Both the position numbers and the translations under genes were made by a program. DNA of 64,000 nucleotides, taken from positions 4,283,001 through 4,347,000 of the forward strand of contig NZ_CP154260.1 of the NCBI RefSeq assembly GCF_039545795.1, given 5' to 3'. The first letter of the stretch is position 1. Each line of letters opens with the position of its first letter. This DNA comes from Chitinophaga niabensis (GTDB lineage Bacteria; Bacteroidota; Bacteroidia; Chitinophagales; Chitinophagaceae). Below the pieces are notes generated by a model. The model made no database searches, had not been told where the DNA came from, and saw only the letters and a program-made list of their open reading frames with translations. Shown one piece after another: positions 1 through 64,000 of the stretch.

Positions 1-1
1 C

Positions 2-574
2 GGCTCTGTGGAATTTAACGGAAAAGGTACTATCCTCACCTCTACCTGCTGCCTCCTGAATGAGAACCGTAACCCGCATCTGAACCGGGACCAGGTGGAA
101 GAATACCTCCACCAGTATTATGGGGCAGAGCAGGTGTTATGGGTAGAAGACGGGATTGTGGGAGATGATACAGACGGGCATATTGATGACACCATCCGTT
201 TTGTGAACGAAGATACGGTGCTGACGGTAGTAGAAACGGATAAACAGGACGAGAATTACGAACTGCTGCAACAGAACCTGCACCAGCTGAAGCAAATGCG
301 CCTCCTCAACGGTAAACAACTGAATATCATTGAGCTGCCTATGCCCGATGCCGTTATTTACGACGAGCAGCGTTTACCTGCCTCTTATGCGAATTTCTAT
401 ATCAGCAATAAATATGTGATTGTGCCTACTTTCCAATGCAAAAAGGACGATGCCGCACTGCAGATCATTTCCGGTTGTTTTAAAGACCGGGAGGTGATCG
501 GTATCGACTCTACGGAGATCATCTGGGGATTGGGGAGTTTTCACTGCCTGAGCCAGCAGGAACCAGCCGTATAG
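2..574 (+). CDS. aguA: Agmatine deiminase, 3' part only
   Basis: This enzyme converts agmatine to N-carbamoylputrescine and ammonia in the arginine-to-putrescine route. The reading frame is open from base 2, so the N-terminal half lies outside the window; about 190 residues of a family that is usually near 350 are present. Visible family signatures are GDDTDGHIDD, which carries the catalytic His, and GLGSFHCLSQQEP close to the C-terminus, which carries the nucleophilic Cys of the guanidine-modifying fold. The GTG at base 8 is an internal codon, not a start. The usual partner, N-carbamoylputrescine amidase, is not downstream and would have to be upstream, outside the window. A strong hairpin terminator follows the stop codon. 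Confidence 0.93.
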   Translation, partial: GSVEFNGKGTILTSTCCLLNENRNPHLNRDQVEEYLHQYYGAEQVLWVEDGIVGDDTDGHIDDTIRFVNEDTVLTVVETDKQDENYELLQQNLHQLKQMRLLNGKQLNIIELPMPDAVIYDEQRLPASYANFYISNKYVIVPTFQCKKDDAALQIISGCFKDREVIGIDSTEIIWGLGSFHCLSQQEPAV

Positions 575-580
575 CTTAAA

Positions 581-612
581 AAAAGGCTGCCTTTCACGAG
601 GCAGCCTTTTTT
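581..612 (+). terminator. Rho-independent terminator after aguA
   Basis: An 11-bp perfect stem (581-591 with 600-610) with an 8-nt loop, running into a T tract, begins 7 bases after the aguA stop. The flanking A run means it could also work in reverse. Confidence 0.85.
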
Positions 613-630
613 ATGTTAAATAGGTTTTAC

Positions 631-729
631 AAACCCGCTATGGTAGCTTCATCCTTGCTTTATCCTTGCTTCATGTTGCAGTCCGGGGCGGGTTTAAGCT
701 ACTTTGAAGCTAGGATGAAGCAAGGATTA
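631..729. repeat. 99-bp dispersed repeat, copy 1
   Basis: The same 99-bp sequence recurs at 41785-41883 in the same orientation with 6 mismatches (about 94% identity). It holds a 13-bp perfect inverted repeat (662-674 ATCCTTGCTTCAT with 715-727) and two imperfect tandem copies of an 11-mer, CATCCTTGCTT. Both copies start just after a rho-independent terminator and lie in non-coding DNA. There is no ORF inside. It may be a REP/MITE-like element or a small structured RNA; neither can be decided from two copies. Confidence 0.85.
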
Positions 730-735
730 GCATTT

Positions 736-752
736 TTGGCACGACCATTGTT
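736..752 (+). promoter_or_regulatory. Sigma-54 (-24/-12) promoter
   Basis: TTGGCACGACCATTGTT matches the RpoN consensus YTGGCACGrNNNTTGCW at all fixed positions except the C of the -12 GC (here T). The predicted transcript start is near 763, giving a leader of about 19 nt before the ATG at 782. It is the only promoter-like sequence seen before this gene. Confidence 0.7.
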
Positions 753-781
753 TTACTATACATGAACCAAATCAAAGAGTC

Positions 782-982
782 ATGAAGAAGATAATTATCG
801 CAGCTTCCCTTGTTGGAACAGCCGTAGCAGGTGCATTCTGGTTAATGAAGAATCGCAACCGTGCAGAGTCCGCACTCAATGATATTAAGGATGCGGCAAA
901 GAACGCATATCGTAAAATGGATAAGCGCGCAAGAAAGGCTGGCCAAAGAGCTAACCATATGGTGCAAGAGCAAATGGCTTAA
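782..982 (+). CDS. Small YtxH-like membrane protein
   Basis: A 66-residue protein with one N-terminal membrane segment (roughly residues 4-22, IIIAASLVGTAVAGAFWLM) followed by a highly charged tail rich in Lys, Arg and Ala that should form an amphipathic or coiled helix. This is the layout of the YtxH/general-stress small membrane proteins, although the length and lack of conserved catalytic residues make the family call weak. It stands alone between a dispersed repeat and a bidirectional terminator and has a near-perfect sigma-54 promoter, so it is probably induced under a specific stress or nutrient condition by an enhancer-binding activator. The start is supported by the purine-rich AAAGAGTC just before the ATG. 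Confidence 0.75.
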   Translation: MKKIIIAASLVGTAVAGAFWLMKNRNRAESALNDIKDAAKNAYRKMDKRARKAGQRANHMVQEQMA

Positions 983-1010
983 AATTTTTCGCATCAGTCA
1001 ACATATACTA

Positions 1011-1045
1011 AGAGGGTGTATCACATTTGATACACCCTCTTTCTT
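1011..1045. terminator. Bidirectional terminator between convergent genes
   Basis: A 13-bp perfect stem (1011-1023 with 1028-1040) with a 4-nt loop and a T-rich tail separates the small membrane protein gene from the convergent thioredoxin-like gene. Confidence 0.85.
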
Positions 1046-1048
1046 TTG

Positions 1049-2023
1049 CTATTGTAACAACGTTGCCAGTTTTTCTTCCAGCTCCTTCCCTCTCAGGTTG
1101 CGCGCTACGATCTTTCCGTCCGGGCCGATCAATACGTTGGAAGGGATAGCCCTTACACCATATAACTTCGCCGGTGCACTGTCCCAGAATTTGAGGTCTG
1201 ATACCTGCGTCCAGGTGAGCTTATCATCTGCGATCGCTTTCACCCATTGCTCCTTCTGTTTGTCCAGCGACACGGCAAAAATATCAAAACCTTTTCCTTT
1301 GTACTTTTCGTATACTCTTACCAGGTTGGGGTTCTCCCTTCTGCAAGGGCCACACCATCCTGCCCAGAAATCCAGCAGCAGGTATTTACCTGAATAGCCG
1401 GAAAACTTCACAGGTTTGCCATCTGTATCTGCCAATGTAAATTCAGGCGCTACCTCACCGATGCCTACTTTACGCAAAGTGGGGGAAAGTTCCCTCAGCA
1501 CGTTCACATATTGTGTCTTTTGCAGGGAGGGGCTTAACAGCTTTACATTATTATCAATCTCATCCGGTGTTAAACGGTAAGAGTAATCGCGGTATAATAC
1601 ATAAGCTGCTACAATGGAAGATGGATTCGCCTTAATGAATTCATCCACCTTCACATTCCGGCTGTTCCTGTAGGTAGTGAACAGGTCCTGCGCATCAGAG
1701 CCTTTTACCACAGATCTGCTGTAGTAGGCAGCTGAATCCAGCTCCACTTCTATCTTCTTATCTTCTAAAAAGATGAATAAAGGACTGGCTGAAGGGTTCA
1801 GCGTAATGCCATACAGTTCAGGCAGTCTGGGTTTCTTGGTAAAATAAAATTTACCATCCGTGATGTTACTGGAATCTATGGTAAAGAACATTTTATTCGC
1901 AAAGCGTTGCAGATAAACCTTTCCTGTACTCACACCCTTTACAGTGCCCGTGACGGCAAAGTTCTGCGCGTTAGCAGATAAAGTGCCGGAGAGCAATACG
2001 ATGCTTAAAAGAGAACGTATCAT
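1049..2023 (-). CDS. TlpA-family thioredoxin with DUF4369 N-terminus
   Basis: A 324-residue exported protein. Residues 1-19 form a signal peptide ending in NAQ. Residues about 20-130 resemble the beta-rich DUF4369 domain common in Bacteroidota. Residues about 190-324 form an AhpC/TlpA thioredoxin fold with WAGWCGPCRREN, so the CGPC active site is near residue 224, and a cis-Pro segment AIPSN. The likely role is thiol-disulfide exchange in the periplasm or at the outer membrane. It is the last gene of the SusC-SusD unit: its ATG overlaps the SusD stop by 4 bases, which suggests translational coupling. Such thioredoxins often accompany SusCD pairs, but the substrate cannot be read from sequence. 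Confidence 0.85.
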   Translation of the reverse strand: MIRSLLSIVLLSGTLSANAQNFAVTGTVKGVSTGKVYLQRFANKMFFTIDSSNITDGKFYFTKKPRLPELYGITLNPSASPLFIFLEDKKIEVELDSAAYYSRSVVKGSDAQDLFTTYRNSRNVKVDEFIKANPSSIVAAYVLYRDYSYRLTPDEIDNNVKLLSPSLQKTQYVNVLRELSPTLRKVGIGEVAPEFTLADTDGKPVKFSGYSGKYLLLDFWAGWCGPCRRENPNLVRVYEKYKGKGFDIFAVSLDKQKEQWVKAIADDKLTWTQVSDLKFWDSAPAKLYGVRAIPSNVLIGPDGKIVARNLRGKELEEKLATLLQ

Positions 2024-3501
2024 AGATTTGGATTGGAGTTTATTTCATTAATGGGAATGGAGAAGAGATAATACTGACTGTTCGGAACAAAGTCTGTTTT
2101 ATCCGGGAACTTCAGCTGATGATGCCCTTTTAAAGGAACATCCCTGAATGAACCGTCTGCCCTTGGTACTTTGAGTATTTCCGCAGAAGGCGTACGCACC
2201 AGTGTACGCTGTAAACGCAGGATATCAGGCAATGCAAATCCCTCACCCCATAATTCCCTTCTTCTTTCTTTTAATATCTCTTCTATTAATTGCGGTTGTG
2301 TGAGTGAGCCATTCAACAGCCCGGGCAAACTTCTTTTCACCCTTAATTCATTCAGTGCATCAAAGGCACCACCGATGTCGTTGAGCCTGGCTTTGCTTTC
2401 CGCTTCTATCAATACCATTTCAGCGGAGCGCATTAATACAATGTGCCCGGACTGATCTGTTTTATTCACGAACTTGGTATACTTCAGCCATCCTAACAAG
2501 GGGTCTGTAGTATCCGCTACCGGTTTGAACAATGTTTTGCGGATATCGCCATCTGTGAAGAGTGCCCTGAAATGAGGATCTGCCATTACACTTCTGTAAC
2601 CAGTTGGCGGTGTTACATCAATATAACCGAAATAAGAAGCGCCACCCAGGTTCTGATCGGTAGCCTGCGGATGGCCCCAGATCCATTCTACATTACTTAC
2701 ATCGCTGAACCCTTTGAGGTATTCTATCGGCTCCATGAGCGGGAATCCTGTTCTGGCCTGTTTGGCGCGTACAGCAGCAGAATCCCAGTTCTCCTGTGTG
2801 AGGAAAGCACGTGCCAGCAAACCTCTTACCACCTGTTGATTGGGACGGTTCTTTACCGTGCGGTTGAAGCCCTGTAACAATCCGTCTGCTTCTCTCAGGT
2901 CTGCGATCACCTGGTCATAAATAGCCCCTACCGTAGCTCTTGGCTGTGGTTTGGAATCAGGATTGGTAGGTGTGGTATATAAAGGCACACCTTTCGCATT
3001 TTTGTCTTTCGCATAAGTGAACTGGTATTGACGCACCAGGTTCAGGTAAGTGAAAGCACGCAGCGCAAGTGCCTGGCCTTTGAGGAATTTCTTCTCACTG
3101 TCTGTACCGGAAGCAGCATCCACATTTGCAATGATGTTATTACAGTTGTCGATCACTTTATACTGGAAGGTCCAGAAAAAAAGTGCGCGGCGGGTAGTGT
3201 TATCAGAAGGGTCCAGGAAACCGTAGGTGGCCAGGAAACCATAAACACCATCACGCAATACAGCATCGCCGCCCATTGCTTCCTGTGAAAGGATGATAGC
3301 GGAATAACCAGGGTTATCCTGAGAGGTGGAACTCTCCATGATGTAACGGATGGTACCGTTCACCAATGCATCAATATTCTTGGTAGATGCATACAACTCT
3401 TTACCGGTTAAACTGCCGGAAGGAGAAGTTTCGAAGAATGATTTACCACAAGCGGCCAGCAATATCACAGTTCCTGTTAGTAATATATAAACTCTTTTCA
3501 T
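2020..3501 (-). CDS. SusD/RagB-family lipoprotein (first pair)
   Basis: A 493-residue outer-membrane lipoprotein. The signal peptide ends in a lipobox, LLAAC, with the lipidated Cys at position 18. The SusD-like N-terminal region and TPR-type helices (KGQALALRAFTYLNLVRQYQ; ILKERRRELWGEGFALPDILR) match the family in order and length. SusD proteins sit as a lid on the TonB-dependent SusC channel and capture the ligand. The gene lies 11 bases downstream of SusC and overlaps the thioredoxin gene. No glycan-degrading enzyme is linked, so the ligand could be a glycan or a peptide. Confidence 0.92.
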   Translation of the reverse strand: MKRVYILLTGTVILLAACGKSFFETSPSGSLTGKELYASTKNIDALVNGTIRYIMESSTSQDNPGYSAIILSQEAMGGDAVLRDGVYGFLATYGFLDPSDNTTRRALFFWTFQYKVIDNCNNIIANVDAASGTDSEKKFLKGQALALRAFTYLNLVRQYQFTYAKDKNAKGVPLYTTPTNPDSKPQPRATVGAIYDQVIADLREADGLLQGFNRTVKNRPNQQVVRGLLARAFLTQENWDSAAVRAKQARTGFPLMEPIEYLKGFSDVSNVEWIWGHPQATDQNLGGASYFGYIDVTPPTGYRSVMADPHFRALFTDGDIRKTLFKPVADTTDPLLGWLKYTKFVNKTDQSGHIVLMRSAEMVLIEAESKARLNDIGGAFDALNELRVKRSLPGLLNGSLTQPQLIEEILKERRRELWGEGFALPDILRLQRTLVRTPSAEILKVPRADGSFRDVPLKGHHQLKFPDKTDFVPNSQYYLFSIPINEINSNPNL

Positions 3502-3512
3502 CGTACTGTCTT

Positions 3513-6500
3513 TTAGAATGAAACATCAAAACCGAAGGAGAAAGTTTTCTGTGCAGGGTAGCGGTAGAAGGTTACACCATCCAGCGCCTGCTCAGGATCC
3601 AGCCCTTTGTGTTTATAAAAAGTAAGGAGGTTCTCTCCGCGTGTATATACCCTGATCTGTTGCAAACGCAAGCGGGAAGTCCAGTTAGCCGGTAAAGCGT
3701 AACTCAGCCCAACGTTACGGAGCCTGGCGTAGGTAGCGTCATACAGGAAACGGGTGGAAGCACTGTTCCAGTTAGTAGCGTCTGTAGTGAGGCGGGGAAC
3801 ATTGGTGTTCTTATTGTCCGGCGTCCAGCGGTTCAGTATTTCTTTACTCCAGGTACGGCCTGTGTTGTTACCACTGTGGGATAACATTACCTGGTCGTAA
3901 TCCAGTATTTTACCACCAATGCTGAAGGCCAGCAGGGCACTCAGTTCAATGCCTTTATAGTTCAGCACTGTGTTCACACCACCGGTGAGGTCAGGTAAGG
4001 AAGTACCAACAATATATTGGTCTGCCTGTGCATACACACTCGTGGTAGTGCGGCCGGTGATCTTTCTTTCTCCGTTAGGTAATGTTTCGTAAGTGTTCTT
4101 ATACCATAAAGGCAAACCTGTTACGGGATCAACACCCGCCCATTCGCGGATAAAGAAGTCGTACACAGAACCACCTACGGTGAGTTTTTTGGTGGGGCCT
4201 ATCACGGAAGTATTAGCCGGTACAATTTCTTTTGCCGGCAGGGAAGTGATCTCATTGTTGAAATGGCTGAGGTTCACACCTACATCCCATTTGAAATCCT
4301 TCGTTAACACAGGCGTGGTTTGCAATTGCAGCTCCCATCCTTTATTGGTAAGTGAACCGATGTTATCGTCAATGGCCGGGAAACCCAGGGATGGTGCAAG
4401 CGGCCTTTGATATAACAGGTCCTTTGAACTACGGTCAAAATATTCGGCAGAGAGGATGATCCTGTTCTTCAGGAATGCCACATCCACGCCGGCATTAAAG
4501 TTCAGGTTGGTTTCCCATTTAAGGCCTGGTGTTGGAAGGCGGGAAGTGATCACACCGGCTTCACCCAAACTGTTATAAATGGAATACAGATCCTGGTACT
4601 GGTAATAACCACCTAAGTTATCATTACCCTGCGCACCATAGCTGGCGCGGAGTTTCAGTATATCCAGCCAGGAAGGTGCATGGAAGAAATCTTCTTTTGT
4701 TACATTCCAGGATGCCCCCACAGACCAGAAGTTACCCCAGCGGGAATCCGGGTGGAAACGGGAAGAACCGTCTCTGCGGAAACTACCGGAGAGGAAATAT
4801 TTATCTGCAAAATCATAATCTACTTTGGCGAGGTAACTGGCCAGTTTGTAATTATCAGAGCTGCCGCTGAAACCCGTCAGCAGAGAAGCTGCGTTTGGTT
4901 CATCCTTACCCAGGAAGCCGAAATTACTTTTGCTGCCCGAGAGGGAAGAAGTATTCAGGATGTATACCTCCTGTCCTGCCAGCACATTAAAATGATGCTG
5001 TTGGAAAGCAAAGGTATAATCCAGGATATTATTCACCGTATAAGCGAGGAAGCGGGTTTCCCCTTTGCTAACAGAACCGCGGGTACTTACACCACCACCG
5101 AACAAGGGATTGGTGTAGTTATGCGTGAGCGTATTGTTATAATCAGCATTGATGCTGCTCTTCAGTTTTAAATTCTCCAGGATATTGATCTGGATGTAAC
5201 CACGGAAAGTGAGGTTATCCAAACGGCTGAGGTATTTGTTCAGCACGGAAGAACCGAGCAGGTTATTACCGGTAGCTGCAGCGCTGGGGCGGTAGTTACC
5301 GAAATCATATACCTTATTGCCATTCTGGTCCAGTTTCAGGGAACCATCAGGATTCCTTTCGTAGATAGGATAAATATTCGCTACGATCCTGCCGAAGTTG
5401 GCCAGGTTACCCTGGTCGCTATCACTTTGTGGTGGCGCATCCTGTTTGGCAGAGCTGAGTGCTACATTCACGCCGGTCTCAAACCACCTGTTCACTTTAG
5501 TCGTGTAATTCACACGGCCATTGTAACGTGTATAACCTGACCCGATGATAAATCCATCATCATTCAGGTAACCTGCGGATACAAAATATTTACTTTGTTC
5601 ACTGCCACCGCTTACATTCAGATCTATCTGCTGGCGGATGCCGGTACGCTGGGTAGATTCACCCCAATCGTCTGTCCAGAATGGTTTTGCGCCGGCTACC
5701 AGTTTACCGTCTGTACCAACGGGGGTAGGGTATTGAGAGCCGAAGGGATTGATCTTTAAGCTGCTCACTACGTTATCCGTAGCATACTGTGCGGCTACTG
5801 CAGCCGTTCTGCCAAGGCCCAGTTGTTTATTACGCAAGGCTTCCCACTGCATTTCAAAATATTCTTTCGCATCCAGTTTTTCATAATCTTTCACTGCGCG
5901 GTTGGAATATCCTGTGCTGGCACTCAGTGTTACTACTGGTTTGGAATTGAGGCGGCCCTGTTTGGTAGCGATAATGATCACGCCATTTGCACCACGCGAA
6001 CCATACAAGGCACTGGCGGCTGCATCTTTCAATACACTGATAGACTGAATATCGGCCGGATTGATGGAGTTGATATTTCCGGAGAAAGGCACTCCGTCCA
6101 CCACATATAAAGGATCACTCGAAGCATTGATAGAACCAATCCCCCGGATGCGGATAGTGGCATTACTGCCGGGCTGCCCTGCTGAGGAAACAGATTGCAC
6201 ACCAGGCACTGTACCCTGCAAAGCCCTGCTGATACTGGATACCTGCTGGCGTTCCAGGTCTTTGGCACTCACGGTGGAAGCAGATCCTGTGTAAGATATT
6301 TTATTAGCGGTACCATATGCCACCACTAATACTTCGTTGAGTGTGGCTGCGCCGGAGAGTGTGATATTAACGGCAGTATCAGATACCGGGGCTTCCTGTG
6401 TCTGAAAACCGGTGTAGCTGAATATTAATACAGCGCCTTTACCGGGTACCTGTATGGAAAAACGGCCGGAAGCATCCGTTACGGTTCCGGTTTGTGTGCC

Positions 6501-6632
6501 TTTCAGGCGAACGCTGGCGCCGGGCAGTGCAACATTGTCGCCGGAACGGACAGTACCCTGTACACGTCTATCCTGCGCATGCGCCCATTGCAATGCAAAC
6601 AGCAATGTCATTAAGCATGTAAATGTTTTCAT
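3513..6632 (-). CDS. SusC/RagA-family TonB-dependent receptor (first pair)
   Basis: A 1039-residue outer-membrane transporter. In order: signal peptide (1-19, cut after AHA), a carboxypeptidase-like regulatory domain (about 23-100; VRLKGTQTGTVTDASGRFSI), a TonB-box-like stretch at NEVLVVAYGT, the plug domain (about 115-230, with the SusC signature SDPLYVVDGVPF and ALYGSRGANGVIIIATK), and a 22-strand barrel that ends in an aromatic residue (FGFDVSF). Energy comes from TonB-ExbBD. No anti-sigma factor, ECF sigma or HTCS gene is next to it, so its regulator is elsewhere. A long leader with a hairpin precedes it. Confidence 0.95.
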   Translation of the reverse strand: MKTFTCLMTLLFALQWAHAQDRRVQGTVRSGDNVALPGASVRLKGTQTGTVTDASGRFSIQVPGKGAVLIFSYTGFQTQEAPVSDTAVNITLSGAATLNEVLVVAYGTANKISYTGSASTVSAKDLERQQVSSISRALQGTVPGVQSVSSAGQPGSNATIRIRGIGSINASSDPLYVVDGVPFSGNINSINPADIQSISVLKDAAASALYGSRGANGVIIIATKQGRLNSKPVVTLSASTGYSNRAVKDYEKLDAKEYFEMQWEALRNKQLGLGRTAAVAAQYATDNVVSSLKINPFGSQYPTPVGTDGKLVAGAKPFWTDDWGESTQRTGIRQQIDLNVSGGSEQSKYFVSAGYLNDDGFIIGSGYTRYNGRVNYTTKVNRWFETGVNVALSSAKQDAPPQSDSDQGNLANFGRIVANIYPIYERNPDGSLKLDQNGNKVYDFGNYRPSAAATGNNLLGSSVLNKYLSRLDNLTFRGYIQINILENLKLKSSINADYNNTLTHNYTNPLFGGGVSTRGSVSKGETRFLAYTVNNILDYTFAFQQHHFNVLAGQEVYILNTSSLSGSKSNFGFLGKDEPNAASLLTGFSGSSDNYKLASYLAKVDYDFADKYFLSGSFRRDGSSRFHPDSRWGNFWSVGASWNVTKEDFFHAPSWLDILKLRASYGAQGNDNLGGYYQYQDLYSIYNSLGEAGVITSRLPTPGLKWETNLNFNAGVDVAFLKNRIILSAEYFDRSSKDLLYQRPLAPSLGFPAIDDNIGSLTNKGWELQLQTTPVLTKDFKWDVGVNLSHFNNEITSLPAKEIVPANTSVIGPTKKLTVGGSVYDFFIREWAGVDPVTGLPLWYKNTYETLPNGERKITGRTTTSVYAQADQYIVGTSLPDLTGGVNTVLNYKGIELSALLAFSIGGKILDYDQVMLSHSGNNTGRTWSKEILNRWTPDNKNTNVPRLTTDATNWNSASTRFLYDATYARLRNVGLSYALPANWTSRLRLQQIRVYTRGENLLTFYKHKGLDPEQALDGVTFYRYPAQKTFSFGFDVSF

Positions 6633-6795
6633 TTCAGTTCTTTTTAGGCAATAGATTTCCTGGCGGTTTTTACTGACCGCGAATTTTTCCTGTATGTATT
6701 ATGAAGAAAGAAGAGGAAGAGTGGTTGGCTCATTCCTGGTACAGCATAGTTGATGCACATCCCCCTATGCCGGGGAATGCACCTTGTTTACGATG

Positions 6796-6826
6796 CAAAT
6801 GTATAGACGTTTAACAATATAACCAA
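6796..6826 (-). promoter_or_regulatory. Likely promoter of the first SusC operon, long leader
   Basis: On the minus strand a TTG (6826-6824), a 20-bp spacer and TACATTTG (6803-6796) fit the Bacteroidota -33/-7 promoter pattern. The implied leader is about 150 nt and contains a GC-rich hairpin (6754-6781, TGCA and CCCC/GGGG arms). The rest of the 6633-6980 gap shows nothing else I can name. Confidence 0.5.
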
Positions 6827-6979
6827 GTTAGTCTATGAATTTTGTAGACTTAATGTTTTAATTGCATTTAAAAGTGATAAACGGACTTTATCCCATGCCG
6901 CAATCGTTAACTTAATGTTAAAAAACACCTGATTCGTTCTTCAGCAAGAACTTTAGCAGCTTTTACATTGACATAAATC

Positions 6980-7011
6980 ATTGGTCAATTAAAAATAGGG
7001 TTATACTTTTG
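6980..7011 (+). promoter_or_regulatory. Promoter abutting the desaturase start codon
   Basis: ATTG (6980-6983), a 20-bp spacer and TACTTTTG (7004-7011) match the Bacteroidota -33/-7 elements. Only 4 bases separate the -7 element from the ATG at 7016, so the transcript would begin at or next to the start codon (leaderless), or translation begins further in. Confidence 0.55.
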
Positions 7012-7015
7012 GGTT

Positions 7016-7885
7016 ATGACTACTAACCTGGCAAAAAGAGCAAGAATAAACTGGCTGCACGAAATGGATTTCATTGGTATTCACCTGGTTCCCCTGCTGG
7101 CCATTTTTACGCATGTAACGGCATTCGACTGGATCCTGTGTGCGGTACTGTATGTGGTACGCATGTTTTTTGTAACAGGTGGTTATCACCGGTATTTTTC
7201 TCACCGATCGTATAAAACTTCACGGTTCTTCCAGTTCATCCTGGCATTTGGCGCACAATCGAGTTTCCAGAAGGGTGCTATCTGGTGGGCTGCCAATCAC
7301 CGCATTCACCATAAACACAGTGATACACCGGAAGATCCGCATTCTGCTAAAATATATGGATTCTGGTATGCGCACATCGGCTGGATCATGGGTCCTGAGC
7401 ATAAGCCTACCCGTTTCGACCTGATCAAGGATGTAAAAGAAAAAGAACTCTTCTGGCTGAATAAATACCATTGGGTGCCGCCGGTGATCCTGGCTGCGGT
7501 GGTGTATTTTGTTGGTAATAAAGTAAATGGCGCAGGTTGGTTCGACTGGCAGGCGGGTCTCTCTACTTTGTTCATCGGTTTCTTCCTGAGCACCATTTTA
7601 TTATTCCATGGTACTTTCACCATCAACTCCCTGATGCACAAGATCGGTAAGCCGCGTTACAAAACAGGCGATGAATCTAAAAACAACCTGATCCTGGCGC
7701 TGGTAACACTTGGTGAAGGATGGCATAATAATCACCACTATTATCAGAGCGCAACGCGGCAGGGTTTCTATTGGTGGGAAATAGACATTACTTATTATGT
7801 GCTCCGCATGCTGGGTTTATTTGGCATTGTCTGGGATATCCGGGGTGTTCCACAGAAAGTAAAAGACAATAATAAAGTAGCATAG
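7016..7885 (+). CDS. Acyl-CoA/acyl-lipid delta-9-type fatty acid desaturase
   Basis: A 289-residue integral membrane di-iron desaturase that introduces a double bond into a saturated acyl chain, so it probably adjusts membrane fluidity. All three histidine boxes are present: HRYFSH (58-63), HRIHH (95-99) and HNNHH (about 237-241). Hydrophobic segments around residues 20-55, 75-90 and 155-200 supply the membrane helices. The overall plan is that of stearoyl-CoA desaturase-like enzymes. The first ATG at 7016 keeps a basic N-terminus, and an internal Met at residue 17 is an alternative start. The gene is monocistronic. A nearby ferredoxin or reductase partner was not seen. Confidence 0.93.
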   Translation: MTTNLAKRARINWLHEMDFIGIHLVPLLAIFTHVTAFDWILCAVLYVVRMFFVTGGYHRYFSHRSYKTSRFFQFILAFGAQSSFQKGAIWWAANHRIHHKHSDTPEDPHSAKIYGFWYAHIGWIMGPEHKPTRFDLIKDVKEKELFWLNKYHWVPPVILAAVVYFVGNKVNGAGWFDWQAGLSTLFIGFFLSTILLFHGTFTINSLMHKIGKPRYKTGDESKNNLILALVTLGEGWHNNHHYYQSATRQGFYWWEIDITYYVLRMLGLFGIVWDIRGVPQKVKDNNKVA

Positions 7886-7918
7886 GATTTTCTGCCTTCA
7901 TGGGAAATAATTTATCCC

Positions 7919-8128
7919 TTGCAGTTTTCTGAAGATCAAATATTAACGCTCGCTCCTGATGACTCATCCCGCAAAGCCCTCCACTTTCTGCTGCAGGTAT
8001 CTTCACTTCAGATAACCAAGGGAGTCTTCAAACAGGTGAATGATGAGGTGGGCGCTTTCCCGGGCACTGCCCAAACAGGCACCCGCCCTCGAAAAATCAA
8101 CAGGACTGCGGGAATTGAAGGCCTTTAA
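7919..8128 (+). pseudogene. Probable remnant of a SWIM zinc-finger gene (N-terminal part)
   Basis: The first 20 or so residues, QFSEDQILTLAPDDSSRKA, closely resemble the start of Bacteroidota SWIM zinc-finger proteins, as I recall the family (E-Q-x-L-x-LAPD-x-x-S-x-KA). After that the similarity fades and the frame stops at residue 69 without reaching any CxC..CxH zinc site. The only start in frame is TTG where homologues would have ATG. I read it as a decayed fragment that fills most of the gap between the desaturase and the transpeptidase; a short real gene is not excluded. Confidence 0.4.
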
Positions 8129-8188
8129 AATTTACTGATAATCGGCTGGTATTTTCTTAATTTAGTACCAATCATTATCTAAATTGAC

Positions 8189-10312
8189 ATGTACCGCTTC
8201 CTGCTTACCCTGGTTCTTTTACCTGCATTCCTACATAGTAAGGCCCAACAAACCCAAACCCAGAAACCACCATTACATGGCAAACACTGGATGGCCGTTA
8301 CCGGCAAACCACTTGCTGCTACGGCTGGTGCTATGATCTTTCAGAAAGGGGGTAATGCAGTGGATGCTGCATGCGCTATGCTGGCTGCTACCTGCACCAT
8401 GTGGGATGTACTCAGCTGGGGTGGGGAAACACAGGCGCTCATCTATCATCCCAAAACCGGTAAGGTGATTGCGATCAATGCCATGGGTGTTGCACCAACA
8501 GGCGCTACCGTTGAATTCTTTAAAAAGAAAGGATATAGTTTTCCTCCGGAATATGGTCCGCTGGCAGCTACCACACCTGGTACACCCGGCGGGCTTTGTT
8601 ATATGCTGGCGCAGTATGGAACGCTCAGCCTGAAAGAAGTGCTGGCTCCTGCCATGGAAATGGCGGCGGGTTACCCCATAGAAGCACAAACGGCCAACAG
8701 CATAGAACGCGGCAAAAAATACATTGAGGAATGGCCTTACAGCAAAAAAGTTTTCTTTACACATCCGGAAAGGGAAAGAGTAGCACCTGATGCAGGAGAG
8801 ATCTTTGTGCAGAAGGACCTGCTGGCTACACTCACTAAAATGGTGGAAGCGGAACAAAATGCGCTGAAGCAAAAAAAGAGCCGTAAAGAAGCGATCATGG
8901 CTGCATACGATCGTTTTTACAAAGGAGATATCGCAGCTGAATTTGTAAGAGGCAGTAAAGAACAGGGAGGGCTGATCACCATGGAAGACCTCGCTAAATG
9001 GAAACCTATTGAAGAGGAACCATTACATGTAAATTACAAAGGCATTGAAGTATATAAATTACGGGAATGGACGCAGGGCCCCATGTTACTGCAAAGCCTG
9101 AATATACTGGAGAACTTTGATCTTAAGAGCATGGGCTACAATTCTCCTGCCTATATTCATACCCTTTATCAAACCATGAACCTGACCTTTGCGGACAGGG
9201 ATTTCTATTATGGTGATCCTTACTTTTCACCGAAGCCGCCTATTAAAGGATTACTGAGTAAAGCCTATGCAAAAGAAAGGGCTAAGCTGATCGATCCTGC
9301 TAAAAATAATCCGGGTGCACAACCGGGAGACCCCTACCCTTTTGAGGGCAGAAAGAATCCTGTATTGTACCTGTTGCCGGAAAGGGCTTCTTTTACTGAT
9401 TCTACCGGGAATAAAAAGCGGGATGGTTTTGTGCCGAAACATGATGCGATGGCGGAACATTTGCAACGTGGTGCTGCTAATGATGCAATGGTTTACCGGC
9501 AACAGGCAGAGCCTTTGCTGCATGCTGATGCAATGGCCTTTCAGCAACAGGCGGAAAGTTTGCTGCGTGCTGATGCAATGACTTTTCAGCAACAGGCGGA
9601 AAGTTTGCTGCATGCTAATGCAATGACTTTTCAGCAACAGGCGGAAAGTTTGCTGCGTGCTGACGCAATAGCCTTTCAGCAACAAGCAGACAGTGCCTAC
9701 GCAGATCGTTTATGGCGTGGCACTACCAGTGTGGAAGCAGCAGATGAAGAAGGCTGGGTAGTATCCATTACCCCCAGCGGCGGATGGATGCCGGCCTGCA
9801 TTGCAGGACGCACAGGCGTTGGCATGAGCCAGCGTTTGCAGAGCTTTGTACTGGATTCTGCATTGAATCCTTTTAACGTATTGGCACCGGGCAAAAGACC
9901 CCGCGTTACACTAACACCTTCCATGGCATTGAAAGAAGGAAAACCTTTCCTCTCCTTTGCTGTACAGGGCGGTGATACACAAGATCAGAACCTCCTGCAG
10001 TTCTTCCTGAACATGGTAGAGTTTGGTATGACGGTACAGCAGGCCACAGAAGCAGCCAATATCAACAGCAATCAATTATGGCTATCCCTTGGTGGCATGA
10101 CCATCAAAGAGCGCCAGCCAAAACCGGGCAGTATATTACTCAGTACCAGTACACCGGAAAAAACAAGAACAGCGCTGCAGAACATGGGGTATACGCTCAG
10201 TTTTGTAGCCAGGAGCAGCGGCCCCATCAATGCCATCTTCTTCGACAGGGTGCATGGCAGCTTCTGGGGCGGCAGCAGTAATCATGGGGAAGATTATGGT
10301 ATCGGCTGGTAG
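8189..10312 (+). CDS. Gamma-glutamyltranspeptidase-family protein with internal repeats
   Basis: A 707-residue exported Ntn-hydrolase precursor; the family is usually 550-600 residues. Signal peptide 1-19 (ends SKAQ). The N-terminal part has GGNAVDAACAMLAAT and the substrate-site region ATTPGTPGGL typical of GGT. The probable autoprocessing and catalytic Thr is T512 in WRGTTSVEAADEEG, followed by small-subunit motifs (GKRPRVTLTPSM, FAVQGGDTQDQN). The family cleaves gamma-glutamyl bonds of glutathione and relatives, or acts on acyl groups. The excess length comes from a 15-residue repeat (residues about 439-498) directly before the catalytic Thr, in the segment that becomes the C-terminal tail of the large subunit. 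It abuts the convergent DUF5995 gene with no spacer. Confidence 0.88.
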   Translation: MYRFLLTLVLLPAFLHSKAQQTQTQKPPLHGKHWMAVTGKPLAATAGAMIFQKGGNAVDAACAMLAATCTMWDVLSWGGETQALIYHPKTGKVIAINAMGVAPTGATVEFFKKKGYSFPPEYGPLAATTPGTPGGLCYMLAQYGTLSLKEVLAPAMEMAAGYPIEAQTANSIERGKKYIEEWPYSKKVFFTHPERERVAPDAGEIFVQKDLLATLTKMVEAEQNALKQKKSRKEAIMAAYDRFYKGDIAAEFVRGSKEQGGLITMEDLAKWKPIEEEPLHVNYKGIEVYKLREWTQGPMLLQSLNILENFDLKSMGYNSPAYIHTLYQTMNLTFADRDFYYGDPYFSPKPPIKGLLSKAYAKERAKLIDPAKNNPGAQPGDPYPFEGRKNPVLYLLPERASFTDSTGNKKRDGFVPKHDAMAEHLQRGAANDAMVYRQQAEPLLHADAMAFQQQAESLLRADAMTFQQQAESLLHANAMTFQQQAESLLRADAIAFQQQADSAYADRLWRGTTSVEAADEEGWVVSITPSGGWMPACIAGRTGVGMSQRLQSFVLDSALNPFNVLAPGKRPRVTLTPSMALKEGKPFLSFAVQGGDTQDQNLLQFFLNMVEFGMTVQQATEAANINSNQLWLSLGGMTIKERQPKPGSILLSTSTPEKTRTALQNMGYTLSFVARSSGPINAIFFDRVHGSFWGGSSNHGEDYGIGW
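9503..9682 (+). repeat. 45-bp coding minisatellite inside the GGT gene
   Basis: Four in-frame 45-bp units begin at 9503, 9548, 9593 and 9638, with degenerate partial units on both sides (about 9476-9502 and 9683-9692). Each encodes QAESLLxADAMTFQQ or a close variant. Units 2 and 3 are almost identical at DNA level, which points to recent slippage or unequal crossover. Confidence 0.95.
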
Positions 10313-11101
10313 TTATGCCGCTTTCTGGTTATAATGAAAGAACTTCTTCTTGTAATCATATAAGACCCGTATGATCTTGCGGGGGCTTTTCCATTCAAAG
10401 AGGAAAATGATAAAGGTGGTGATCTTCACAAAACCTTTGGGGCTTTTTAAAGCATCTGCCAGTTTTGTGATGCTCTGATCCCTGGCGGCCAGGCATGCTG
10501 CTCTCTCCTCACCTGTTTTACCGGCCAGCTCTTCCGCAAAACTCCATGCCCCATCCCGTGCATTGGAGATACTGAATTGAATAAGGATAGATTCTCCGTT
10601 ATTGGCATGCATGCCCACCAGCGATAACAAAGGAGAGATACGGCTGATGGCATTCGTTACCTCAAAGGTGAGGGATCCGATGATGGTATTGATGCTGATA
10701 AAGTCTTTATGCAGGGATTGTATATCCTGCCCTGCTGCTGCATCCACAGCCGCAATGCCCAGATCATAATTAATATGTGCGTTCATGCCCAGCAGTAATT
10801 GCTGCAGGAGGATCACGGTAGGTTTCTTTGTACCGCTGAATGCAGATGCCCAGGGGCCGGAGACAGGCTTTTTTGCCTTCCATTGCTGCACGGCTTCCAG
10901 GTAGCGATTGGCAAAGAAAACGTCCAGTCTTTCCATACGCGGACCGTCTTCAAACTCATTATTGAGGATCCCTTCTTTCACTCTTACTGTTACTTTGTAA
11001 TAGAGGGAAGCGAAAAAACCGATGCGGCTGTTGGTATCAATGCATTCTTCAATTAATTGTTCCAATTGAAGGATGACTTCATCAATGGTATTAGCTGCCA
11101 T
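10313..11101 (-). CDS. DUF5995 family protein
   Basis: A 262-residue soluble protein that I place in DUF5995 from the blocks LLLGMNAHINYDLGIA and NARDGAWSFAEEL and from its length. It is almost entirely helical with no signal peptide. The conserved His, Asn, Asp and Arg residues suggest an enzyme or ligand pocket, but no biochemical role is known to me. Its stop codon touches the stop codon of the convergent GGT gene (TAG at 10310-10312, TAA from 10315 back to 10313), so the two genes share no terminator between them. Confidence 0.8.
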   Translation of the reverse strand: MAANTIDEVILQLEQLIEECIDTNSRIGFFASLYYKVTVRVKEGILNNEFEDGPRMERLDVFFANRYLEAVQQWKAKKPVSGPWASAFSGTKKPTVILLQQLLLGMNAHINYDLGIAAVDAAAGQDIQSLHKDFISINTIIGSLTFEVTNAISRISPLLSLVGMHANNGESILIQFSISNARDGAWSFAEELAGKTGEERAACLAARDQSITKLADALKSPKGFVKITTFIIFLFEWKSPRKIIRVLYDYKKKFFHYNQKAA

Positions 11102-11133
11102 TTAATTGGTGCTTTTTGGGGTGAATGAAAATG

Positions 11134-12276
11134 CTATACTTTAATCAGGCGCTCTACGGCCCTTTCCAATGTTTCTTCCTTCTTCGCAAAACAGAACCGG
11201 ATCACTTTATGGTCCCTGCCTGATTGATAGAATGCAGATACGGGCACAGTGGCTACACCAAATTCTTTTGTGATGCGCACTGCAAAATCTGCATCCCCTT
11301 CCTCACTGATCCTGTTATACTGGTAACACTGGAAATAACTGCCATAGCTGGGCATTGGAGAAAAACGGGTGTTAGACATCAGCCCGTGAAAATAATCACG
11401 TTTGGCCTGCATGAAACTGCTTAACTGCAAATAGGAGTCTTTGTCTTTCAGAAATCCCGCCAGCGCTACCTGTGAAGGGGTATGACAGGAGAAACAGTTA
11501 TACTGATGCACCTTTCTGAACTCCTGCATTAAGGCCGGAGAACTGATGCAATAACCCATCTTCCAACCGGTGCAATGATATAACTTCCCGAAAGAGAAGG
11601 TTACAAAACTACGCTCCAGCAGCTCCGGGTAACGGAGTATACTCTGGTGCGGGATATTATCATAGATGAGGTGTTCATATACTTCATCGCTGAGTATAAA
11701 TATATTCGTGCCTTCCACGATGGACCTCAGCTGCTGAATATCACCTTCTCCCAATACAGCGCCTGTAGGGTTATGCGGGGTGTTCAGCATGATGAACTTT
11801 GTGCGGGGCGTTATCTTTCTGCGTACTTCTTCCCAGTTTATTTTATAATCAGGGAATTGCAGTTCTATCAGTACGGGTACCGCACCATTCACCAATACAT
11901 TGGGTACATAACTGTCGTATGCCGGTTCAAAGATGATCACTTCATCGCCGGGTTGTAATACGGTGGTGAGGGAAGTATAGATGCCATAAGTACCGCCGGG
12001 GGTAATGGTGATCTGGGTATCAGGGTTGATGGTGGTACCATAGAGGAACTGTACCTTTTCTGCCAGTACTTCCCGCAAAGGGAGATGCCCCTGCATGGGT
12101 GCATACTGGTTAAACCCTGCCTGCATGGCTTCATTCACTTTTGCCACCAAAGCCTCGTTCATGGGATAGTCCGGGAATCCCTGGCCCAGGTTAACTGCTT
12201 TATACTCGTTTGCCAGGGCACTCATTACACTGAAGATGGTGGTACCGGTATTTGGAAGTTTTGAAGAAATTTGCAA
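11134..12276 (-). CDS. PLP-dependent aminotransferase, methionine/aromatic type (YbdL-like)
   Basis: A 380-residue class I/II aminotransferase. NLGQGFPDYP at the N-terminus is typical of the methionine aminotransferase/kynurenine aminotransferase branch. Other marks are NTPHNPTGAV, the PLP Asp region ILSDEVYEHLIYD, and SFGKLYHCTGWKMGY, whose Lys (about residue 230) forms the Schiff base. The C-terminal Arg that binds the carboxylate is in VIRFCFAKKEE. It probably transfers the amino group of methionine (after salvage of methylthio-oxobutyrate) or of an aromatic amino acid to a keto acid in the cytosol. It is separated from the DUF5995 gene by 32 bases and may be co-transcribed with it. Confidence 0.9.
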   Translation of the reverse strand: MQISSKLPNTGTTIFSVMSALANEYKAVNLGQGFPDYPMNEALVAKVNEAMQAGFNQYAPMQGHLPLREVLAEKVQFLYGTTINPDTQITITPGGTYGIYTSLTTVLQPGDEVIIFEPAYDSYVPNVLVNGAVPVLIELQFPDYKINWEEVRRKITPRTKFIMLNTPHNPTGAVLGEGDIQQLRSIVEGTNIFILSDEVYEHLIYDNIPHQSILRYPELLERSFVTFSFGKLYHCTGWKMGYCISSPALMQEFRKVHQYNCFSCHTPSQVALAGFLKDKDSYLQLSSFMQAKRDYFHGLMSNTRFSPMPSYGSYFQCYQYNRISEEGDADFAVRITKEFGVATVPVSAFYQSGRDHKVIRFCFAKKEETLERAVERLIKV

Positions 12277-12326
12277 GGTATATTGTTTATTTTAGTCAAA
12301 ATCGTCCACTAAAATAGTAATAAGCT

Positions 12327-13214
12327 ATGAAAATTATCATTACACTGCTCCTTTCCACGTTAGCAGCTTATACTTACGGCCAGCAAAACCCTGGCCTGGT
12401 AGCCGACAATGCACAACCCGTGCTGATCTCTAAACAATTCTCTTTTACTGAAGGCCCGGCCCCTGATAAAAAAGGGAATGTATACTTTACAGATCAACCC
12501 AATAACACGATCTGGAAATACGATACGGAGGGCAAACTCTCCCTCTTCATGGACAGCGCCGGCCGTTCCAATGGTTTGTACTTCGATAAAAAAGGGAATA
12601 TCATCGCCTGTGCGGATGATAAGAATGAGCTTTGGTCTATTTCTCCATCCGGTAAAGTAACCGTATTGCTGACGGATTACCAGGGCAGGAAATTCAATGG
12701 CCCCAATGACCTCTGGATCACGTCAAAAGGCGGCATCTATTTTACGGACCCTTACTATCAGCGTAAATACTGGGAGCGTAAAAAACCGGAGATAGATTCC
12801 CAAAGGGTTTACTTCCTGGCGCCGGGTAAAAAGCAGGCCGTGATGGTGGCAGACAATATCAAGAAACCCAATGGCATTGCAGGTACTAAGGACGGCAAAA
12901 CATTGTACGTGGCGGATATTGGTGATAACAAGATCTACAAATACAGGATCAATAAAGATGGCAGCCTCTCTGATCCGCAGCTCTTTTGCAACAAAGGCGG
13001 AGATGGCATGACGGTGGATGAAAAAGGCAATGTGTATATAGCAGGCAATGGCATTTTTGTATTTAATCCAAAAGGAGAACAGATCCTGCACATAGATGTA
13101 CCGGAAAAATGGACGGCCAATCTTTGCTTTGGCGGGAAGGACAGGAAAACACTTTTTATTACAGCATCTGAAACGGTGTATACTTTACAGATGAAGGTGA
13201 AGGGAGTAGAATAG
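12327..13214 (+). CDS. Exported SMP-30/gluconolactonase-like beta-propeller
   Basis: A 295-residue protein with a signal peptide (1-18, ends TYGQ) and a six-bladed propeller of the SMP-30/LRE type. Visible repeats and metal-site segments are FTEGPAPDKKGNVYFTDQPNN, KFNGPNDLWI, GGIYFTDPYY, KPNGIAGTKDGKTLYVAD and GDGMTVDEKGNVYIAG, where the acidic residues and the Asn of the calcium or zinc site fall. The family hydrolyses sugar lactones; a periplasmic location is inferred from the signal. It lies divergent to the aminotransferase and 22 bases before the SWIM gene start, and the two plus-strand genes could form an operon. Confidence 0.88.
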   Translation: MKIIITLLLSTLAAYTYGQQNPGLVADNAQPVLISKQFSFTEGPAPDKKGNVYFTDQPNNTIWKYDTEGKLSLFMDSAGRSNGLYFDKKGNIIACADDKNELWSISPSGKVTVLLTDYQGRKFNGPNDLWITSKGGIYFTDPYYQRKYWERKKPEIDSQRVYFLAPGKKQAVMVADNIKKPNGIAGTKDGKTLYVADIGDNKIYKYRINKDGSLSDPQLFCNKGGDGMTVDEKGNVYIAGNGIFVFNPKGEQILHIDVPEKWTANLCFGGKDRKTLFITASETVYTLQMKVKGVE

Positions 13215-13223
13215 TATTATCAG

Positions 13224-13231
13224 TAACTTTG
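13224..13231 (+). promoter_or_regulatory. -7 promoter element next to the SWIM gene start
   Basis: TAACTTTG matches TAnnTTTG and stands 5 bases before the ATG at 13237. No clear TTG occurs about 20 bases upstream, so this element alone is weak evidence. Confidence 0.35.
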
Positions 13232-13236
13232 TGCGC

Positions 13237-13650
13237 ATGACGATAGAGAACTTTGAACAACATGTAGAACTTCAGCAACTGCAAAAAGGATTAACTTTTT
13301 ACAGCAAGGGATCTGTACATCACCTGGAAGAAAAGCAACCGGGCATGTGGCAGGCTACCATTGCAGGGTCTGAGGTATACAGGGTAAACATTACGCTGAA
13401 GGAAAAGGAGATCACGGAAGTATCCTGTACCTGCCCGCATCAGGCATCACATTGCAAACATGTGGTAGGCGTGCTGTATGCCATCAAAGGCAAGTCCGGC
13501 AAAGTGAATTTTATTGAACTGGTGAACAGTATTCCTGAAGCGGAATTAAGGCAATTTGTTATTGCACATGGCAGTAACTATGAAGGTTTTAAGAACATTC
13601 TACTGGCACATTTTGCTTCCCATCCTTTACCCGGCAAGGATAGTCTCTAG
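13237..13650 (+). CDS. SWIM zinc-finger domain protein
   Basis: About 137 residues. The SWIM motif CxC..CxH is visible as VSCTCPHQASHCKHVVGVLYA (about residues 65-86), preceded by the beta hairpin typical of the domain (GSEVYRVNITLKEKEITEV). SWIM domains bind zinc and usually mediate DNA or protein contact. A GTG start two codons earlier is possible, but the ATG at 13237 is the more ordinary start. The last 24 bases overlap the 3' end of the convergent recB gene. The association with recBCD may be only positional. Confidence 0.85.
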   Translation: MTIENFEQHVELQQLQKGLTFYSKGSVHHLEEKQPGMWQATIAGSEVYRVNITLKEKEITEVSCTCPHQASHCKHVVGVLYAIKGKSGKVNFIELVNSIPEAELRQFVIAHGSNYEGFKNILLAHFASHPLPGKDSL

Positions 13651-16600
13651 TGCCAGAATACGCTCATATGCGGGTTTGGTGACAAAGATGCCGGTATCCC
13701 CTTCTTTTCTTACCCCTCTCACAAAGAGATAGATCACACCACCAAACTGTGTTTCATAATCAAATGCCGGCAGACGCGTCTCCAGGTATTTTTTGGCGGC
13801 AACCGTGTATAAGAGATATTGCAGGTGATAATTGTTTTCGTTCAACGCAGCAGCCAGGGCTTCCGGGGAATAATCCGGCATGGAGAATCCCAGGTAGTTG
13901 GATTTCCAGTCAAGGATATAGTACTTTCCATTGTGCTCAAAGAATAAGTCCATTTTCCCATTCATGATCCCTTCCAGTTCCCCGTTATTCAGTTTCACCG
14001 ATACGGTGGCTACTGTATCAGAAAGACTGTTCAGTTGTGCTGTTTCAAATGCGGCTACCGGGAAATCAAATTCAAACTCTGTGATCCGTCTTCTGAGGGC
14101 TACAGAGGATAATGAGAAAGTTTCGCCTTCGATATGGATGACAGCATTCAATACATGCTCCAGTAACTGGCGGAGCATGGGCAGATATAATTCCTGCTGG
14201 CCCGGTGCAAAACGGCGTACCGCTTCTTCCAGCCATTTACCCCAGCGGGTATCATCTGTAAAATCTACTTTCTCAAATATAAAGTGAAGCAGGTTACCTG
14301 TTTTGGCGCCTCTTCTCAGGGTATTGAAAATAAAGGTATCGTATTCATTCTCCTGTGGCAGTGCGCGTTCTCTTGGAAGAATCTCATGTTTGGCAGCCAG
14401 CATGGTGTAACTCATTTTTCGCCAGTACTGTTCTTTCAGGCTGAAATGTACAGTATCCTGCGTGATGCGTGCGGGTGCGGGAATGTTTTCCCTGTAACGG
14501 TACCCTTTTGCTTCAGGTATTTCTGTTTCTGCTTTTATTAAAACATCATCCGGATTGATGGCTTTCAGAAATTCCAGTAAAGTAGAAACGTAGTAATAGC
14601 TATTGCGGAAGATGTAACACTTATATACCGCGCGGGTGATAGCTACATACAGCAAACGGCGGTTTTCCTGCTCTGCCTGCTGTTTGTACCACTTCTCCTG
14701 GTCTTCCGTGAGTTTACTCTTTTCTGCTGCCACATAATCCCCTGTTTCAGGATCACGGTAACTCACCAGCTCAATGTTCCTGCTCTCAGCAAAATCCAGG
14801 AAAGGCGCCAATACGATCTTATACTCGAGACCTTTGCTTTTATGAATAGTAACGATCTTCACAGCTTCTTCATCACTTTCCACCCGCAGCATGTATTCAT
14901 CCCCATCTGTTGCCATGCCATCAATACCGCGCTTTAACCAGGAGATCAGTTCCGCCATGGACAGGTTCTTACGGCTCTGGGCCTGATGCACCAGTTCTAT
15001 CAGCTGGAAGAGATTGGTCATAATGCGTTCTCCGTTCTCTGATTGCAGTAAGATGTTCCGCACATCAAAGTCCGCCACAAAATCCATGAGGGCAGTGTAG
15101 ATACCATCCTGCGTCCAGCGGTTCTTGTAATTGCTGAACAGGCCTAATGTAGCTTCATCATCCAGGATCAGGATCTCTGCTACTGTGAGACCAGTGAAAG
15201 GAGATAATAATGCGCGGTTGATAGAAGAACGGTCCGGGTCCGTCATTGCTTCCATCAGGTAGAGCAGGTAAGTGGCTTCTTCTGTTTGTAATACTTTGGC
15301 ATCATCTATGGTAACGGCAGGAATGCCCAGCCTGGCCAATGCTGCTTTTACATCCATACCCTGCCTGCGGCTTCTTACCAGGATGCCTATATCAGAAGGG
15401 CGGATGGGTTCATCTTCTATGCGGTAGGATCCCGGTTGTAGCAACAGGGCTACCTGTGCGCCTACGGCTTCTACGAGTTGTTCTGTATTGGGTAACTTAT
15501 AAGTAGAGATAGGGGCATCTGCCACATTATTTTTATAGAAAAGCCCTTTGGTATTTTGTGCCGGGCTCTCCACTTCCTGGTAATCTATCACGTCCTCTTC
15601 CCCCTTAAAATAAAAAGTATCGAAATCAGGTGTGGGGAGGAAGAAGTTATTCATGGCGCTGATGAGCGGAGCGGAAGAACGGTAGTTCCGGTTCATGCTG
15701 TACAGGTTGCTTACGCCATCACGGGCTTTGAAATAAGTGAAGATGTCTGCCTTACGCCATGCGTAAATACTTTGTTTGGGATCACCGATATAGAAAAGGA
15801 TGGTGCCTGCACCATATGCTTTATCAAAGATCTCGAACTGCTGGCGGTCCGTATCCTGGAACTCATCTACGAAAACAGCTTTATACTTGTTCTGCATGGC
15901 TGCCATCAATGCAGGGTTGTCCCTTTCCACCAATGCTTTGTGCAGGTTGCTGATCATATCATCATATCCGAGCAGGTTGTTCCGTTGTTTAAATTCCTGT
16001 ACCCCTGCAGCTACCTCACTGATCGCGAAACATTGCAGGCGGATATGAATGGCATTACTGATCGCTTTATGGGCTTCCTCTGCCATTTCTGCCTGATCCG
16101 CGAGGTCCAGTACATCCTGGTATAACTTGGGGATGTAGGCAGACGTTCTCTTCTTCAGCATCTCGCTTAAGAAAGCGGCAGGTGTATCAATTAAGAGCAG
16201 CAATGATTTTTTAGCATAGCCATTGCTTTCGCTGAGTGCTTTTAACCGGGCTGTGTGCGTGATGATATATTCCAGCACTGCAGTGGCAGCTGCTTCTTTC
16301 TTTTGTGTGACTGCGGTTAATTCCTTTACCCATTCATCCTGCTCTGCCTCCGTGATGGAATAGTCTTTCGCGTCATCATAGCTGAGGTATTTCTTGCCGC
16401 TCAAGTGTTCTATGGATGCTTTGACGATATTCTCCATCAGGTCTTTACTCCATATTTGCTGCAGGAGCTCTACTTTAAGGGTAGTTACATATTTTCGCCA
16501 GAACCGTTGTACTTCATCTTCTACCAGCTGTTGCGGGTCTTCCAGCATTTCTGCGCCAAAGAGCTGGTCTGTTTCAAAGGCGAATTCATTGAGGGTCTGC

Positions 16601-16992
16601 TGGCAGAAACTATGGATGGTTAACACAGAAGTTTCATCCAGGAAGAGTACTGCTTCTTTCAGGCGTTGTTCTACCTGTTTTGCATCTGAAGCCGCAATCG
16701 CCTTTTGTACAAGGCTGGTGATATTATCGTCTTTGATGGTTTTGCCTGTGCTTACTTTATAGGCATTGCGGATAAACAAACGGATCCTTTCTTCCAGTTC
16801 AGCTACGGCGGCTTTGGTGAAAGTTACCATTAATATTTCCTTCACTGAAAGCTGCTGCTCCAATACCAGGCGTAATACCAGTATGGCAATGGAATATGTT
16901 TTGCCGGTTCCGGCGCTGGCCTCTATGAGGTTGCTTCCTTCCAGCGCTACCGTGGCGGCATCAAATTCCTTATATGTATTCTTACTATTCAT
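13627..16992 (-). CDS. recB: RecB: exonuclease V helicase/nuclease subunit
   Basis: A 1121-residue UvrD-family 3'-5' helicase with a C-terminal nuclease, part of the RecBCD complex that resects double-strand breaks and loads recombinase. Motifs in order: Walker A IEASAGTGKTYSI (Lys 31), motif Ia VTFTKAAVAELEERI, Walker B VDEFQDTDRQQ (about 375), GDPKQSIYAWRKADI, motif V VTIHKSKGLEYKIV, motif VI LLYVAITRA (about 780), then the PD-(D/E)xK nuclease with GKMDLFF and ILDWKSNYLG (about 1029). The nuclease residues are intact, so the subunit should be active. The start overlaps recC by 8 bases. It is the last gene of recD-recC-recB and somewhat shorter than the E. coli protein. Confidence 0.94.
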   Translation of the reverse strand: MNSKNTYKEFDAATVALEGSNLIEASAGTGKTYSIAILVLRLVLEQQLSVKEILMVTFTKAAVAELEERIRLFIRNAYKVSTGKTIKDDNITSLVQKAIAASDAKQVEQRLKEAVLFLDETSVLTIHSFCQQTLNEFAFETDQLFGAEMLEDPQQLVEDEVQRFWRKYVTTLKVELLQQIWSKDLMENIVKASIEHLSGKKYLSYDDAKDYSITEAEQDEWVKELTAVTQKKEAAATAVLEYIITHTARLKALSESNGYAKKSLLLLIDTPAAFLSEMLKKRTSAYIPKLYQDVLDLADQAEMAEEAHKAISNAIHIRLQCFAISEVAAGVQEFKQRNNLLGYDDMISNLHKALVERDNPALMAAMQNKYKAVFVDEFQDTDRQQFEIFDKAYGAGTILFYIGDPKQSIYAWRKADIFTYFKARDGVSNLYSMNRNYRSSAPLISAMNNFFLPTPDFDTFYFKGEEDVIDYQEVESPAQNTKGLFYKNNVADAPISTYKLPNTEQLVEAVGAQVALLLQPGSYRIEDEPIRPSDIGILVRSRRQGMDVKAALARLGIPAVTIDDAKVLQTEEATYLLYLMEAMTDPDRSSINRALLSPFTGLTVAEILILDDEATLGLFSNYKNRWTQDGIYTALMDFVADFDVRNILLQSENGERIMTNLFQLIELVHQAQSRKNLSMAELISWLKRGIDGMATDGDEYMLRVESDEEAVKIVTIHKSKGLEYKIVLAPFLDFAESRNIELVSYRDPETGDYVAAEKSKLTEDQEKWYKQQAEQENRRLLYVAITRAVYKCYIFRNSYYYVSTLLEFLKAINPDDVLIKAETEIPEAKGYRYRENIPAPARITQDTVHFSLKEQYWRKMSYTMLAAKHEILPRERALPQENEYDTFIFNTLRRGAKTGNLLHFIFEKVDFTDDTRWGKWLEEAVRRFAPGQQELYLPMLRQLLEHVLNAVIHIEGETFSLSSVALRRRITEFEFDFPVAAFETAQLNSLSDTVATVSVKLNNGELEGIMNGKMDLFFEHNGKYYILDWKSNYLGFSMPDYSPEALAAALNENNYHLQYLLYTVAAKKYLETRLPAFDYETQFGGVIYLFVRGVRKEGDTGIFVTKPAYERILALETILAG

Positions 16993-19900
16993 GATAGCCC
17001 GGAAATAATTCTACTAATGGTACGATCAAATGCGTGCAAATGAACTTATAGGATTCCAGTACCGTGGGATCGGCAAATAAACCATCGTTATAAGCTCTGA
17101 GGATATAGGGTTCGCTGAATGATGCAAATCCGCTCAGCTTCCTGTCCACGATCTTTGTGAAGGTCTCGAAATCCAGTTCCTCTACAATCTCCGGTTTGAT
17201 ATCAAAATCAGGAGAGAAAGGTGCAATCAGATTGAAACCCTCTTTGTAGATCCTGATCAGGATACTTAAACGCTGCAATGCTTCTCCTTGCGTTAACCGT
17301 TCTCCTTCATACACCGCTTTCCTTTTAGCACCGGAGATCAGGCATACGCCATTCAATACACCGGCTGCTGCTCCTGCCAGATAACGGATATACGCTTCCA
17401 CCAGGTACTTGGCTTCATTCTTTGACCAGGACACCTGTACATACCGGCCATCGTATACCTGCTGAATATTTCCTCTTATCAGGCTGTCTCCTATATTCAG
17501 TTCCACCGGTACTATCTCCGGTTCCATGCCACGGGTAACATCTTTGAACATCATCCTTACCGGTGCTGCTTTTTCCTCCGCCTGCTGCAGAGCCACTTCT
17601 GCCATGTTCTTTAAAGGCAGCGCGCCTGTTTTTACCAGTTGCATCTTCAGGTTGGGCATGTCCTCCGGCTGTAAGGGCAACAGTTCGTTCTTTAACACCC
17701 ATTCCTGTAAGCTGTCCAGGTTGAAGATCTCTGTTTCATTGAGCAGGATCTGTTCATCGCTGTAATAAATGCCCAGTACTTTATTGTAATAAGCTTTGAA
17801 AGGGTTCTTGAAGAAACGTACCAGGTCTTCCAGGTCTATCTCTTCAAAGCCGAAGGAACTGATTTCTTTTGTATCATTGGTGATCTTCTTCCGGCCGGTG
17901 GATCTGTTATTGAGGTAGTTATATAATCTGCCGCCGGTATATTTCCGGCTGAAACTTTGCAGGGGATGCAAAGTCACCAACTGCTCCCTTACCCCTTCCG
18001 GATCTGTAGTACCGGAGGCGATGTAATCGATCAGTTCATCTACCAGTGCGGAGGGTGGCATGCGTGTATTGTCTTTGACACTCTGGCCTACATAACTGAT
18101 GTACAGATACTCCCGTGCAGAGAGGATGGTTTCGAGGAAGAGGTGTTTATCATTCTCCTTCACATTCCGGTCTCCCCGCTGGCGGTCTCTTTCCATGAGA
18201 TTGAAACCGGCGGGTTGTTCCTTCCTGGGGAACTTATCATAGTTAAGCCCCAGCAAGGCCACTACTTTAAAAGGAATACTACGCATGGGAATCAGTGAAC
18301 AGAAAGTGATACCACCATTCACAAACAAACCGGAACGGGTGTTGCCGGTAAGTGTTTGCAGGAAACTATGACCAAATACATCAAAAGCCACCGCATCACT
18401 CATGTATTCATTCAGCAGGTTATAATCTGTGAGTTGCTGCATGAGGGCATTGTAATCTTCATCTATATCTTCCTGTGGTTCGTATACCAGGTTGTGCAGT
18501 ACACTTTCCACATACAATACCCATTCATTGATCGTACGGGCACGTTTTCTTTCTTTCACCGCATCCATCAGTACTTCCACAAAATGGCAGAAACGTACTA
18601 CCTCCTGTGTGGCGCTTCCTTCCAGTACATCGATGGGATAAAAGCTGCCTACACCTTCCCCATATTCTTCTCCCCCACTCATACAAATACCATACATGAT
18701 CCTTTTCAGACCGTATTTCCAGCTGATCAGGTAAGTTTCATCTTCCAGCTCACCTTCCATCCCAAAACGGATATTGGCAGCATCCACTACCCTTCTGATC
18801 AGGGATATATCTTCGACCTGAAACCTCTTGCGGATATAAGAGGAATCCAGGAGTTGCAATACCTCTTCGGCTTTGAAATTCTCTTCCGTTACCTGCAGGA
18901 TGGCGTGAATAGCATTGAAGATGTTATCACTGTCCGCATAACTTTCATCTGCTATCGTGTAACGGAACTTATAAGGTGCGTTATTGAATACAGCTTTGAT
19001 GTAAGGCGCGTAACTGTCTATATCACTCACCATCACCACAATATCCCTTGGTGAAAGTGATTCTTTCCTTTTATCTACCAGGTATACCAGGTAATTATAG
19101 AGCACCTCTACTTCTCTTGCTACTGTGTAGCAGGTATTGATGGTAACGGAACCATCACTGAGATCTTCTGCTGTGATGGGATGCCTGTCCGCCGTGGCGC
19201 TTACAAATACATCGTGCTGGATCTTGTGCAATAAACTATCCGGTACCGGCTCCACGATCTCCTGATCATCATATGCATTGATAAAGGCATCGTATTTAAA
19301 GAACAGGCCGAAAGTATCCTGCACCACTCTTCCCCAGCCGGTGATCAATGGGTTACCGGCAGCTTCGTCTATCAGCTTATCTTTCCAGCGTGCGAGTTGT
19401 TTTTCGCTCTTGTCTTCAAACCAATAAACAGCCGGTGCGGGATTGATGATATGAAAATGTATATCGATGAAAGCAGCCACTTCGTGCAGGATCTGCACGT
19501 GATAGGCAGTGATGATGGACAGGCCGAAGAGGTGTACTGTTTTCATCCGCTCTTTCAGCGCCTCCTGTTTATTCGGGTCTTTTAATGCCTCCAGGATGTA
19601 ATGCCCTATCACCGTTTTATCCGGCAGGCTGTTACCGGAGGCTATCTTTGCTTTGGCCCAGAGATACTCCTGCCACTCCTTTGTTTGCAGGTTCTCATTG
19701 TTCCATTCCCGGATCATTTCCGGGCGGTATACCTGGTACTGGTCGAACAGGTCAGCCGCTTTTTCTGCCAGCGCCATACGCTTGAGGTCTTTATCAGACC
19801 CGCTTTTCTCATAATAGGCAGATACAGCAGGGAAACGTTTAATGAAATCCTTTTCTCCCAGCAGTTTAAACAACAGCCAGGTTAGGTTCTGCGCGGATAG

Positions 19901-20149
19901 CAATTCTGTAAAAGGCCCTCCCAGCAGGAAATATAACTGATGAATGAGATCGTTGGGTTTCAGAAAGCGGCAGTTGGCAGCAATCCCGTGGTATTCCGCG
20001 ATCTGCATCCTGAGCCAGTTGTTCATCCCCTCCGTTTGCGTAACAATCAGGTGTGGCTCAAACACACTGTTGCCGGACGTTTGAAGGTCCTGCGCAAGCA
20101 CATGTGCCAGGCTTTCCAGCGAATTTGAAACTTTGAGATATAATGCCAT
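16985..20149 (-). CDS. recC: RecC: exonuclease V gamma subunit
   Basis: A 1054-residue subunit with degenerate helicase and nuclease folds; in RecBCD it holds RecB and RecD together and reads the Chi sequence. Supporting features are the position between recD and recB, the length, a start LYLKVSNSLESLAHVLAQDL, TQTEGMNNWLRMQIAE near residue 40 (the RecC equivalent of motif I, without a Walker lysine), PFKVVALLGLNYDKFPR and the C-terminal nuclease-like segment LEDLVRFFKNPFKAYYNKVL. Its ATG overlaps the recD stop (TGATG). Which Chi-like octamer it would recognise cannot be read here. Confidence 0.93.
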   Translation of the reverse strand: MALYLKVSNSLESLAHVLAQDLQTSGNSVFEPHLIVTQTEGMNNWLRMQIAEYHGIAANCRFLKPNDLIHQLYFLLGGPFTELLSAQNLTWLLFKLLGEKDFIKRFPAVSAYYEKSGSDKDLKRMALAEKAADLFDQYQVYRPEMIREWNNENLQTKEWQEYLWAKAKIASGNSLPDKTVIGHYILEALKDPNKQEALKERMKTVHLFGLSIITAYHVQILHEVAAFIDIHFHIINPAPAVYWFEDKSEKQLARWKDKLIDEAAGNPLITGWGRVVQDTFGLFFKYDAFINAYDDQEIVEPVPDSLLHKIQHDVFVSATADRHPITAEDLSDGSVTINTCYTVAREVEVLYNYLVYLVDKRKESLSPRDIVVMVSDIDSYAPYIKAVFNNAPYKFRYTIADESYADSDNIFNAIHAILQVTEENFKAEEVLQLLDSSYIRKRFQVEDISLIRRVVDAANIRFGMEGELEDETYLISWKYGLKRIMYGICMSGGEEYGEGVGSFYPIDVLEGSATQEVVRFCHFVEVLMDAVKERKRARTINEWVLYVESVLHNLVYEPQEDIDEDYNALMQQLTDYNLLNEYMSDAVAFDVFGHSFLQTLTGNTRSGLFVNGGITFCSLIPMRSIPFKVVALLGLNYDKFPRKEQPAGFNLMERDRQRGDRNVKENDKHLFLETILSAREYLYISYVGQSVKDNTRMPPSALVDELIDYIASGTTDPEGVREQLVTLHPLQSFSRKYTGGRLYNYLNNRSTGRKKITNDTKEISSFGFEEIDLEDLVRFFKNPFKAYYNKVLGIYYSDEQILLNETEIFNLDSLQEWVLKNELLPLQPEDMPNLKMQLVKTGALPLKNMAEVALQQAEEKAAPVRMMFKDVTRGMEPEIVPVELNIGDSLIRGNIQQVYDGRYVQVSWSKNEAKYLVEAYIRYLAGAAAGVLNGVCLISGAKRKAVYEGERLTQGEALQRLSILIRIYKEGFNLIAPFSPDFDIKPEIVEELDFETFTKIVDRKLSGFASFSEPYILRAYNDGLFADPTVLESYKFICTHLIVPLVELFPGYHE

Positions 20150-21897
20150 CAGCTTTCTATAAATCTTGTTGCGATACCGGATGCTCTTTCTACAAAACGT
20201 TGTGCGGCCAGGAGCAATACAGCTTCTGAAGCCTGTACATATACTTTTGACCTAGCCCTTGTAATGGCGGTGTACAGTAACTCCCGCGTTAAAATGGCTA
20301 CTTCCGTTGTTTGCGGGAGTACTACCAATACTTCGTTAAACTCCGAGCCCTGGCTTTTATGAATGGTCATGGCAAATACGGTTTCTGCATCGGTAAGGTA
20401 TCCGGGCAGGACAGCTTTTAATTCGCCCTGTCCATCTTCAAACCAGGCCATCAGTATACCATTGGCATCCGGACGAATAACACCCGTATCACCATTGAAC
20501 AAATTATGCTCGTAATAATTCCTTGTAAGAATGATAGGGCGGTTCTCATAGAACTCCACATTCGCCCTGATCAGTTTTTTATCGTGTAAATATTTCTCAA
20601 TGGCTTTATTGACAGTATACAGTCCTTGCTCCCCCTGTCTTACAGCACATAATACGCGCAGGGCATTCATCTTTTTCAATGCGTTAAGCGTATCTGGTTC
20701 TTTGATAAATGCTTCATACCCTGCAATAAACTGTTCGAATAATTCTTTTGAATACACCTGATCTATCACCACCTGTTCATCAGCGTTTTCTTGTAGAAAT
20801 TCCAGGATGGCTGCTTTTTCATTCCTGATAATGGCTTTACTGAATTTGCCAATGCCTTTGTCGTCCGAGAAACGATGGCTTGTTCTTAATTCCACCAGGT
20901 GCTGAAAAAGCGGATGTTTATCATTTGCACTTTCATGCAGCTGTGTAAGGTTTGCACCGAACTTATTCATCACCTGGATGCGTTGGGGCCTGAACAGGTT
21001 AATAGCACCCTGTGCCTGGCAAAGATCACCAAAGAAACTACCCGCTTCCACAGAAGCCAGCTGGTCTTTATCTCCCAGTAATATCAGGCGTGTTTTAGGG
21101 CCAATGGCATCCAGCAGTTTGGCAAACAGGGCTACATCTATCATCGAACATTCATCCACGATCACTACATCGTAGTTAAGCGGGTTGGATGCATTGTGAT
21201 GAAAATAAGGACTATCCCGTTTTGATTTCAACAAGCGATGAATCGTACCGGGGCTGAGCGACTGAAACTTTTCATTCTTAAAGTTGCGGAGGCTTTCTGC
21301 CAGCCTGGCTGCAGCTTTGCCTGTAGGGGCTGCCAGTACTACTTTCAATGCAGGGTCTATACCATATAAAATGTTCAGGATCTTTGCCACCGTAGTGGTT
21401 TTTCCTGTACCGGGGCCACCGGTGATGATGGTAAAATTATTCAGTACGCCTGTGATAGCTGCTGCGAGTTGCCAATCCGGTGCGGTGTTGCTGGCTGATG
21501 GGAATTGTGCTTTTATAAGGTCTGCATGTTCTTCCAGCTGTGCCAGTCTTTCTTCTTCCAGTACTTTTTCTGTTTCCAGGAACTGGTAAATGCGGCGGAG
21601 GAAAGTGGTTTCGTAACGGAAATATCTTTGCAGGTACAGCCTGTCCTGGAACAGTACAAAAGGCTGATCATCCTTTCCGTCTTTTGCGACCAGCGCAACT
21701 GTTTCCAGTGGCGCTGTACCGGGTACCATATTTGCGCAGTAGGCAGGCAATTCTTCTGACTGACCCTGCAGATCATCCAGGTGCAAACAGATATGCCCTT
21801 CGCTGATCTTTTTGGATAAGAGATAAGCGTAGGGCTTTAAAACGGGTATATCAAAATATTCTGCGAACTGCTGATGAACATCATTTATGGTGAACAT
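20149..21897 (-). CDS. recD: RecD: exonuclease V alpha subunit, 5'-3' helicase
   Basis: A 582-residue SF1B helicase. Motifs: Walker A TGGPGTGKTTTVAKIL (about 157-172), VVLAAPTGKAAARLAES, Walker B VDECSMIDVALFAKLL (about 242), LLGDKDQLASVEAGSFFGDL, FAMTIHKSQGSEFNEVLVVLP and LLYTAITRARSKVYV near the C-terminus. These place it in RecD proper (the partner of RecBC), not the longer RecD2. It is the first gene of the three-gene operon; 19 bases separate it from the upstream ABC ATPase gene, so transcription may enter from there. Confidence 0.93.
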   Translation of the reverse strand: MFTINDVHQQFAEYFDIPVLKPYAYLLSKKISEGHICLHLDDLQGQSEELPAYCANMVPGTAPLETVALVAKDGKDDQPFVLFQDRLYLQRYFRYETTFLRRIYQFLETEKVLEEERLAQLEEHADLIKAQFPSASNTAPDWQLAAAITGVLNNFTIITGGPGTGKTTTVAKILNILYGIDPALKVVLAAPTGKAAARLAESLRNFKNEKFQSLSPGTIHRLLKSKRDSPYFHHNASNPLNYDVVIVDECSMIDVALFAKLLDAIGPKTRLILLGDKDQLASVEAGSFFGDLCQAQGAINLFRPQRIQVMNKFGANLTQLHESANDKHPLFQHLVELRTSHRFSDDKGIGKFSKAIIRNEKAAILEFLQENADEQVVIDQVYSKELFEQFIAGYEAFIKEPDTLNALKKMNALRVLCAVRQGEQGLYTVNKAIEKYLHDKKLIRANVEFYENRPIILTRNYYEHNLFNGDTGVIRPDANGILMAWFEDGQGELKAVLPGYLTDAETVFAMTIHKSQGSEFNEVLVVLPQTTEVAILTRELLYTAITRARSKVYVQASEAVLLLAAQRFVERASGIATRFIES

Positions 21898-21916
21898 ATT
21901 CTAATATAAGAACTTT

Positions 21917-22852
21917 TTACAGGAACCAGGCACCTTCCTGCGGTACTGATACATACAAGGTATCCCCTTTGGAGATACTCCGCAGATCTGTTTGTACGGT
22001 GATCCTTTGTTCCTTTAATTGTACCGTTAATTCCCAGGCGCTTCCCAGGAAGGCCACTTTTTCTACGGTACCTTCCATCGCAAAGCTGCCACCCTTTACT
22101 ATTTTGAAGTTCTCCGGGCGCACAAATAAACGTTTGGAACCTACCAGGTTGTATTTTCCAAATAACCCTGCCACATACTCGTTTGCCGGCTTTTGGTAGA
22201 TCTCTTCGGGTTTTCCCTGCTGTACAACAGCTCCATCTTTCATCACAATGATCTCATCGGCCCAGGAAAGTGTATCCAAAGGGTCGTGGGATACAAGGAG
22301 ACAGGAGATCCTGAGTTTTTCCCCGATATCGTGGATCACGGACTTAAGGGTGTTCTTGTGAATGAGGTCCAGGTTGGAGAATGGTTCGTCCAGGATTAAG
22401 AGTCGTGGTGCAGTGACCAGAAGGCGCGCCAGTGCAATGCGTTGTTTTTCTCCGCCGGAGAGCTGGTCGTTCTTTCTTTTCAGGAAATGGTCGATCTGCG
22501 CTATTTTATAGAGGTTCAGTGCGTCTTCGTCTGATAATTTGTTGGCGTATGAGAGGAGTTCCTCTATCCTGTAGTTGTTCCTGAGTTCAAAGTGCTGGGA
22601 CAGATAAGCGATGCCGGGATGGCCGGGAATCAGTTTATCGTTGGGGCCTTTTACTTTCTGACCTTCGAAATATACTTCGCCGGCATCAGGCTGCACCAAC
22701 CCTGCAATGATCTTCATTAAAGTGCTTTTGCCGGAGCCGGATTCGCCGGTGACAGCGATGTTGTAGAACGGCTGTTGCGTAAAGCTGATCCCTTTCAGTG
22801 CAAAATCCTCTCCTTCCTTCTTTTGTATGTCTGATACTGTTAGTAAGTTCAT
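21917..22852 (-). CDS. ABC transporter ATP-binding protein with C-terminal TOBE-like domain
   Basis: A 311-residue ATPase. Walker A is GESGSGKST (about 36-44), the ABC signature is LSGGEKQRIALARLL, Walker B is LLILDEPFSNLDLIH and the switch His lies in SCLLVSHDPLD. Residues about 235-311 (LFVRPENFKIV, MEGTVEKVAFLGSAWELTV) look like a TOBE domain, as in the importers of the PotA/FbpC/CysA type. No permease or binding protein is next to it, so it is an orphan subunit or works with a permease coded elsewhere. It sits 16 bases after the GH9 gene and 19 bases before recD. Confidence 0.85.
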   Translation of the reverse strand: MNLLTVSDIQKKEGEDFALKGISFTQQPFYNIAVTGESGSGKSTLMKIIAGLVQPDAGEVYFEGQKVKGPNDKLIPGHPGIAYLSQHFELRNNYRIEELLSYANKLSDEDALNLYKIAQIDHFLKRKNDQLSGGEKQRIALARLLVTAPRLLILDEPFSNLDLIHKNTLKSVIHDIGEKLRISCLLVSHDPLDTLSWADEIIVMKDGAVVQQGKPEEIYQKPANEYVAGLFGKYNLVGSKRLFVRPENFKIVKGGSFAMEGTVEKVAFLGSAWELTVQLKEQRITVQTDLRSISKGDTLYVSVPQEGAWFL

Positions 22853-22868
22853 TTCGGCGATAAAAATA

Positions 22869-24512
22869 CTACTTTTTAGGCTGAGTATAGCCCACCCTGT
22901 GCTTCAGGGCCTCCAAAGCATTCGCCAGGTAAACAATGGGGGCATTCCAGTTGATTGCAATCTCGTTTGAAGCATAGGAACATTCAATATCTGCATACGC
23001 TAATTCCGGAGCGGTGAATTCGTACTTACATTTATCCTGCATGCCGGGATTAGGGCCACCTGCCAGTAAACCGGGTACGGGTTCTTTAATGCCATCTGCC
23101 TCCGATGGACGGTGATGCGGATGCATGGGTGATTTACTACCGATGCCCGTTACGAAACAATAGCCGGTGGCATTTCTGCCCAGCAGGTAATCAAGATTGG
23201 ACAAGGCCAGGTCTATATATTTTTTATCCCCGGTTAATTTGTAGGCGTTGATCAGCAGAATGCCCTGGTTGGCTGCATTTGAATTTGACCCCCAGTTAAA
23301 ATCTCTCACAGACTGGCCCATGGGAGTTTGAAAAGCACTTAAGTTTTCAGCGTACCTATCGGCCATGCGAATCACTTTTTCTTTGAGTTGCGGCGCTGCA
23401 TTGAAACGGAGCAAGGTGTAATAACCGAGCATACCTACATTAGACCATGATGGCAGCCCTGCTTCAATTATTTCCGGTTTGTATTGCTCTTGTTTTGTTG
23501 TGACATATAATTCCGCTCCTGCCCAGAACCATTCGTCTTTAAAGTATTTGTCGCCATATGGGCCTGTGGTAACAGGTGGTTGAAAATTCTTTTGGTCGTA
23601 TTCCATGGCAGGATGCAGTTTCGCCCATTCCCAGGCTCTTTCTGCTGCTTTCAGGCAGGTATCTGCCAGACCTTTGTTGTACTGTTTTAAAACGCGGCTT
23701 GCCTGTGCGGTCACTGCTGCAAAGTCCAAAGCAGCAGCGGTACCTTTTTGCACTACATAGCGCGGGGCTTTTGTAACACCGGGCATTACCATGCCATCGA
23801 AAGAAGCATTGGTGCATTTGTTGTATACACCTCCATCGTTCGGGTCCTGCATGCTGAGCATCCAGCGGAGGTTATAGATCATTTCATCCAGGATATCCGG
23901 GATGGTATTATTGCTTTCAGGGATATTGGTATGGAACTTTGAAAAGTAAACAGGGAAATCTTCATAGGCAGATAAAAGCGTGCCCATTGTGATACCTGAG
24001 TTCACGATGTACTTATTATAATCTCCCGCATCGTACCATCCTCCGGGAGAAGAAATAATTGTTCCTGCGGGGCGTTTCTCATCTGCTGCAGAGGGATGAA
24101 TATATACTGCCGTATCCGGATGCCCTGCCGGGCGATGCCATTTGCCTGCGTATTTTTCTTCCAGGGGCATGGACACTCTTTGGTAGTAGAAACCTTTTAG
24201 GGTAGCAATGGCTACTTCTCTGTTCGCATCATCGCTGATCTTAAAAATATAAGAGTTTCCAACACCGGGAACATGTATGAAGAAATTGCCTTTTGTGGTG
24301 AGTTTCGTGAAATCCGCAATCCTGGTTTTAGTATCGGAATTGCCGGATTGTTTTTCTTCGCCCAGGTCAGCGAAGAAAACAGTGTCTTTTTTATCTGCGT
24401 TGATCACGTAGAATTTCGAAGCTGCGGGAGCGTTGGTAACCACTGCTACTTTTGGTGCATCCGGGTAAAAGCCCGCCTGGTTGAGCACGATGTATAAGGA
24501 GAGTAAAAACAT
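22869..24512 (-). CDS. Glycoside hydrolase family 9 endoglucanase with CelD_N domain
   Basis: A 547-residue enzyme that cleaves beta-1,4-glucan backbones by inversion. It begins with an Ig-like CelD_N domain (LNQAGFYPDAPKVAVVT) and continues as a GH9 (alpha/alpha)6 barrel with GGWYDAGDYNKYI (catalytic base Asp pair near 161-165), HPHHRPSEADG, and YASNEIAINWNAPIVYL carrying the general-acid Glu near 516. It is the last gene of the PUL and probably attacks the backbone of the imported or surface-held glycan. Only about ten residues precede the CelD_N domain and an in-frame TGA lies just upstream of the ATG, so a normal cleavable signal peptide is missing. A terminator hairpin separates it from SusD. 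Confidence 0.9.
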   Translation of the reverse strand: MFLLSLYIVLNQAGFYPDAPKVAVVTNAPAASKFYVINADKKDTVFFADLGEEKQSGNSDTKTRIADFTKLTTKGNFFIHVPGVGNSYIFKISDDANREVAIATLKGFYYQRVSMPLEEKYAGKWHRPAGHPDTAVYIHPSAADEKRPAGTIISSPGGWYDAGDYNKYIVNSGITMGTLLSAYEDFPVYFSKFHTNIPESNNTIPDILDEMIYNLRWMLSMQDPNDGGVYNKCTNASFDGMVMPGVTKAPRYVVQKGTAAALDFAAVTAQASRVLKQYNKGLADTCLKAAERAWEWAKLHPAMEYDQKNFQPPVTTGPYGDKYFKDEWFWAGAELYVTTKQEQYKPEIIEAGLPSWSNVGMLGYYTLLRFNAAPQLKEKVIRMADRYAENLSAFQTPMGQSVRDFNWGSNSNAANQGILLINAYKLTGDKKYIDLALSNLDYLLGRNATGYCFVTGIGSKSPMHPHHRPSEADGIKEPVPGLLAGGPNPGMQDKCKYEFTAPELAYADIECSYASNEIAINWNAPIVYLANALEALKHRVGYTQPKK

Positions 24513-24527
24513 GTATCAATATAATAA

Positions 24528-24558
24528 AAAAAGCCCGCAGACATATTACGGGCTTTTT
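24528..24558 (-). terminator. Terminator/attenuator between SusD and GH9
   Basis: A 10-bp stem (24528-24537 with 24549-24558) with an 11-nt loop is flanked by A and T runs. Read on the minus strand it is followed by a T tract. It lies between the SusD stop and the GH9 start, with only about 15 bases left before the GH9 ATG. Confidence 0.8.
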
Positions 24559-24567
24559 CTTTGTTAT

Positions 24568-26145
24568 TTAATTCCAGCTATTCTGCACGTCAGCGGATAC
24601 TTTCGGATTGGTATCCTTTTCCTGCTGCGGAATAGGCAGCAGTACATTCCTATCCTGGAAGGTAGCAGCACCATACTGCGCCTGCAATTCCGGATTAAGG
24701 GTTTGTTTAAGGAGCCCCCAGCGGAGCAGGTCGAAGTAACGTAACTGTTCACCGGATAACTCTATCTGTCTTTCCCGGATCAGCAATTGCAATGCCTGTG
24801 CCTGCGAACCAAGTGTGGTATATTGGAATGCGCCTGCACGTTGCCTTACCTGGTTGATATATGGTAATGCAGAACCAGGATCATTGGTTTGAATGTAAGT
24901 TTCCGCGATCATCAGCAGCACATCCGCATACCGGATGATCTGAGAGTTAATACTGCTTTGGGGGCCGCCGTAGCTGGGCACATCTTCATAATACTGGTAT
25001 TTACGCCAGCGGTATCCGCCTTCGCTTGCAGCAAAGGGATAGGGCTTTGTGCCGCCGGGACAATTGTTGCAATAGTCTGTTTTAGCACCACTGGCTGCAT
25101 CACCATACATCACCATTTTTGCTCTGGGGTCTGTGTAGAGAACGCCCGCTTCATTATTGTATTTGAATGCTTTTACAAGTGCATTGGATACGAAAGCATT
25201 CCGCCAGTCGTTAAAGCCATACTCCTGTGCCCTGTCGCTATGCGTGGCTTTTCCGCCCCAGGTTTCCTGTCCGCCGAAAACATAATACTGATTGCCGATG
25301 CCCCAGTCTGTCCATTTAGCATGCATGGCCTGGAAAATAGTTTCTGTATTCACCTGGTTGTTCTGCGAGAACAGTTCGTCATAGGTGGTGGTGAGCTGAT
25401 AGGTGTAAGGTGCTTTCGTTAATTGCAGCAACGCTGTTTGTGCTTCTGCCCATTTCTTCTGATAGAGGTAAGCTCTTCCTAATAAAGCAATAGCAGCGCC
25501 TTTGTTTGTTCTTCCCAGATCTGCTGCAGCCTGGTCTTTCGGTAAAGGCAGATCGGCGACAGCTGCATTCAGGTCAGCTTCTACGGCTGTCCAGATAGCC
25601 GCTATGGCGGTTCTTTCAGGATAGAGGTTGGCTACTGTTTCTGCGTAATTATTACGAAGGGGCACTCTTCCCCAGAGTGTTACCAGTTGCATATTAGCAT
25701 AGGCACGCAGGAATTTTGCCTCTGCAATATATTGTTTCTGCAATGCCAGATCTGCTGCAGCGGTTGGTTTCCATGCGGCGGCACGGTCTATCACTACATT
25801 ACTCCTCAATACCAGGCGGTACAGGGAAGCCCATAGATTGGTGAGGATGCTGTTGGATGCGGTGAAAGTAAAATCAGACAGGGGACGGATATCACCCTGA
25901 AGTGGTGCATCCCGTTGTGCATCGTTCCCCAGGAGATCGAAAATAAAATAGTATTCGCGGGACCATAAGCCGGGGTGGAGTAATACCGCGTAAGTGGCCA
26001 CTACAGCTTCGTTCATCTGTGTTGCGCTGGTGAAATAATTATCATAGCTGTAAGCACCCGGGTTCTCCACATCCAGGCGGGATTTTTTGCAGCTCATGCT
26101 TCCCAGCAGGAACATTATTATAGCAAGTGAGAATATCTTTTTCAT
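24568..26145 (-). CDS. SusD/RagB-family lipoprotein (PUL pair)
   Basis: About 525 residues from the Met at 26145 (MKKIFSLAIIMF); an upstream in-frame ATG at 26160 would add five residues before the signal and is less likely. The lipobox is LLGSMSC, followed by KKSRLDVENPG. SusD-like helices and the RagB C-terminus are evident (RYADVLLMIAETYIQTNDPGSALPYINQVRQRAG, read in two blocks, and RYFDLLRWGLLKQTL). It should bind glycan on the cell surface together with the upstream SusC. The gene lies a few bases downstream of SusC. A terminator-like hairpin follows it, so the SusCD message may be more abundant or more stable than that of the GH9 gene behind it. Confidence 0.92.
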   Translation of the reverse strand: MKKIFSLAIIMFLLGSMSCKKSRLDVENPGAYSYDNYFTSATQMNEAVVATYAVLLHPGLWSREYYFIFDLLGNDAQRDAPLQGDIRPLSDFTFTASNSILTNLWASLYRLVLRSNVVIDRAAAWKPTAAADLALQKQYIAEAKFLRAYANMQLVTLWGRVPLRNNYAETVANLYPERTAIAAIWTAVEADLNAAVADLPLPKDQAAADLGRTNKGAAIALLGRAYLYQKKWAEAQTALLQLTKAPYTYQLTTTYDELFSQNNQVNTETIFQAMHAKWTDWGIGNQYYVFGGQETWGGKATHSDRAQEYGFNDWRNAFVSNALVKAFKYNNEAGVLYTDPRAKMVMYGDAASGAKTDYCNNCPGGTKPYPFAASEGGYRWRKYQYYEDVPSYGGPQSSINSQIIRYADVLLMIAETYIQTNDPGSALPYINQVRQRAGAFQYTTLGSQAQALQLLIRERQIELSGEQLRYFDLLRWGLLKQTLNPELQAQYGAATFQDRNVLLPIPQQEKDTNPKVSADVQNSWN

Positions 26146-26168
26146 ACGTTGAATTTTCAAGTAAGGAA

Positions 26169-29100
26169 TTAAAGGCCGATCTGTATGCCGAACAGTACTG
26201 TTTTAGGTTGTGGAAGCTGGCCTCTGTCTATACCCCGCGCAAAGATGAAATTGGAACCGCTGGGCGTGCTGATCTCCGGATCATAACCACTGTAATCAGT
26301 GAGCGTGATCAGGTTCTCTGCGGAAACATATACCCTTACATTGTTCAATACGCCTTTGCTGGCATTGCTCAGGAAAGTACGGGGAAAAGTATATCCCAGT
26401 GTGAGCATACGTAAGCGCGTGTAAGCACCATTTTCTATATAGAAATCAGAGGGTACCAGGTTGGCGGTCTGGTTCTGGCCGGCAGCCGGATACATGGCCA
26501 CATCGCCTGCTTTCCTCCATCTGTTCAGATAATCTGTGCTTACATTATGCAGCGCTGCTGTTCCCAGCAATACATAATTCTGGTCCTTATAGATCTTTAA
26601 GCCAGATACGCCTGAGGCAGCCAGGTTGAGATCGAAATTCCTGTAGTTGAGATTGATCGTAAAACCATATACAAATTTAGGAATGGGGTTACCCAGCACT
26701 GTTACATCTCTGTCGTCCACAATACCGTTTCCATCAATGTCTTTAAAAATGAAGTCGCCGGGTTTTAAATTATTCTGGTAAATAGCAGCAGGGTCGTTCG
26801 TGATCTTGCGTGCCAGGTCATTGTACTTGTTGATATCTGCCTGATCAATGGCCACATGGTCTACTAAGCGGCCGTAGAAAGAACCGATGGGAAATCCTTT
26901 GGCGGTATAAGTGGCAGCGCTGTTCTGATTGAAAGACCCATCACGGATAGGCGCAGAAAATTCGTTGCCGAGAGAGATCACTTCGTTCTTATTATATCCG
27001 CCATTCACACCAATACTATATCCAAATCCTCCGCTGCTTACCTTCCTGTAAGCAACTGCCAGTTCAAAACCGGTGTTCTTGGCGGAAGCAGCGTTGCTGG
27101 CAATAGTAGGACTTCCGGAAACGCCACCGGCGCCGGTTGAATTAGGGATAGGTACATTCACCAGCAGATCGTTGTTCTTCCGGTTGTACCAATCGAAATT
27201 AATGTTAAGGGCATTGTTGAATAAGGCCAGATCGAAACCGGCATTTGTTTGTATGGTTTCTTCCCATTTCAGGTTGGGATTAGGAATATTGCTGACAGTG
27301 GTACCAGAAAAGAAACCTTCTGCATTGCCGAAACTGTATACCAGGTTACCGGTGGGGCTTCCGCTGTAAGTAAGTGGTGTGGTCTGATAGGCAGCAATAT
27401 TATTATTACCTGTTTTACCCCAGCTCACCCGAACTTTCAGATCATTCACCTGCGGAATGGATTTCATGAATGTTTCGTTGGATACATTCCAGGCAAGACC
27501 AACACCGGGGAAATTACCGAACTTATTAGCAGGGCCAAAAACGGAAGAACCATCTCTGCGGATGCTGGCAGACAGAATGTACTTGTCGTTAAAGTTGTAT
27601 ACCAGGCGGCCGAAATAAGAAATACCCACGTTGTTATTTCCATATCCCACATTGGCGCCCGTAACAGTATTACTGAGTGCCACGGAAATGTTCTGCACAT
27701 AATCATTGGCGATACCGGTTCCCTGGGATTTCAGGAAAGAGCTTCTGCCTTTATCTTTATAGGTATTACCAACAGTTACTTCCAAGGTATGTTTGCCGGC
27801 AAAGGTCTGGTTCCAGGTGGCATAGTTTTCCAGCAGGTACCAGTTATAAGTGGATTGAGATTCTGTGGCAGAGCGGCCTGTAGCCAGATCGTTCCCATCT
27901 ATATAAGGCTTCTGGTATTCACTTGTGTTGTTGCCGCCAAAGGACAATGCTATCTGGGACCGCACCTTCAATGACTTCAGCAGGTTTACTTCTCCAAAGA
28001 ACTGCGGATACAAAATGAAATTCCTGTTCACCATATTCAGGTTGGCCACTTTTACCAATGGGTTGCCCGCATTGCTCAGGTCTTTCACATTCGTGGCAGC
28101 GGTAAATCCTCCTTCCCGTGTGGGATCATAAATGTCGAAATAAGGGGGCATGTATAATGCAGATGTTACATCTGCGGCAGTGCCCGTGTTATTCGTGAAC
28201 TGTGTGTTCAGGGATTGACCGAAACGGAAGATGCCCAGCTTTTCTTCCAGCGAAAAACGGAGGTTGATGGCTTTATACCGGTAATCTTTTACGATCGCTT
28301 CCTGGTTAATATATCCTGCAGAAAAATTGTACAATACATTCTCTGAACCACCGCTCACACTCACTGCGTTATTAGAAAGCGCACCTGTTCTGAAAATGGC
28401 ATCCTGCCAATCTGTACGCGTAACAGTGATATCCGGAGAATTGAATTTGTCCGGTAAAGTAGAGCCTTGTGCAGCGGCATAGTCTTTTGCCAGCTCCAGG
28501 TATTGTGCAGCATTGAGCACATCCAGTTTTTTGGACCTTTTGGCAAATCCCCACTGGCTGGTAATGTTTACCCTGGGAACGCCCGCTTTTGCCCGCTTTG
28601 TTGTAATGAGCACTACTCCGTTGGCAGCTGCAGCGCCATAGATGGCAGTAGAGGCGGCATCTTTCAGGATGGTCACACTTTCAATATCCTGTGGATTGAT
28701 GGCATTAAAAAGACCAGCATCGCTTTGAATACCGTCAATTACATACAGGGGGCTGACATTTGTAAATGAGCCTACCCCGCGAATGATGATATTGGCACCG
28801 CTTCCCGGGATGCCACTGGTATTTACGATCTGCACACCGGGAGATTTACCCTGCAGCAACTGGCTGGGTGTGGTGGCAGAGTTGTTCCCAAAATCTTTGC
28901 TGGTAATGGTATTGATAGCGCCGGTCACATCTTTTCTTCTTGCCGTACCATAACCGATCACTACTACTTCATTCAGGCTGGCATCATTAGAAAGTTTCAT
29001 GGTTACATTGACAATGCTCATATCTCCTACGGCTATACGCTGCGTGGTATAACCAATAAAGGAGAACACCAGGCGGCTGTTGCTGCCTACTGTGAGTGTA

Positions 29101-29297
29101 TAATATCCGTTCTCATCGGCAAAAACACCTCTGGCTTTTCCATCTTCCGATACAGAGGCACCCGGCAAGGGCGCACCCGCCTCATCTGTTATTTTCCCGG
29201 AAACTTTTACGCTCTGGGCGGATACGGCGGCGCTGCATAGGAGCAGCAAAAAGAGCGCCCGCATCATTTTAAGTAATTTTTGTTTCATGATCTTCAT
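26169..29297 (-). CDS. SusC/RagA-family TonB-dependent receptor (PUL pair)
   Basis: About 1042 residues from the ATG at 29297, whose ATG overlaps the TGA of the GH31 gene (ATGA). This start also puts a proper signal peptide first (MKIMKQKLLKMMRALFLLLL, cut near VSAQ); the longer frame starting at 29384 would run inside GH31 and bury the signal. Order: carboxypeptidase-like domain, TonB-box-like NEVVVIGYGTARRKDVTG, plug with VSPLYVIDGIQ and AIYGAAAANGVVLITTK, then the barrel ending in FGIQIGL. It imports oligosaccharides across the outer membrane. The neighbouring GH31 and GH9 suggest a beta-glucan bearing xylose or glucose side chains. Confidence 0.94.
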   Translation of the reverse strand: MKIMKQKLLKMMRALFLLLLCSAAVSAQSVKVSGKITDEAGAPLPGASVSEDGKARGVFADENGYYTLTVGSNSRLVFSFIGYTTQRIAVGDMSIVNVTMKLSNDASLNEVVVIGYGTARRKDVTGAINTITSKDFGNNSATTPSQLLQGKSPGVQIVNTSGIPGSGANIIIRGVGSFTNVSPLYVIDGIQSDAGLFNAINPQDIESVTILKDAASTAIYGAAAANGVVLITTKRAKAGVPRVNITSQWGFAKRSKKLDVLNAAQYLELAKDYAAAQGSTLPDKFNSPDITVTRTDWQDAIFRTGALSNNAVSVSGGSENVLYNFSAGYINQEAIVKDYRYKAINLRFSLEEKLGIFRFGQSLNTQFTNNTGTAADVTSALYMPPYFDIYDPTREGGFTAATNVKDLSNAGNPLVKVANLNMVNRNFILYPQFFGEVNLLKSLKVRSQIALSFGGNNTSEYQKPYIDGNDLATGRSATESQSTYNWYLLENYATWNQTFAGKHTLEVTVGNTYKDKGRSSFLKSQGTGIANDYVQNISVALSNTVTGANVGYGNNNVGISYFGRLVYNFNDKYILSASIRRDGSSVFGPANKFGNFPGVGLAWNVSNETFMKSIPQVNDLKVRVSWGKTGNNNIAAYQTTPLTYSGSPTGNLVYSFGNAEGFFSGTTVSNIPNPNLKWEETIQTNAGFDLALFNNALNINFDWYNRKNNDLLVNVPIPNSTGAGGVSGSPTIASNAASAKNTGFELAVAYRKVSSGGFGYSIGVNGGYNKNEVISLGNEFSAPIRDGSFNQNSAATYTAKGFPIGSFYGRLVDHVAIDQADINKYNDLARKITNDPAAIYQNNLKPGDFIFKDIDGNGIVDDRDVTVLGNPIPKFVYGFTINLNYRNFDLNLAASGVSGLKIYKDQNYVLLGTAALHNVSTDYLNRWRKAGDVAMYPAAGQNQTANLVPSDFYIENGAYTRLRMLTLGYTFPRTFLSNASKGVLNNVRVYVSAENLITLTDYSGYDPEISTPSGSNFIFARGIDRGQLPQPKTVLFGIQIGL

Positions 29298-32137
29298 TTT
29301 TGTTTTAACTGTGGAACTATTTGAGTTTGACCGTTGTACCGCAGGGGCTGATCTACGGTGGCAGTACCAGTTCTGCTGATCCATACAATTTTAAATACGC
29401 GATCTGTGAGCATACCGTGGAAACTTCCTTTTCTTTCACCGATCGTGAGGGTTTTGGTTGCTTCATTATACTTCATGGGTATCTGGCTGAAAGCCCCTTT
29501 TTCATAATTATAATTCGTGTTTTCATCTTCGTATAAAGTGAACGTGGCATCTTTTCCGGTGTAAATGTGCAGTGTAATGGTATCTGCAGGTTTCTCTTCT
29601 GTGTATTGCAGATCAGGCCCGGTGGGGATAATAGATCCTTCCTTTACAAATACCGGTATCTTTTCATAAGGTGCAGCTACAGTGATATGCCGGCCTCCCT
29701 GAAAGTATTCACCAGTAAGCAGATCATACCAGCCCTGCCCTGCAGGCAGGTATAATTTCTTGTTTCTTTCTTTATAATGATATACCGGGTTGATCAGTAA
29801 AGAGGGGCCGAACATAAACTGGTCACCGATATTCTTCACCGCCTCGTCTTTCGGAAAATCCATCACCAGGCCGCGCATAATGGTATACTGCTGATGGTAG
29901 GTCATACCGGCCAGCGTATAGATATAAGGCATCAGGCGGTAACGCAGCCTGTTGTAATACAACATGCTTTTATAGGCAGGATGATCTTCCTCCGCAATGT
30001 TGAATATTTCCCGGTAAGGGAATTGCCCATGTGCGCGAAAGATGGGAACAAAGGCCCCGAACTGGAACCACCTTGTTTGCAGTTCCTTCCATTCCTCCAG
30101 ATCAGGGCCCTGCGGTTTAACAAACCTATTTTCCACAGCAAAACCTCCGATATCCATTGTCCAGAAGGGAAGGCCGGACATAGAGAAGTTGATCCCAGCC
30201 GGGATCTGTGCTTTCATATCCTCCCAGCGGGAAGCAATATCCCCGCTCCAGATAGCAGCGCCATAATGTTGGGAACCGGCATAACCGGAACGGGTTAAAA
30301 GAAATACCCGTTTATCTTTATCCACTCCACGCTGCCCCTTATAAATACCTTTTGCATTCTCCAGGGGATAAGCGTTCAGATATTCTGCTGCAATACCTGC
30401 TGCGGTGGGTGACATCTGGGCTTTCCGTTTTTCAGGGGAAACGTTGGAAAGGATGTCCGGCTCACTGGCATCCATCCACCAGGCATCAATACCTTTATTA
30501 TATAGTTTGTGTTGCAGTAATTTCCAGAAGCCCTGTTTTGCTTCTTCATTGAAGGCATCATAAAAAGTGGAGATGTACCCTTTGCCTATCCAGTCTTTCT
30601 GCCGGTCTGCTATATTCCTTTTATACAACCAGCCTTTCTTATCAAAATCATCATACGCAGGAATGCCTTCGTACATTTTAGGCCATACGGAGATCATGAA
30701 CTTTGTGTGATACTGATCATGCAGCACGCGGATCATACTGTCGGGATCGGAAAAGCGGGTTTTATCGAACTCCTGGCTGCCCCATGCATCTTCTTTCCAG
30801 TAACTCCAGTCCAGCACAATATTATCCAGCGGGATCTTCCGTTTTCTGAACTCTGCCACGGTCTGCAGGATCTCTGTTTGCGTTTTATAACGTTCCCTGC
30901 TTTGCCAGAAACCCATGGCCCATTTAGGCACAATTGTGGCATTGCCGGTAACAGTACGGTACCCGCCAATCACATCGTCCATACTATTCCCATGAATGAA
31001 ATAGTAATCCAGTTGTTTGCCGGCTTCTGAAGAGAAAGAGAAGGCATGCTGATCAGCTGCGGGAATGGGGTCTAGCCAGTTCACGCTGAAATAGGATTCA
31101 GCGCCATCTGGTTTCCATTCTATCTTAAGCGGATATTTTTTGTTCTTTTGGAGTGGCAAGTCTAATATCACCGAGCCGGGATTCCAGGATTGCCGCCAGT
31201 TATCTGTCAGCAATTTCCCATCGATCCAGATTTTTGCATAACCGCCGTAAGTGATCCGGAATTTATGCATACCCTCAAAGTCTGAAGCGATAGCACCTTC
31301 CCAGGTGACCATTCCATCCTGTAATTGAAATGCCGCAGGGAGGTTCTTTTTGGTATCTCCCAGGTAAGGATAATCTATTTTGGATTCCGCATTCGTAAAA
31401 GCGACCTCACCTGGTTTGTTATAGTAAGAAGCCGTTAGCCATCCTGAATCGCCTTCCTTTGAATACAGTTTGAGCCTGGAGAGCGGCATGAATTCCCGGG
31501 TATCTCCCACTTTTGTGAGGGAATAATTATCCCAGAGGATACCATAGTTTTTACGGCTCACTAAAAAAGGGATGGCTACCTCCGTATTGTTCTGAAAGAG
31601 GAAAACCTGCTGGCCTTTGTAATTATACTGACCAGCCTGGTGCTGGCCAAGGCCATAATAAGCATCGTCTGCCGTGGTCTCAAAAACCTGGGTGATGCCA
31701 TATGATTGCTGCCCTTCAAACACGGCAGGGGAAAAGGAACGCCCGGAAAACTGCCGTTCAGCCAGCAGGAGTTTGCCACTTTTGTCTGCAAAGGATACTG
31801 CGCCGGTGGATAATAATACAGTAGCTGTAAGGGCGGGGGTTTTCAGGATCACTTTGTCACCTTTCTCCGTAATGGTCCAGTTCTTCAAAGCCGGGCCATA
31901 TACTGTGATCAGGCTTTTAACAGGTGGCAGGTTCTCAGCGGGGGAAGCGATCACCCGGATGATCCTGTCAGAGACCACCTGTAATTTAACGGCCTTCGTG
32001 TTGCCGGAAAAGTTAAGCTCCGGATAAACGATCACTCCATCACTGGTTTCCTGAACCGGTTTGCGGGGGACCTTTGCTTCAACGTGGTTAAAAATTACAA
32101 AAACAGCATAGAGCAGGATATAATATCTTCCTTTCAT
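29294..32137 (-). CDS. GH31 alpha-glycosidase with PA14 insert, probable alpha-xylosidase
   Basis: A 947-residue retaining glycosidase with a signal peptide (1-21). The N-terminal beta domain is interrupted by a PA14-like module at about residues 215-330 (DFEGMHKFRITYGGYAKIW, IDGKLLTDNWRQSWNPGS). The GH31 barrel has the nucleophile in DAWWMDASEPDI (Asp near 556) and the acid/base Asp in SGDIASRWEDM (near 632). A PA14 insert at this place is known from the alpha-xylosidases of xyloglucan loci (Cellvibrio, Bacteroides ovatus), which trim terminal xylose from oligosaccharides; the substrate here is inferred from that and from the GH9 neighbour. It is the first gene of the PUL operon after the regulator. 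Confidence 0.88.
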   Translation of the reverse strand: MKGRYYILLYAVFVIFNHVEAKVPRKPVQETSDGVIVYPELNFSGNTKAVKLQVVSDRIIRVIASPAENLPPVKSLITVYGPALKNWTITEKGDKVILKTPALTATVLLSTGAVSFADKSGKLLLAERQFSGRSFSPAVFEGQQSYGITQVFETTADDAYYGLGQHQAGQYNYKGQQVFLFQNNTEVAIPFLVSRKNYGILWDNYSLTKVGDTREFMPLSRLKLYSKEGDSGWLTASYYNKPGEVAFTNAESKIDYPYLGDTKKNLPAAFQLQDGMVTWEGAIASDFEGMHKFRITYGGYAKIWIDGKLLTDNWRQSWNPGSVILDLPLQKNKKYPLKIEWKPDGAESYFSVNWLDPIPAADQHAFSFSSEAGKQLDYYFIHGNSMDDVIGGYRTVTGNATIVPKWAMGFWQSRERYKTQTEILQTVAEFRKRKIPLDNIVLDWSYWKEDAWGSQEFDKTRFSDPDSMIRVLHDQYHTKFMISVWPKMYEGIPAYDDFDKKGWLYKRNIADRQKDWIGKGYISTFYDAFNEEAKQGFWKLLQHKLYNKGIDAWWMDASEPDILSNVSPEKRKAQMSPTAAGIAAEYLNAYPLENAKGIYKGQRGVDKDKRVFLLTRSGYAGSQHYGAAIWSGDIASRWEDMKAQIPAGINFSMSGLPFWTMDIGGFAVENRFVKPQGPDLEEWKELQTRWFQFGAFVPIFRAHGQFPYREIFNIAEEDHPAYKSMLYYNRLRYRLMPYIYTLAGMTYHQQYTIMRGLVMDFPKDEAVKNIGDQFMFGPSLLINPVYHYKERNKKLYLPAGQGWYDLLTGEYFQGGRHITVAAPYEKIPVFVKEGSIIPTGPDLQYTEEKPADTITLHIYTGKDATFTLYEDENTNYNYEKGAFSQIPMKYNEATKTLTIGERKGSFHGMLTDRVFKIVWISRTGTATVDQPLRYNGQTQIVPQLKQK

Positions 32138-32217
32138 AACGTTCGTTTCTCGATTTATCTCTGAACCGAAAGTTAACGGAAGGCGTAAAAAGACAGGGGA
32201 GTCAAATGTTCCTGATT

Positions 32218-32237
32218 AGGTATTAAAATGTATACCT
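32218..32237. promoter_or_regulatory. AGGTAT-N8-ATACCT dyad between HTCS and GH31
   Basis: A 6-bp perfect inverted repeat with 8-bp spacer lies 81 bases upstream of the GH31 start, in the only gap between the regulator gene and the operon. It may be the binding site of the HTCS or part of a weak hairpin after its stop; position fits an activator site. Confidence 0.35.
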
Positions 32238-32248
32238 GTTTTTACAAG

Positions 32249-35200
32249 TTATTGATTATCATTATTTTTATTATAAGCAGAGGGGAGTACATTGAAGGTA
32301 TCCCTGAAGTATTTGGAGAAATATTTAGGGTTATTGAAACCAACTTCATAAGCTACTTCTGCCACCGTCATTTCTCCTTTTTCCAGCAATTGTGCAGCAC
32401 GCTGCAATCGAATGGAGCGGATGAATTCTATGGGGGTCTGTCCTGTTAGGCTGAACATTTTTTTGTACAGGGCGCCACGGCTCATGAACATTTCCCGGCT
32501 CATTTCTTCCACGGAAAAATCCGGGTTGGAGATATTCTTTTCTACAATGGCCAGGGCCTGCTGAATAAAAACATCTCCGGCAGAAGGTCCGGAAATTTCT
32601 GAGGGCTGGGCCTGTACCTGCTTCTGATAGGTTTTTTTGAACTGTTCCTGCTGGGACAGGAGGTTTTTGATCTTGGAATGCAGGATCTCGAAGTTGAAGG
32701 GTTTGGTCATATAATCGCTGGCGCCGGTATGGAGACCTTCCAGCTGATATTCTTCACCAGTGAGGGCCGTGAGCAGGATGAGGGGGATGCAGGCTGTCCG
32801 TTTATCGTCCCGTATCTTCCGGCAGAGTTCAATACCATTCATTTCCGGCATGCTGATATCACAAACGATGAGGTCCGGATGGTCCGCCAGTGCTTTTTGC
32901 CAACCTGCCTTCCCATTCCTGGCTTCCAGGATGTTGTAGTATTCTTTCAGGTTATCTTTAATGTAGAACCTGAAATCATCGTTATCTTCTACCACCAGCA
33001 GGGTTTTCTTTCTTTTATTCCGGGCAGGCTGTACTTCCTTTTCTTCTCTTACCGTTAAACCCTCTTCTTCCACAGGGGTAAGAGGGAGCAATACGGTAAA
33101 AACACTTCCTTCGTTCACTTTACTTTCCACGGTCAACTCTCCACCATGAAGGCGCACAAATTCTTTGGTAATGGATAAACCGATGCCGCTTCCCTGATTT
33201 ACCATGGAACCTGGTACTTCGTTCTGAAAGAACCTTTCAAAGATCTTTTCCTGTTTATCCCGGGGAATACCAATGCCGGTATCTTTCACCTTTATCCTTA
33301 ATACCTTCTCTTCAGCAGATACCATTACCGTTACAGCGCCTCCAAGGGGCGTAAACTTAAATGCATTGCTCAGGAGATTGAACATGATCCGTTCCAGCTT
33401 CTCCTGGTCGAAGCTGGTGAACAGTAGTTCCAGGCTGGTTTCAAAAGAGAAACTGATCCGTTTGTTCTCCGCAATGTCTGTGAAAGACCAGGACAGTTCT
33501 TTCAGGAAGCGGATAATATCCGCGGTTGTTCTGTTCAGGCGCAGTTCCTGCTCTTCCAGCTTCCGGAAGTCCAGCAACTGGTTCACCATATTCAGTAAGC
33601 GCCTGGCATTCCGGTGGATCAGCTGGAACTGTTTCTTTTCCTCCGGCTGGCCGGTTTGCCCGATCAGTTTTTCTACGGGGGTAATGATCAGGGATAAAGG
33701 GGTTCTGAACTCATGGCTTACATTGGTAAAGAACTTTATCTTCATCATATCCAGTTCATGCAGCCGATGGGCTTCCTGCCGTTCCTGTTCCATCTGGAAC
33801 TTCATCTTTGCCCGGCGCAGGATCATTTTCCTGCCGAAGATCAGCGCGGCAATAATGATCAATATATAAGCCCCCCATGCAAAGGGGGTTAACCAGAAAG
33901 GCGGCAGGATGTGGATGGTTAAAGCCAGGGGCTTATCACCCCATTTACCGTCTTCATTACTGGCTTTTACGAACAGGGTATACTCACCGGGATTGAGGTT
34001 GGTAAAAGTGGCTTTGCGGTCTTTTGCATCTGTAGTTAGCCATTCGTCACTAAAGCCTTTCAGCTGATACGCATATTTTATTTTACTGGCATTGAGATAT
34101 TCCAGCGCGGCGAATTCTATGGAGAATACATGCTGGTTGTATTTCAGGCTAAGCTCCTTTGCTTCTGTAACAGATTGCCTGAGTACCGTTCTGCCATTAT
34201 ACTTCTCTCCTATTTTAACGGGTGTATTAAAGATCTGCAAACCTGTTAACACCAGTTGCGGCACCGCTTTGTTCTCTTTAAGCCCTGAAGGCTGAAAACC
34301 GTTAAAGCCATTGGCGCCACCAAAGAATAATTCTCCACCCTTTGTTTTCAGGGCGGCATTTTCATTGAACTGGCTGCCTTGTAATCCGTCTGCCTCATCA
34401 TAGTTTTTGCATTGGATACCCGAAGCTGTAACGATAATATTGGATAACCCATTCGGCGTGCTCAGCCAGAGGTGATGATCGTTATCTTCCAGCAGGGTAA
34501 GGATGGTATTATCCGGCAGGCCATCTTCCACACGGTAGGTTTTGAATGTACGTTTAGCCGGATCAAATACATTGAGGCCATCCCTGGTAGCGATCCAGAT
34601 CAATCCCCTGCTGTCCTGCAAAATATCGATCACAATATTATGGCTCAGGCTTTGGGGGTTGTTGTCTATATGTTCATAATGGCGGAAAAGGCCTGTACGT
34701 TTATCGAGGATGTCAATCCCTACAGCTGTGCCTACCCAGATATTACCGCTTTTATCTTCCATAATGGAAGAGATGTAATTCGACTGGCTGGCCGGGGGTT
34801 TGTAGCGGATGAACTTATTTTCTTTCCTGTCAAACAGTGTCAGTCCTTCAGATAATGTACCGATCCATAAACGTTGCTGACTATCTTCAAAGATCTCCCA
34901 TACCCTGTCGTCCGCCAGGCTGTAGGGATTTTTTTCATCGTGTTTATAATTGATGAATTTCTTTCCATCGAAGCAGTCCAGCCCGCCATAGTATGTACCG
35001 ATCCAAAGCTTATCTTCTTTATCGATGCATAAACTAACGATCACATTATTAGAAAGAGTGTTGGGCCCGCCGTGGAGATATTGCCTGGAAGTACCTTTTG
35101 CCCGGTCGTAGTAAATAAGCCCACCGCCGTTGGTACCGATCCAGAGATTGCCTTTTTTATCTTCCACAAAACGGTTCACATCATTGTATACAAAATTACC

Positions 35201-36223
35201 GGGATGCTGATATAGCGGGAACTTCAGATTGCTTTCATGGAAATAGTTGACCCCTTTTTTAAACGTGCCCAGCCATATAATACCGCTATTATCTTTATAG
35301 ATGGTGTTCACGCTGTTCTGGCGCAGGCTTTTTGGATCATTTTCGTTATTCAAGATATACCTGGCCGTGAAATTCTTTTTATCGATCAGGTTAATACCGC
35401 CGTGATCCGTGGCCACCCAGATATTCCCTTTATCGTCCTGCGTAATGCCATTAATGATATCATTATTCAGGCGCAGCTTCGCTCCATCCTTTCTTATTGG
35501 CAGCAAGCTGCCTGTTCTTGTATTATAATAATAAACACCTTTGATCTTACCATTTGAATAGATCCAGAGGTCATTGTCTGCATCCGCGAAAAGTTTGTAA
35601 TCCGTATTGGGTTCGTACTGCTGTAATACCTTTGTTTGGCTGATCAGCCTGTAAGCCGTATCCCGCTTCTCCAGGATACCTTCCGCATAAGCGATCCAGA
35701 TGAAACCTGCATGGTCCGGTGTTAAGGCAGTGATATTACCAGGGTTCCTGTAAAAAGTGCTGTTATGCTGGTTATCATATTTGTAAAGCCCGGTGCCCGG
35801 CAATACAAACCAGAAATGCCCTCTTCCATCCGGCACGATGGCTGTGAAGTTTTCTTCTTTAATGTTCAGGTAGTCCTGCAGGCGTGCGGTGAATTTTTCC
35901 GTGCGGGGGTTGAAAACATTCCAGCCGTTAGGGGTTTGTACCCACAGTGCATGATGCGGGCCGGGTACGATCTGGCTGATGAAGTCGTCATTGATGGTAG
36001 TAGAGTCTCCTGCTTTGTGTTTGAATACCTTAAAGCTGTAACCATCGTACCTGTTGAGACCAGACATGGTACCGAACCATACAAAGCCCTTTTCGTCTTT
36101 CGCGATGGTGTTCACCTGGTTATTAGACAGGCCGTTCCTGCTATCAATGGCATCAAACGACTGAGCCGGAAGGATAAGCGGGCTGCAGAGGATACTTACC
36201 AGCAGAATGACCTTTTTCAACAT
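32249..36223 (-). CDS. Hybrid two-component system regulator (HTCS) of the PUL
   Basis: A 1324-residue one-protein sensor-regulator. After a signal peptide come about 14 two-component propeller repeats (pattern D-x-x-G-x-I-W-I-G-T; residues about 25-690), a Y_Y_Y Ig-like domain (about 700-785), one membrane helix (near 790-810), HisKA with VSHEFRTPLSLI (His near 836), HATPase with N box NLLSNAFKFTP and DTGIGIPRDKQEKIF, a receiver with CDISMPEMNG (phospho-Asp near 1122) and an AraC-type DNA-binding domain (about 1225-1324). Such proteins sense a glycan fragment in the periplasm and activate the adjacent PUL in the cytoplasm. It is directly upstream of GH31-SusC-SusD-GH9 on the same strand, its expected targets. 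Confidence 0.95.
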   Translation of the reverse strand: MLKKVILLVSILCSPLILPAQSFDAIDSRNGLSNNQVNTIAKDEKGFVWFGTMSGLNRYDGYSFKVFKHKAGDSTTINDDFISQIVPGPHHALWVQTPNGWNVFNPRTEKFTARLQDYLNIKEENFTAIVPDGRGHFWFVLPGTGLYKYDNQHNSTFYRNPGNITALTPDHAGFIWIAYAEGILEKRDTAYRLISQTKVLQQYEPNTDYKLFADADNDLWIYSNGKIKGVYYYNTRTGSLLPIRKDGAKLRLNNDIINGITQDDKGNIWVATDHGGINLIDKKNFTARYILNNENDPKSLRQNSVNTIYKDNSGIIWLGTFKKGVNYFHESNLKFPLYQHPGNFVYNDVNRFVEDKKGNLWIGTNGGGLIYYDRAKGTSRQYLHGGPNTLSNNVIVSLCIDKEDKLWIGTYYGGLDCFDGKKFINYKHDEKNPYSLADDRVWEIFEDSQQRLWIGTLSEGLTLFDRKENKFIRYKPPASQSNYISSIMEDKSGNIWVGTAVGIDILDKRTGLFRHYEHIDNNPQSLSHNIVIDILQDSRGLIWIATRDGLNVFDPAKRTFKTYRVEDGLPDNTILTLLEDNDHHLWLSTPNGLSNIIVTASGIQCKNYDEADGLQGSQFNENAALKTKGGELFFGGANGFNGFQPSGLKENKAVPQLVLTGLQIFNTPVKIGEKYNGRTVLRQSVTEAKELSLKYNQHVFSIEFAALEYLNASKIKYAYQLKGFSDEWLTTDAKDRKATFTNLNPGEYTLFVKASNEDGKWGDKPLALTIHILPPFWLTPFAWGAYILIIIAALIFGRKMILRRAKMKFQMEQERQEAHRLHELDMMKIKFFTNVSHEFRTPLSLIITPVEKLIGQTGQPEEKKQFQLIHRNARRLLNMVNQLLDFRKLEEQELRLNRTTADIIRFLKELSWSFTDIAENKRISFSFETSLELLFTSFDQEKLERIMFNLLSNAFKFTPLGGAVTVMVSAEEKVLRIKVKDTGIGIPRDKQEKIFERFFQNEVPGSMVNQGSGIGLSITKEFVRLHGGELTVESKVNEGSVFTVLLPLTPVEEEGLTVREEKEVQPARNKRKKTLLVVEDNDDFRFYIKDNLKEYYNILEARNGKAGWQKALADHPDLIVCDISMPEMNGIELCRKIRDDKRTACIPLILLTALTGEEYQLEGLHTGASDYMTKPFNFEILHSKIKNLLSQQEQFKKTYQKQVQAQPSEISGPSAGDVFIQQALAIVEKNISNPDFSVEEMSREMFMSRGALYKKMFSLTGQTPIEFIRSIRLQRAAQLLEKGEMTVAEVAYEVGFNNPKYFSKYFRDTFNVLPSAYNKNNDNQ

Positions 36224-36374
36224 GGAATATTATTAGTGACTATGCCAATTTAAGGTATTAATCAGACTTATGGTAACCCTGGGTGGAACAAAGTGGCCGT
36301 TCATGCCGGTGAATAACCGTTTCCAACCTACCAACAACAACATAGGGTATCAGGCAATTTTGTATTTTTAATAC

Positions 36375-37352
36375 ATGAAGCTAATATCCATAATTGTTCC
36401 GGCCGGCGGGGCATTATCCAACATAGAATTTCCCCGCCAGGTATTTACGGAGATCAATGATCACCTGGCCAGCCAGGGAAAGGCTCCCATATTTAAGATC
36501 CAGTTTGTAGGTACGGCAAAGTCCATTCAGTTAAATGATGGGCTCTTCACCATCCAAACACACTTTACCATCAAAGAAGCAAAGAAAAGCGATCTGATCA
36601 TTATCCCGGCGGTGCATGGCGATATGTCTGAATCAGTGAAAAATAATCTTGAACTGATCGAATGGATGAAGGATCAATATAACAAAGGAGCTGAGCTGGC
36701 CAGCCTCTGTGTAGGCGCCTTTTTATTAGCGGCTACAGGACTATTGAACGGAAAGAAATGCGTAACACACTGGAAGGCTGCCAACAAATTCAGGAGCATG
36801 TACCCGGATGTAAACCTGGTAGTAGATAAGATCATTACAGATGAAGCGGGCATCTATTCCAGCAGCGGCGGTATTTCATTCCTGAACCTGATCGTATACC
36901 TGGTTGAAAAATATGCAGGAAAAGATACCGCCATCTATTGTGCAAAATTCTTCCAGGTGGATGCAGACCGGCATACCCAATCCGTATTCAGTATTTTCCA
37001 GGGCCAGAAAGATCATAACGATGAACCCGTGAAACAGGCACAGAACTATATAGAGAATAATTTCCAGCAGAAAATAACAGTGGACCAGTTAGCGGGTATG
37101 CTGGCTGTTGGAAAGAGAAGCCTTGAAAGGAGATTTAAAAAAGCAACCGCTAATACGCTTAATGAATACACGCAAAGGGTGAAAATTGAAGCTGCTAAGA
37201 AACACCTGGAAATGAGCAGCAAAAAGATCAATGATATTATGTATGAAGTGGGTTACTCAGATACCAAAACTTTCAGAACTTCTTTCAAAATGGTAACCGG
37301 ACTGCTGCCCAAAGAATACCGGAGTAAATATAACAGGGTGCATCAGATGTGA
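36375..37352 (+). CDS. GlxA-type AraC regulator with DJ-1/PfpI domain
   Basis: A 325-residue cytosolic transcription factor. Residues 1-190 form a DJ-1/PfpI-like domain with the nucleophile-elbow Cys in ASLCVGAFLLAATG (about residue 113), and residues about 220-320 are a double helix-turn-helix AraC domain (ITVDQLAGMLAVGKRSLERR; INDIMYEVGYSDTKTFRTSF). In this family the N-terminal domain is a ligand sensor. The gene is divergent from the HTCS gene and has no obvious target beside it. Its regulon cannot be inferred. Confidence 0.9.
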   Translation: MKLISIIVPAGGALSNIEFPRQVFTEINDHLASQGKAPIFKIQFVGTAKSIQLNDGLFTIQTHFTIKEAKKSDLIIIPAVHGDMSESVKNNLELIEWMKDQYNKGAELASLCVGAFLLAATGLLNGKKCVTHWKAANKFRSMYPDVNLVVDKIITDEAGIYSSSGGISFLNLIVYLVEKYAGKDTAIYCAKFFQVDADRHTQSVFSIFQGQKDHNDEPVKQAQNYIENNFQQKITVDQLAGMLAVGKRSLERRFKKATANTLNEYTQRVKIEAAKKHLEMSSKKINDIMYEVGYSDTKTFRTSFKMVTGLLPKEYRSKYNRVHQM

Positions 37353-37390
37353 TCACCACTTTCTTCAAAAGTACAGCGGCCCGGGTTATC

Positions 37391-38611
37391 TTATTCCAGG
37401 ATCAGCCTGATCTCATTATTCTTTTTCATGTCCGTACTAAGGCGCAGGGTCTTGCTTTTAGTTCCATACCGGATGCGCAGCTCTGCTGTATTTGGAGGGA
37501 TAGACCCGAGATTATCTGCTGTAAATAAAAGCGTATTTTCTCCCGGTTGTAGTTTAATGGGGATCTTTTGCAGGGTATTCTTTACAGGAAAACCAGTCAT
37601 GATCCATTGCCCGTTCAGGCGCAGGGAAATACTATCGCCATCTTCTTTTGCACTATCCCACAGCTCCAGTATAATATTCGCGGTATCTACTTTTATATTG
37701 GCGAGGGGAATGGATTCTCTTTGGGCGCTTTGTTTATAATAGATATCCGCTACCACAAAAGTAGCAAAGGCATTGGAACGGTGGCTGAAGTCAAAACTGT
37801 ATTCCTTCTCCCCGATCTTCGTGTACAGGTTTCCGGTATTGGGTGGAAGGCGGCCATAATTATCGGCAAAGAATACAAAGAGGTTCCGGCCGGTATCCAG
37901 TTGTATCTGCTGACGCCGGTTCTGGTCATTTATTTCCTGCCGGCTAAAGATCGTTCTGTTGTTATGCAACAGGGTAACGGTATCCTTATCATATTTCTCC
38001 TGGTCCTCCACCTGCATGGTGATAACACTATCTGAAGAGAAGATACGGTCATAGATGCCGTAGTAGATCTCGGAAGTTTGTATACCCAGTATCCTCCGTA
38101 CGGAAGAATCAGCCAGGGGTTGGTTATTGATCTTTTTGAGAGTAATGGAATCATGATACAGGAAATTCCGCAACATCACTTTGGTGTTCACGAAGATCTC
38201 ATCATCATCATATAATCCGCGCATCCAGATGCCAAAACCATCTATCCACATCCTGTTCAGCGTGAGCTTTGTATTATGGAAATCCAGGGTGCCATTCAGG
38301 TACCACATCCAGATCCCCAGCTTGAAAGGGGATTGCTGCAAAGGATATTTAGCACGGCCGATGCCCAGCTGATGATCATTTTTCTTTGCCAGCAGTACTT
38401 CGTAAATACCAGTGAATGATCCGTATTGCAATTTGATCTTTGCAGGATAGAGCACACCCTGTTCCGGAACGCCTATCTGGAAATCAAGGATGATGGCGGG
38501 GATATGGGGCCAGGGCTTACTGCTCATCTGCCAGGTACCAGTCCATTTATCAGCCTGTGCCTTTACAGTGCCGGTTAACAACATAAGCCATATGAGCAGT
38601 TTCCAGTTCAA
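37391..38611 (-). CDS. Exported protein of unknown function with duplicated PPNT domain
   Basis: I do not recognise a named family. The 406 residues start with a signal peptide (MNWKLLIWLMLLTGTVKAQ) from a TTG start; an in-frame stop lies upstream and no ATG is better. The middle has a lipocalin- or fatty-acid-binding-like beta section (residues 20-130). Two related beta domains follow, at about 207-283 and 322-402. Both contain a D-x-D-[ST] turn followed by strands, then F-x-ADN-x-G-x-[IL]-PPNT (FFADNYGRLPPNTGNL and LFTADNLGSIPPNTAEL). This is an internal duplication. The gene is divergent from the exported acetolactate decarboxylase with under 50 bases between them. Confidence 0.75.
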   Translation of the reverse strand: MNWKLLIWLMLLTGTVKAQADKWTGTWQMSSKPWPHIPAIILDFQIGVPEQGVLYPAKIKLQYGSFTGIYEVLLAKKNDHQLGIGRAKYPLQQSPFKLGIWMWYLNGTLDFHNTKLTLNRMWIDGFGIWMRGLYDDDEIFVNTKVMLRNFLYHDSITLKKINNQPLADSSVRRILGIQTSEIYYGIYDRIFSSDSVITMQVEDQEKYDKDTVTLLHNNRTIFSRQEINDQNRRQQIQLDTGRNLFVFFADNYGRLPPNTGNLYTKIGEKEYSFDFSHRSNAFATFVVADIYYKQSAQRESIPLANIKVDTANIILELWDSAKEDGDSISLRLNGQWIMTGFPVKNTLQKIPIKLQPGENTLLFTADNLGSIPPNTAELRIRYGTKSKTLRLSTDMKKNNEIRLILE

Positions 38612-38659
38612 TGCTGAAAATTAATGATTTATATTTACTTCCCGAAACATATCAATAAC

Positions 38660-39451
38660 ATGCGACTTATCCATATCTTTTTCCCGGCAGTGATGATCAT
38701 TACCCTATCTGCCGGCCTCACTCCTTCCAAAGGCCACAATTCCCTGTTTACTGTTGGCATCGGCGCAGGGCTGATCGGTGGTCTTTATGATGGCATCTAT
38801 CCTTATAAGTCACTGAAGGCACATGGTGATTTTGGGCTGGGGGCACCGGATAAACTGGATGGAGAGATTGTTGTATTCAAAGGAAAGATCTATCAGACGC
38901 AACATAGCGGTAAAACTTTTATCGTGGATGATAAGGCGCTCACACCTTTCGCCATGGTGAACTTCTTTCATCCGGACAAAAAGATCACTCCCCCTCAGCC
39001 TATGGATAAAGCCATACTCTTTCAGTACCTGGATAGTGTGTTGAGCAATGTCAATGGTATGTATGCGATCCATATAAGTGGGAAATTCAGTTACCTCAAA
39101 ACGAGGGCTTTCCCTCCCGTTAAAGCACATCAGCATACACCATTAGCAGATATGCTGCCCCTGCAGCAATTCTTTGAATTTAAGGATTGCCAGGGAGACC
39201 TTATTGGATACCGCCTGCCTCCTTTTATGGACAATACCAATATTTCAGGTTATCACTTTCATTACCTCTCTCAGCAGAAGAATGCTGGTGGGCATATCAT
39301 AGATCTGAAAGCATCGGATATTGTCATTGAAATAGATGTACTGGATAGTTATACGGTACAGGTTCCGTCAACGAAAGACTTTGAACATTTTGACTTTAAA
39401 AAGAACAGAGAGGAAGATATTAAAAGTGTGGAGCGGGGCGGAAAGAATTAA
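38660..39451 (+). CDS. budA: Alpha-acetolactate decarboxylase, with signal peptide
   Basis: Converts (S)-2-acetolactate to (R)-acetoin and CO2. The family signature HGDFGLGAPDKLDGEIVVFKG is present (quoted only to 20 residues here as HGDFGLGAPDKLDGEIVVFK), and the zinc site is intact as GYHFHYLSQQKNAGGH with three His, plus an upstream Glu. I chose the ATG at 38660, which begins a signal peptide (MRLIHIFFPAVMIITLSAG); an in-frame start at 38624 would add twelve residues. Export is unusual for an enzyme of acetoin formation but is known for Brevibacillus. No acetolactate synthase or acetoin reductase gene is nearby. A terminator follows. Confidence 0.88.
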   Translation: MRLIHIFFPAVMIITLSAGLTPSKGHNSLFTVGIGAGLIGGLYDGIYPYKSLKAHGDFGLGAPDKLDGEIVVFKGKIYQTQHSGKTFIVDDKALTPFAMVNFFHPDKKITPPQPMDKAILFQYLDSVLSNVNGMYAIHISGKFSYLKTRAFPPVKAHQHTPLADMLPLQQFFEFKDCQGDLIGYRLPPFMDNTNISGYHFHYLSQQKNAGGHIIDLKASDIVIEIDVLDSYTVQVPSTKDFEHFDFKKNREEDIKSVERGGKN

Positions 39452-39456
39452 TTAAA

Positions 39457-39483
39457 AAAAGAAGGTCTGTACGACCTTCTTTT
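39457..39483. terminator. Bidirectional terminator
   Basis: An 11-bp stem (39457-39467 with 39473-39483) with 5-nt loop, A and T runs on both sides, between convergent budA and the fasciclin gene. Confidence 0.85.
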
Positions 39484-39489
39484 GAATTA

Positions 39490-39900
39490 TCAGCTTTTCA
39501 CAAAGACTGTATCAGTGGAATGTATTGTACCGTTTGTTATTCTGGCTTCACGTTCAAGGATAACAGCGCCGCCGATGCTCACTTTTCCATTCTGCACTTC
39601 TACCGCCAGCACAGTGCCGCCCAATGTATTTAATTTATCTCCGTTTTTCAGGTCTTTGAAAAGGATCTTTCCATTCACGATATGATTATTCATCAGATCA
39701 GTAAGTTGCTGCTTTTTTTCTTTTGCAAGAAGGCCTTCCATCAGTCCACTTTCCAATTTCTCAAAAGCAACGTCATTCGGTGCAAAAAAAGTGAAAGGGC
39801 CTCTGCTGCTCAGTAACTGGTCCAGGTCTGAAGCATGTACACCTTTCTTTAAAGTTTTCAGGTATTTGTCTGTGTTAACAACCTGCGTAATATTTGACAT
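39490..39900 (-). CDS. Fasciclin (FAS1) domain protein
   Basis: A 136-residue single FAS1 domain without a signal peptide. Both conserved boxes are readable: H1 as PFTFFAPNDVAFEKLESG and H2 as NHIVNGKILFKDLKNGDKL, followed by LGGTVLAVEVQNGKVSIGG. FAS1 domains mediate adhesion or act as stress-linked small proteins; lack of a signal suggests a cytosolic protein or a non-classical route. It is monocistronic, and about 95 bases of featureless DNA separate it from the next gene. Confidence 0.92.
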   Translation of the reverse strand: MSNITQVVNTDKYLKTLKKGVHASDLDQLLSSRGPFTFFAPNDVAFEKLESGLMEGLLAKEKKQQLTDLMNNHIVNGKILFKDLKNGDKLNTLGGTVLAVEVQNGKVSIGGAVILEREARITNGTIHSTDTVFVKS

Positions 39901-39994
39901 TTTGTTGATTTACCTGCCGGCAGTATAGCCGGCAACATCAAAAGGTAAGCTTAATTAAACGTAACTACCGGAAATGTTATATAGGTCAGTAATA

Positions 39995-40828
39995 CTACAT
40001 GTGATAGATCCTATTTAATTCTGCATAGGCGATAGCATCTTTCGCAAAAGAAAAAGTGCCCTTTTCTCTAATCTCCTGTGCAGCCTGGTAGAAACTACCA
40101 TATGCTGCACGTGAAAGAGAAGAGCCCAGGCTTACTCTTTTTACACCCATTTGCTGCAGTTCTTCCAATGAGAAAACAACACTGCCTAATCCCATTACTA
40201 CACTCACCGGTTTAGGTGCAACAGCTTTTACAACGCTTTCAATTTCTTCCCGTGTTTTCAACCCGGGAGCAAAGAGTACATCCGCGCCTGCTTCAGCATA
40301 AGCTACTAAACGTTTTATGGTATCCTTCAGATCTATGCGTCCATATATAAGATTTTCTGCCCTTGCAGTGAATGTAAAAGGGAATGACAGACTGCGTGCG
40401 GCTTTTATAGCTGCGCGTACACGCTCTACCGAAAGCTCAAAAGGATAGATGGGATCATCCGGACGGCCGGTGGCATCTTCAATAGAACCTCCGACAAGGC
40501 CTGCTTTTGCGGCCTGCAGAATTGTAGCGGCACATGCTTCCGGTTCATCTCCATAACCGTTTTCCAGATCTGCAGAAACAGGCAGTGTAGTGGCTGCTAC
40601 AATATCCTGTACATTCTTCAGTGTTTCTTCCCGGGTTACAGCTCCTTCTCCATCGGGTTTTCCGAGCATAAAGGCCAGGCCGGCACTTGTAGTGGCCAGG
40701 GCTTCAAATCCAAGATGGGCCAGTAGTTTTGCAGAGCCGGCGTCCCATGGATTGGGTATAGCAAAAATACCTTCCCGTTCGTGGAGGGCTTTGAGGGCAG
40801 TGGCTTTGCTGTGTTGCGCTGTTAACAT
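39995..40828 (-). CDS. Isocitrate lyase/PEP mutase family protein
   Basis: A 277-residue TIM-barrel enzyme of the ICL/PEPM superfamily. Marks are IPNPWDAGSAKLLAHLGFEAL, the Mg-binding DLENGYGD (about 87-94) and GGSIEDATG (about 115-123), and VSLGSSLSRAAYGSF near the C-terminus. Members cleave or form C-C or P-C bonds of 2-hydroxy or phospho acids (oxaloacetate decarboxylase, carboxyphosphonoenolpyruvate mutase-like, 2-methylisocitrate lyase-like). The true isocitrate lyase KKCGH motif is absent, so glyoxylate-cycle function is unlikely. Divergent from the MerR gene. Confidence 0.85.
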   Translation of the reverse strand: MLTAQHSKATALKALHEREGIFAIPNPWDAGSAKLLAHLGFEALATTSAGLAFMLGKPDGEGAVTREETLKNVQDIVAATTLPVSADLENGYGDEPEACAATILQAAKAGLVGGSIEDATGRPDDPIYPFELSVERVRAAIKAARSLSFPFTFTARAENLIYGRIDLKDTIKRLVAYAEAGADVLFAPGLKTREEIESVVKAVAPKPVSVVMGLGSVVFSLEELQQMGVKRVSLGSSLSRAAYGSFYQAAQEIREKGTFSFAKDAIAYAELNRIYHM

Positions 40829-40930
40829 CTTAATTTGCTTATTTACCTCAATCGCTCAAATACCATTCCATCCTTTCACACCAAACTGTTTGATGATTTT
40901 TATTTATTCAGAAAAAATTTGACTTTTCTC

Positions 40931-40963
40931 TTGACTCTCCCCTTACGTCATACCCTATATTTG
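40931..40963 (+). promoter_or_regulatory. Promoter of the MerR/TipAS gene
   Basis: TTG (40931-40933), 22-bp spacer and TATATTTG (40956-40963) upstream of the ATG at 40990. The spacer is slightly longer than the 19-20 bp usual here, in line with MerR-type control by DNA untwisting. Confidence 0.5.
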
Positions 40964-40989
40964 CTCCCAACAAGGTATAAATCCAAACG

Positions 40990-41754
40990 ATGGACAAGTA
41001 TTCTGTAAAAAAGCTCTCTAAACTGGCGGGTGTGAGTGTGCGCACCTTACATCTGTATGATAAGATGGGCTTATTAAAACCTTCCGTCCGTACCGAGGCC
41101 AGGTACCGGCTGTATGGCGAAAAAGAACTGTTGCGGTTGCAGCAGATACTCTTTTACCGGGAACTGGATTTTCCGCTGAAAGATATCTGCGCCATTCTGG
41201 ACGATCCTGCATTTGATCTGGTGCAGGCTTTGGAAGGGCACAGGAAAGCGCTGCTGGCAAAGAAGGAAAGGATAAACACATTGGTTGGTACCATAGACAA
41301 AACATTGGTAACAATTAAAAACAACACTATGTTACAGGTAGAAGATCTATATGAAGGCATTCCCCGGGATAAAATGGAGGCCTACCGTACGGAAGCCATG
41401 GCTAAATGGGGCAAGGATACCATTTTAAATGCTGAAGATACCTTGCGTGGATTTAGCAAAGATGAAATGGATGCCCTGAAAACTGAGCTGAATGAGATCT
41501 CCGGCAAGTTAACGGCCCTCATGTCCGGCGATCCCAAAAGCCCGGAGGTACAACAGCATATTGCCCGGCGATATCAGATTATCCTCCGGCTGAGCGGTGG
41601 AAAAATAGAAATGGGCAAACTGGAGTATTTCAGGAAGCTGGGGGAGTTATACGTAGCAGATAATCGCTATGCGACAGTGAATGGCATGCCCAGTAAGGAG
41701 CTGGCACTCTTTCTGAAAGAGGCCACGGACTATTATGTTAAAACACAGGAATAA
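40990..41754 (+). CDS. MerR-family regulator with TipAS ligand domain
   Basis: A 254-residue transcription factor. Residues 1-70 form the winged helix of MerR (YSVKKLSKLAGVSVRTLHLY, DKMGLLKPSVR, GYRLY-like RYRLYGEKELLRLQQI), then a coiled linker (about 75-115), then a TipAS domain (about 125-250) with helices that in TipA bind thiopeptide and other cyclic molecules. Family members sense antibiotics or other multidrug ligands and switch on efflux. No efflux gene is adjacent. The strong terminator after it makes it monocistronic. Confidence 0.92.
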   Translation: MDKYSVKKLSKLAGVSVRTLHLYDKMGLLKPSVRTEARYRLYGEKELLRLQQILFYRELDFPLKDICAILDDPAFDLVQALEGHRKALLAKKERINTLVGTIDKTLVTIKNNTMLQVEDLYEGIPRDKMEAYRTEAMAKWGKDTILNAEDTLRGFSKDEMDALKTELNEISGKLTALMSGDPKSPEVQQHIARRYQIILRLSGGKIEMGKLEYFRKLGELYVADNRYATVNGMPSKELALFLKEATDYYVKTQE

Positions 41755-41757
41755 ACT

Positions 41758-41784
41758 AAAAGGGGCCCCGCGGGGCCCCTTTTT
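41758..41784 (+). terminator. Strong terminator after the MerR gene
   Basis: AAAAGGGGCCCC and its perfect complement surround a 2-nt centre (41758-41779), running into a T tract. The arms are largely self-complementary, so the DNA is nearly a perfect palindrome. Confidence 0.9.
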
Positions 41785-41883
41785 AAATCCGCTATGGTAG
41801 CACCATCCTTGCTTCATCCTTGCTTCATGTTGCAGTCCGGAGCGGGTTTAAGCTACTTTGAAGCTAGGATGAAGCAAGGATAA
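41785..41883. repeat. 99-bp dispersed repeat, copy 2
   Basis: Second copy of the element at 631-729 (6 differences in 99). In this copy the 11-mer CATCCTTGCTT is repeated in tandem without mismatch, and the 13-bp inverted repeat is preserved. It begins on the T tract of the preceding terminator. Confidence 0.85.
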
Positions 41884-41930
41884 CGTGTGAAACCTACCCC
41901 CAGTGCGACATCAGGTCTCCAAAATGCTGG

Positions 41931-42593
41931 TTACTGCAGGCCGCGCTGCAAATACTCCAGATAAGCCGGGTAATCATTCTTCATTAGCACTTCGTCTGCT
42001 TTTCGTTTTGTGATCACGGCCTGCATATCATTGCCCATTGTATCAACTCTCCTTTTAAGTTCTTCAAGATTAATATCCCTGCAATAAATAACAGAGCCAG
42101 GTTGTTGCTTCCATGATTGGGCAATAGTACCAATATCAAAGTGATCAAAGCCCAGATCTTCCACCATCTTAAATACCACTTCCTTTGCTTTTGCATCATC
42201 CCCGGATACGGCTAAAGCGATTCTCTTGTGTGTGCTCTTGTCTTTCAGGCTGGTGGCAAGAATGGAGTTAAATACTTTAACAACAGGAACGCCTAATTGC
42301 TCCTGCACCCACAGGCTATCAATACCACTTTGGTCAAGAGCTGGTATATTTCCATCGCGGAGATTGGGGTAATAATTTCCTGTATCAATAACCACCGCAT
42401 CCTTTGGAAAGCGTTTAGAAAGAGTGGGTATATTCTTTTGTGGAATGGAAACAATGATGACCTCTTTATTTTCCACAACTTCTTCTATGGCAGGCCCCCT
42501 GGAGTTAGCCACCGAAACAGTATGCCCCAGCTTAATAAGCATTGCTGCCAGGCAACCTCCCATTTCGCCTGAACCGATAATGGCTATGTTCAT
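41931..42593 (-). CDS. NADPH-dependent F420 reductase-like oxidoreductase
   Basis: A 220-residue Rossmann protein with GSGEMGGCLAAMLIKLGH (NADP-binding glycine loop, residues 7-24), the following strand VSVANSRGP typical of the FNO/ProC-like group, and DTGNYYPNLRDG. Bacteroidota are not known to make F420, so the cofactor is most likely NADP with another electron partner. It is the third gene of the SRPBCC-ArsR-oxidoreductase operon, starting 2 bases after the ArsR stop region, and is probably induced together with it. Confidence 0.82.
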   Translation of the reverse strand: MNIAIIGSGEMGGCLAAMLIKLGHTVSVANSRGPAIEEVVENKEVIIVSIPQKNIPTLSKRFPKDAVVIDTGNYYPNLRDGNIPALDQSGIDSLWVQEQLGVPVVKVFNSILATSLKDKSTHKRIALAVSGDDAKAKEVVFKMVEDLGFDHFDIGTIAQSWKQQPGSVIYCRDINLEELKRRVDTMGNDMQAVITKRKADEVLMKNDYPAYLEYLQRGLQ

Positions 42594-42595
42594 GC

Positions 42596-42919
42596 TTAAT
42601 TGGATAGTTTTTTATTTAATAAGGTTTCCAGCTTTTTCAGTTTAAATTTCCAGAACTCATCGAAGTAAGAGATCCAGGCCTGCAGTTCTTCAAAGCCATC
42701 TTTCTTCAACGTGCAATAGCGCTCCCGGCCAATGTCCTGGATGGAGATAAATCCTGCGTTATATAGTATTTTAATATGCTTTGAAACAGCAGGGCGGCTC
42801 ATGTCGAAATGATCTGCCAGGGTGTTGATGGTGAGGCTATCTGACGAGAGCAACATCAGCATCTTTCTTCTGCTGGGGTCTCCTATGACCTGGAATACAT
42901 CAAGCGTTGGGGTTGACAT
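42596..42919 (-). CDS. ArsR-family winged-helix repressor
   Basis: About 107 residues from the Met at 42919 (MSTPTLDVFQVIGD); a start at 42931 is also possible. The winged helix is clear: DPSRRKMLMLLSSDSLTINT, LADHFDMSRPAVSKHIKILY, GFISIQDIGRERYCTLK. Cys-based metal sites are absent, so this is one of the ArsR proteins paired with an AHSA1/SRPBCC gene, not a metal sensor. The start lies inside the end of the SRPBCC gene, so the two are translationally coupled. It probably represses its own operon through the two palindromes at 43358-43401. Confidence 0.92.
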   Translation of the reverse strand: MSTPTLDVFQVIGDPSRRKMLMLLSSDSLTINTLADHFDMSRPAVSKHIKILYNAGFISIQDIGRERYCTLKKDGFEELQAWISYFDEFWKFKLKKLETLLNKKLSN

Positions 42920-43352
42920 GTTGCGCTGCATTTAAAAGGTCTGCGATCCTGGGGAATTTCTCCAGCCATCCATTTGTTAAACCGTTGTAGAAATTGAGGT
43001 TTTCTTCTTTCGCGAAGCCACTGTGCTCCAGGAAAAGTTCCGTGCCTTTATCAGTTGCCTCCAACTTCCATACAACAACGGAATCAAGTGTGATCTCGCC
43101 ATTACCCGGGCCGCTTTGCCAGGAATAAGAAAGTTTTTTAAAGGGAACGATCTCTAATACCCTGCAGTAGAAGATACCATCGAAATCAAGACCGGGGATG
43201 GGATTTGTTCTGAATTGAAAGTCGGCTCCCACAATTGGCTGAAAATTGTTCTTCATCAGCCATAACTCCATCAATTCTGATCTTGTCAGGTATTCCCAAA
43301 CTATTGCAGGTGGATGGGGGAAGGAAAACTGGTGTTTAATACTTCTGGCCAT
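42900..43352 (-). CDS. SRPBCC/AHSA1 domain protein
   Basis: A 150-residue START-like fold. It opens with the typical FPHPPAIVWEYLTRSELMELWL and continues with GLDFDGIFYCRVLEIVPFKKLSYSW and GTELFLEHSGF. Such proteins form a hydrophobic cavity for a small ligand and are often coded beside ArsR repressors. First gene of a three-gene minus-strand operon with ArsR and the F420-reductase-like protein. The promoter and two operator palindromes directly precede it, and its ATG is only 5 bases from the inner operator. Confidence 0.9.
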   Translation of the reverse strand: MARSIKHQFSFPHPPAIVWEYLTRSELMELWLMKNNFQPIVGADFQFRTNPIPGLDFDGIFYCRVLEIVPFKKLSYSWQSGPGNGEITLDSVVVWKLEATDKGTELFLEHSGFAKEENLNFYNGLTNGWLEKFPRIADLLNAAQHVNPNA

Positions 43353-43357
43353 AATAA

Positions 43358-43373
43358 GTAACTTTTAAGTTAC
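43358..43373. promoter_or_regulatory. ArsR operator O1 (16-bp palindrome)
   Basis: GTAACTTTTAAGTTAC: 7-bp perfect arms around a 2-bp centre. It covers the expected transcript start, just downstream of the -7 element. Confidence 0.75.
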
Positions 43374-43374
43374 A

Positions 43375-43406
43375 CAAATATATAGGTAACTTTCAAGTTA
43401 CGCAAA
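43375..43406 (-). promoter_or_regulatory. Promoter of the SRPBCC-ArsR-oxidoreductase operon
   Basis: On the minus strand TTTG (43406-43403), a 20-bp spacer and TATATTTG (43382-43375): a full match to the Bacteroidota -33/-7 promoter. Operator O2 fills the spacer and O1 follows the -7 element, so repressor binding would block polymerase. Confidence 0.75.
43386..43401. promoter_or_regulatory. ArsR operator O2 (16-bp palindrome)
   Basis: GTAACTTTCAAGTTAC, the same arms as O1 with one change in the centre. It lies 28 bases from O1, between the -33 and -7 elements. Confidence 0.75.
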
Positions 43407-43424
43407 TAATTTTCTCAGGATTCC

Positions 43425-43432
43425 TATTTTTG
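43425..43432 (+). promoter_or_regulatory. -7 element next to the HopJ gene start
   Basis: TATTTTTG matches TAnnTTTG and lies 5 bases before the ATG at 43438. No TTG is seen at the -33 distance. Confidence 0.35.
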
Positions 43433-43437
43433 CCTGT

Positions 43438-43770
43438 ATGAAAGAGCAACTGATTAAAAAATTAAAGGATAATTCCCTGCCGTTCAAGGAGGTGATTGAA
43501 TTCATTGAAACGCAATATCAACATCAACCGACAGCTTTTAAAAATGGGGAAACATATAATGAAGCAACTCAAAACCAGGGGAGTGCCAAGGTTTTTGCAT
43601 TCGCTCAATTAAATGGCTTAAGTGCAGCCGATACATTATACCTGTTTGCAGAACACTATCAATCCGTGTTAGGTAATCCGGAAGGGACAGATCACCAGAA
43701 TATCAGGCAGTTTATGAAGCATGGCTGGTCTGGGATTGTTTTTGAGAGAGAGGCTTTGCGGGCGAGGTAA
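43438..43770 (+). CDS. HopJ-family protein
   Basis: A 110-residue protein of the HopJ family, recognised from FKEVIEFIETQYQHQPTAFKN, NEATQNQGSAKVFAFAQLN and FAEHYQSVLGNPEGTDHQNI. Despite the name (type III effector HopJ), the family is widespread in free-living bacteria and nothing here indicates secretion. The function is unknown to me. It is divergent from the ArsR-controlled operon, and O2 lies 36 bases before its start, so it may share control by that repressor. Confidence 0.88.
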   Translation: MKEQLIKKLKDNSLPFKEVIEFIETQYQHQPTAFKNGETYNEATQNQGSAKVFAFAQLNGLSAADTLYLFAEHYQSVLGNPEGTDHQNIRQFMKHGWSGIVFEREALRAR

Positions 43771-43784
43771 CTTGAATTATAAGC

Positions 43785-43809
43785 AGCTATGGATCGATGA
43801 TCCATAGCT
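43785..43809. other. Perfect 25-base hairpin between convergent genes
   Basis: An 11-bp stem (43785-43795 with 43799-43809) around GAT. It lacks a T tract, so it may terminate only weakly or protect 3' ends of the HopJ and oxidoreductase messages. Confidence 0.7.
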
Positions 43810-43813
43810 TGCT

Positions 43814-44464
43814 CTAAAAACTGAATATCTTTTCCAACTCTATCAGGTGCAATCCGGGTGTGAGTACTTTCGGCGCTTTGGCTAATTTCTCAGCGAGTGT
43901 AAATGTGGGTAATGGGCGGAACTTCCTGATCAATCCAAAACAATTCAGCAGCTCTAATATACCAGCGGTTATTCGTTCACCCAGGCGGTCCGTATCCTTT
44001 CGCTGCAATAATCCCGGCCTGAAAATAATGAATTGTTCAAATGCCAGGCTGGTGATCCTGTCTTCCAGGTTACCCTTTACTTTGGAATAAAATACATTGC
44101 TTTTGGCGGAAGCACCATAGGCGGATAGCAGCACTACTTTGGAAACGCCGTTCCGTTTGGCGATCTCAGCAAATTTTGCAGGGATATCATAATCTATATG
44201 CCACTGTTTTTCTCTGGAGCCAGCTGTTTTCATCGTAGTTCCCAGGCAGGAAAACCACACATCCCCTTTGATGAGGTTCGATTCATTTTCCAATTTATCA
44301 AAGTCAATCGTGATCTCTACCAGTTTTGGATGAACGATTCCGGCGGAACGGCGCACAAATATTACAACCGCTGTATAGTCAGGGTCCTGCAACAATACCT
44401 GAACAAGATCTTTGCCCGTGGCGCCTGTTGCTCCTATGATCAATGCTTTCATATCTCTGATCAC
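43814..44464 (-). CDS. NAD(P)-binding atypical SDR (HTATIP2/TMEM-like)
   Basis: A 216-residue Rossmann protein. The dinucleotide loop GATGATGKDLVQVL is at residues 10-23, then VIFVRRSAG, WFSCLGTTMKTAGS and VVLLSAYGASAKSNVFYSKVKGNLE. The Y-x3-K pair (YSKVK) resembles that of extended SDRs of the Oxidoreductase HTATIP2 type. The likely role is NADPH-dependent reduction of a small electrophile or quinone; the substrate is unknown. Its ATG overlaps the stop of the DJ-1 gene by 4 bases, which makes it the last gene of the minus-strand enzyme cluster. Confidence 0.85.
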   Translation of the reverse strand: MIRDMKALIIGATGATGKDLVQVLLQDPDYTAVVIFVRRSAGIVHPKLVEITIDFDKLENESNLIKGDVWFSCLGTTMKTAGSREKQWHIDYDIPAKFAEIAKRNGVSKVVLLSAYGASAKSNVFYSKVKGNLEDRITSLAFEQFIIFRPGLLQRKDTDRLGERITAGILELLNCFGLIRKFRPLPTFTLAEKLAKAPKVLTPGLHLIELEKIFSF

Positions 44465-45276
44465 TTTTTAATCAGCCAACTTTCCACTGCTCTTGAAAAA
44501 TCAGCCACATCAATAGGATGCCTGCTGGTAACCAGGTTCCCCTCTGTTACCACTGGTTGATCCGATACAATTCCTCCCGCATTCTTCAGATCAACCTGTA
44601 TGTTCCAATAACCTGTCAACTTTCTGCCTTTCAAAATATCAGCGGAAGCTAATACAACAGGTGCGTGACAGATAGCCGCGATCAGTTTTCCGGACTTGTT
44701 GAAGTCCTGTATGAATTTTATCACGTCCTTATCGTATCGCAGGTTATCCGGATTCCATGCACCACCAGGAATGAACACAGCATCGTAATCCCCTACTTTG
44801 ACCTGATCTGCAGTACGGTCAAATTTCACCCAGCCCACAGGCTGCAGGTATTGTATGGCCATGATATGTGTTTTTGCCATTTCAGGATACATAAGGCCAT
44901 ATCTCTCGGGGGCTGGACTGTATTTTGGCGCCACGATGTCTACTTTAGCACCCAGTTGTTTGAAATACCATACGGGGCCTAATAATTCAATTTCCTCAAA
45001 ACCATCGGCGGCAAGCACGGCTATTCTTTTATCCTTTAATACTGTTGCATCCTTTACCGGGGTAAAAAAGAATGCCCGTAATGCCTCGTTTCCGGGAGCA
45101 TTCAGCAATTGCGATACAGGCATGTTAACAACAACTGAAGGAGAGGCCAGCTGATTCAATACAGACAGTTCATGGTCACTGATCTGTGCGGCTCTTACTC
45201 TATCCTGAGCCGTTGCATTAAATGCAGTAATTATTCCTATTGTGCCTGTCATGATGATTAGTTTAATAGATCTCAT
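44461..45276 (-). CDS. Exported DJ-1/PfpI family protein
   Basis: A 271-residue protein with a signal peptide (1-22, ATAQ) and a DJ-1/PfpI fold: KRIAVLAADGFEEIELLGP, GDYDAVFIPGGAWNPDNLRYD and the nucleophile elbow LIAAICHAPVVLASADIL with Cys-His (about residues 202-203), then SRHPIDVADF. Members act as glyoxalase/deglycase-like enzymes, chaperones or amidases; export suggests a periplasmic role. It overlaps the next gene by ATGA and starts 4 bases after the ABM-like gene ends, so the three genes are surely co-transcribed. Confidence 0.87.
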   Translation of the reverse strand: MRSIKLIIMTGTIGIITAFNATAQDRVRAAQISDHELSVLNQLASPSVVVNMPVSQLLNAPGNEALRAFFFTPVKDATVLKDKRIAVLAADGFEEIELLGPVWYFKQLGAKVDIVAPKYSPAPERYGLMYPEMAKTHIMAIQYLQPVGWVKFDRTADQVKVGDYDAVFIPGGAWNPDNLRYDKDVIKFIQDFNKSGKLIAAICHAPVVLASADILKGRKLTGYWNIQVDLKNAGGIVSDQPVVTEGNLVTSRHPIDVADFSRAVESWLIKK

Positions 45277-45280
45277 TTTA

Positions 45281-45958
45281 TTATGGTTTTTTAGGTGAAA
45301 ACGGTATAAGCCTGTGAAGGCCGGTTTGAAAAGGTTGTTTTTTGATACTGGTATTCAGATAATCAATCACAGGTTGTATGGGAGGAAAATTCAGGTGATA
45401 CTGAAAGGCATCTTCGCTCCTGAATTTTTCATAAGTAACAAACCGGGTACTGTCCTCTTCAAGTTGTGAAAGTTGGTAATTAATAACACCCGGTTCACTT
45501 CGGAACTGTGGCATGGCAGTGTGATACACTGCTTTAAAATTGCCTTCGGTGCCCTCCCTGCTATCCACAAATAACATGATGGTGACCGGCTTATCATCTT
45601 TTTTGGGCGCCTTTCGCCATTCATTTTTTGAAATCGGCTCCAGGTCTTTTATGTAGATCTTTTCTGCAGGTTGTATCAGCCGTATCTGGTTTAATTTCCA
45701 CCCATTTTCCAGTGCGCCTTTGCTGCTCCATCTTTCTATAAGCCATAGTATGGAGGGGTTCTCCTGCTCATAATATGCTTCTGCCATAATGTTACTTTCA
45801 AGACCAATAGCATACCTCACATACTTACCAAGCACTTTGCAGACCTTTTTCTCATAACCCTTTTTTACTTCGTACCGGGTTAATACGGCTACTTCCTGTG
45901 CCGCTACATATGTGCTGCTTAACAAAAGGCACATTATTACAAATACAAAAGCCTTCAT
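45281..45958 (-). CDS. Exported protein with two ABM-like (dimeric alpha/beta barrel) domains
   Basis: A 225-residue protein with a signal peptide (1-20, VAAQ). Two halves each look like an antibiotic-biosynthesis-monooxygenase (ABM) ferredoxin-like domain: residues 22-110 (VAVLTRYEVKKGYEKKVCKV and SILWLIERWSSKGALE) and 125-215 (VTIMLFVDSREGTEGNFKAV and RFVTYEKFRSEDAFQYHLN). A fused pair would form the barrel within one chain. Members oxygenate quinoids or bind small molecules without cofactor. It opens a second minus-strand unit with its own palindrome and promoter-like sequence 20-65 bases upstream. Confidence 0.8.
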   Translation of the reverse strand: MKAFVFVIMCLLLSSTYVAAQEVAVLTRYEVKKGYEKKVCKVLGKYVRYAIGLESNIMAEAYYEQENPSILWLIERWSSKGALENGWKLNQIRLIQPAEKIYIKDLEPISKNEWRKAPKKDDKPVTIMLFVDSREGTEGNFKAVYHTAMPQFRSEPGVINYQLSQLEEDSTRFVTYEKFRSEDAFQYHLNFPPIQPVIDYLNTSIKKQPFQTGLHRLIPFSPKKP

Positions 45959-46006
45959 TACTTTTTATTTTTAATGCAAAGTTGAAAGGAAAAAGAAAGG
46001 CCTGCC

Positions 46007-46022
46007 TGACGCAAATGCGTCA
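46007..46022. promoter_or_regulatory. 16-bp palindrome before the ABM-like gene
   Basis: TGACGCAAATGCGTCA has 7-bp perfect arms around AA. It lies in the 71-bp gap between the hydrolase stop and the ABM gene start. On the minus strand a CAACTTTG (one off TAnnTTTG) lies downstream, 21 bases before the ABM start, so the palindrome may be an operator. It could also be a stem of a weak terminator. Confidence 0.45.
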
Positions 46023-46029
46023 AAAAATT

Positions 46030-46776
46030 TCAGGAGGCTATTTGCTGTCCTATTTCCCGCAACAGGTCCGAAACTGCCTGCGGCTGAGACAGGAATGGAG
46101 AGTGGCTTGTATTGACCGAGTAAACTGATGTGATGCCAGCTGTTGCTATCATACGATCCTGCAGGTGCTGTGAGATCACTATATCCTGGAGTGTTTTGAT
46201 ATACACTTTTTCCACCGTACCAAAGTTTTCATGGGTCAACGTCACCTTGTTGGAAAAAGGAATAGCCGGCTCTGCACGATAGTTGGCAAGTACCATGTCT
46301 TTAGCAAGCTCTGAACCGTCGTTGATAAAGAGATAAGTGAGACTGTCCGGTTTCACATCAAGCGTCAGTTGATCGTGTGAAGGAACTAATGCAGGGCCTA
46401 ATTGGGAGTGCGGATCTGAGTAAGCAAGATCGGTAAGTGCTTCTCCGGATGCAGGAAGAAAAGCCCCGATGTAAACCAGCTTACTGATCTTATGAGGAAT
46501 TTCTTCGGCCACCTGGGTTATCACCATCCCGCCCAAGCTATGTCCTACCAGGATGATCTTCCCTCCTTGTTCCGAAATTGCTGCTACAACCTTATCAGTG
46601 TAGACATCCAACCCCAGGTTTTGCGCAGGCGTTTTGTCTGCGCCATGGCCCGGTAATTCTACCACAATCACTTTGTTGCCTTCTTTCTGCAGATTGGTGC
46701 AAACCGTATCCCAAACATAGGGAGCCTGCCATGCGCCGTGTACCAGCACATACGTTTGTGAAGTTGTTTTTTCCAT
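46030..46776 (-). CDS. Alpha/beta hydrolase, esterase of the hydroxynitrile lyase/methylesterase type
   Basis: A 248-residue cytosolic hydrolase. YVLVHGAWQAPYVWDTV holds the oxyanion-hole strand, VGHSLGGMV is the nucleophile elbow (Ser near 82), and the catalytic His is in NTSHSPFLSQP near 230; an acidic partner is probably in the segment after QDRM. This layout matches the EstC/salicylate methylesterase-like group. It starts 16 bases after the CMD gene and is part of the minus-strand enzyme cluster facing the kinase/regulator pair. Confidence 0.87.
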   Translation of the reverse strand: MEKTTSQTYVLVHGAWQAPYVWDTVCTNLQKEGNKVIVVELPGHGADKTPAQNLGLDVYTDKVVAAISEQGGKIILVGHSLGGMVITQVAEEIPHKISKLVYIGAFLPASGEALTDLAYSDPHSQLGPALVPSHDQLTLDVKPDSLTYLFINDGSELAKDMVLANYRAEPAIPFSNKVTLTHENFGTVEKVYIKTLQDIVISQHLQDRMIATAGITSVYSVNTSHSPFLSQPQAVSDLLREIGQQIAS

Positions 46777-46791
46777 CTTTTAAAGTTTTGG

Positions 46792-47358
46792 TTATTGAAC
46801 ATCTGGTGCAGGCATATCAAATCCATTTAAGATCATGGCGATGAGGCTGTAGCCACTTACCAGGAAGAAGAGTTCTGCCACTCCTGCCAGCCCCAGCAAC
46901 TTTACTGCCTGTTTATAAGTTGAAGCGGGAACAACATGACCTTTCACCAATACATCAGCAATATTATGAGCAATGGTTTCCTGCTCATTTAAACCATAAG
47001 GATGACCACCTGCTGCCAGCGATGCTATAATATCATCCGGAAGGCCCAAAGCTGCTGCTGTGATCTCATGCGCATACAGTTCAAAGCGGGCGCCAAAAGC
47101 AGCACCTACAGTAAGTATAACCACTTCACGCACCCGCTTGTTAAGTGTTGCGTGCATATCAATAGCCCGCAAAAAGCTCAGCGCTGGTATGCCGAACTGC
47201 GGATAATGCAGCATCGGCGGGAAAGGACCTAACAATGCCCCCTGCGCATCAAGCATGGTTACCTGGCTTTGGCTCCTGCCAACAAGACTGGCTATCTCAT
47301 CATGTACATGGCGGATCTCAGGGCTAAGGGTATCCGGTGGTAATGGTTTTATACGCAT
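46792..47358 (-). CDS. Carboxymuconolactone decarboxylase family protein
   Basis: A 188-residue all-helical protein of the CMD/AhpD superfamily: VREVVILTVGAAFGARFELYA, HEITAAALGLPDDIIASLAAG and NEQETIAHNIADVLV. The AhpD redox pair CxxC is absent, so peroxidase function is unlikely; a decarboxylase or lactone-opening role similar to PcaC is possible. It begins 2 bases after the cupin gene ends, clearly an operon arrangement. Together with the cupin and the hydrolase it suggests breakdown or detoxification of an aromatic or lactone compound (inference). Confidence 0.87.
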   Translation of the reverse strand: MRIKPLPPDTLSPEIRHVHDEIASLVGRSQSQVTMLDAQGALLGPFPPMLHYPQFGIPALSFLRAIDMHATLNKRVREVVILTVGAAFGARFELYAHEITAAALGLPDDIIASLAAGGHPYGLNEQETIAHNIADVLVKGHVVPASTYKQAVKLLGLAGVAELFFLVSGYSLIAMILNGFDMPAPDVQ

Positions 47359-47360
47359 GG

Positions 47361-47930
47361 CTAGATGATTTCATTGGTAAACTGACCATCGATCAGCATA
47401 AAGATCATGCGGCAGATCTTGCCGGAGCGGTTCGCCCAGGCATGATTTGTACCGTTCTGAATAACAATATCACCCGCCTGAATAGTTGTCTCTGCCCGGT
47501 CAAGGACCAATGTTATCTCACCTTCAAGTACTATCCCATAATCCACCGTTTTTGTCCGGTGCATTAAAGGATGAGGAGCGGCTTCATCTGATGTGGAGGC
47601 CTTTGCATCTCCCATAGACCTGAATTTAGCTACTGCGTCTGCTGAAGTAAGTTTCCTTATTTCTTCTCCTTCCGGCGGAAATTCGATCACCCGGATGCGG
47701 GTACCACTTTTAGGAGGCGGTAAAACCAAACCTGGTTCATCCGGCTCGTTCGGCTGAGCCCGAATTAATGCAGGTGTTTCTAACGTATGCCATACTTCAA
47801 AGAAAGTAGGACCACCAACGCCGCCAACAAGTTGTGTATGCACAGGAGGGGCATCTGAAATAATGATGGCCTTTCCATCTGCATCATGCCCTGTTACAAT
47901 GCGTCTGAATGTTTTCTGTTGCTGATCCAT
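47361..47930 (-). CDS. Cupin domain protein
   Basis: About 189 residues from the ATG at 47930, which follows the 2TM gene stop at once; a longer frame to 47960 would overlap that gene and begins less plausibly. The cupin barrel is in the C-terminal half: HRTKTVDYGIVLEGEITLVL (cupin motif 1 region) and GDIVIQNGTNHAWANRS (motif 2). The metal ligands are partly replaced (one His in each motif visible), so metal binding is uncertain. The N-terminal half has VRG-like substrate residues. Second gene of the cluster. Confidence 0.85.
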   Translation of the reverse strand: MDQQQKTFRRIVTGHDADGKAIIISDAPPVHTQLVGGVGGPTFFEVWHTLETPALIRAQPNEPDEPGLVLPPPKSGTRIRVIEFPPEGEEIRKLTSADAVAKFRSMGDAKASTSDEAAPHPLMHRTKTVDYGIVLEGEITLVLDRAETTIQAGDIVIQNGTNHAWANRSGKICRMIFMLIDGQFTNEII

Positions 47931-47931
47931 T

Positions 47932-48156
47932 TTAATTGTTCTTGGGTTTTTTGAAAACAAATACGCCGAGGTAGTGGAAGAATACGCCTATTGCCCATGC
48001 TGGTGTAGACCATAATGGCCAGGGGTAGGTCCGGTCCGTCAGATACCATACAAGCCAGATAGCCGGGGCGACAAGCAGGAATACAATTAAGTGGATCCTG
48101 AAGCCCTTTTTAGGATCGATAGGCGTGGTGGTGCCCCATTGAGTTGATTGTGTCAT
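47932..48156 (-). CDS. Small 2TM-domain membrane protein
   Basis: A 74-residue protein with two membrane helices (about 21-39, RIHLIVFLLVAPAIWLVWYL, and 50-67, TPAWAIGVFFHYLGVFVF) and short charged ends, a layout known as the 2TM domain in Bacteroidota. The role is unknown; other members are fused to or sit beside sensor kinases. It is the first gene of the minus-strand cluster, 235 bases from the divergent kinase gene. Confidence 0.8.
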   Translation of the reverse strand: MTQSTQWGTTTPIDPKKGFRIHLIVFLLVAPAIWLVWYLTDRTYPWPLWSTPAWAIGVFFHYLGVFVFKKPKNN

Positions 48157-48178
48157 ACAATTGGTTTTGGTGTTGTAT

Positions 48179-48194
48179 GACTACTTATGTGCCA
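48179..48194 (-). promoter_or_regulatory. Possible sigma-54 promoter of the 2TM-cupin cluster
   Basis: On the minus strand a perfect -24 box TGGCAC (48194-48189) is followed at the right distance by a poor -12 box (TAGTC instead of TTGCW). The predicted start is near 48168, about 12 bases before the first gene. The case rests mostly on the upstream dyads and the divergent sigma-54 activator. Confidence 0.35.
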
Positions 48195-48258
48195 TAAAAG
48201 TCCAGATCATTAATGCACTGAAAAACAATTTTTTAGATCCCCATATCAAAGGTTGGTT

Positions 48259-48276
48259 ACTCCGAAACATTGGAGT
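48259..48276. promoter_or_regulatory. Enhancer-like dyad D1
   Basis: ACTCCGAAACATTGGAGT: 5-bp arms ACTCC/GGAGT around an 8-bp centre containing GAAACAT. It is followed by TT, as is D2. Located in the divergent gap, roughly 90-110 bases upstream of the predicted cluster start. Confidence 0.6.
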
Positions 48277-48287
48277 TTAATAGCAAA

Positions 48288-48306
48288 ACTCCGGAAACAT
48301 CGGAGT
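48288..48306. promoter_or_regulatory. Enhancer-like dyad D2
   Basis: ACTCCGGAAACATCGGAGT: 6-bp arms ACTCCG/CGGAGT around GAAACAT, 29 bases from D1. Two copies of the same dyad with a shared GAAACAT centre look like paired sites for a dimeric regulator. Confidence 0.6.
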
Positions 48307-48390
48307 TTACCTACTGCGAATAAAATTCTCTATATTGTATAAAATGCTCTTCGAAGGTTTTGTGATGTTATAGCCTTAAAAAACAAAACT

Positions 48391-50853
48391 ATGCTCAGGC
48401 TGACGCTTATGTACATACTTTTCGGTGTACTGATGTCTTTTAACGGACAATCCCAAAGCTCCGCTAAAAAAGGACCTTCAGGCTATTCCTATTATCACCC
48501 GTCTAAAGACAAAGAATCATGGCAACGGCTGAATTTGTTGCTCAGCTCTACTTATCTCCTTGTTGCAAAGGAAGGCCAGGGCAGCCCGGACAGTTGTTTG
48601 CATGCAGCCAGCCGCTCCCTGGGTTTGAGCACGCTCCCTGTACTGGCAGAAGGGATCGGTGATCAGGAATTATTTGAACAATCGCAATGGGTTGACCGGC
48701 ATGAACCAGGTGTTGGTATTCGTTTGCTTTCAAAGGCAACAGGTAGGAAACACCTGCAGTTGCTAATACTGCTGGGCTCCTACTATGCATTTCAACCTGG
48801 TCATAATAAAGATAGCGTTGGATATTTTCTGCACAAGGCGATAGCAGAAAGCAGATCTTTGAAGGAGGAAAGACTTGGCAGGATAGCACTTTGCCTGCTC
48901 GGAAAAATATATGTGGAGAAAAACGACAGCAAGGGTGATTCTATTTATAATGTCCTGATCAATCAATGCCGAAAAGCCGGTGATAAAGAAACAGAAGCAA
49001 GGGCATATGCTTACCGGGGTATATATACCTCTCCCACACGGGCTACCCTGCTAACAAAAGCTGCTGACCAGCAGAAAGCAGCGGATCTGTATCATCAACT
49101 TGGCAATACAGAAGCCGAGATAAATATATTAACCGATCTGGGTTATATGCTCGTTGTAACCGGGCAATTGAAAACTGCAAATGAAGTGTTCTTAAAAGCG
49201 CTTACACTTGCTGAAGCGATAAACTATCCTTATATCCACTATAATACGGAGGCGCTTGCCATGGTTAATGTGTATCAAAGCAAATTTGGGGAACCATTAC
49301 GATATGCACTTCAAACAATCAGAGTTGCAGAAAGCTGCCGTGATAGTATCGGCTGGGGCTATTTTTATAGCCGCATGTCGCATCTTTACGAAATGGAGGG
49401 GAGATGGAAAGAGAGCGCTGATATGGCACAACTGGCAGTTAAAAGATTTATCGCAGACCGTAACCCCACAGTATACAATGCGTTACATCCGATAGTAATC
49501 TATCTCAGTGAACAAGGGCGTGCAAAAGAAGCCTACAACCTCGCGCTGGATGCGGTAAAAAAAGTAGGCATACCTCAGAATATTTCCGAAAAAATATTTT
49601 ATTGCCATACACTTTCCAGCTGCCATCTATTCATGGGCAACCTCGATCTGGCAGAGATGTACGCCCGGGAAATGGACTCACTGGAAACTATAGCTGAAGG
49701 CATCAGGGGGCCGCTTCGGAGAACTTTGATCAACGATCAGTTCGCGTACATTCATTTTAAGCGGGGGCAGTACCGGAAATCAAGAGAATTACTGAAAAAA
49801 CGTTTTGCAACTATCTTCATTGCAGGCAGGGACCTATCATCTGATCTGGTTGCATACCGTTGGCTGATCAGTATTGATTCTGCACTGGGCGACAAAGCTG
49901 CTGCAGTATCCCACTACGAAAAATACACACAACTGCTCGACTCCAATTTCAGGATAACCAAAATAAGACAGGCAGAGGAGCTACAGGTGATGTACGAAAC
50001 ACAGGAAAAGGAAAACCAGATCACACTATTAAATGAACAGGCAACCCTCCAAAAAGCCAATTTCAAACAGGCCAAACTGGTAAAAGACCTAACGCTTGCA
50101 GGCATTGCTGCTGTAATAATCATCGCGGGCTTATTGTACTGGCAGAACCGCTTGAAGCAAAAAAACGCCATAGTGATCACGCACAAAAATGAACAATTGC
50201 AGCAGTTGCTGACCGATAGAGAATGGCTATTGAAAGAAATACACCATCGTGTAAAAAATAACCTCCAGATAGTAATGAGTCTGCTCAATTCGCAGGCAGT
50301 GTATATAAATAATGATGCCGCTTTTACTGCCATCCAGGATAGTAAACGCAGGGTGTATGCGATGTCCCTCATCCATCAAAAGCTTTACCAGTCTGAAAAT
50401 ATTGCCACCATTGCCATGTCTGAATATATCAACGAATTGGTGAACCATGTTCAGGACAGTCTTGATACCAGGAACCGGATAGTTTTTACACAAAACATCG
50501 AATCCCTGGACCTTGATGTATCGCAGGCAATCCCCCTGGGACTGATCATCAATGAGAGCGTTGTTAATGCCATTAAGTATGCATTCCCGCATGACAGGAA
50601 AGGCATGGTGAGTATCAGCCTGCGGCATGAAGGGACTGATCAGTTATTGCTGAATATATCGGACAATGGCATTGGTTTACCAGCGGACCTTGATATTATG
50701 GAGCATAACTCACTGGGACTTGACCTGGTAAGAGGGCTTGCAAAACAATTAAAAGGCCGCTTCAATATTACAAGCGATAATGGCCTGCATGTAACGATCC
50801 GATTTGCAGTTATCAACAAACAAATTTCGGAGGAAGCTTCAGACAATCTTTAA
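48391..50853 (+). CDS. Sensor histidine kinase, TPR sensor plus HWE/HisKA_2 kinase
   Basis: An 820-residue membrane kinase. Signal peptide 1-22, then TPR-like helices (about 30-540; AYAYRGIYTS, EAINYPYIHYNTEALAMVN, KAAAVSHYEKYTQLLDSNF), a coiled segment, one membrane helix (about 570-588, LAGIAAVIIIAGLLYW) and the kinase. The phospho-acceptor region LLKEIHHRVKNNLQIVMSLL (about 612-631) is of the HisKA_2/HWE type, followed by a HATPase with NESVVNAIKYAF and ISDNGIGLP. The periplasmic TPR part presumably senses a ligand or protein. It is followed after 12 bases by the response regulator, its likely partner, and is divergent from the enzyme cluster. Confidence 0.93.
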   Translation: MLRLTLMYILFGVLMSFNGQSQSSAKKGPSGYSYYHPSKDKESWQRLNLLLSSTYLLVAKEGQGSPDSCLHAASRSLGLSTLPVLAEGIGDQELFEQSQWVDRHEPGVGIRLLSKATGRKHLQLLILLGSYYAFQPGHNKDSVGYFLHKAIAESRSLKEERLGRIALCLLGKIYVEKNDSKGDSIYNVLINQCRKAGDKETEARAYAYRGIYTSPTRATLLTKAADQQKAADLYHQLGNTEAEINILTDLGYMLVVTGQLKTANEVFLKALTLAEAINYPYIHYNTEALAMVNVYQSKFGEPLRYALQTIRVAESCRDSIGWGYFYSRMSHLYEMEGRWKESADMAQLAVKRFIADRNPTVYNALHPIVIYLSEQGRAKEAYNLALDAVKKVGIPQNISEKIFYCHTLSSCHLFMGNLDLAEMYAREMDSLETIAEGIRGPLRRTLINDQFAYIHFKRGQYRKSRELLKKRFATIFIAGRDLSSDLVAYRWLISIDSALGDKAAAVSHYEKYTQLLDSNFRITKIRQAEELQVMYETQEKENQITLLNEQATLQKANFKQAKLVKDLTLAGIAAVIIIAGLLYWQNRLKQKNAIVITHKNEQLQQLLTDREWLLKEIHHRVKNNLQIVMSLLNSQAVYINNDAAFTAIQDSKRRVYAMSLIHQKLYQSENIATIAMSEYINELVNHVQDSLDTRNRIVFTQNIESLDLDVSQAIPLGLIINESVVNAIKYAFPHDRKGMVSISLRHEGTDQLLLNISDNGIGLPADLDIMEHNSLGLDLVRGLAKQLKGRFNITSDNGLHVTIRFAVINKQISEEASDNL

Positions 50854-50865
50854 GCAATAGATCTT

Positions 50866-52800
50866 ATGCGTAAAAAAGTGCTTATTGTAGAAGATGAATT
50901 TATAGTAGCCAATGATCTGCGGTTAATACTAATACGCGCAGGCTACGGTGTAACAGGTATTGCCGCTTCAGTTGAGGAGGCCAATGAACTTCTGCAAAAG
51001 TATAAACCAGATCTTGTAATCCTGGATATCCGGTTAGAAGGAAAACTATCAGGTATTGACTTTGCCCGGAAGCTAAGAGCTGAAAATATTGCTTTTATTT
51101 ACCTGTCAGCTTATGCAAACCAACAAATACTGGAAGAAGCAAGAACAACCGAGCCATATGGTTTTCTTGTTAAACCATTCAGGGAACAGGACCTGCTGGT
51201 TACGCTGGATATTGCATGGTATCGTCATACCAATAGTCTTGAATCAAAACTGCGGCAGGAAGAACATTTACAAAAACAGTTAATCGCAATAAGCAATGAA
51301 AGCTCAGATGCTCCGGAAAAATTACTGAAGGTGGCCCGGGCCATACAGCCTTTTATACCATTTGATCTCATTACATCGGGGATCAGGCCAATGGATGCTG
51401 AGCAGTTTGGCGATACGGGATATTTACGTATCGGGTTTGATGAATACCAGTTTATTGGTGGAAATGAATTAATGACGATTACAGGCATGAATAAAACCCA
51501 GCTTTCTGCAATCATTGGAGACAGTCACACGGGTATCTATAACGATGCAGTAGTCTCTTCGCTGCAAAGATTAATGCTGGATCATTTCCAATTGAAGACC
51601 TATCTCGTATTTCCGGTGACTTTAGGCTACGGACTGTCTGTTCACTATTTTTTATATAGCCGGCAGCCTGGTATTTATACCAAAGAACACATGGCCTTAT
51701 TGGGTCGTTTGAAAATGAACCTGGAGGAGTTGGCTGAAAAAACAATTTATTATAAAGCTCCATCAGCTGTGGTTAAGAAACGGCCTGTTTCTGCCAATAA
51801 GATGCAGGACGAAGCGATAGGATTCAAAAGCATTATTGGAACTCATCATCTCTTGTTGTCTGCATTAGATCTTGCAGCACAGGTGGCACCATATAGCACT
51901 TCTGTTTTAATACTGGGTGAGAGTGGTACCGGAAAGGAAAAAGTGGCCCAGTCCATTCACTTATCTTCACCAAGAAGGAACGGGCCTTTCATAAAGGTAA
52001 ACTGTGCAGCAATTCCTCCAACATTGGTGGAATCCGAACTCTTCGGCCATGAAAAAGGTGCATTTACCGGCGCTATTGAAAAAAGGAAAGGAAGGTTTGA
52101 ACAGGCTGATGGTGGAACTATTTTTCTGGATGAGATCGGAGAACTGCCACTTGGCATGCAGGTGAAGTTGTTGCGCGTTTTACAGGAAAGAGAGATTGAA
52201 TATGTAGGAGGCAGATCACCTGTAAAAGTTGACATCCGTGTTGTAGCTGCTACAAACCGGAACCTCGAAAAGGAAGTAGCAAACGGAAATTTCCGGCTTG
52301 ATCTGTATTACCGACTAAACGTTTTCCCCATCACCCTGCCCCCGTTGCGGGAACGAAAAACGGATCTTGAGGCACTGGCAGTATTTTTCGCAAACAGGTT
52401 TTGCCGATCGTTCAATAAGCCATTCAATGGCATTGCTCCATCAATGATAGAAGAATTGTACACCTACAACTGGCCGGGGAATATTCGTGAACTCGAAAAT
52501 ATCCTGGAACAGGCCGTTGTTCTCAACGATGGCAAATCAAAATTGCAATTAGTGCGAAGGCTTTCGTTAGCAGCTTCTAACCAGTCTGCAAACCCTGGTA
52601 TTCATACCCTTGAAGGGATAAAGCACATACAGCGGGAAACAGAAAGAGACTATATCATTTCCATTCTCAAAAAAACAAAAGGCCGGATACGGGGAGCTAA
52701 TGGCGCTGCGGAATTATTGCATATTAAACCTACTACCCTCGAATCAAAGATGGCCAGGTTGAATATAAGAAGGCAGGATTTCATCAATGTGGAGGGATAA
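50866..52800 (+). CDS. Sigma-54-dependent response regulator (REC-GAF-AAA+-Fis)
   Basis: A 644-residue NtrC-like activator. Receiver at 1-120 ([18 protein letters not shown]; phospho-Asp in VILDIRLEG near 56), a GAF-like region (about 140-290), the AAA+ domain (about 320-560) with Walker [14 protein letters not shown] (near 352), the sigma-54 contact loop GAFTGA (near 400), Walker [15 protein letters not shown] and the arginine-finger region, then a Fis-type HTH_8 (about 595-640; [20 protein letters not shown]). It should activate RpoN promoters, with the paired dyads D1/D2 the obvious nearby sites. The extra GAF domain may add a second input. A strong terminator ends the operon. Confidence 0.94.
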
Positions 52801-52832
52801 AAAAGGCGGCCCGCTGTTGCAGGCCGCCTTTT
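52801..52832. terminator. Terminator between the regulator and the TonB receptor gene
   Basis: An 11-bp perfect stem (52801-52811 with 52822-52832), 10-nt loop, flanked by A and T runs, directly after the TAA; it serves both convergent genes. Confidence 0.9.
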
Positions 52833-52850
52833 CATTAAACAGTATATCTC

Positions 52851-55271
52851 TTAGAAACGGTAACCGATACTCATACGGAAGTTGCGGCGTGCTTCTACGA
52901 TGTAAGTGTAATAACCGGAAGCGTTTGCAGCCAGTGTTGCCTGTGTCAGCAGTTTGCGGTCGTCCAGCAGGTTATTTACAACAAAACCAACGTTGTATTT
53001 ACCCAACTGATAATTCAGACCACCATCTACCCTGAAGTAGTTAGGAATGTTAGCTGTTTTGGTAGTGCCTACTGCACGTTCAGCCTGCCATTGAATACCT
53101 CCTGATACCCCAAAACCTTTCAGCTTACCATTAATCAGGCGGTAATTCAGCCATGCGTTGGTGATGTGTTTAGCAGTGTTAGGTGTAATATTACCAACAG
53201 TCTTTTTAGTTTCGTCAACAATGGTAGGTGATTCTCTGGAGATCTTAGAATCGGTGAGCGCATAGTTCAGCGTTACGTTCAAACCGGGAGTGATCTCACC
53301 AGTGACATCAATCTCGATACCTTTAGTGGTAGTTTCACCTAACTGGATCATCACGGCCTGACCACGGCTGTCGAACAGACCAGTGTTCACTTTGTCGTTC
53401 ACCCTTTTGATCTGGTAAACGGTAGCTGAGGTACTCAGGCGGCCATTGAACCAATCTCTTTTAATACCAAACTCTATGTCGTTACCTCTAACAGGATCAA
53501 ACGCATTGCCTGAAGAGTCTACACCGGTAACAGGTACAAATGACTGGTCATACAGGGCATAAGCGCTGGTATTTTTATCGATAGAATAACTTAAACCTAC
53601 ACGGGGAGAGAATACATCATCCACTTTATCAGTAGCGCGGTCGCGGCCAGTCATCGTAGCATGTGTAAAGCGGCCTGCCAGTGACAGACGCAGTGTATTG
53701 TTGAAGAAGCCCAGTTCATCCTGAACATATGCAGAAGCATAGTTTACAGAACTGATGTAAGCGGAGTTGGCTGCACGTTGCCTTACACTTCTGCTGCGAT
53801 CCAGCCTGGGCATGGAATCAAAAGGAATACCATACTTGGGATTGTAGACATTAAAGATCTCATTATTAGCCAGTCTGATATCATTCTTCAGTGTACGGAA
53901 GTCGCCCCAGAATTTTTTATTACCCATATCTACACCAGCAAGGATGCGGTGACGCACACTACCAGTATATTCCTCTCCGCTAACAGAAAACTGACCGAAT
54001 CTGTTTTCGCCGGCTTCATCACCCTGACTCACATAACGCCTCATATCACCATTCAGTTCAATGCTCGACAACCACATGCTGCTACCCTCCATTGCAAAAT
54101 TGAAGTATGCCACCTGTGCATGCGCTTTCCATTTGTCATTAAACTCATGGTCAAAATATAGGTATGCACTATGATCTTTCAGTGTGCTGGGTTCCAGGGA
54201 GGGATCCTGGTAGAAGAAGTCGTTTTTGATCCCTTCATCCAGCAGTTTTTTGCGCGAGAAAGTATAGTTACCATTACCAAGATACTTAGATGCCTGGTAG
54301 GTATATTCCAGTGTAACCGATGTTTTCTCATCAAACAGGTATTTCAGTACCGGCGCAATTACATACCGGTTGTTGTAGTTGTATTTGGTGAAGAAGTCTT
54401 TTTGCTGACCGGCCAGGTTGAGCCTGTAAAGCAATTTACCATCTTTGCTCAGTTTACCATCAAAGTCCAGGGCTGCACGATAGGTGCTGAAGCTGCCCAT
54501 GCTCAGGTTTACGGAACTGCGGGTCATACCGGTAGGTTTTTTGGTTACTACGTTATAGAATCCACCTGGTTCGCCGGCAGCCAGCATAAAACCTGCAGGC
54601 CCTTTTACAAACTCAATACGATCGATCATGGAAGCGTCTTCGGCAGTAGGTCCCCAGCTTTGTTCAATGTTCATGCCGTTACGGAAAGCAGGGATCTTGG
54701 AACCACGCATACGAATATTGGCATATTGATTATCCCAATGCCCGGTACGGGTAACACCACTCACGTTGCGGGTAATTCCATCTACCACATCAAACACCTG
54801 CTGGTCGGCCAGCACAGTAGAGGATACTACCTGGATGTTCTGCGGCACTTCCAGGATAGGTGTTTGCAAACGCAGGGAGCCCGATACTTTGTCTACTTTA
54901 TACTTATTCCTTTCACCATTGACAACTACTTCCTGTAGTTCTGCATGGGTAGCTTCCAGCTGAATGCTTACGCTGACGATCTCATCTTCTTTCAGTTCTA
55001 CTTCTTTCTCAACTTTTTTATACCCGATCAGGTAAACCTGTACTGTGTAACGGCCTGCATTCAGTTTTCTGAATACAAATTCGCCTTTCTCGTTGGTCAT
55101 TCCGCCCCTGTTCTTCTCTTTTAACTGTATAGTTACGTAGGCTGCGGGGGATCCGTCATTGGTAACCACCTTTCCTTTGATAGCGGAAAGAGGTTCTACA
55201 CCAGCCAAAACAGGCAGGGAGCAAACGATAGCGAAGAAAATGGCTATCAGACTTTTAAGTTGAATACGCAT
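52851..55271 (-). CDS. TonB-dependent siderophore-type receptor
   Basis: An 806-residue outer-membrane receptor of the FhuA/FpvA type, not SusC. Signal peptide 1-23; carboxypeptidase-like domain about 28-110 (AIKGKVVTNDGSPAAYVTIQ); plug about 125-240 with LQTPILEVPQNIQVVSSTVL and RIEFVKGPAGFMLAAGEPGG, which is the siderophore-receptor signature; barrel to the terminal FRMSIGYRF. It probably imports a ferric siderophore, possibly a hydroxamate. No synthesis genes, permease or Fur-box-like sequence was seen in its neighbourhood. It is monocistronic, with a terminator behind it. Confidence 0.92.
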   Translation of the reverse strand: MRIQLKSLIAIFFAIVCSLPVLAGVEPLSAIKGKVVTNDGSPAAYVTIQLKEKNRGGMTNEKGEFVFRKLNAGRYTVQVYLIGYKKVEKEVELKEDEIVSVSIQLEATHAELQEVVVNGERNKYKVDKVSGSLRLQTPILEVPQNIQVVSSTVLADQQVFDVVDGITRNVSGVTRTGHWDNQYANIRMRGSKIPAFRNGMNIEQSWGPTAEDASMIDRIEFVKGPAGFMLAAGEPGGFYNVVTKKPTGMTRSSVNLSMGSFSTYRAALDFDGKLSKDGKLLYRLNLAGQQKDFFTKYNYNNRYVIAPVLKYLFDEKTSVTLEYTYQASKYLGNGNYTFSRKKLLDEGIKNDFFYQDPSLEPSTLKDHSAYLYFDHEFNDKWKAHAQVAYFNFAMEGSSMWLSSIELNGDMRRYVSQGDEAGENRFGQFSVSGEEYTGSVRHRILAGVDMGNKKFWGDFRTLKNDIRLANNEIFNVYNPKYGIPFDSMPRLDRSRSVRQRAANSAYISSVNYASAYVQDELGFFNNTLRLSLAGRFTHATMTGRDRATDKVDDVFSPRVGLSYSIDKNTSAYALYDQSFVPVTGVDSSGNAFDPVRGNDIEFGIKRDWFNGRLSTSATVYQIKRVNDKVNTGLFDSRGQAVMIQLGETTTKGIEIDVTGEITPGLNVTLNYALTDSKISRESPTIVDETKKTVGNITPNTAKHITNAWLNYRLINGKLKGFGVSGGIQWQAERAVGTTKTANIPNYFRVDGGLNYQLGKYNVGFVVNNLLDDRKLLTQATLAANASGYYTYIVEARRNFRMSIGYRF

Positions 55272-55415
55272 ATGGAAATGTTAAATTCTGGCGGCGAAGG
55301 TACGGCGGGAGCTATACACCCGTTAATCGGATCGGGAAAAGAAGTTGCGCAATGCGGAGAAATGTGTGGGGTACAGGGAAATTGGGAATGGCTATTAATT
55401 TATTATCATTGCAGG

Positions 55416-56210
55416 ATGACGTCAACAGAAGCACTTATCACCGCAGCACGGCGGTATTGCATGGAACATTATCATTACTGGGTGACCCGGTATTCAAAGG
55501 AGCGTACCGGCCAGGACTACCCGGTGTACTCTTACTCTGACAATGATTATGACCTGTTTCCGCGGTATAATATTCTGGCCGCCATATTAGGAGAGATAGA
55601 AATACTGGTGGGTAAACCATTCCCTTCGTTATCTGACTGCCGCGCATCGTTAATACAAACCGGCCGGTCTGCGAATTCCTCACTGACTGACCGTAAAGAT
55701 AATCCCATTGAAAGCGCTGCTATTCAACAGGAGCGCGATAAATTCATTCAATTTATAGACACGGTCACACCTGCCATGCTGGAGCAAACGTTGCCGCTTC
55801 CCTATCGCAGAAGGCTGGAGGATGCGGAAAAAAGTGCCGTTTACCAGGTGCTGCTGGAGCGGTGGAATTATGATGGAGGGTATTGGGACCCGATCGATAA
55901 CCTGTCTCCTGTGGAAATTATCTATCTCGCTAAAGCTGAGATTACGTCCGCCGACTTTCAGGCTATCTCCGGTTTTATCAGGGAGCATGCGGCGGCGCAT
56001 TTGCTGGAAGCAACGGAAGAAGGGATTATTACAGAGATAAGCTCCGGTGATTTTCACCTGGACAGTGATGAAACGGTTTTTTGCGACTGTAATTATCAAT
56101 GGCTGGTATATGTATCGCATGAGTCGACAGTGACCTTTGCCGGCGAAGCATTGCTGGTATTTATCAAACACCTGTTTGCAGGGCGGGAAAGTTTGTTGTA
56201 TCCGCGATAG
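55416..56210 (+). CDS. Unrecognised cytosolic protein
   Basis: I do not recognise a family. From the ATG at 55416 (after GCAGG) it is 264 residues; the frame is open 156 bases further upstream, but that part overlaps the divergent receptor promoter region and reads as non-protein-like. It is rich in Tyr, Asp and Glu, with YHYWVTRYSKERTGQDYPVY and SDNDYDLFPRYNILAAILGE near the start and a helical middle (AIQQERDKFIQFIDTVTP). No signal peptide or membrane segment. The style is that of polymorphic-toxin immunity or similar accessory proteins, but no toxin gene is beside it. Confidence 0.7.
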   Translation: MTSTEALITAARRYCMEHYHYWVTRYSKERTGQDYPVYSYSDNDYDLFPRYNILAAILGEIEILVGKPFPSLSDCRASLIQTGRSANSSLTDRKDNPIESAAIQQERDKFIQFIDTVTPAMLEQTLPLPYRRRLEDAEKSAVYQVLLERWNYDGGYWDPIDNLSPVEIIYLAKAEITSADFQAISGFIREHAAAHLLEATEEGIITEISSGDFHLDSDETVFCDCNYQWLVYVSHESTVTFAGEALLVFIKHLFAGRESLLYPR

Positions 56211-56293
56211 TCTTTTTAGCTTCGTAAGGGCATAAAAAGCCCCTATCAAATAAACTCAATAAAGTTATATTTAACCATCAAAAAGAACAATCA

Positions 56294-56686
56294 TTGATAC
56301 GTCCATCTTCCAGGAACCTGCATTTGACGGTATCCCTGCTTATTATCATCCCCGTTGCGCTGGCCTATGGTTTATTTCCGCAAATGATCCTGCCTTTGCT
56401 GTTTGATTTTAATGTAGACGCTATCAACCTGGTAAATATTTTCAGGGCTATGATGGGTCTATATCTGGGTATGTCTGCGATTTGGACCATGGGCGTTATT
56501 AAATCCAGATTCTGGATCACCGCCACTATTACCAATATTGCTTTTATGGGAGGGTTGGCGCTCGGCAGGTTAGTAAGCATGGCTATAGATGGAGTTCCTG
56601 GTATTTATTTTTTAATTGGGTTTATAGCAGAGTTGCTGCTTGCTGTATGGGGATTAAAAAACTTAAAGAAGTATGGAACTGATTAG
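56294..56686 (+). CDS. DUF4345-like small membrane protein
   Basis: A 130-residue integral membrane protein with four predicted helices (about 10-30, 45-65, 75-95 and 102-120). The FRAMMGLYLGMSAIWTMGVI and GGLALGRLVSMAIDGVP segments are typical of DUF4345. No ATG is available in the frame; the start is TTG at 56294, or else a non-canonical codon upstream in a short open extension. The role is unknown. It follows the unrecognised gene by about 80 bases and may share its transcript. Confidence 0.75.
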   Translation: MIRPSSRNLHLTVSLLIIIPVALAYGLFPQMILPLLFDFNVDAINLVNIFRAMMGLYLGMSAIWTMGVIKSRFWITATITNIAFMGGLALGRLVSMAIDGVPGIYFLIGFIAELLLAVWGLKNLKKYGTD

Positions 56687-56791
56687 TAAAGTTATAGGTG
56701 GGAAACATGGCCGCAGATAAAAAGTCTATAGTGGATTGAGCTCCTGAATCCGTTTCAACTCAACCCTAGAAAACCTATCATATTCTGTAGC

Positions 56792-57382
56792 TTAATCCCG
56801 CTTTTCCCAGGAACCTTTTTCGTCAAGAATTTTCAAATAGCTGTTATATGGTTCATTAGCGTGATAAAGTTGATACAGCTGATCGGTTAGCGCTGTGAGA
56901 AAATTAAAGAAAATTGAAAACTCTTCTTTTGTGTTATAAAGCCCGCCCCACTCATTCAATATCCAATTTAACATTTTTCCATCCCGGGTGATGATCGAAA
57001 ATTCCAGGTAAGGAGTATCAGCATCTGTTTCTTTGTAATAGTCGTGCTGTAGTCCCCCCAATAGCCCTATTTGCCTTACAGGAACCCGAATGGAGTGTAT
57101 TTCCGAAAACAAAACAGAACCGAAACAGGAACTGGTAAGGCCTTCTTTACTTAGTGAAACAATTTCTGCCGACTGCCTTTCGGAGGTCGCTTTAAACAGT
57201 CTGTAAATGGCCATTAACATTAATGGTAAGGAGATCAGCAATAGCCAGGCCGGGAAAAGCGGATGCGAATGTGCCAGTAAAACGGTGGTTGTTAGTGTAA
57301 TAGTCAGCAACGTGGTAAAAAACCAAAACAGAATGGTTGAGGTTTTCCTGCTGTTATTAAAACGAAAGCGATAGGTATTCAT
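56792..57382 (-). CDS. Unrecognised membrane protein with two N-terminal helices
   Basis: A 196-residue protein. Two hydrophobic helices (about 16-36 and 43-62) are followed by a cytosolic beta-rich part (GLTSSCFGSVLFSEIHSIRV, LEFSIITRDGKMLNWILNEW), which resembles PH-like membrane-anchored domains in layout only. No catalytic motif. It faces the plus-strand DUF4345 gene and lies divergent from the 592-residue exported protein; about 300 bases between them (57383-57684) hold no feature I can support. Confidence 0.7.
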   Translation of the reverse strand: MNTYRFRFNNSRKTSTILFWFFTTLLTITLTTTVLLAHSHPLFPAWLLLISLPLMLMAIYRLFKATSERQSAEIVSLSKEGLTSSCFGSVLFSEIHSIRVPVRQIGLLGGLQHDYYKETDADTPYLEFSIITRDGKMLNWILNEWGGLYNTKEEFSIFFNFLTALTDQLYQLYHANEPYNSYLKILDEKGSWEKRD

Positions 57383-57684
57383 ATCTGTTCAAAACGTTAG
57401 AAAATATGGCATAAAAACGGAAACTGTTTGCCCAAAAATGGCAGGCTTTAGCCCTTTAAACCTCCGGGCAGGGTTCCAGGCTGGCGGCGGTATTGGATAT
57501 AGTCATATAAATCTGACTTATTGCTGGATTGACTTAAATTATACACATTTGGATAAATATATTCATTTACGGATTATTATGGCAGAAAAGACATTCGCTA
57601 CCACTATTCTAATTACGAAAGAATTGTAAGTTTAATCAGGCGAAGATAAAGCCGCTTTGGGCGCCTGCAAAATAAATAAAGAGA

Positions 57685-59463
57685 ATGAAATTTAAGATCG
57701 CCATATTTCTATTCATATTAATCTCCGGTCATATGAAAGCCCAGGAAGCAGTATCTGCACGATATAAGCAGATCAGTGGTAAGTATGGCAGCAACGAAGG
57801 TATCTGTCTTTTCGACGACGGAAAGTTTATGCTATATGGTTATGCCACAGCAGTGTTTGGTCATTTTAATTTCCAGGGCGATCACCTGCTTTTTTACCCG
57901 GACAAGCCCGAACTCTTTGAAGTGTATGGCACGCAAAACAAAGGCCTGTCAGGCAGTACGCGTATCAACTTTGCACAGTTCGATGGCGCCGGGAAAACCT
58001 TTGTGAAATTTGGAAAGGGAAGTACACACCAGGTGTTCAATGACGATGCTAATTGTTTTGACGGACCTTTTGTGTACACGCTGCCGGAAGCATTACCGGA
58101 TTTCAGTCTTGCCGCAAACCTGGAAGCAGCCGGGCCTGGACAGGAAGGGTACAGTACGTATCAATACAGCAACGACAAAGCCTATAACGATTTTATTTTC
58201 CTTTACAACAAACCCCATCCTGTATACAACGACTTTAGCGCGTTGCTGCAGCCTGAAGGTGAGGAGCGGACGGTCCTGAAATTGTCCAATTACGGATCTG
58301 ACAAAGGTTTCTATAAAAAACGGCCGGATGAGCAGCAGTGGCAGGAGATACTGGAAATGAAGAAACGCTATGAGCAATCCAAAAGTATGTCCGAAAAAGG
58401 CGTATTGGCCAACAAACATTATAACATTTTTTTAAGGGAAACAGAAGATTACAATTACGACCCGGCAAAAAACCTGTACGTCAGCAAAAAGGCGGGGGAC
58501 AACCAGGAATATTACCAGGCTAACCCTTACAGCGATGACCGGTTTCTGCAGCGTTATATTAAACTGCAGCCGGAAGCTAAAAACAAAACCAGCAATCCCG
58601 CAAAAGCGATCAGCGGCAGCACGATCTTCTTTACCACTTGTGGCAAAGGATCCGAAAAGTCCTACCGTTACCAGGGTTTGTCCCCAAACACTAACCCACA
58701 CCCGGATGAAATACCCCTGCCTGCCACCGTACCGGCAGCGTCTGTTCCCGGAAACGGTCATTATCCTATCGACTCTATTGACCATACAGCTATCGGGGAG
58801 AAGATCGCATCAGCGGAAACCATCAGCCTCCTGAAAAGCACACTCCTAGCCGCTTTAGAAAGGGAAGTAGAAAGGCCGTACATGTGGGACCTGTTTGTAT
58901 CATCTAACGACACTTTGCTGAAGATCTTTGATTACAGGGATTTCCTGGTTGCAGGTATACGTTTTAAATCTTATTACCTGCAGGTTAATTACGAGGATGC
59001 CAGGTATGAAGCCCTCATGCTGGTAAACCCGGCTTCCGGCACGGAATACAATAGCATGGTGGTATACGAAGACCTGAGGGGGGAAGAAAAGTACCGGCGT
59101 TACACCCGGGTAGAACATGACAGGATAAGGGTCATGTTCAAAGAAACAGGCAATGTTAAAAATTCAGAATACCTGGTTAAAGATGGAATGTTCCTGGATT
59201 ACCTGGGCCCTGCTGCTGTTGACCGTAAATGGAGTACCCCGGCAAGGTTCGATTATCAACTAAAGGGAAAGACAAATAACCACCTGAAAAATGGTTATTG
59301 GATAGAAAAAAGATATTCCATCGCACACGGTAAGTGTATGACAGAGGACGGGCATTACATAAACGGCGTAAGGGATGGCGAGTGGAACTATGCCGCTGAA
59401 GGCCCGGTAGAGATGATCAGGACCTATAAGAACGGAAAATGTGTTTCCATAAAATATCCGTAA
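57685..59463 (+). CDS. Exported protein of unknown function with MORN/YwqK-like C-terminus
   Basis: A 592-residue protein with a signal peptide (1-18, HMKAQ). The N-terminal third is a beta domain that reads like a Bacteroidota lipoprotein sensor (GICLFDDGKFMLYGYATAVF). The middle is rich in Tyr, Asn and Asp. The C-terminus (about 535-592) has KGKTNNHLKNGYWIEKRYS and DGHYINGVRDGEWNYAAEG, the G-x-W turn pattern of MORN/YwqK repeats, which occur in antitoxin-like proteins. I cannot assign a function. It is followed by the convergent pair of unrecognised genes at 59.5-61 kb. Confidence 0.75.
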   Translation: MKFKIAIFLFILISGHMKAQEAVSARYKQISGKYGSNEGICLFDDGKFMLYGYATAVFGHFNFQGDHLLFYPDKPELFEVYGTQNKGLSGSTRINFAQFDGAGKTFVKFGKGSTHQVFNDDANCFDGPFVYTLPEALPDFSLAANLEAAGPGQEGYSTYQYSNDKAYNDFIFLYNKPHPVYNDFSALLQPEGEERTVLKLSNYGSDKGFYKKRPDEQQWQEILEMKKRYEQSKSMSEKGVLANKHYNIFLRETEDYNYDPAKNLYVSKKAGDNQEYYQANPYSDDRFLQRYIKLQPEAKNKTSNPAKAISGSTIFFTTCGKGSEKSYRYQGLSPNTNPHPDEIPLPATVPAASVPGNGHYPIDSIDHTAIGEKIASAETISLLKSTLLAALEREVERPYMWDLFVSSNDTLLKIFDYRDFLVAGIRFKSYYLQVNYEDARYEALMLVNPASGTEYNSMVVYEDLRGEEKYRRYTRVEHDRIRVMFKETGNVKNSEYLVKDGMFLDYLGPAAVDRKWSTPARFDYQLKGKTNNHLKNGYWIEKRYSIAHGKCMTEDGHYINGVRDGEWNYAAEGPVEMIRTYKNGKCVSIKYP

Positions 59464-59490
59464 TAAAAAAATAGAAATACGAGTGGATAG

Positions 59491-59919
59491 TCAGGGATTG
59501 TCTGCCACAAGATCCTCAATTTCCAGGTCTTCATCGATTTGGCACCAGATCAGCATGTCAGGGTATTCTTTTTTTGCCTGGAAGACCAGGGAAAAAGCAG
59601 CATCCTGGAAAAAACATATGCTTACCAGCGTAAGTTCCGCTGCCAGCCCGTCATAATCCTGTTGACCCGGTTTGTAACCGGAGCCCGCATAGGCGGAATC
59701 GGTCAGTTCCAGGCTCATTTTCCGTTTTAGCTCATTCAGTTTTTCTTGCGTTAATTTCCCGATCCAGCTTTCCGATGCGGAGATCAAGCCGGAGAAATTT
59801 TTCATTACAGGATCTTCTTCTTCCAGGTCGAACTCCACTATAATCTTGCCGGTTACCGGGGAATCGTAGGTACCTTTTAATATGTCATCTTCGATCGCTA
59901 AATTTTCAAATTTGTTCAT
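59491..59919 (-). CDS. Small acidic protein, DUF2004-like
   Basis: A 142-residue acidic protein without signal or membrane segments. It has an N-terminal beta sandwich-like part (GTYDSPVTGKIIVEFDLEEE) and a C-terminal FSLVFQAKKEYPDMLIWCQI segment. The plan recalls DUF2004 and similar immunity-type small proteins, but the match is by feel only. Its start overlaps the end of the 384-residue gene by 14 bases, so both are made from one message and may act together. Confidence 0.6.
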   Translation of the reverse strand: MNKFENLAIEDDILKGTYDSPVTGKIIVEFDLEEEDPVMKNFSGLISASESWIGKLTQEKLNELKRKMSLELTDSAYAGSGYKPGQQDYDGLAAELTLVSICFFQDAAFSLVFQAKKEYPDMLIWCQIDEDLEIEDLVADNP

Positions 59920-61060
59920 GACTAAAACGGGATTTAAAAGTTTTTCTTGAATCCAGCAGTTCCTGGAGTAGCTTTCTTATCAGATCGTACGATTTGATGG
60001 GGTAATTGATCGTTCTGGCGGCTGTTTCACGGGCGATGACTTTCTTTCGTTCATCATTTTCATATTCGAATTGCTGAGGCTTTGTGCGCACGGAGATCAC
60101 ATCCTGCTGTATATCCAGGCCCTCGATCTCATAATATTTCCAGCGCGGTACGGCATCTACGATCACGAACCTCTCATCCACGATCTCCGGATGGGAAGCC
60201 ATATTATCGCTGTTCTGGAAGCAGCCATTCGCGTCAAGCTCCTGCACAAATACCTTTATTCCCGTGCCTTCCGTAAACATATTGATGATGCGGTTATCAG
60301 CGTCATAGTTCGTGGTGGTGAGCCTCGTCAGCACCCCTTTGGTCAGCTCCAGCTCGAGGCTGCAATAATCCGGCCGGGGATCGCTTTTCAGCTGATCACC
60401 TTGATGCAGCGCGTGGATGGCATTGAACAGGATGCTATCGACCGGCTGCCGGGCCTTCAGCGTAATGGTCTTGTAAGCGCCGGAAGCCAGTACGCTGAAT
60501 GAAAGTGCTGTATGATCCTCATTGATAACGAGGTCGAAAACCGGGAGGAGATAGCTTTCCCCGTATGGGTTTTCGAGGTATTCGAACAGCGAGGTGCCCT
60601 TATTATAATCCAGGACAACGCCGCTTTTAGACGTGGAGCCGATGTAGATCCTGAACCTGTCTGCCGAATGCGGATTATGTTTAAGGTAGATAACGTTCGA
60701 TTTGATCGTTGCCGGCTTTCCTTTCTTCAGGCCGAATGCAAAAGCGGTATCCAGGATAAGACTGGTCAGTTCCTTCGTATATCCGTTGTAGATAAAGCCC
60801 CACAGGAATTCAGGGCTCTCGTTTTCCTGCTTAAAGGTAGATAGCGACTGGAATATCCATTGGATATTTTTTGCGATGCTTTTGCTGTCCGGGTTTTGCG
60901 ACAGCTTTTTTATGTAGGCGTTCAGGTCAGCGGAGCAGTCTTCGATATTGCGGGCTGTATAGAACCTGTCCGCCTCGGCAGTGTTCTCCAGGTCTGTATA
61001 CATCTGTGCTATGATCTGCTGTTTATTGGCTTTTATTTTCTCCAGGTTAACAGTTCCCAT
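59906..61060 (-). CDS. Unrecognised 384-residue cytosolic protein
   Basis: I do not recognise it. The first 130 residues are helical (KIKANKQQIIAQMYTDLENT; SPEFLWGFIYNGYTKELTSL), the remainder is mainly beta with DYNKGTSLFEYLENPYGESY and WKYYEIEGLDIQQDVISVRT, and the last 45 residues are basic and helical. No nucleotide-binding, protease or nuclease motif is visible, and there is no signal peptide. It is the first gene of a two-gene unit with the small acidic protein. Its start lies only a few bases from the beginning of the divergent fragment at 61.1 kb. Confidence 0.7.
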   Translation of the reverse strand: MGTVNLEKIKANKQQIIAQMYTDLENTAEADRFYTARNIEDCSADLNAYIKKLSQNPDSKSIAKNIQWIFQSLSTFKQENESPEFLWGFIYNGYTKELTSLILDTAFAFGLKKGKPATIKSNVIYLKHNPHSADRFRIYIGSTSKSGVVLDYNKGTSLFEYLENPYGESYLLPVFDLVINEDHTALSFSVLASGAYKTITLKARQPVDSILFNAIHALHQGDQLKSDPRPDYCSLELELTKGVLTRLTTTNYDADNRIINMFTEGTGIKVFVQELDANGCFQNSDNMASHPEIVDERFVIVDAVPRWKYYEIEGLDIQQDVISVRTKPQQFEYENDERKKVIARETAARTINYPIKSYDLIRKLLQELLDSRKTFKSRFSHEQI

Positions 61061-61164
61061 TGATCGTTTGTATTCTGGCCCTAAATATACAACGCATTTT
61101 CATTATTACATTATCAACTGAGCGTTTCAGCCAGGAGTTGCTGTATACCTGCAAGCGGAGCCTT

Positions 61165-61461
61165 ATGCATGTCACTCAGATAGTCCCGCCTGGCGAAACA
61201 GTGGAAAAATGGTCATGTGCGGTTTTTAACATGTCATATAAAATCTTATCAGAGGAAAGCATTGAAAAAAGAATTGAAAGATTTGTAACTACAACGAAGA
61301 AAGAATTCAAGGAATCGAATTTTACGCTGTTATCGAAAACCAGGGACTGGGCACTATTCAAAATAGAATGTAATCAGCCTGAGCCCGAATCATATCTATA
61401 TTCGTTAAGCAGTTTAAGCGGGTTTTCCAGGTTTTTAAAATTGGGGACAGCTCAGGCATAA
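61165..61461 (+). pseudogene. Fragment of a hypothetical protein
   Basis: About 98 residues with protein-like composition: MHVTQIVPPGETVEKWS, then a Lys/Glu-rich helix (EESIEKRIERFVTTTKKEFK) and DWALFKIECNQPEPESYLY. The segment VPPGETVEKW recalls a family of exported proteins containing VPEGQTVENWTE, as I remember it, but the signal peptide and the C-terminal part are missing. The frame is open upstream to 61060. I take it as a truncated remnant next to the ssrA-linked insertion zone. Confidence 0.4.
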
Positions 61462-61661
61462 GGGAACGGCTCAGAAATAAATACGTAAAGTTCTTTAAGA
61501 ATGACTCAAGTTGATTTCAATGAGTTGTTAAAGACTACCGAAAAGAAATAAACGAAGATTAGTAGTACAATAAAACCAATCAGTATTGTTGCCAAGACAG
61601 CGATCCTGAAGTTAGATTTAGAATTGGGTAAAAGAGGGTACAAAAGTTAGCAAAAACGAAA

Positions 61662-61681
61662 AAGCCGCCCGAAGGCGGCTT
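61662..61681 (-). terminator. Terminator with UUCG loop next to ssrA-like relic A
   Basis: AAGCCGCC and GGCGGCTT (8-bp stem) enclose TTCG on the minus strand, followed by a T tract (61661-61655). It stands about 12 bases past the CCTCCAC end of relic A on that strand, as a terminator would stand after an RNA gene. The stretch 61462-61650 shows nothing else. Confidence 0.75.
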
Positions 61682-61692
61682 ATAATCAATTT

Positions 61693-61749
61693 GTGGAGGC
61701 GGTGGGGGCCTAATCGAACCCCTATGTAGGTTATTAAAATTATTTAGAT
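61693..61749 (-). repeat. Direct repeat A, tmRNA/tRNA 3'-end relic (attachment-site-like)
   Basis: 57 bases with about 80% identity to 62761-62816. Read on the minus strand it resembles the T-arm and 3' end of ssrA (GGGGTTCGATTAGGCCCC, then CCTCCAC), but its inner part (AATAACCTA) does not match ssrA. It cannot fold as a complete tRNA. Confidence 0.7.
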
Positions 61750-61921
61750 TAATAAAATGTCGATAGTGTGTCCTTTTCATGCCGTTTATCTGCTCCTGCC
61801 ATTGCGAAGAATAGGTTTATGAAATCTTATGGCATGAATAGAGGAAAGATGAATTATGGCGATATGAAATATATGTAATAGTGCGTATATTTAGTTAGCA
61901 AACACTTTAAATGCCGGCAAC

Positions 61922-62533
61922 ATGCGGTTATTCTTCCTAGCCTTCTTCATCCTGACAAGTTTTCTTACCTTGGGATCGCGCCATATTCTGATAAACAAGG
62001 ACTCTTCCATTCCCTCAACTACGCATATAGACACAACTAAAGGCGTAATAATACAAAATGGCGAAAAAAAAGGTAATGGACGCCTGGATTCTACCGGAGC
62101 GAATGGATACAATGATCCTGGTGGAAAAAACTTTGCATATGTAATATTCTGGACTCGTGTAATCAACGAAGCTGCTACTCCGTTAGAACTAACAATTAAT
62201 TTTCCTGCTGATTCATTCGCAATTCCCCGTTCTCCTCACTCTTACATAAAATTATTTCTGCCTCCGGACACAATGACACTTGAAAAAGAGTCATTGGATG
62301 ACTATGGCTTAACAGGTTTAAAATCTTTTTTAGACACTAGCTTTAATAAACCGACGATGTTGCACAGAACAATTAATCCTAAAGAGGAGTGTCTTTTTTA
62401 TACTATAGTGATCTCTGACGGTTATAATGGCACCTCACGAGCGGAACTTGTTTCAAAAGAACAAAATCTTTTTTATAGAATGAACATGCTTGATTCATTG
62501 ATTCCTTGTGGACATATTGTTTTTAAAAAATGA
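61922..62533 (+). CDS. Unrecognised exported protein between direct repeats
   Basis: A 203-residue protein with a signal peptide (1-18) and no recognised domain. The mature part is beta-rich (FAYVIFWTRVINEAATPLEL; INFPADSFAIPRSPHSYIKL; KEECLFYTIVISDGYNG). Base composition is visibly more AT-rich than the core genes. It is the only gene between direct repeats A and B and has no neighbours with which to share a role, so it is probably cargo or leftover of a small mobile element. Confidence 0.7.
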   Translation: MRLFFLAFFILTSFLTLGSRHILINKDSSIPSTTHIDTTKGVIIQNGEKKGNGRLDSTGANGYNDPGGKNFAYVIFWTRVINEAATPLELTINFPADSFAIPRSPHSYIKLFLPPDTMTLEKESLDDYGLTGLKSFLDTSFNKPTMLHRTINPKEECLFYTIVISDGYNGTSRAELVSKEQNLFYRMNMLDSLIPCGHIVFKK

Positions 62534-62709
62534 GTTAATGTTCATGCGTAGACATTAAAACATTGGTGTTAAAAAAAGCCCCGGTGAATTATAGCTTTCA
62601 ATCAGAAAATGGACAGAAACACTACTGATTTTAGTTTGGAGTAATAGCAGTTTTATAAGTATAAATAAAATCAGCGCATCAGGCTTCCTCTTTTCATTCT
62701 ATTACAAAA

Positions 62710-62740
62710 AAATATCTACCTCGAAATGAGGTAGATATTT
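62710..62740 (-). terminator. Duplicated ssrA-type terminator (copy B)
   Basis: A perfect 13-bp stem (62710-62722 with 62728-62740) around GAAAT, followed on the minus strand by a T tract. It is a near copy of the ssrA terminator at 62853-62883 and lies the same distance past relic B. Confidence 0.8.
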
Positions 62741-62760
62741 AAAGGAAATAATATTTCCTG

Positions 62761-62816
62761 GTGGAGGCGAGGGAGCCTAATCGAACCCTTGGGCAGGTTA
62801 TTAAAGTTATTTAGAT
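62761..62816 (-). repeat. Direct repeat B, tmRNA 3'-end relic
   Basis: Second copy of repeat A. With the flanking bases it continues as CCTCCACCAGGAAATATTAT on the minus strand, matching the real ssrA 3' end GGTTCCACCAGGAAATATTA and what follows. B plus its terminator is therefore a duplicated, decayed ssrA 3' end, 142 bases from the true one. Confidence 0.75.
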
Positions 62817-62852
62817 CTATAAAGACCAATATTATATAGTTTTAAGCAAAAA

Positions 62853-62883
62853 AAATATCTACCCCGAAATGAGATAGATATTT
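62853..62883 (-). terminator. ssrA terminator
   Basis: A 13-bp stem around a 5-nt loop, followed by a T tract on the minus strand. Two pairs are G-U only in the minus-strand RNA, so the hairpin is maintained for that strand. Confidence 0.8.
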
Positions 62884-62901
62884 TAAAGAAATAATATTTC
62901 C

Positions 62902-63274
62902 TGGTGGAACCGCCGGGAGTCGAACCCGGGTCCAAACATATTCACCGAAAGCTTTCTACATGTTTATTTTTGCATTGGTTTGTCGGAACTCGGCAGGGGC
63001 AAAACAAACCAACCTCGTCCTTATCCGTTTGAGTTTCGGTACCCACTCACAGAAACCATGAGTACCTATTCCGCTATTGGTTTGATTCAGCGGCTGAAGT
63101 CACAGCAGACAGCAACTCACAGCGGCCATAATGGGTGCGCTAATTTAATTAGGCAGCCATGGCGTAGTTAGATTCGCCTTTTGATGTTTGGGTATTCAGA
63201 TTTACGTGCTAATTATCCAACGCACGACATGCTTACACTTTCAAAGACCTATGCTGTCAAAACCGGTCGGCCCC
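62902..63274 (-). ncRNA. ssrA: tmRNA (ssrA), one-piece
   Basis: The 373-nt RNA rescues stalled ribosomes. Its ends pair as a tRNA-like acceptor stem: 5' GGGGCCG with 3' CGGUUCC (two G-U pairs), then A and an encoded CCA. The T-arm is CCGGG-TTCGACT-CCCGG. The tag frame begins at GTA (63205-63203), after a UAGCA that resembles the usual upstream determinant, and ends at TAA (63151-63149); it encodes VNLNTQTSKGESNYAMAA, with the hydrophobic AMAA end recognised by proteases. The exact resume codon is inferred. The 3' end is next to relics of inserted DNA. Confidence 0.95.
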
Positions 63275-63289
63275 ATGTTTTACAGAATG

Positions 63290-63321
63290 CAAAGATACAC
63301 TAAAATTTCGAAGTGATCCAA
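63290..63321 (-). promoter_or_regulatory. ssrA promoter
   Basis: On the minus strand TTG (63321-63319), 21-bp spacer and TATCTTTG (63297-63290) fit the Bacteroidota -33/-7 pattern. The predicted start is a few bases before the mature 5' end at 63274, leaving a short leader for RNase P. The elements overlap the 3' end of the protease gene. Confidence 0.65.
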
Positions 63322-64000
63322 CGCCACACATCTAATCCATTCGCAAACAGCAACAAACTGAACAGGATAACCATCCCTACGATCTGTGCATATTCCATGA
63401 ATTTCTCACTTGGCTTGCGGCCGGTGATCATCTCATACGTCAGGAATACTACGTGTCCGCCATCCAATGCCGGAATGGGCAGAATATTCATGAAGGCGAG
63501 GATAATGCTCAATAATGCAGTGAACGTCCAGAAGCTCTGCCAATCCCATTCTGATGGGAAGAGGTTGCCAATGCTCATAAATCCACCCAGGGATTCCGTT
63601 ACTTTCACTTCTTTGGAAACAAAGATCAGGCGCAGCTGCTGTACATATTTCACCAGTGTGCTTACGGCTCTGTTGAAACCTGCAGGGATTGCCTGGCCAA
63701 AGGTATAATGCTTTGTTACGATGTCAAATTGCTTGCTGAGCCTTACATTCATTCCAAACCCTTCGGCAGGGATCTTAGCTGTGATGGGAATAGTATCAGC
63801 TCCTCTTAATACGGTAATGGTTGCCACTTTACCTGTATCTCTGCGCAGGGCTTTGTAATACTCATGGAAATAAGTGATAGCGGTGTCATTAAACTTCAAC
63901 ACTTTGTCTCCCTGGCGGAAACCGGCTTTATATCCTTCCCTTTCTTTGTAAACCGTATCAAAAACGGCCAGGATGCGGGGTTCCGCAAACTGTCCTTTCC
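63300..64000 (-). CDS. rseP: RseP-like site-2 (RIP) metalloprotease, 3' part
   Basis: A membrane-embedded zinc protease that cleaves anti-sigma factors or signal-peptide remnants. The frame is open to the window edge, so the N-terminal half with the HExxH zinc motif is outside; about 233 residues are visible. They contain a PDZ domain end (AGFRQGDKVLKFNDTAITYF), a second PDZ-like segment (TVLRGADTIPITAKIPAEG), the third zinc ligand motif NILPIPALDGGHVVFL and the last membrane helix MVILFSLLLFANGLDVW. The Met at 63902 is internal. ssrA starts 25 bases beyond its stop, with its promoter inside this gene. Confidence 0.9.
   Translation of the reverse strand, partial: KGQFAEPRILAVFDTVYKEREGYKAGFRQGDKVLKFNDTAITYFHEYYKALRRDTGKVATITVLRGADTIPITAKIPAEGFGMNVRLSKQFDIVTKHYTFGQAIPAGFNRAVSTLVKYVQQLRLIFVSKEVKVTESLGGFMSIGNLFPSEWDWQSFWTFTALLSIILAFMNILPIPALDGGHVVFLTYEMITGRKPSEKFMEYAQIVGMVILFSLLLFANGLDVWRWITSKF

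Follow-up and report, generated by a model that had tools for sequence, protein, structure and literature searches.

A HisKA_2 kinase and NtrC-family regulator of Chitinophaga with paired dyads whose bases covary with the recognition helix of the regulator

Introduction

In sigma-54 two-component systems of the NtrC/NtrB type, an activator with receiver (REC), AAA+ and helix-turn-helix (HTH) domains is combined with paired dyads upstream of a -24/-12 promoter. Operators of the sigma-54 activators of Bacteroidota seem to be little described, and none were seen in a full-text literature search. Here we ask whether two similar dyads in the window (the whole 64,000-nt stretch of Chitinophaga niabensis DNA analysed), lying between a kinase/regulator pair and an enzyme cluster on the opposite strand, belong to that regulator, and which of its residues would read them.

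Results

The locus contains the following features, with coordinates of the whole stretch:

48391..50853, plus strand: sensor histidine kinase with a TPR-type region, HisKA_2 H-box at residue 616 and HATPase
50866..52800, plus strand: NtrC-family response regulator with REC (D54), sigma-54 AAA+ with GAFTGA and a probable Fis-type HTH (domain search and translation)
52726..52749, plus strand: recognition-helix codons KPTTLESK (regulator residues 621-628), of which residues 1, 3 and 7 covary with dyad bases
48259..48276, no strand: D1 ACTCCGAAACATTGGAGT, predicted enhancer dyad, promoter-proximal for the cluster (sequence and conservation)
48288..48306, no strand: D2 ACTCCGGAAACATCGGAGT, predicted enhancer dyad, promoter-distal for the cluster (sequence and conservation)
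48180..48194, minus strand: sigma-54-like -24/-12 box TGGCACATAAGTAGT, beginning 38 bp ahead of the start codon of the 2TM gene, -12 ending in GT, not GC
47932..48156, minus strand: small membrane protein with a 2TM domain, encoded first in the target cluster (end taken from the sequence; the computations took 47937)
47361..47930, minus strand: cupin-domain protein (start codon read from sequence; the computations took 47933)
46792..47358, minus strand: CMD-like protein (sub-threshold match to PF02627)
46030..46776, minus strand: alpha/beta hydrolase (domain search and PDB sequence search)
45281..45958, minus strand: two-repeat ABM-domain protein (domain search)
44461..45276, minus strand: DJ-1/PfpI family protein (domain search)
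43814..44452, minus strand: NAD(P)H-binding protein, probable last cluster gene (domain search; adjacent in locus L035 too)

The cluster had been described as 2TM-cupin-CMD-hydrolase, and this order holds, but the cluster is longer, with ABM-domain, DJ-1/PfpI and NAD(P)-binding genes following the hydrolase. The predicted CMD protein does match PF02627, but below the Pfam cut-off (18.9 bits against 23), and it had no match in a PDB sequence search. Solved relatives of the alpha/beta hydrolase include hydroxynitrile lyase-like proteins, salicylic acid-binding protein 2 and pyrethroid hydrolase. Neither the domains of the enzymes nor their closest solved structures single out a substrate. In the regulator, GAFTGA is found at residue 398 of the translation, as predicted; the sigma-54 AAA+ domain matches PF00158 at 240.7 bits, and the receiver domain matches PF00072 at 71.1 bits, with D54 as the phosphorylatable Asp. 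The DNA-binding domain spans approximately residues 585-644, and its predicted Fis-type HTH scores 19.3 bits against HTH_8, below the Pfam cut-off of 22; PF02954 is precomputed for some close relatives, and a PDB sequence search with the HTH segment gave one spurious match and no usable one. The residue-by-residue alignment of this HTH to Fis is one that we presume. RpoN is encoded in the genome (TIGR02395, 421.4 bits) and carries an ARRTVAKYRE box.

The kinase had been assigned to the HWE family. We reject this identity on the scores, HisKA_2 being by far the better match over the same residues (88.7 bits against 24.2 bits for HWE_HK, with a cut-off of 22.8). HWE kinases are defined by WxE in the G1 box, and the G1 box of this kinase, read by eye from the translation, is SDNGIGLP, without WxE. 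The same combination of HisKA_2 and HATPase is found in loci L034 and L035. By eye, the N-terminus of the kinase has a possible signal peptide and transmembrane segment.

Both dyads, and a TGGCAC on the minus strand at 48194-48189, lie exactly where the original prediction placed them. D1 and D2 are spaced 29.5 bp from centre to centre, and the TGGCAC box begins 73 bp from the nearer of the two centres. The dyads are indeed upstream of the cluster, at approximately 103-150 bp; measured from the 2TM start codon (48156), this is slightly more than the 90-140 bp proposed. The pattern CTCCN{0,2}GAAACATNGGAG has two matches in the whole 7.2-Mb genome, D1 and D2 themselves, and its reversed control has 0; the D2 19-mer, with up to 3 mismatches, matches itself alone in the whole genome. 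The dyads are not a chance occurrence.

Conservation of the dyads in syntenic loci had been set beforehand as the test of this proposal, and in Chitinophaga the dyads are conserved. In all 15 of the 15 Chitinophaga loci in which the cluster adjoins this kinase/regulator pair, the cluster is preceded by paired dyads and by a TGGCAY box with the spacing of a sigma-54 promoter (scored by pattern in 13 and by eye in 2), and the single cluster copy without such a pair has neither dyads nor box in 330 bp. The first locus comparison covered 31 stretches with the best 32 regulator places other than that of the window itself. We divided regulators into class A, with a KP[ST]TLE helix, and class B, comprising all others, and sampled all 67 regulator places found in the genus, from 36 of 79 genomes. 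A rule for dyad pair plus box, set within the genus, found 28 of 31 class A and 0 of 36 class B regulators. Outside the genus, with arms and box pattern as in the genus rule, the position-2 C/T choice fixed after seeing the genus loci, and slightly different tail lengths in the helix search, it found 23 of 31 class A and 0 of 16 class B regulators, three NP..TLES regulators with sites being counted as class B and their CTCT arms noticed afterwards. This sample comprised all 44 non-genus places of the 50 listed (6 were in the genus), and L081, L082 and L083 were used from a genome-contig scan that, among the matches listed, gave 80 loci, mostly AAA+ domain matches. L286-L289 are class B without a site. 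In class A the rule missed 3 of 31 regulators within the genus and 8 of 31 beyond it; L083 (KPTTLEY) is one of the latter, and the other seven, which were those examined, do have a dyad pair once the box requirement is dropped and variant arms are admitted. L280 and L281 pass the rule only at threshold.

Without the box in the rule, dyads were found for 60 of 66 class A regulators as against 2 of 43 in class B, and permuted or reversed motifs gave 1, 5, 6 and 10 of 66. De novo counting of palindromes ranked CTCCG-N7-CGGAG first in class A (12 of 31 loci); it was not among the listed top palindromes of 36 class B loci, where this counting gave nothing clear. Relatives of the regulator beside LysR-type or AraC-type genes carry dyads too, and because the same dyads serve these regulators, the system is not tied to the 2TM-cupin-CMD-hydrolase set. 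The dyads go with the regulator, not with the enzymes.

The -24 GG is present within the TGGCAC at 48194-48189, and the -12 element of the window, already recognised as poor in the original prediction, reads TAGT. This weakness extends to the family. Relatives' boxes at -24/-12 read TGGCATACAAATAGC and similar, and the final base of -12 in 54 of them is C in 23, T in 15, A in 13 and G in 3, such that the canonical final C is not conserved; the GGCA tally is conditioned on the box pattern, and positions forced by the pattern carry no evidence value. The two dyads are 29-33 bp apart in 50 of 54 loci and 19-22 bp apart in the other 4, and 37 of 54 loci have 113.5-119.5 bp between dyad and box, the 73 bp of the window being shorter than usual. 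Helical phasing is suggestive only, because the Rayleigh values take no account of relatedness and several of the distances do not fit the phase.

Three residues of the recognition helix change together with bases of the half-site when compared by locus: T623S tracks T to C at position 2, S627A tracks G to A at position 5, and K621N tracks C to T at position 4. Counts by locus were 43/0/0/8 for helix-3 S with position-2 C; 41/0/0/10 for helix-7 A with position-5 A (majority of four half-sites, the 8 of 33 KPTTLES loci with A in 2 of 4 half-sites being scored as not A); and 51/0/0/3 for helix-1 N with position-4 T (half or more, a threshold chosen after seeing the three NP..TLES loci). Per-locus base counts do not overlap between helix types, and position 5 is loose with KPTTLES, A occurring in 27 of 132 half-sites. 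On the best tree, helix and site changes are equal in number at 2/2 (T623S), 4/4 (S627A) and 1/1 (K621N); independent helix switches on well-supported branches number 1, 3 and 1 pairs, all concordant and too few for significance. The covariation of helix residues with half-site bases ties the regulator to the dyads. Because the palindrome varies along with individual residues of the regulator, the protein sequence indicates the predicted binding address. The proposal that the dyads are NtrC-type enhancers of the adjacent regulator agrees with conservation and covariation; the type of kinase proposed does not hold, and the proposed sensing by the kinase of a compound that the enzymes handle is conjectural.

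Discussion

Computation establishes the architecture of the locus, the conservation of dyads together with the regulator in different genera, and the covariation of residues with bases. Very probably, the kinase acts through the regulator and D1/D2 on sigma-54-dependent opening of the cluster promoter. The kinase would phosphorylate the receiver domain of the regulator, whose predicted Fis-type HTH, as dimers, would occupy D1 and D2, with centres approximately three helical turns apart, K621, T623 and S627 reading the half-site C-T-C-C-G-A. The AAA+ domain would then contact RNA polymerase-sigma-54 at the TGGCAC box and open the promoter, predicted to be that of the 2TM-cupin-CMD-hydrolase-ABM-DJ-1 cluster.

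We consider it unlikely that the regulator binds the dyads while the TGGCAYNNAAATRG box is a lineage-specific element used differently from a standard sigma-54 promoter. The unconserved -12 C would be consistent with such an element, as would the A-rich stretch before the -12 T, which is conserved where the pattern did not force it (A in 47 of 54 boxes at position 10 and in 50 of 54 at position 11). However, the regulator has GAFTGA and a full sigma-54 activator domain, RpoN is present, both the TGGCA element and the spacing are compatible with -24/-12, and in L268-L271 the -12 position is occupied by TTG. That the dyads are instead hairpins of a transcription terminator or attenuator is very improbable, even though in most loci they are hairpin-capable and lie 3' of the regulator stop codon. 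We reject terminator hairpins because several clusters sit on the strand opposite the regulator: in the window, L035, L246, L250 and L255 the dyads are upstream of a cluster so placed. In addition, no T-run is fixed after the dyads, by eye, and the dyad arms covary with the recognition helix of the regulator.

Binding of the dyads by the regulator is itself a prediction, and they might as such be operators of a transcription factor encoded elsewhere; this has very little probability, as the dyads accompany the regulator in different genera and beside different target genes, and changes in its helix residues go with changes in their bases. A chance pair is extremely improbable. When the whole genus was scanned for perfect pairs, 9 of the 13 distinct places did not adjoin any of the genus regulators, and the reversed pattern, which had 0 matches in one scan, is set beside 15 forward matches in 4 genomes in another; however, the remaining 4 of the 13 places adjoin members of the regulator family, and conservation and covariation are far above controls. 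Because of the conservation, a chance pair is already refuted.

Binding of D1 and D2 by the adjacent regulator would represent NtrC-type logic, with operators that appear to form a new family and a recognition code of natural origin. The Chitinophaga locus resembles NtrC/NtrB in its REC-AAA+-HTH activator and paired dyads upstream of a -24/-12 box, and differs in its TPR/HisKA_2 kinase, CTCCGA dyad, relaxed -12, adjacent target and distribution in many genera of the Chitinophaga family. In LuxO/Qrr, according to the part of the source available, an NtrC-family regulator has two high-affinity cooperative sites approximately 100 bp upstream of the sigma-54 site (PMC11407668). The regulators are thus of the same family, but signal pathway, dyad and targets differ; the LuxO work used alanine scanning, and no residue-base covariation was seen in that part of it (PMC11407668). 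For Fis, the accessible part of the source describes recognition-helix residues that contact bases approximately 4 and 7 from the centre, with one critical base contact and reading of DNA shape; the HTH type is probably alike, but in our regulator three helix positions track three bases (PMC4784862). Comparative reconstructions of sigma-54 regulons pair activators or promoters with targets by comparative genomics, as we do here, and no enhancer code of this kind was seen in the portions available (PMC6615313, PMC4641369, PMC12316311); the main text of one of them contains 0 mentions of Chitinophaga (PMC12316311).

It is likely that these loci represent a family of HisKA_2/sigma-54 switches in many Chitinophaga-family genera, in which the helix code K/N, T/S and S/A addresses C/T at position 4, T/C at position 2 and G/A at position 5. 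Such switches would have been re-addressed several times and re-plugged to different targets at near-fixed geometry, constituting natural orthogonal circuits with operators predictable from the protein. Operator, spacing and reading residues can all be predicted, and a few point mutants would suffice to test them. Confirmation would provide a protein-to-DNA code for activators with a Fis-type HTH, a means of assigning targets to the many regulators related to this one (at least 4207 proteins at E <= 1e-120, some of them from Spirosoma and Dyadobacter, and only some share of them with a KP[ST]TLE-type helix), and orthogonal switches for these bacteria.

Results

Between the start of the kinase gene at 48391 and that of the 2TM gene at 48156 (-), the paired dyads and the TGGCAC box lie where the original prediction placed them, and its view of the -12 element as poor also holds, the box matching the -24 consensus well and the -12 poorly:

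48154-48164 (-), conserved block at the 2TM start codon
48194-48189 (-), TGGCAC of the sigma-54-like -24/-12 box
48259-48276, predicted enhancer dyad D1
48288-48306, predicted enhancer dyad D2
48391-50853, kinase
50866-52800 (+), NtrC-family regulator

In the 7.2-Mb genome the full dyad motif occurs twice, both times in this divergent gap, and a search with D2 that tolerates up to three mismatches recovers D2 alone. The block C[CT]A[ACT]T[TC][GT]TATG, closed by the 2TM start codon, is conserved by eye at the same place in related loci L034-L037 and L161-L165, with L166 deviating; it would occupy a short 5' leader if transcription begins at the sigma-54 start.

The regulator has a REC-linker-sigma54 AAA+-HTH layout with D54, GAFTGA (residue 398) and, at residues 621-628, the recognition-helix segment KPTTLESK (helix positions 1, 3 and 7 are K621, T623 and S627). 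The genome encodes RpoN with an ARRTVAKYRE box, and has 16 matches to sigma-54 activator domains, 10 of them strong. The kinase carries TPR, HisKA_2 and HATPase domains. HWE kinases are defined by WxE in the G1 box, and the proposed assignment to that class was not borne out: HWE_HK scores far below HisKA_2, and the G1 box read by eye has no WxE. Kinases beside close regulators (62-79% identical) at L034, L038, L161-L165, L247, L249, L256 and L260 share either about 54-69% or no more than about 34-43% identity with the window kinase, which suggests that the sensor half diverges or gets replaced faster. The target cluster runs 2TM, cupin, CMD-like, alpha/beta hydrolase, ABM, DJ-1/PfpI and NAD(P)-binding, with short intergenic gaps; among proteins of known structure, the relatives found for the hydrolase (hydroxynitrile lyase-like proteins, salicylic acid-binding protein 2 and a pyrethroid hydrolase among them) do not fix its substrate.

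Cupin orthologues occur in 16 of 79 Chitinophaga genomes, and the kinase and regulator adjoin the cluster in 15 of these 16 loci, the window counted. The cluster is divergent from the pair in the window and L035 and downstream of the regulator in the remaining pair-bearing loci, with an extra first gene in L038 (cNMP-binding) and in L039, L168 and L169, where its first residues are alike. All 15 loci with the pair have two dyads together with a TGGCA[CT] box; in 13 the pattern placed the box, either 37-39 bp ahead of the 2TM start or 74 bp ahead of the extra gene, and in L166 and L169 it was read by eye. Of the cluster copies in the genus set, only L167 (genome G031) lacks the pair, and it has neither dyads nor box within 330 bp. 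The hydrolase match in L167 spans only residues 139-243.

The dyads track the regulator rather than the enzymes. Regulators L040-L043, which lack the cupin cluster, have the same dyads, and the box, upstream of the next gene, which is LysR-type in L041 and similar in its first residues in the other three; L044 and L060 have an AraC-type gene at that place. The genus yielded 67 regulator homologues, 31 with a KP[ST]TLE helix and 36 with another helix; a dyad pair scoring at least 17 of 20 together with the box was found for 28 of the former vs none of the latter. Of the three misses, L195 has the dyads without the exact box, and L187 and L188 (both KPTTLES) show neither dyads nor a LysR-type gene just downstream of the regulator; operator and target seem to have been lost together. 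Dyads and LysR-type gene are both present in L040 and L189, which are closely related to them. Palindrome counting with no preset motif ranks CTCCG-N7-CGGAG first in the 31 KP[ST]TLE loci (12 loci), and it is not among the top palindromes listed for the 36 others. A perfect-pair scan across the genus found 13 distinct places, four adjoining the regulator family (the window, G015:C50, G028:C28, G098:C10) and nine with no adjoining member; a reversed-pattern control gave no matches in one scan, and the other scan had 15 forward matches. Sister regulators with a PP-type helix at L046-L048, L050-L055, L057-L059 and L062-L064 lack such dyads, and palindrome counting found no operators for them; L062 passes the weaker threshold of the scan without the box.

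Outside the genus, the test with the same arms and box covered the full list of 44 places in other genera of the family plus L081-L083, where 23 of 31 KP[ST]TLE regulators had dyad pair and box vs 0 of 16 others; L280 and L281 stand at threshold only, with weak second dyads. All seven misses of the first such round gain a dyad pair when the box is dropped and arm variants are allowed, L081 at threshold only. On these terms, in the loci of the genus and of that round taken together, a pair accompanies 60 of 66 KP/NP/PP-[ST]TLE[SA] regulators vs 2 of 43 others, and four control motifs gave 1, 5, 6 and 10 pairs for the same 66. The box pattern was too strict, since missed loci L268-L271 have a TGGC[T/G] box 110-112 bp away with TTG at the -12 position, and L274 and L275 have TGGCA at 105-108 bp; the letters in L268-L271 indicate that -24 and -12 elements differ from one subclade to another.

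Within the dyads, the half-site changes with the helix.

Recognition helix and half-site (positions 1-6)
Helix; loci with site; half-site
KPTTLES; 33 of 43; CTCCGA
KPSTLES; 8 of 8; CCCCGA
KPTTLEA; 10 of 10; CTCCAA
NP[ST]TLES; 3 of 4; CTCTGA

By locus, the tables of helix residue against base are without exception, at 43/0/0/8 (helix 3, position 2), 41/0/0/10 (helix 7, position 5) and 51/0/0/3 (helix 1, position 4), in a scan that favoured T/C at position 2, C/T at position 4 and A/G at position 5, so that other letters there would be under-counted; the choice within each pair was nevertheless free. Position-2 C occurs in 0-1 of four half-sites with KPTTLES, 0 with KPTTLEA and 3-4 with KPSTLES; position-5 A in 0-2 (two in 8 of 33 loci), 3-4 and 0, respectively; and position-4 T in 0-1 per locus with helix K and 2-3 with helix N. 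Because these counts do not overlap between helix types, the thresholds matter little. No positive link appears when the pairings are crossed (helix-3 S against position-5 A, helix-7 A against position-2 C). A quick tree of the 66 regulators that omits their last 75 residues requires four changes for KPTTLEA (at least three forced by well-supported branches) and two for KPSTLES (at least one forced), with matching numbers of changes in the sites. L254 illustrates this clearly: without a cupin match and placed, in an open fork, away from the other KPST regulators, it nevertheless has KPST and CCCC arms. Independent pairs on well-supported branches number 1, 3 and 1, all concordant, and a sign test on them cannot reach significance.

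The centres of the two dyads are separated by 29-33 bp in 50 of 54 loci and by 19-22 bp in four. In 37 of 54 loci the distance from the nearer dyad to the box is 113.5-119.5 bp; in the window it is 73 bp. These values suggest a spacing of two or three turns of the helix and a favoured loop size, on a phasing statistic that ignores relatedness. The box family has the consensus TGGCAYnnAAATRGn, in which the search pattern fixed GGCA, the following C/T, the -12 T, the non-T next to it and the G after that; it imposed neither the A-rich stretch nor the absence of a conserved final C.

Discussion

From activator type, spacing and the presence of RpoN we infer that the promoter is probably sigma-54 dependent. 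The window system shares its logic with NtrC-type systems generally, and a comparable pair of sites is described for LuxO (PMC11407668). No description of the operator family or helix code was found in the full-text literature, whose coverage leaves out most subscription papers, and this is weak evidence of absence. Comparison across loci argues that the dyad/regulator system is real, conserved and mechanistically well supported, as a variant of NtrC-type logic, in which the covariation of protein and DNA is unusually clean and testable.
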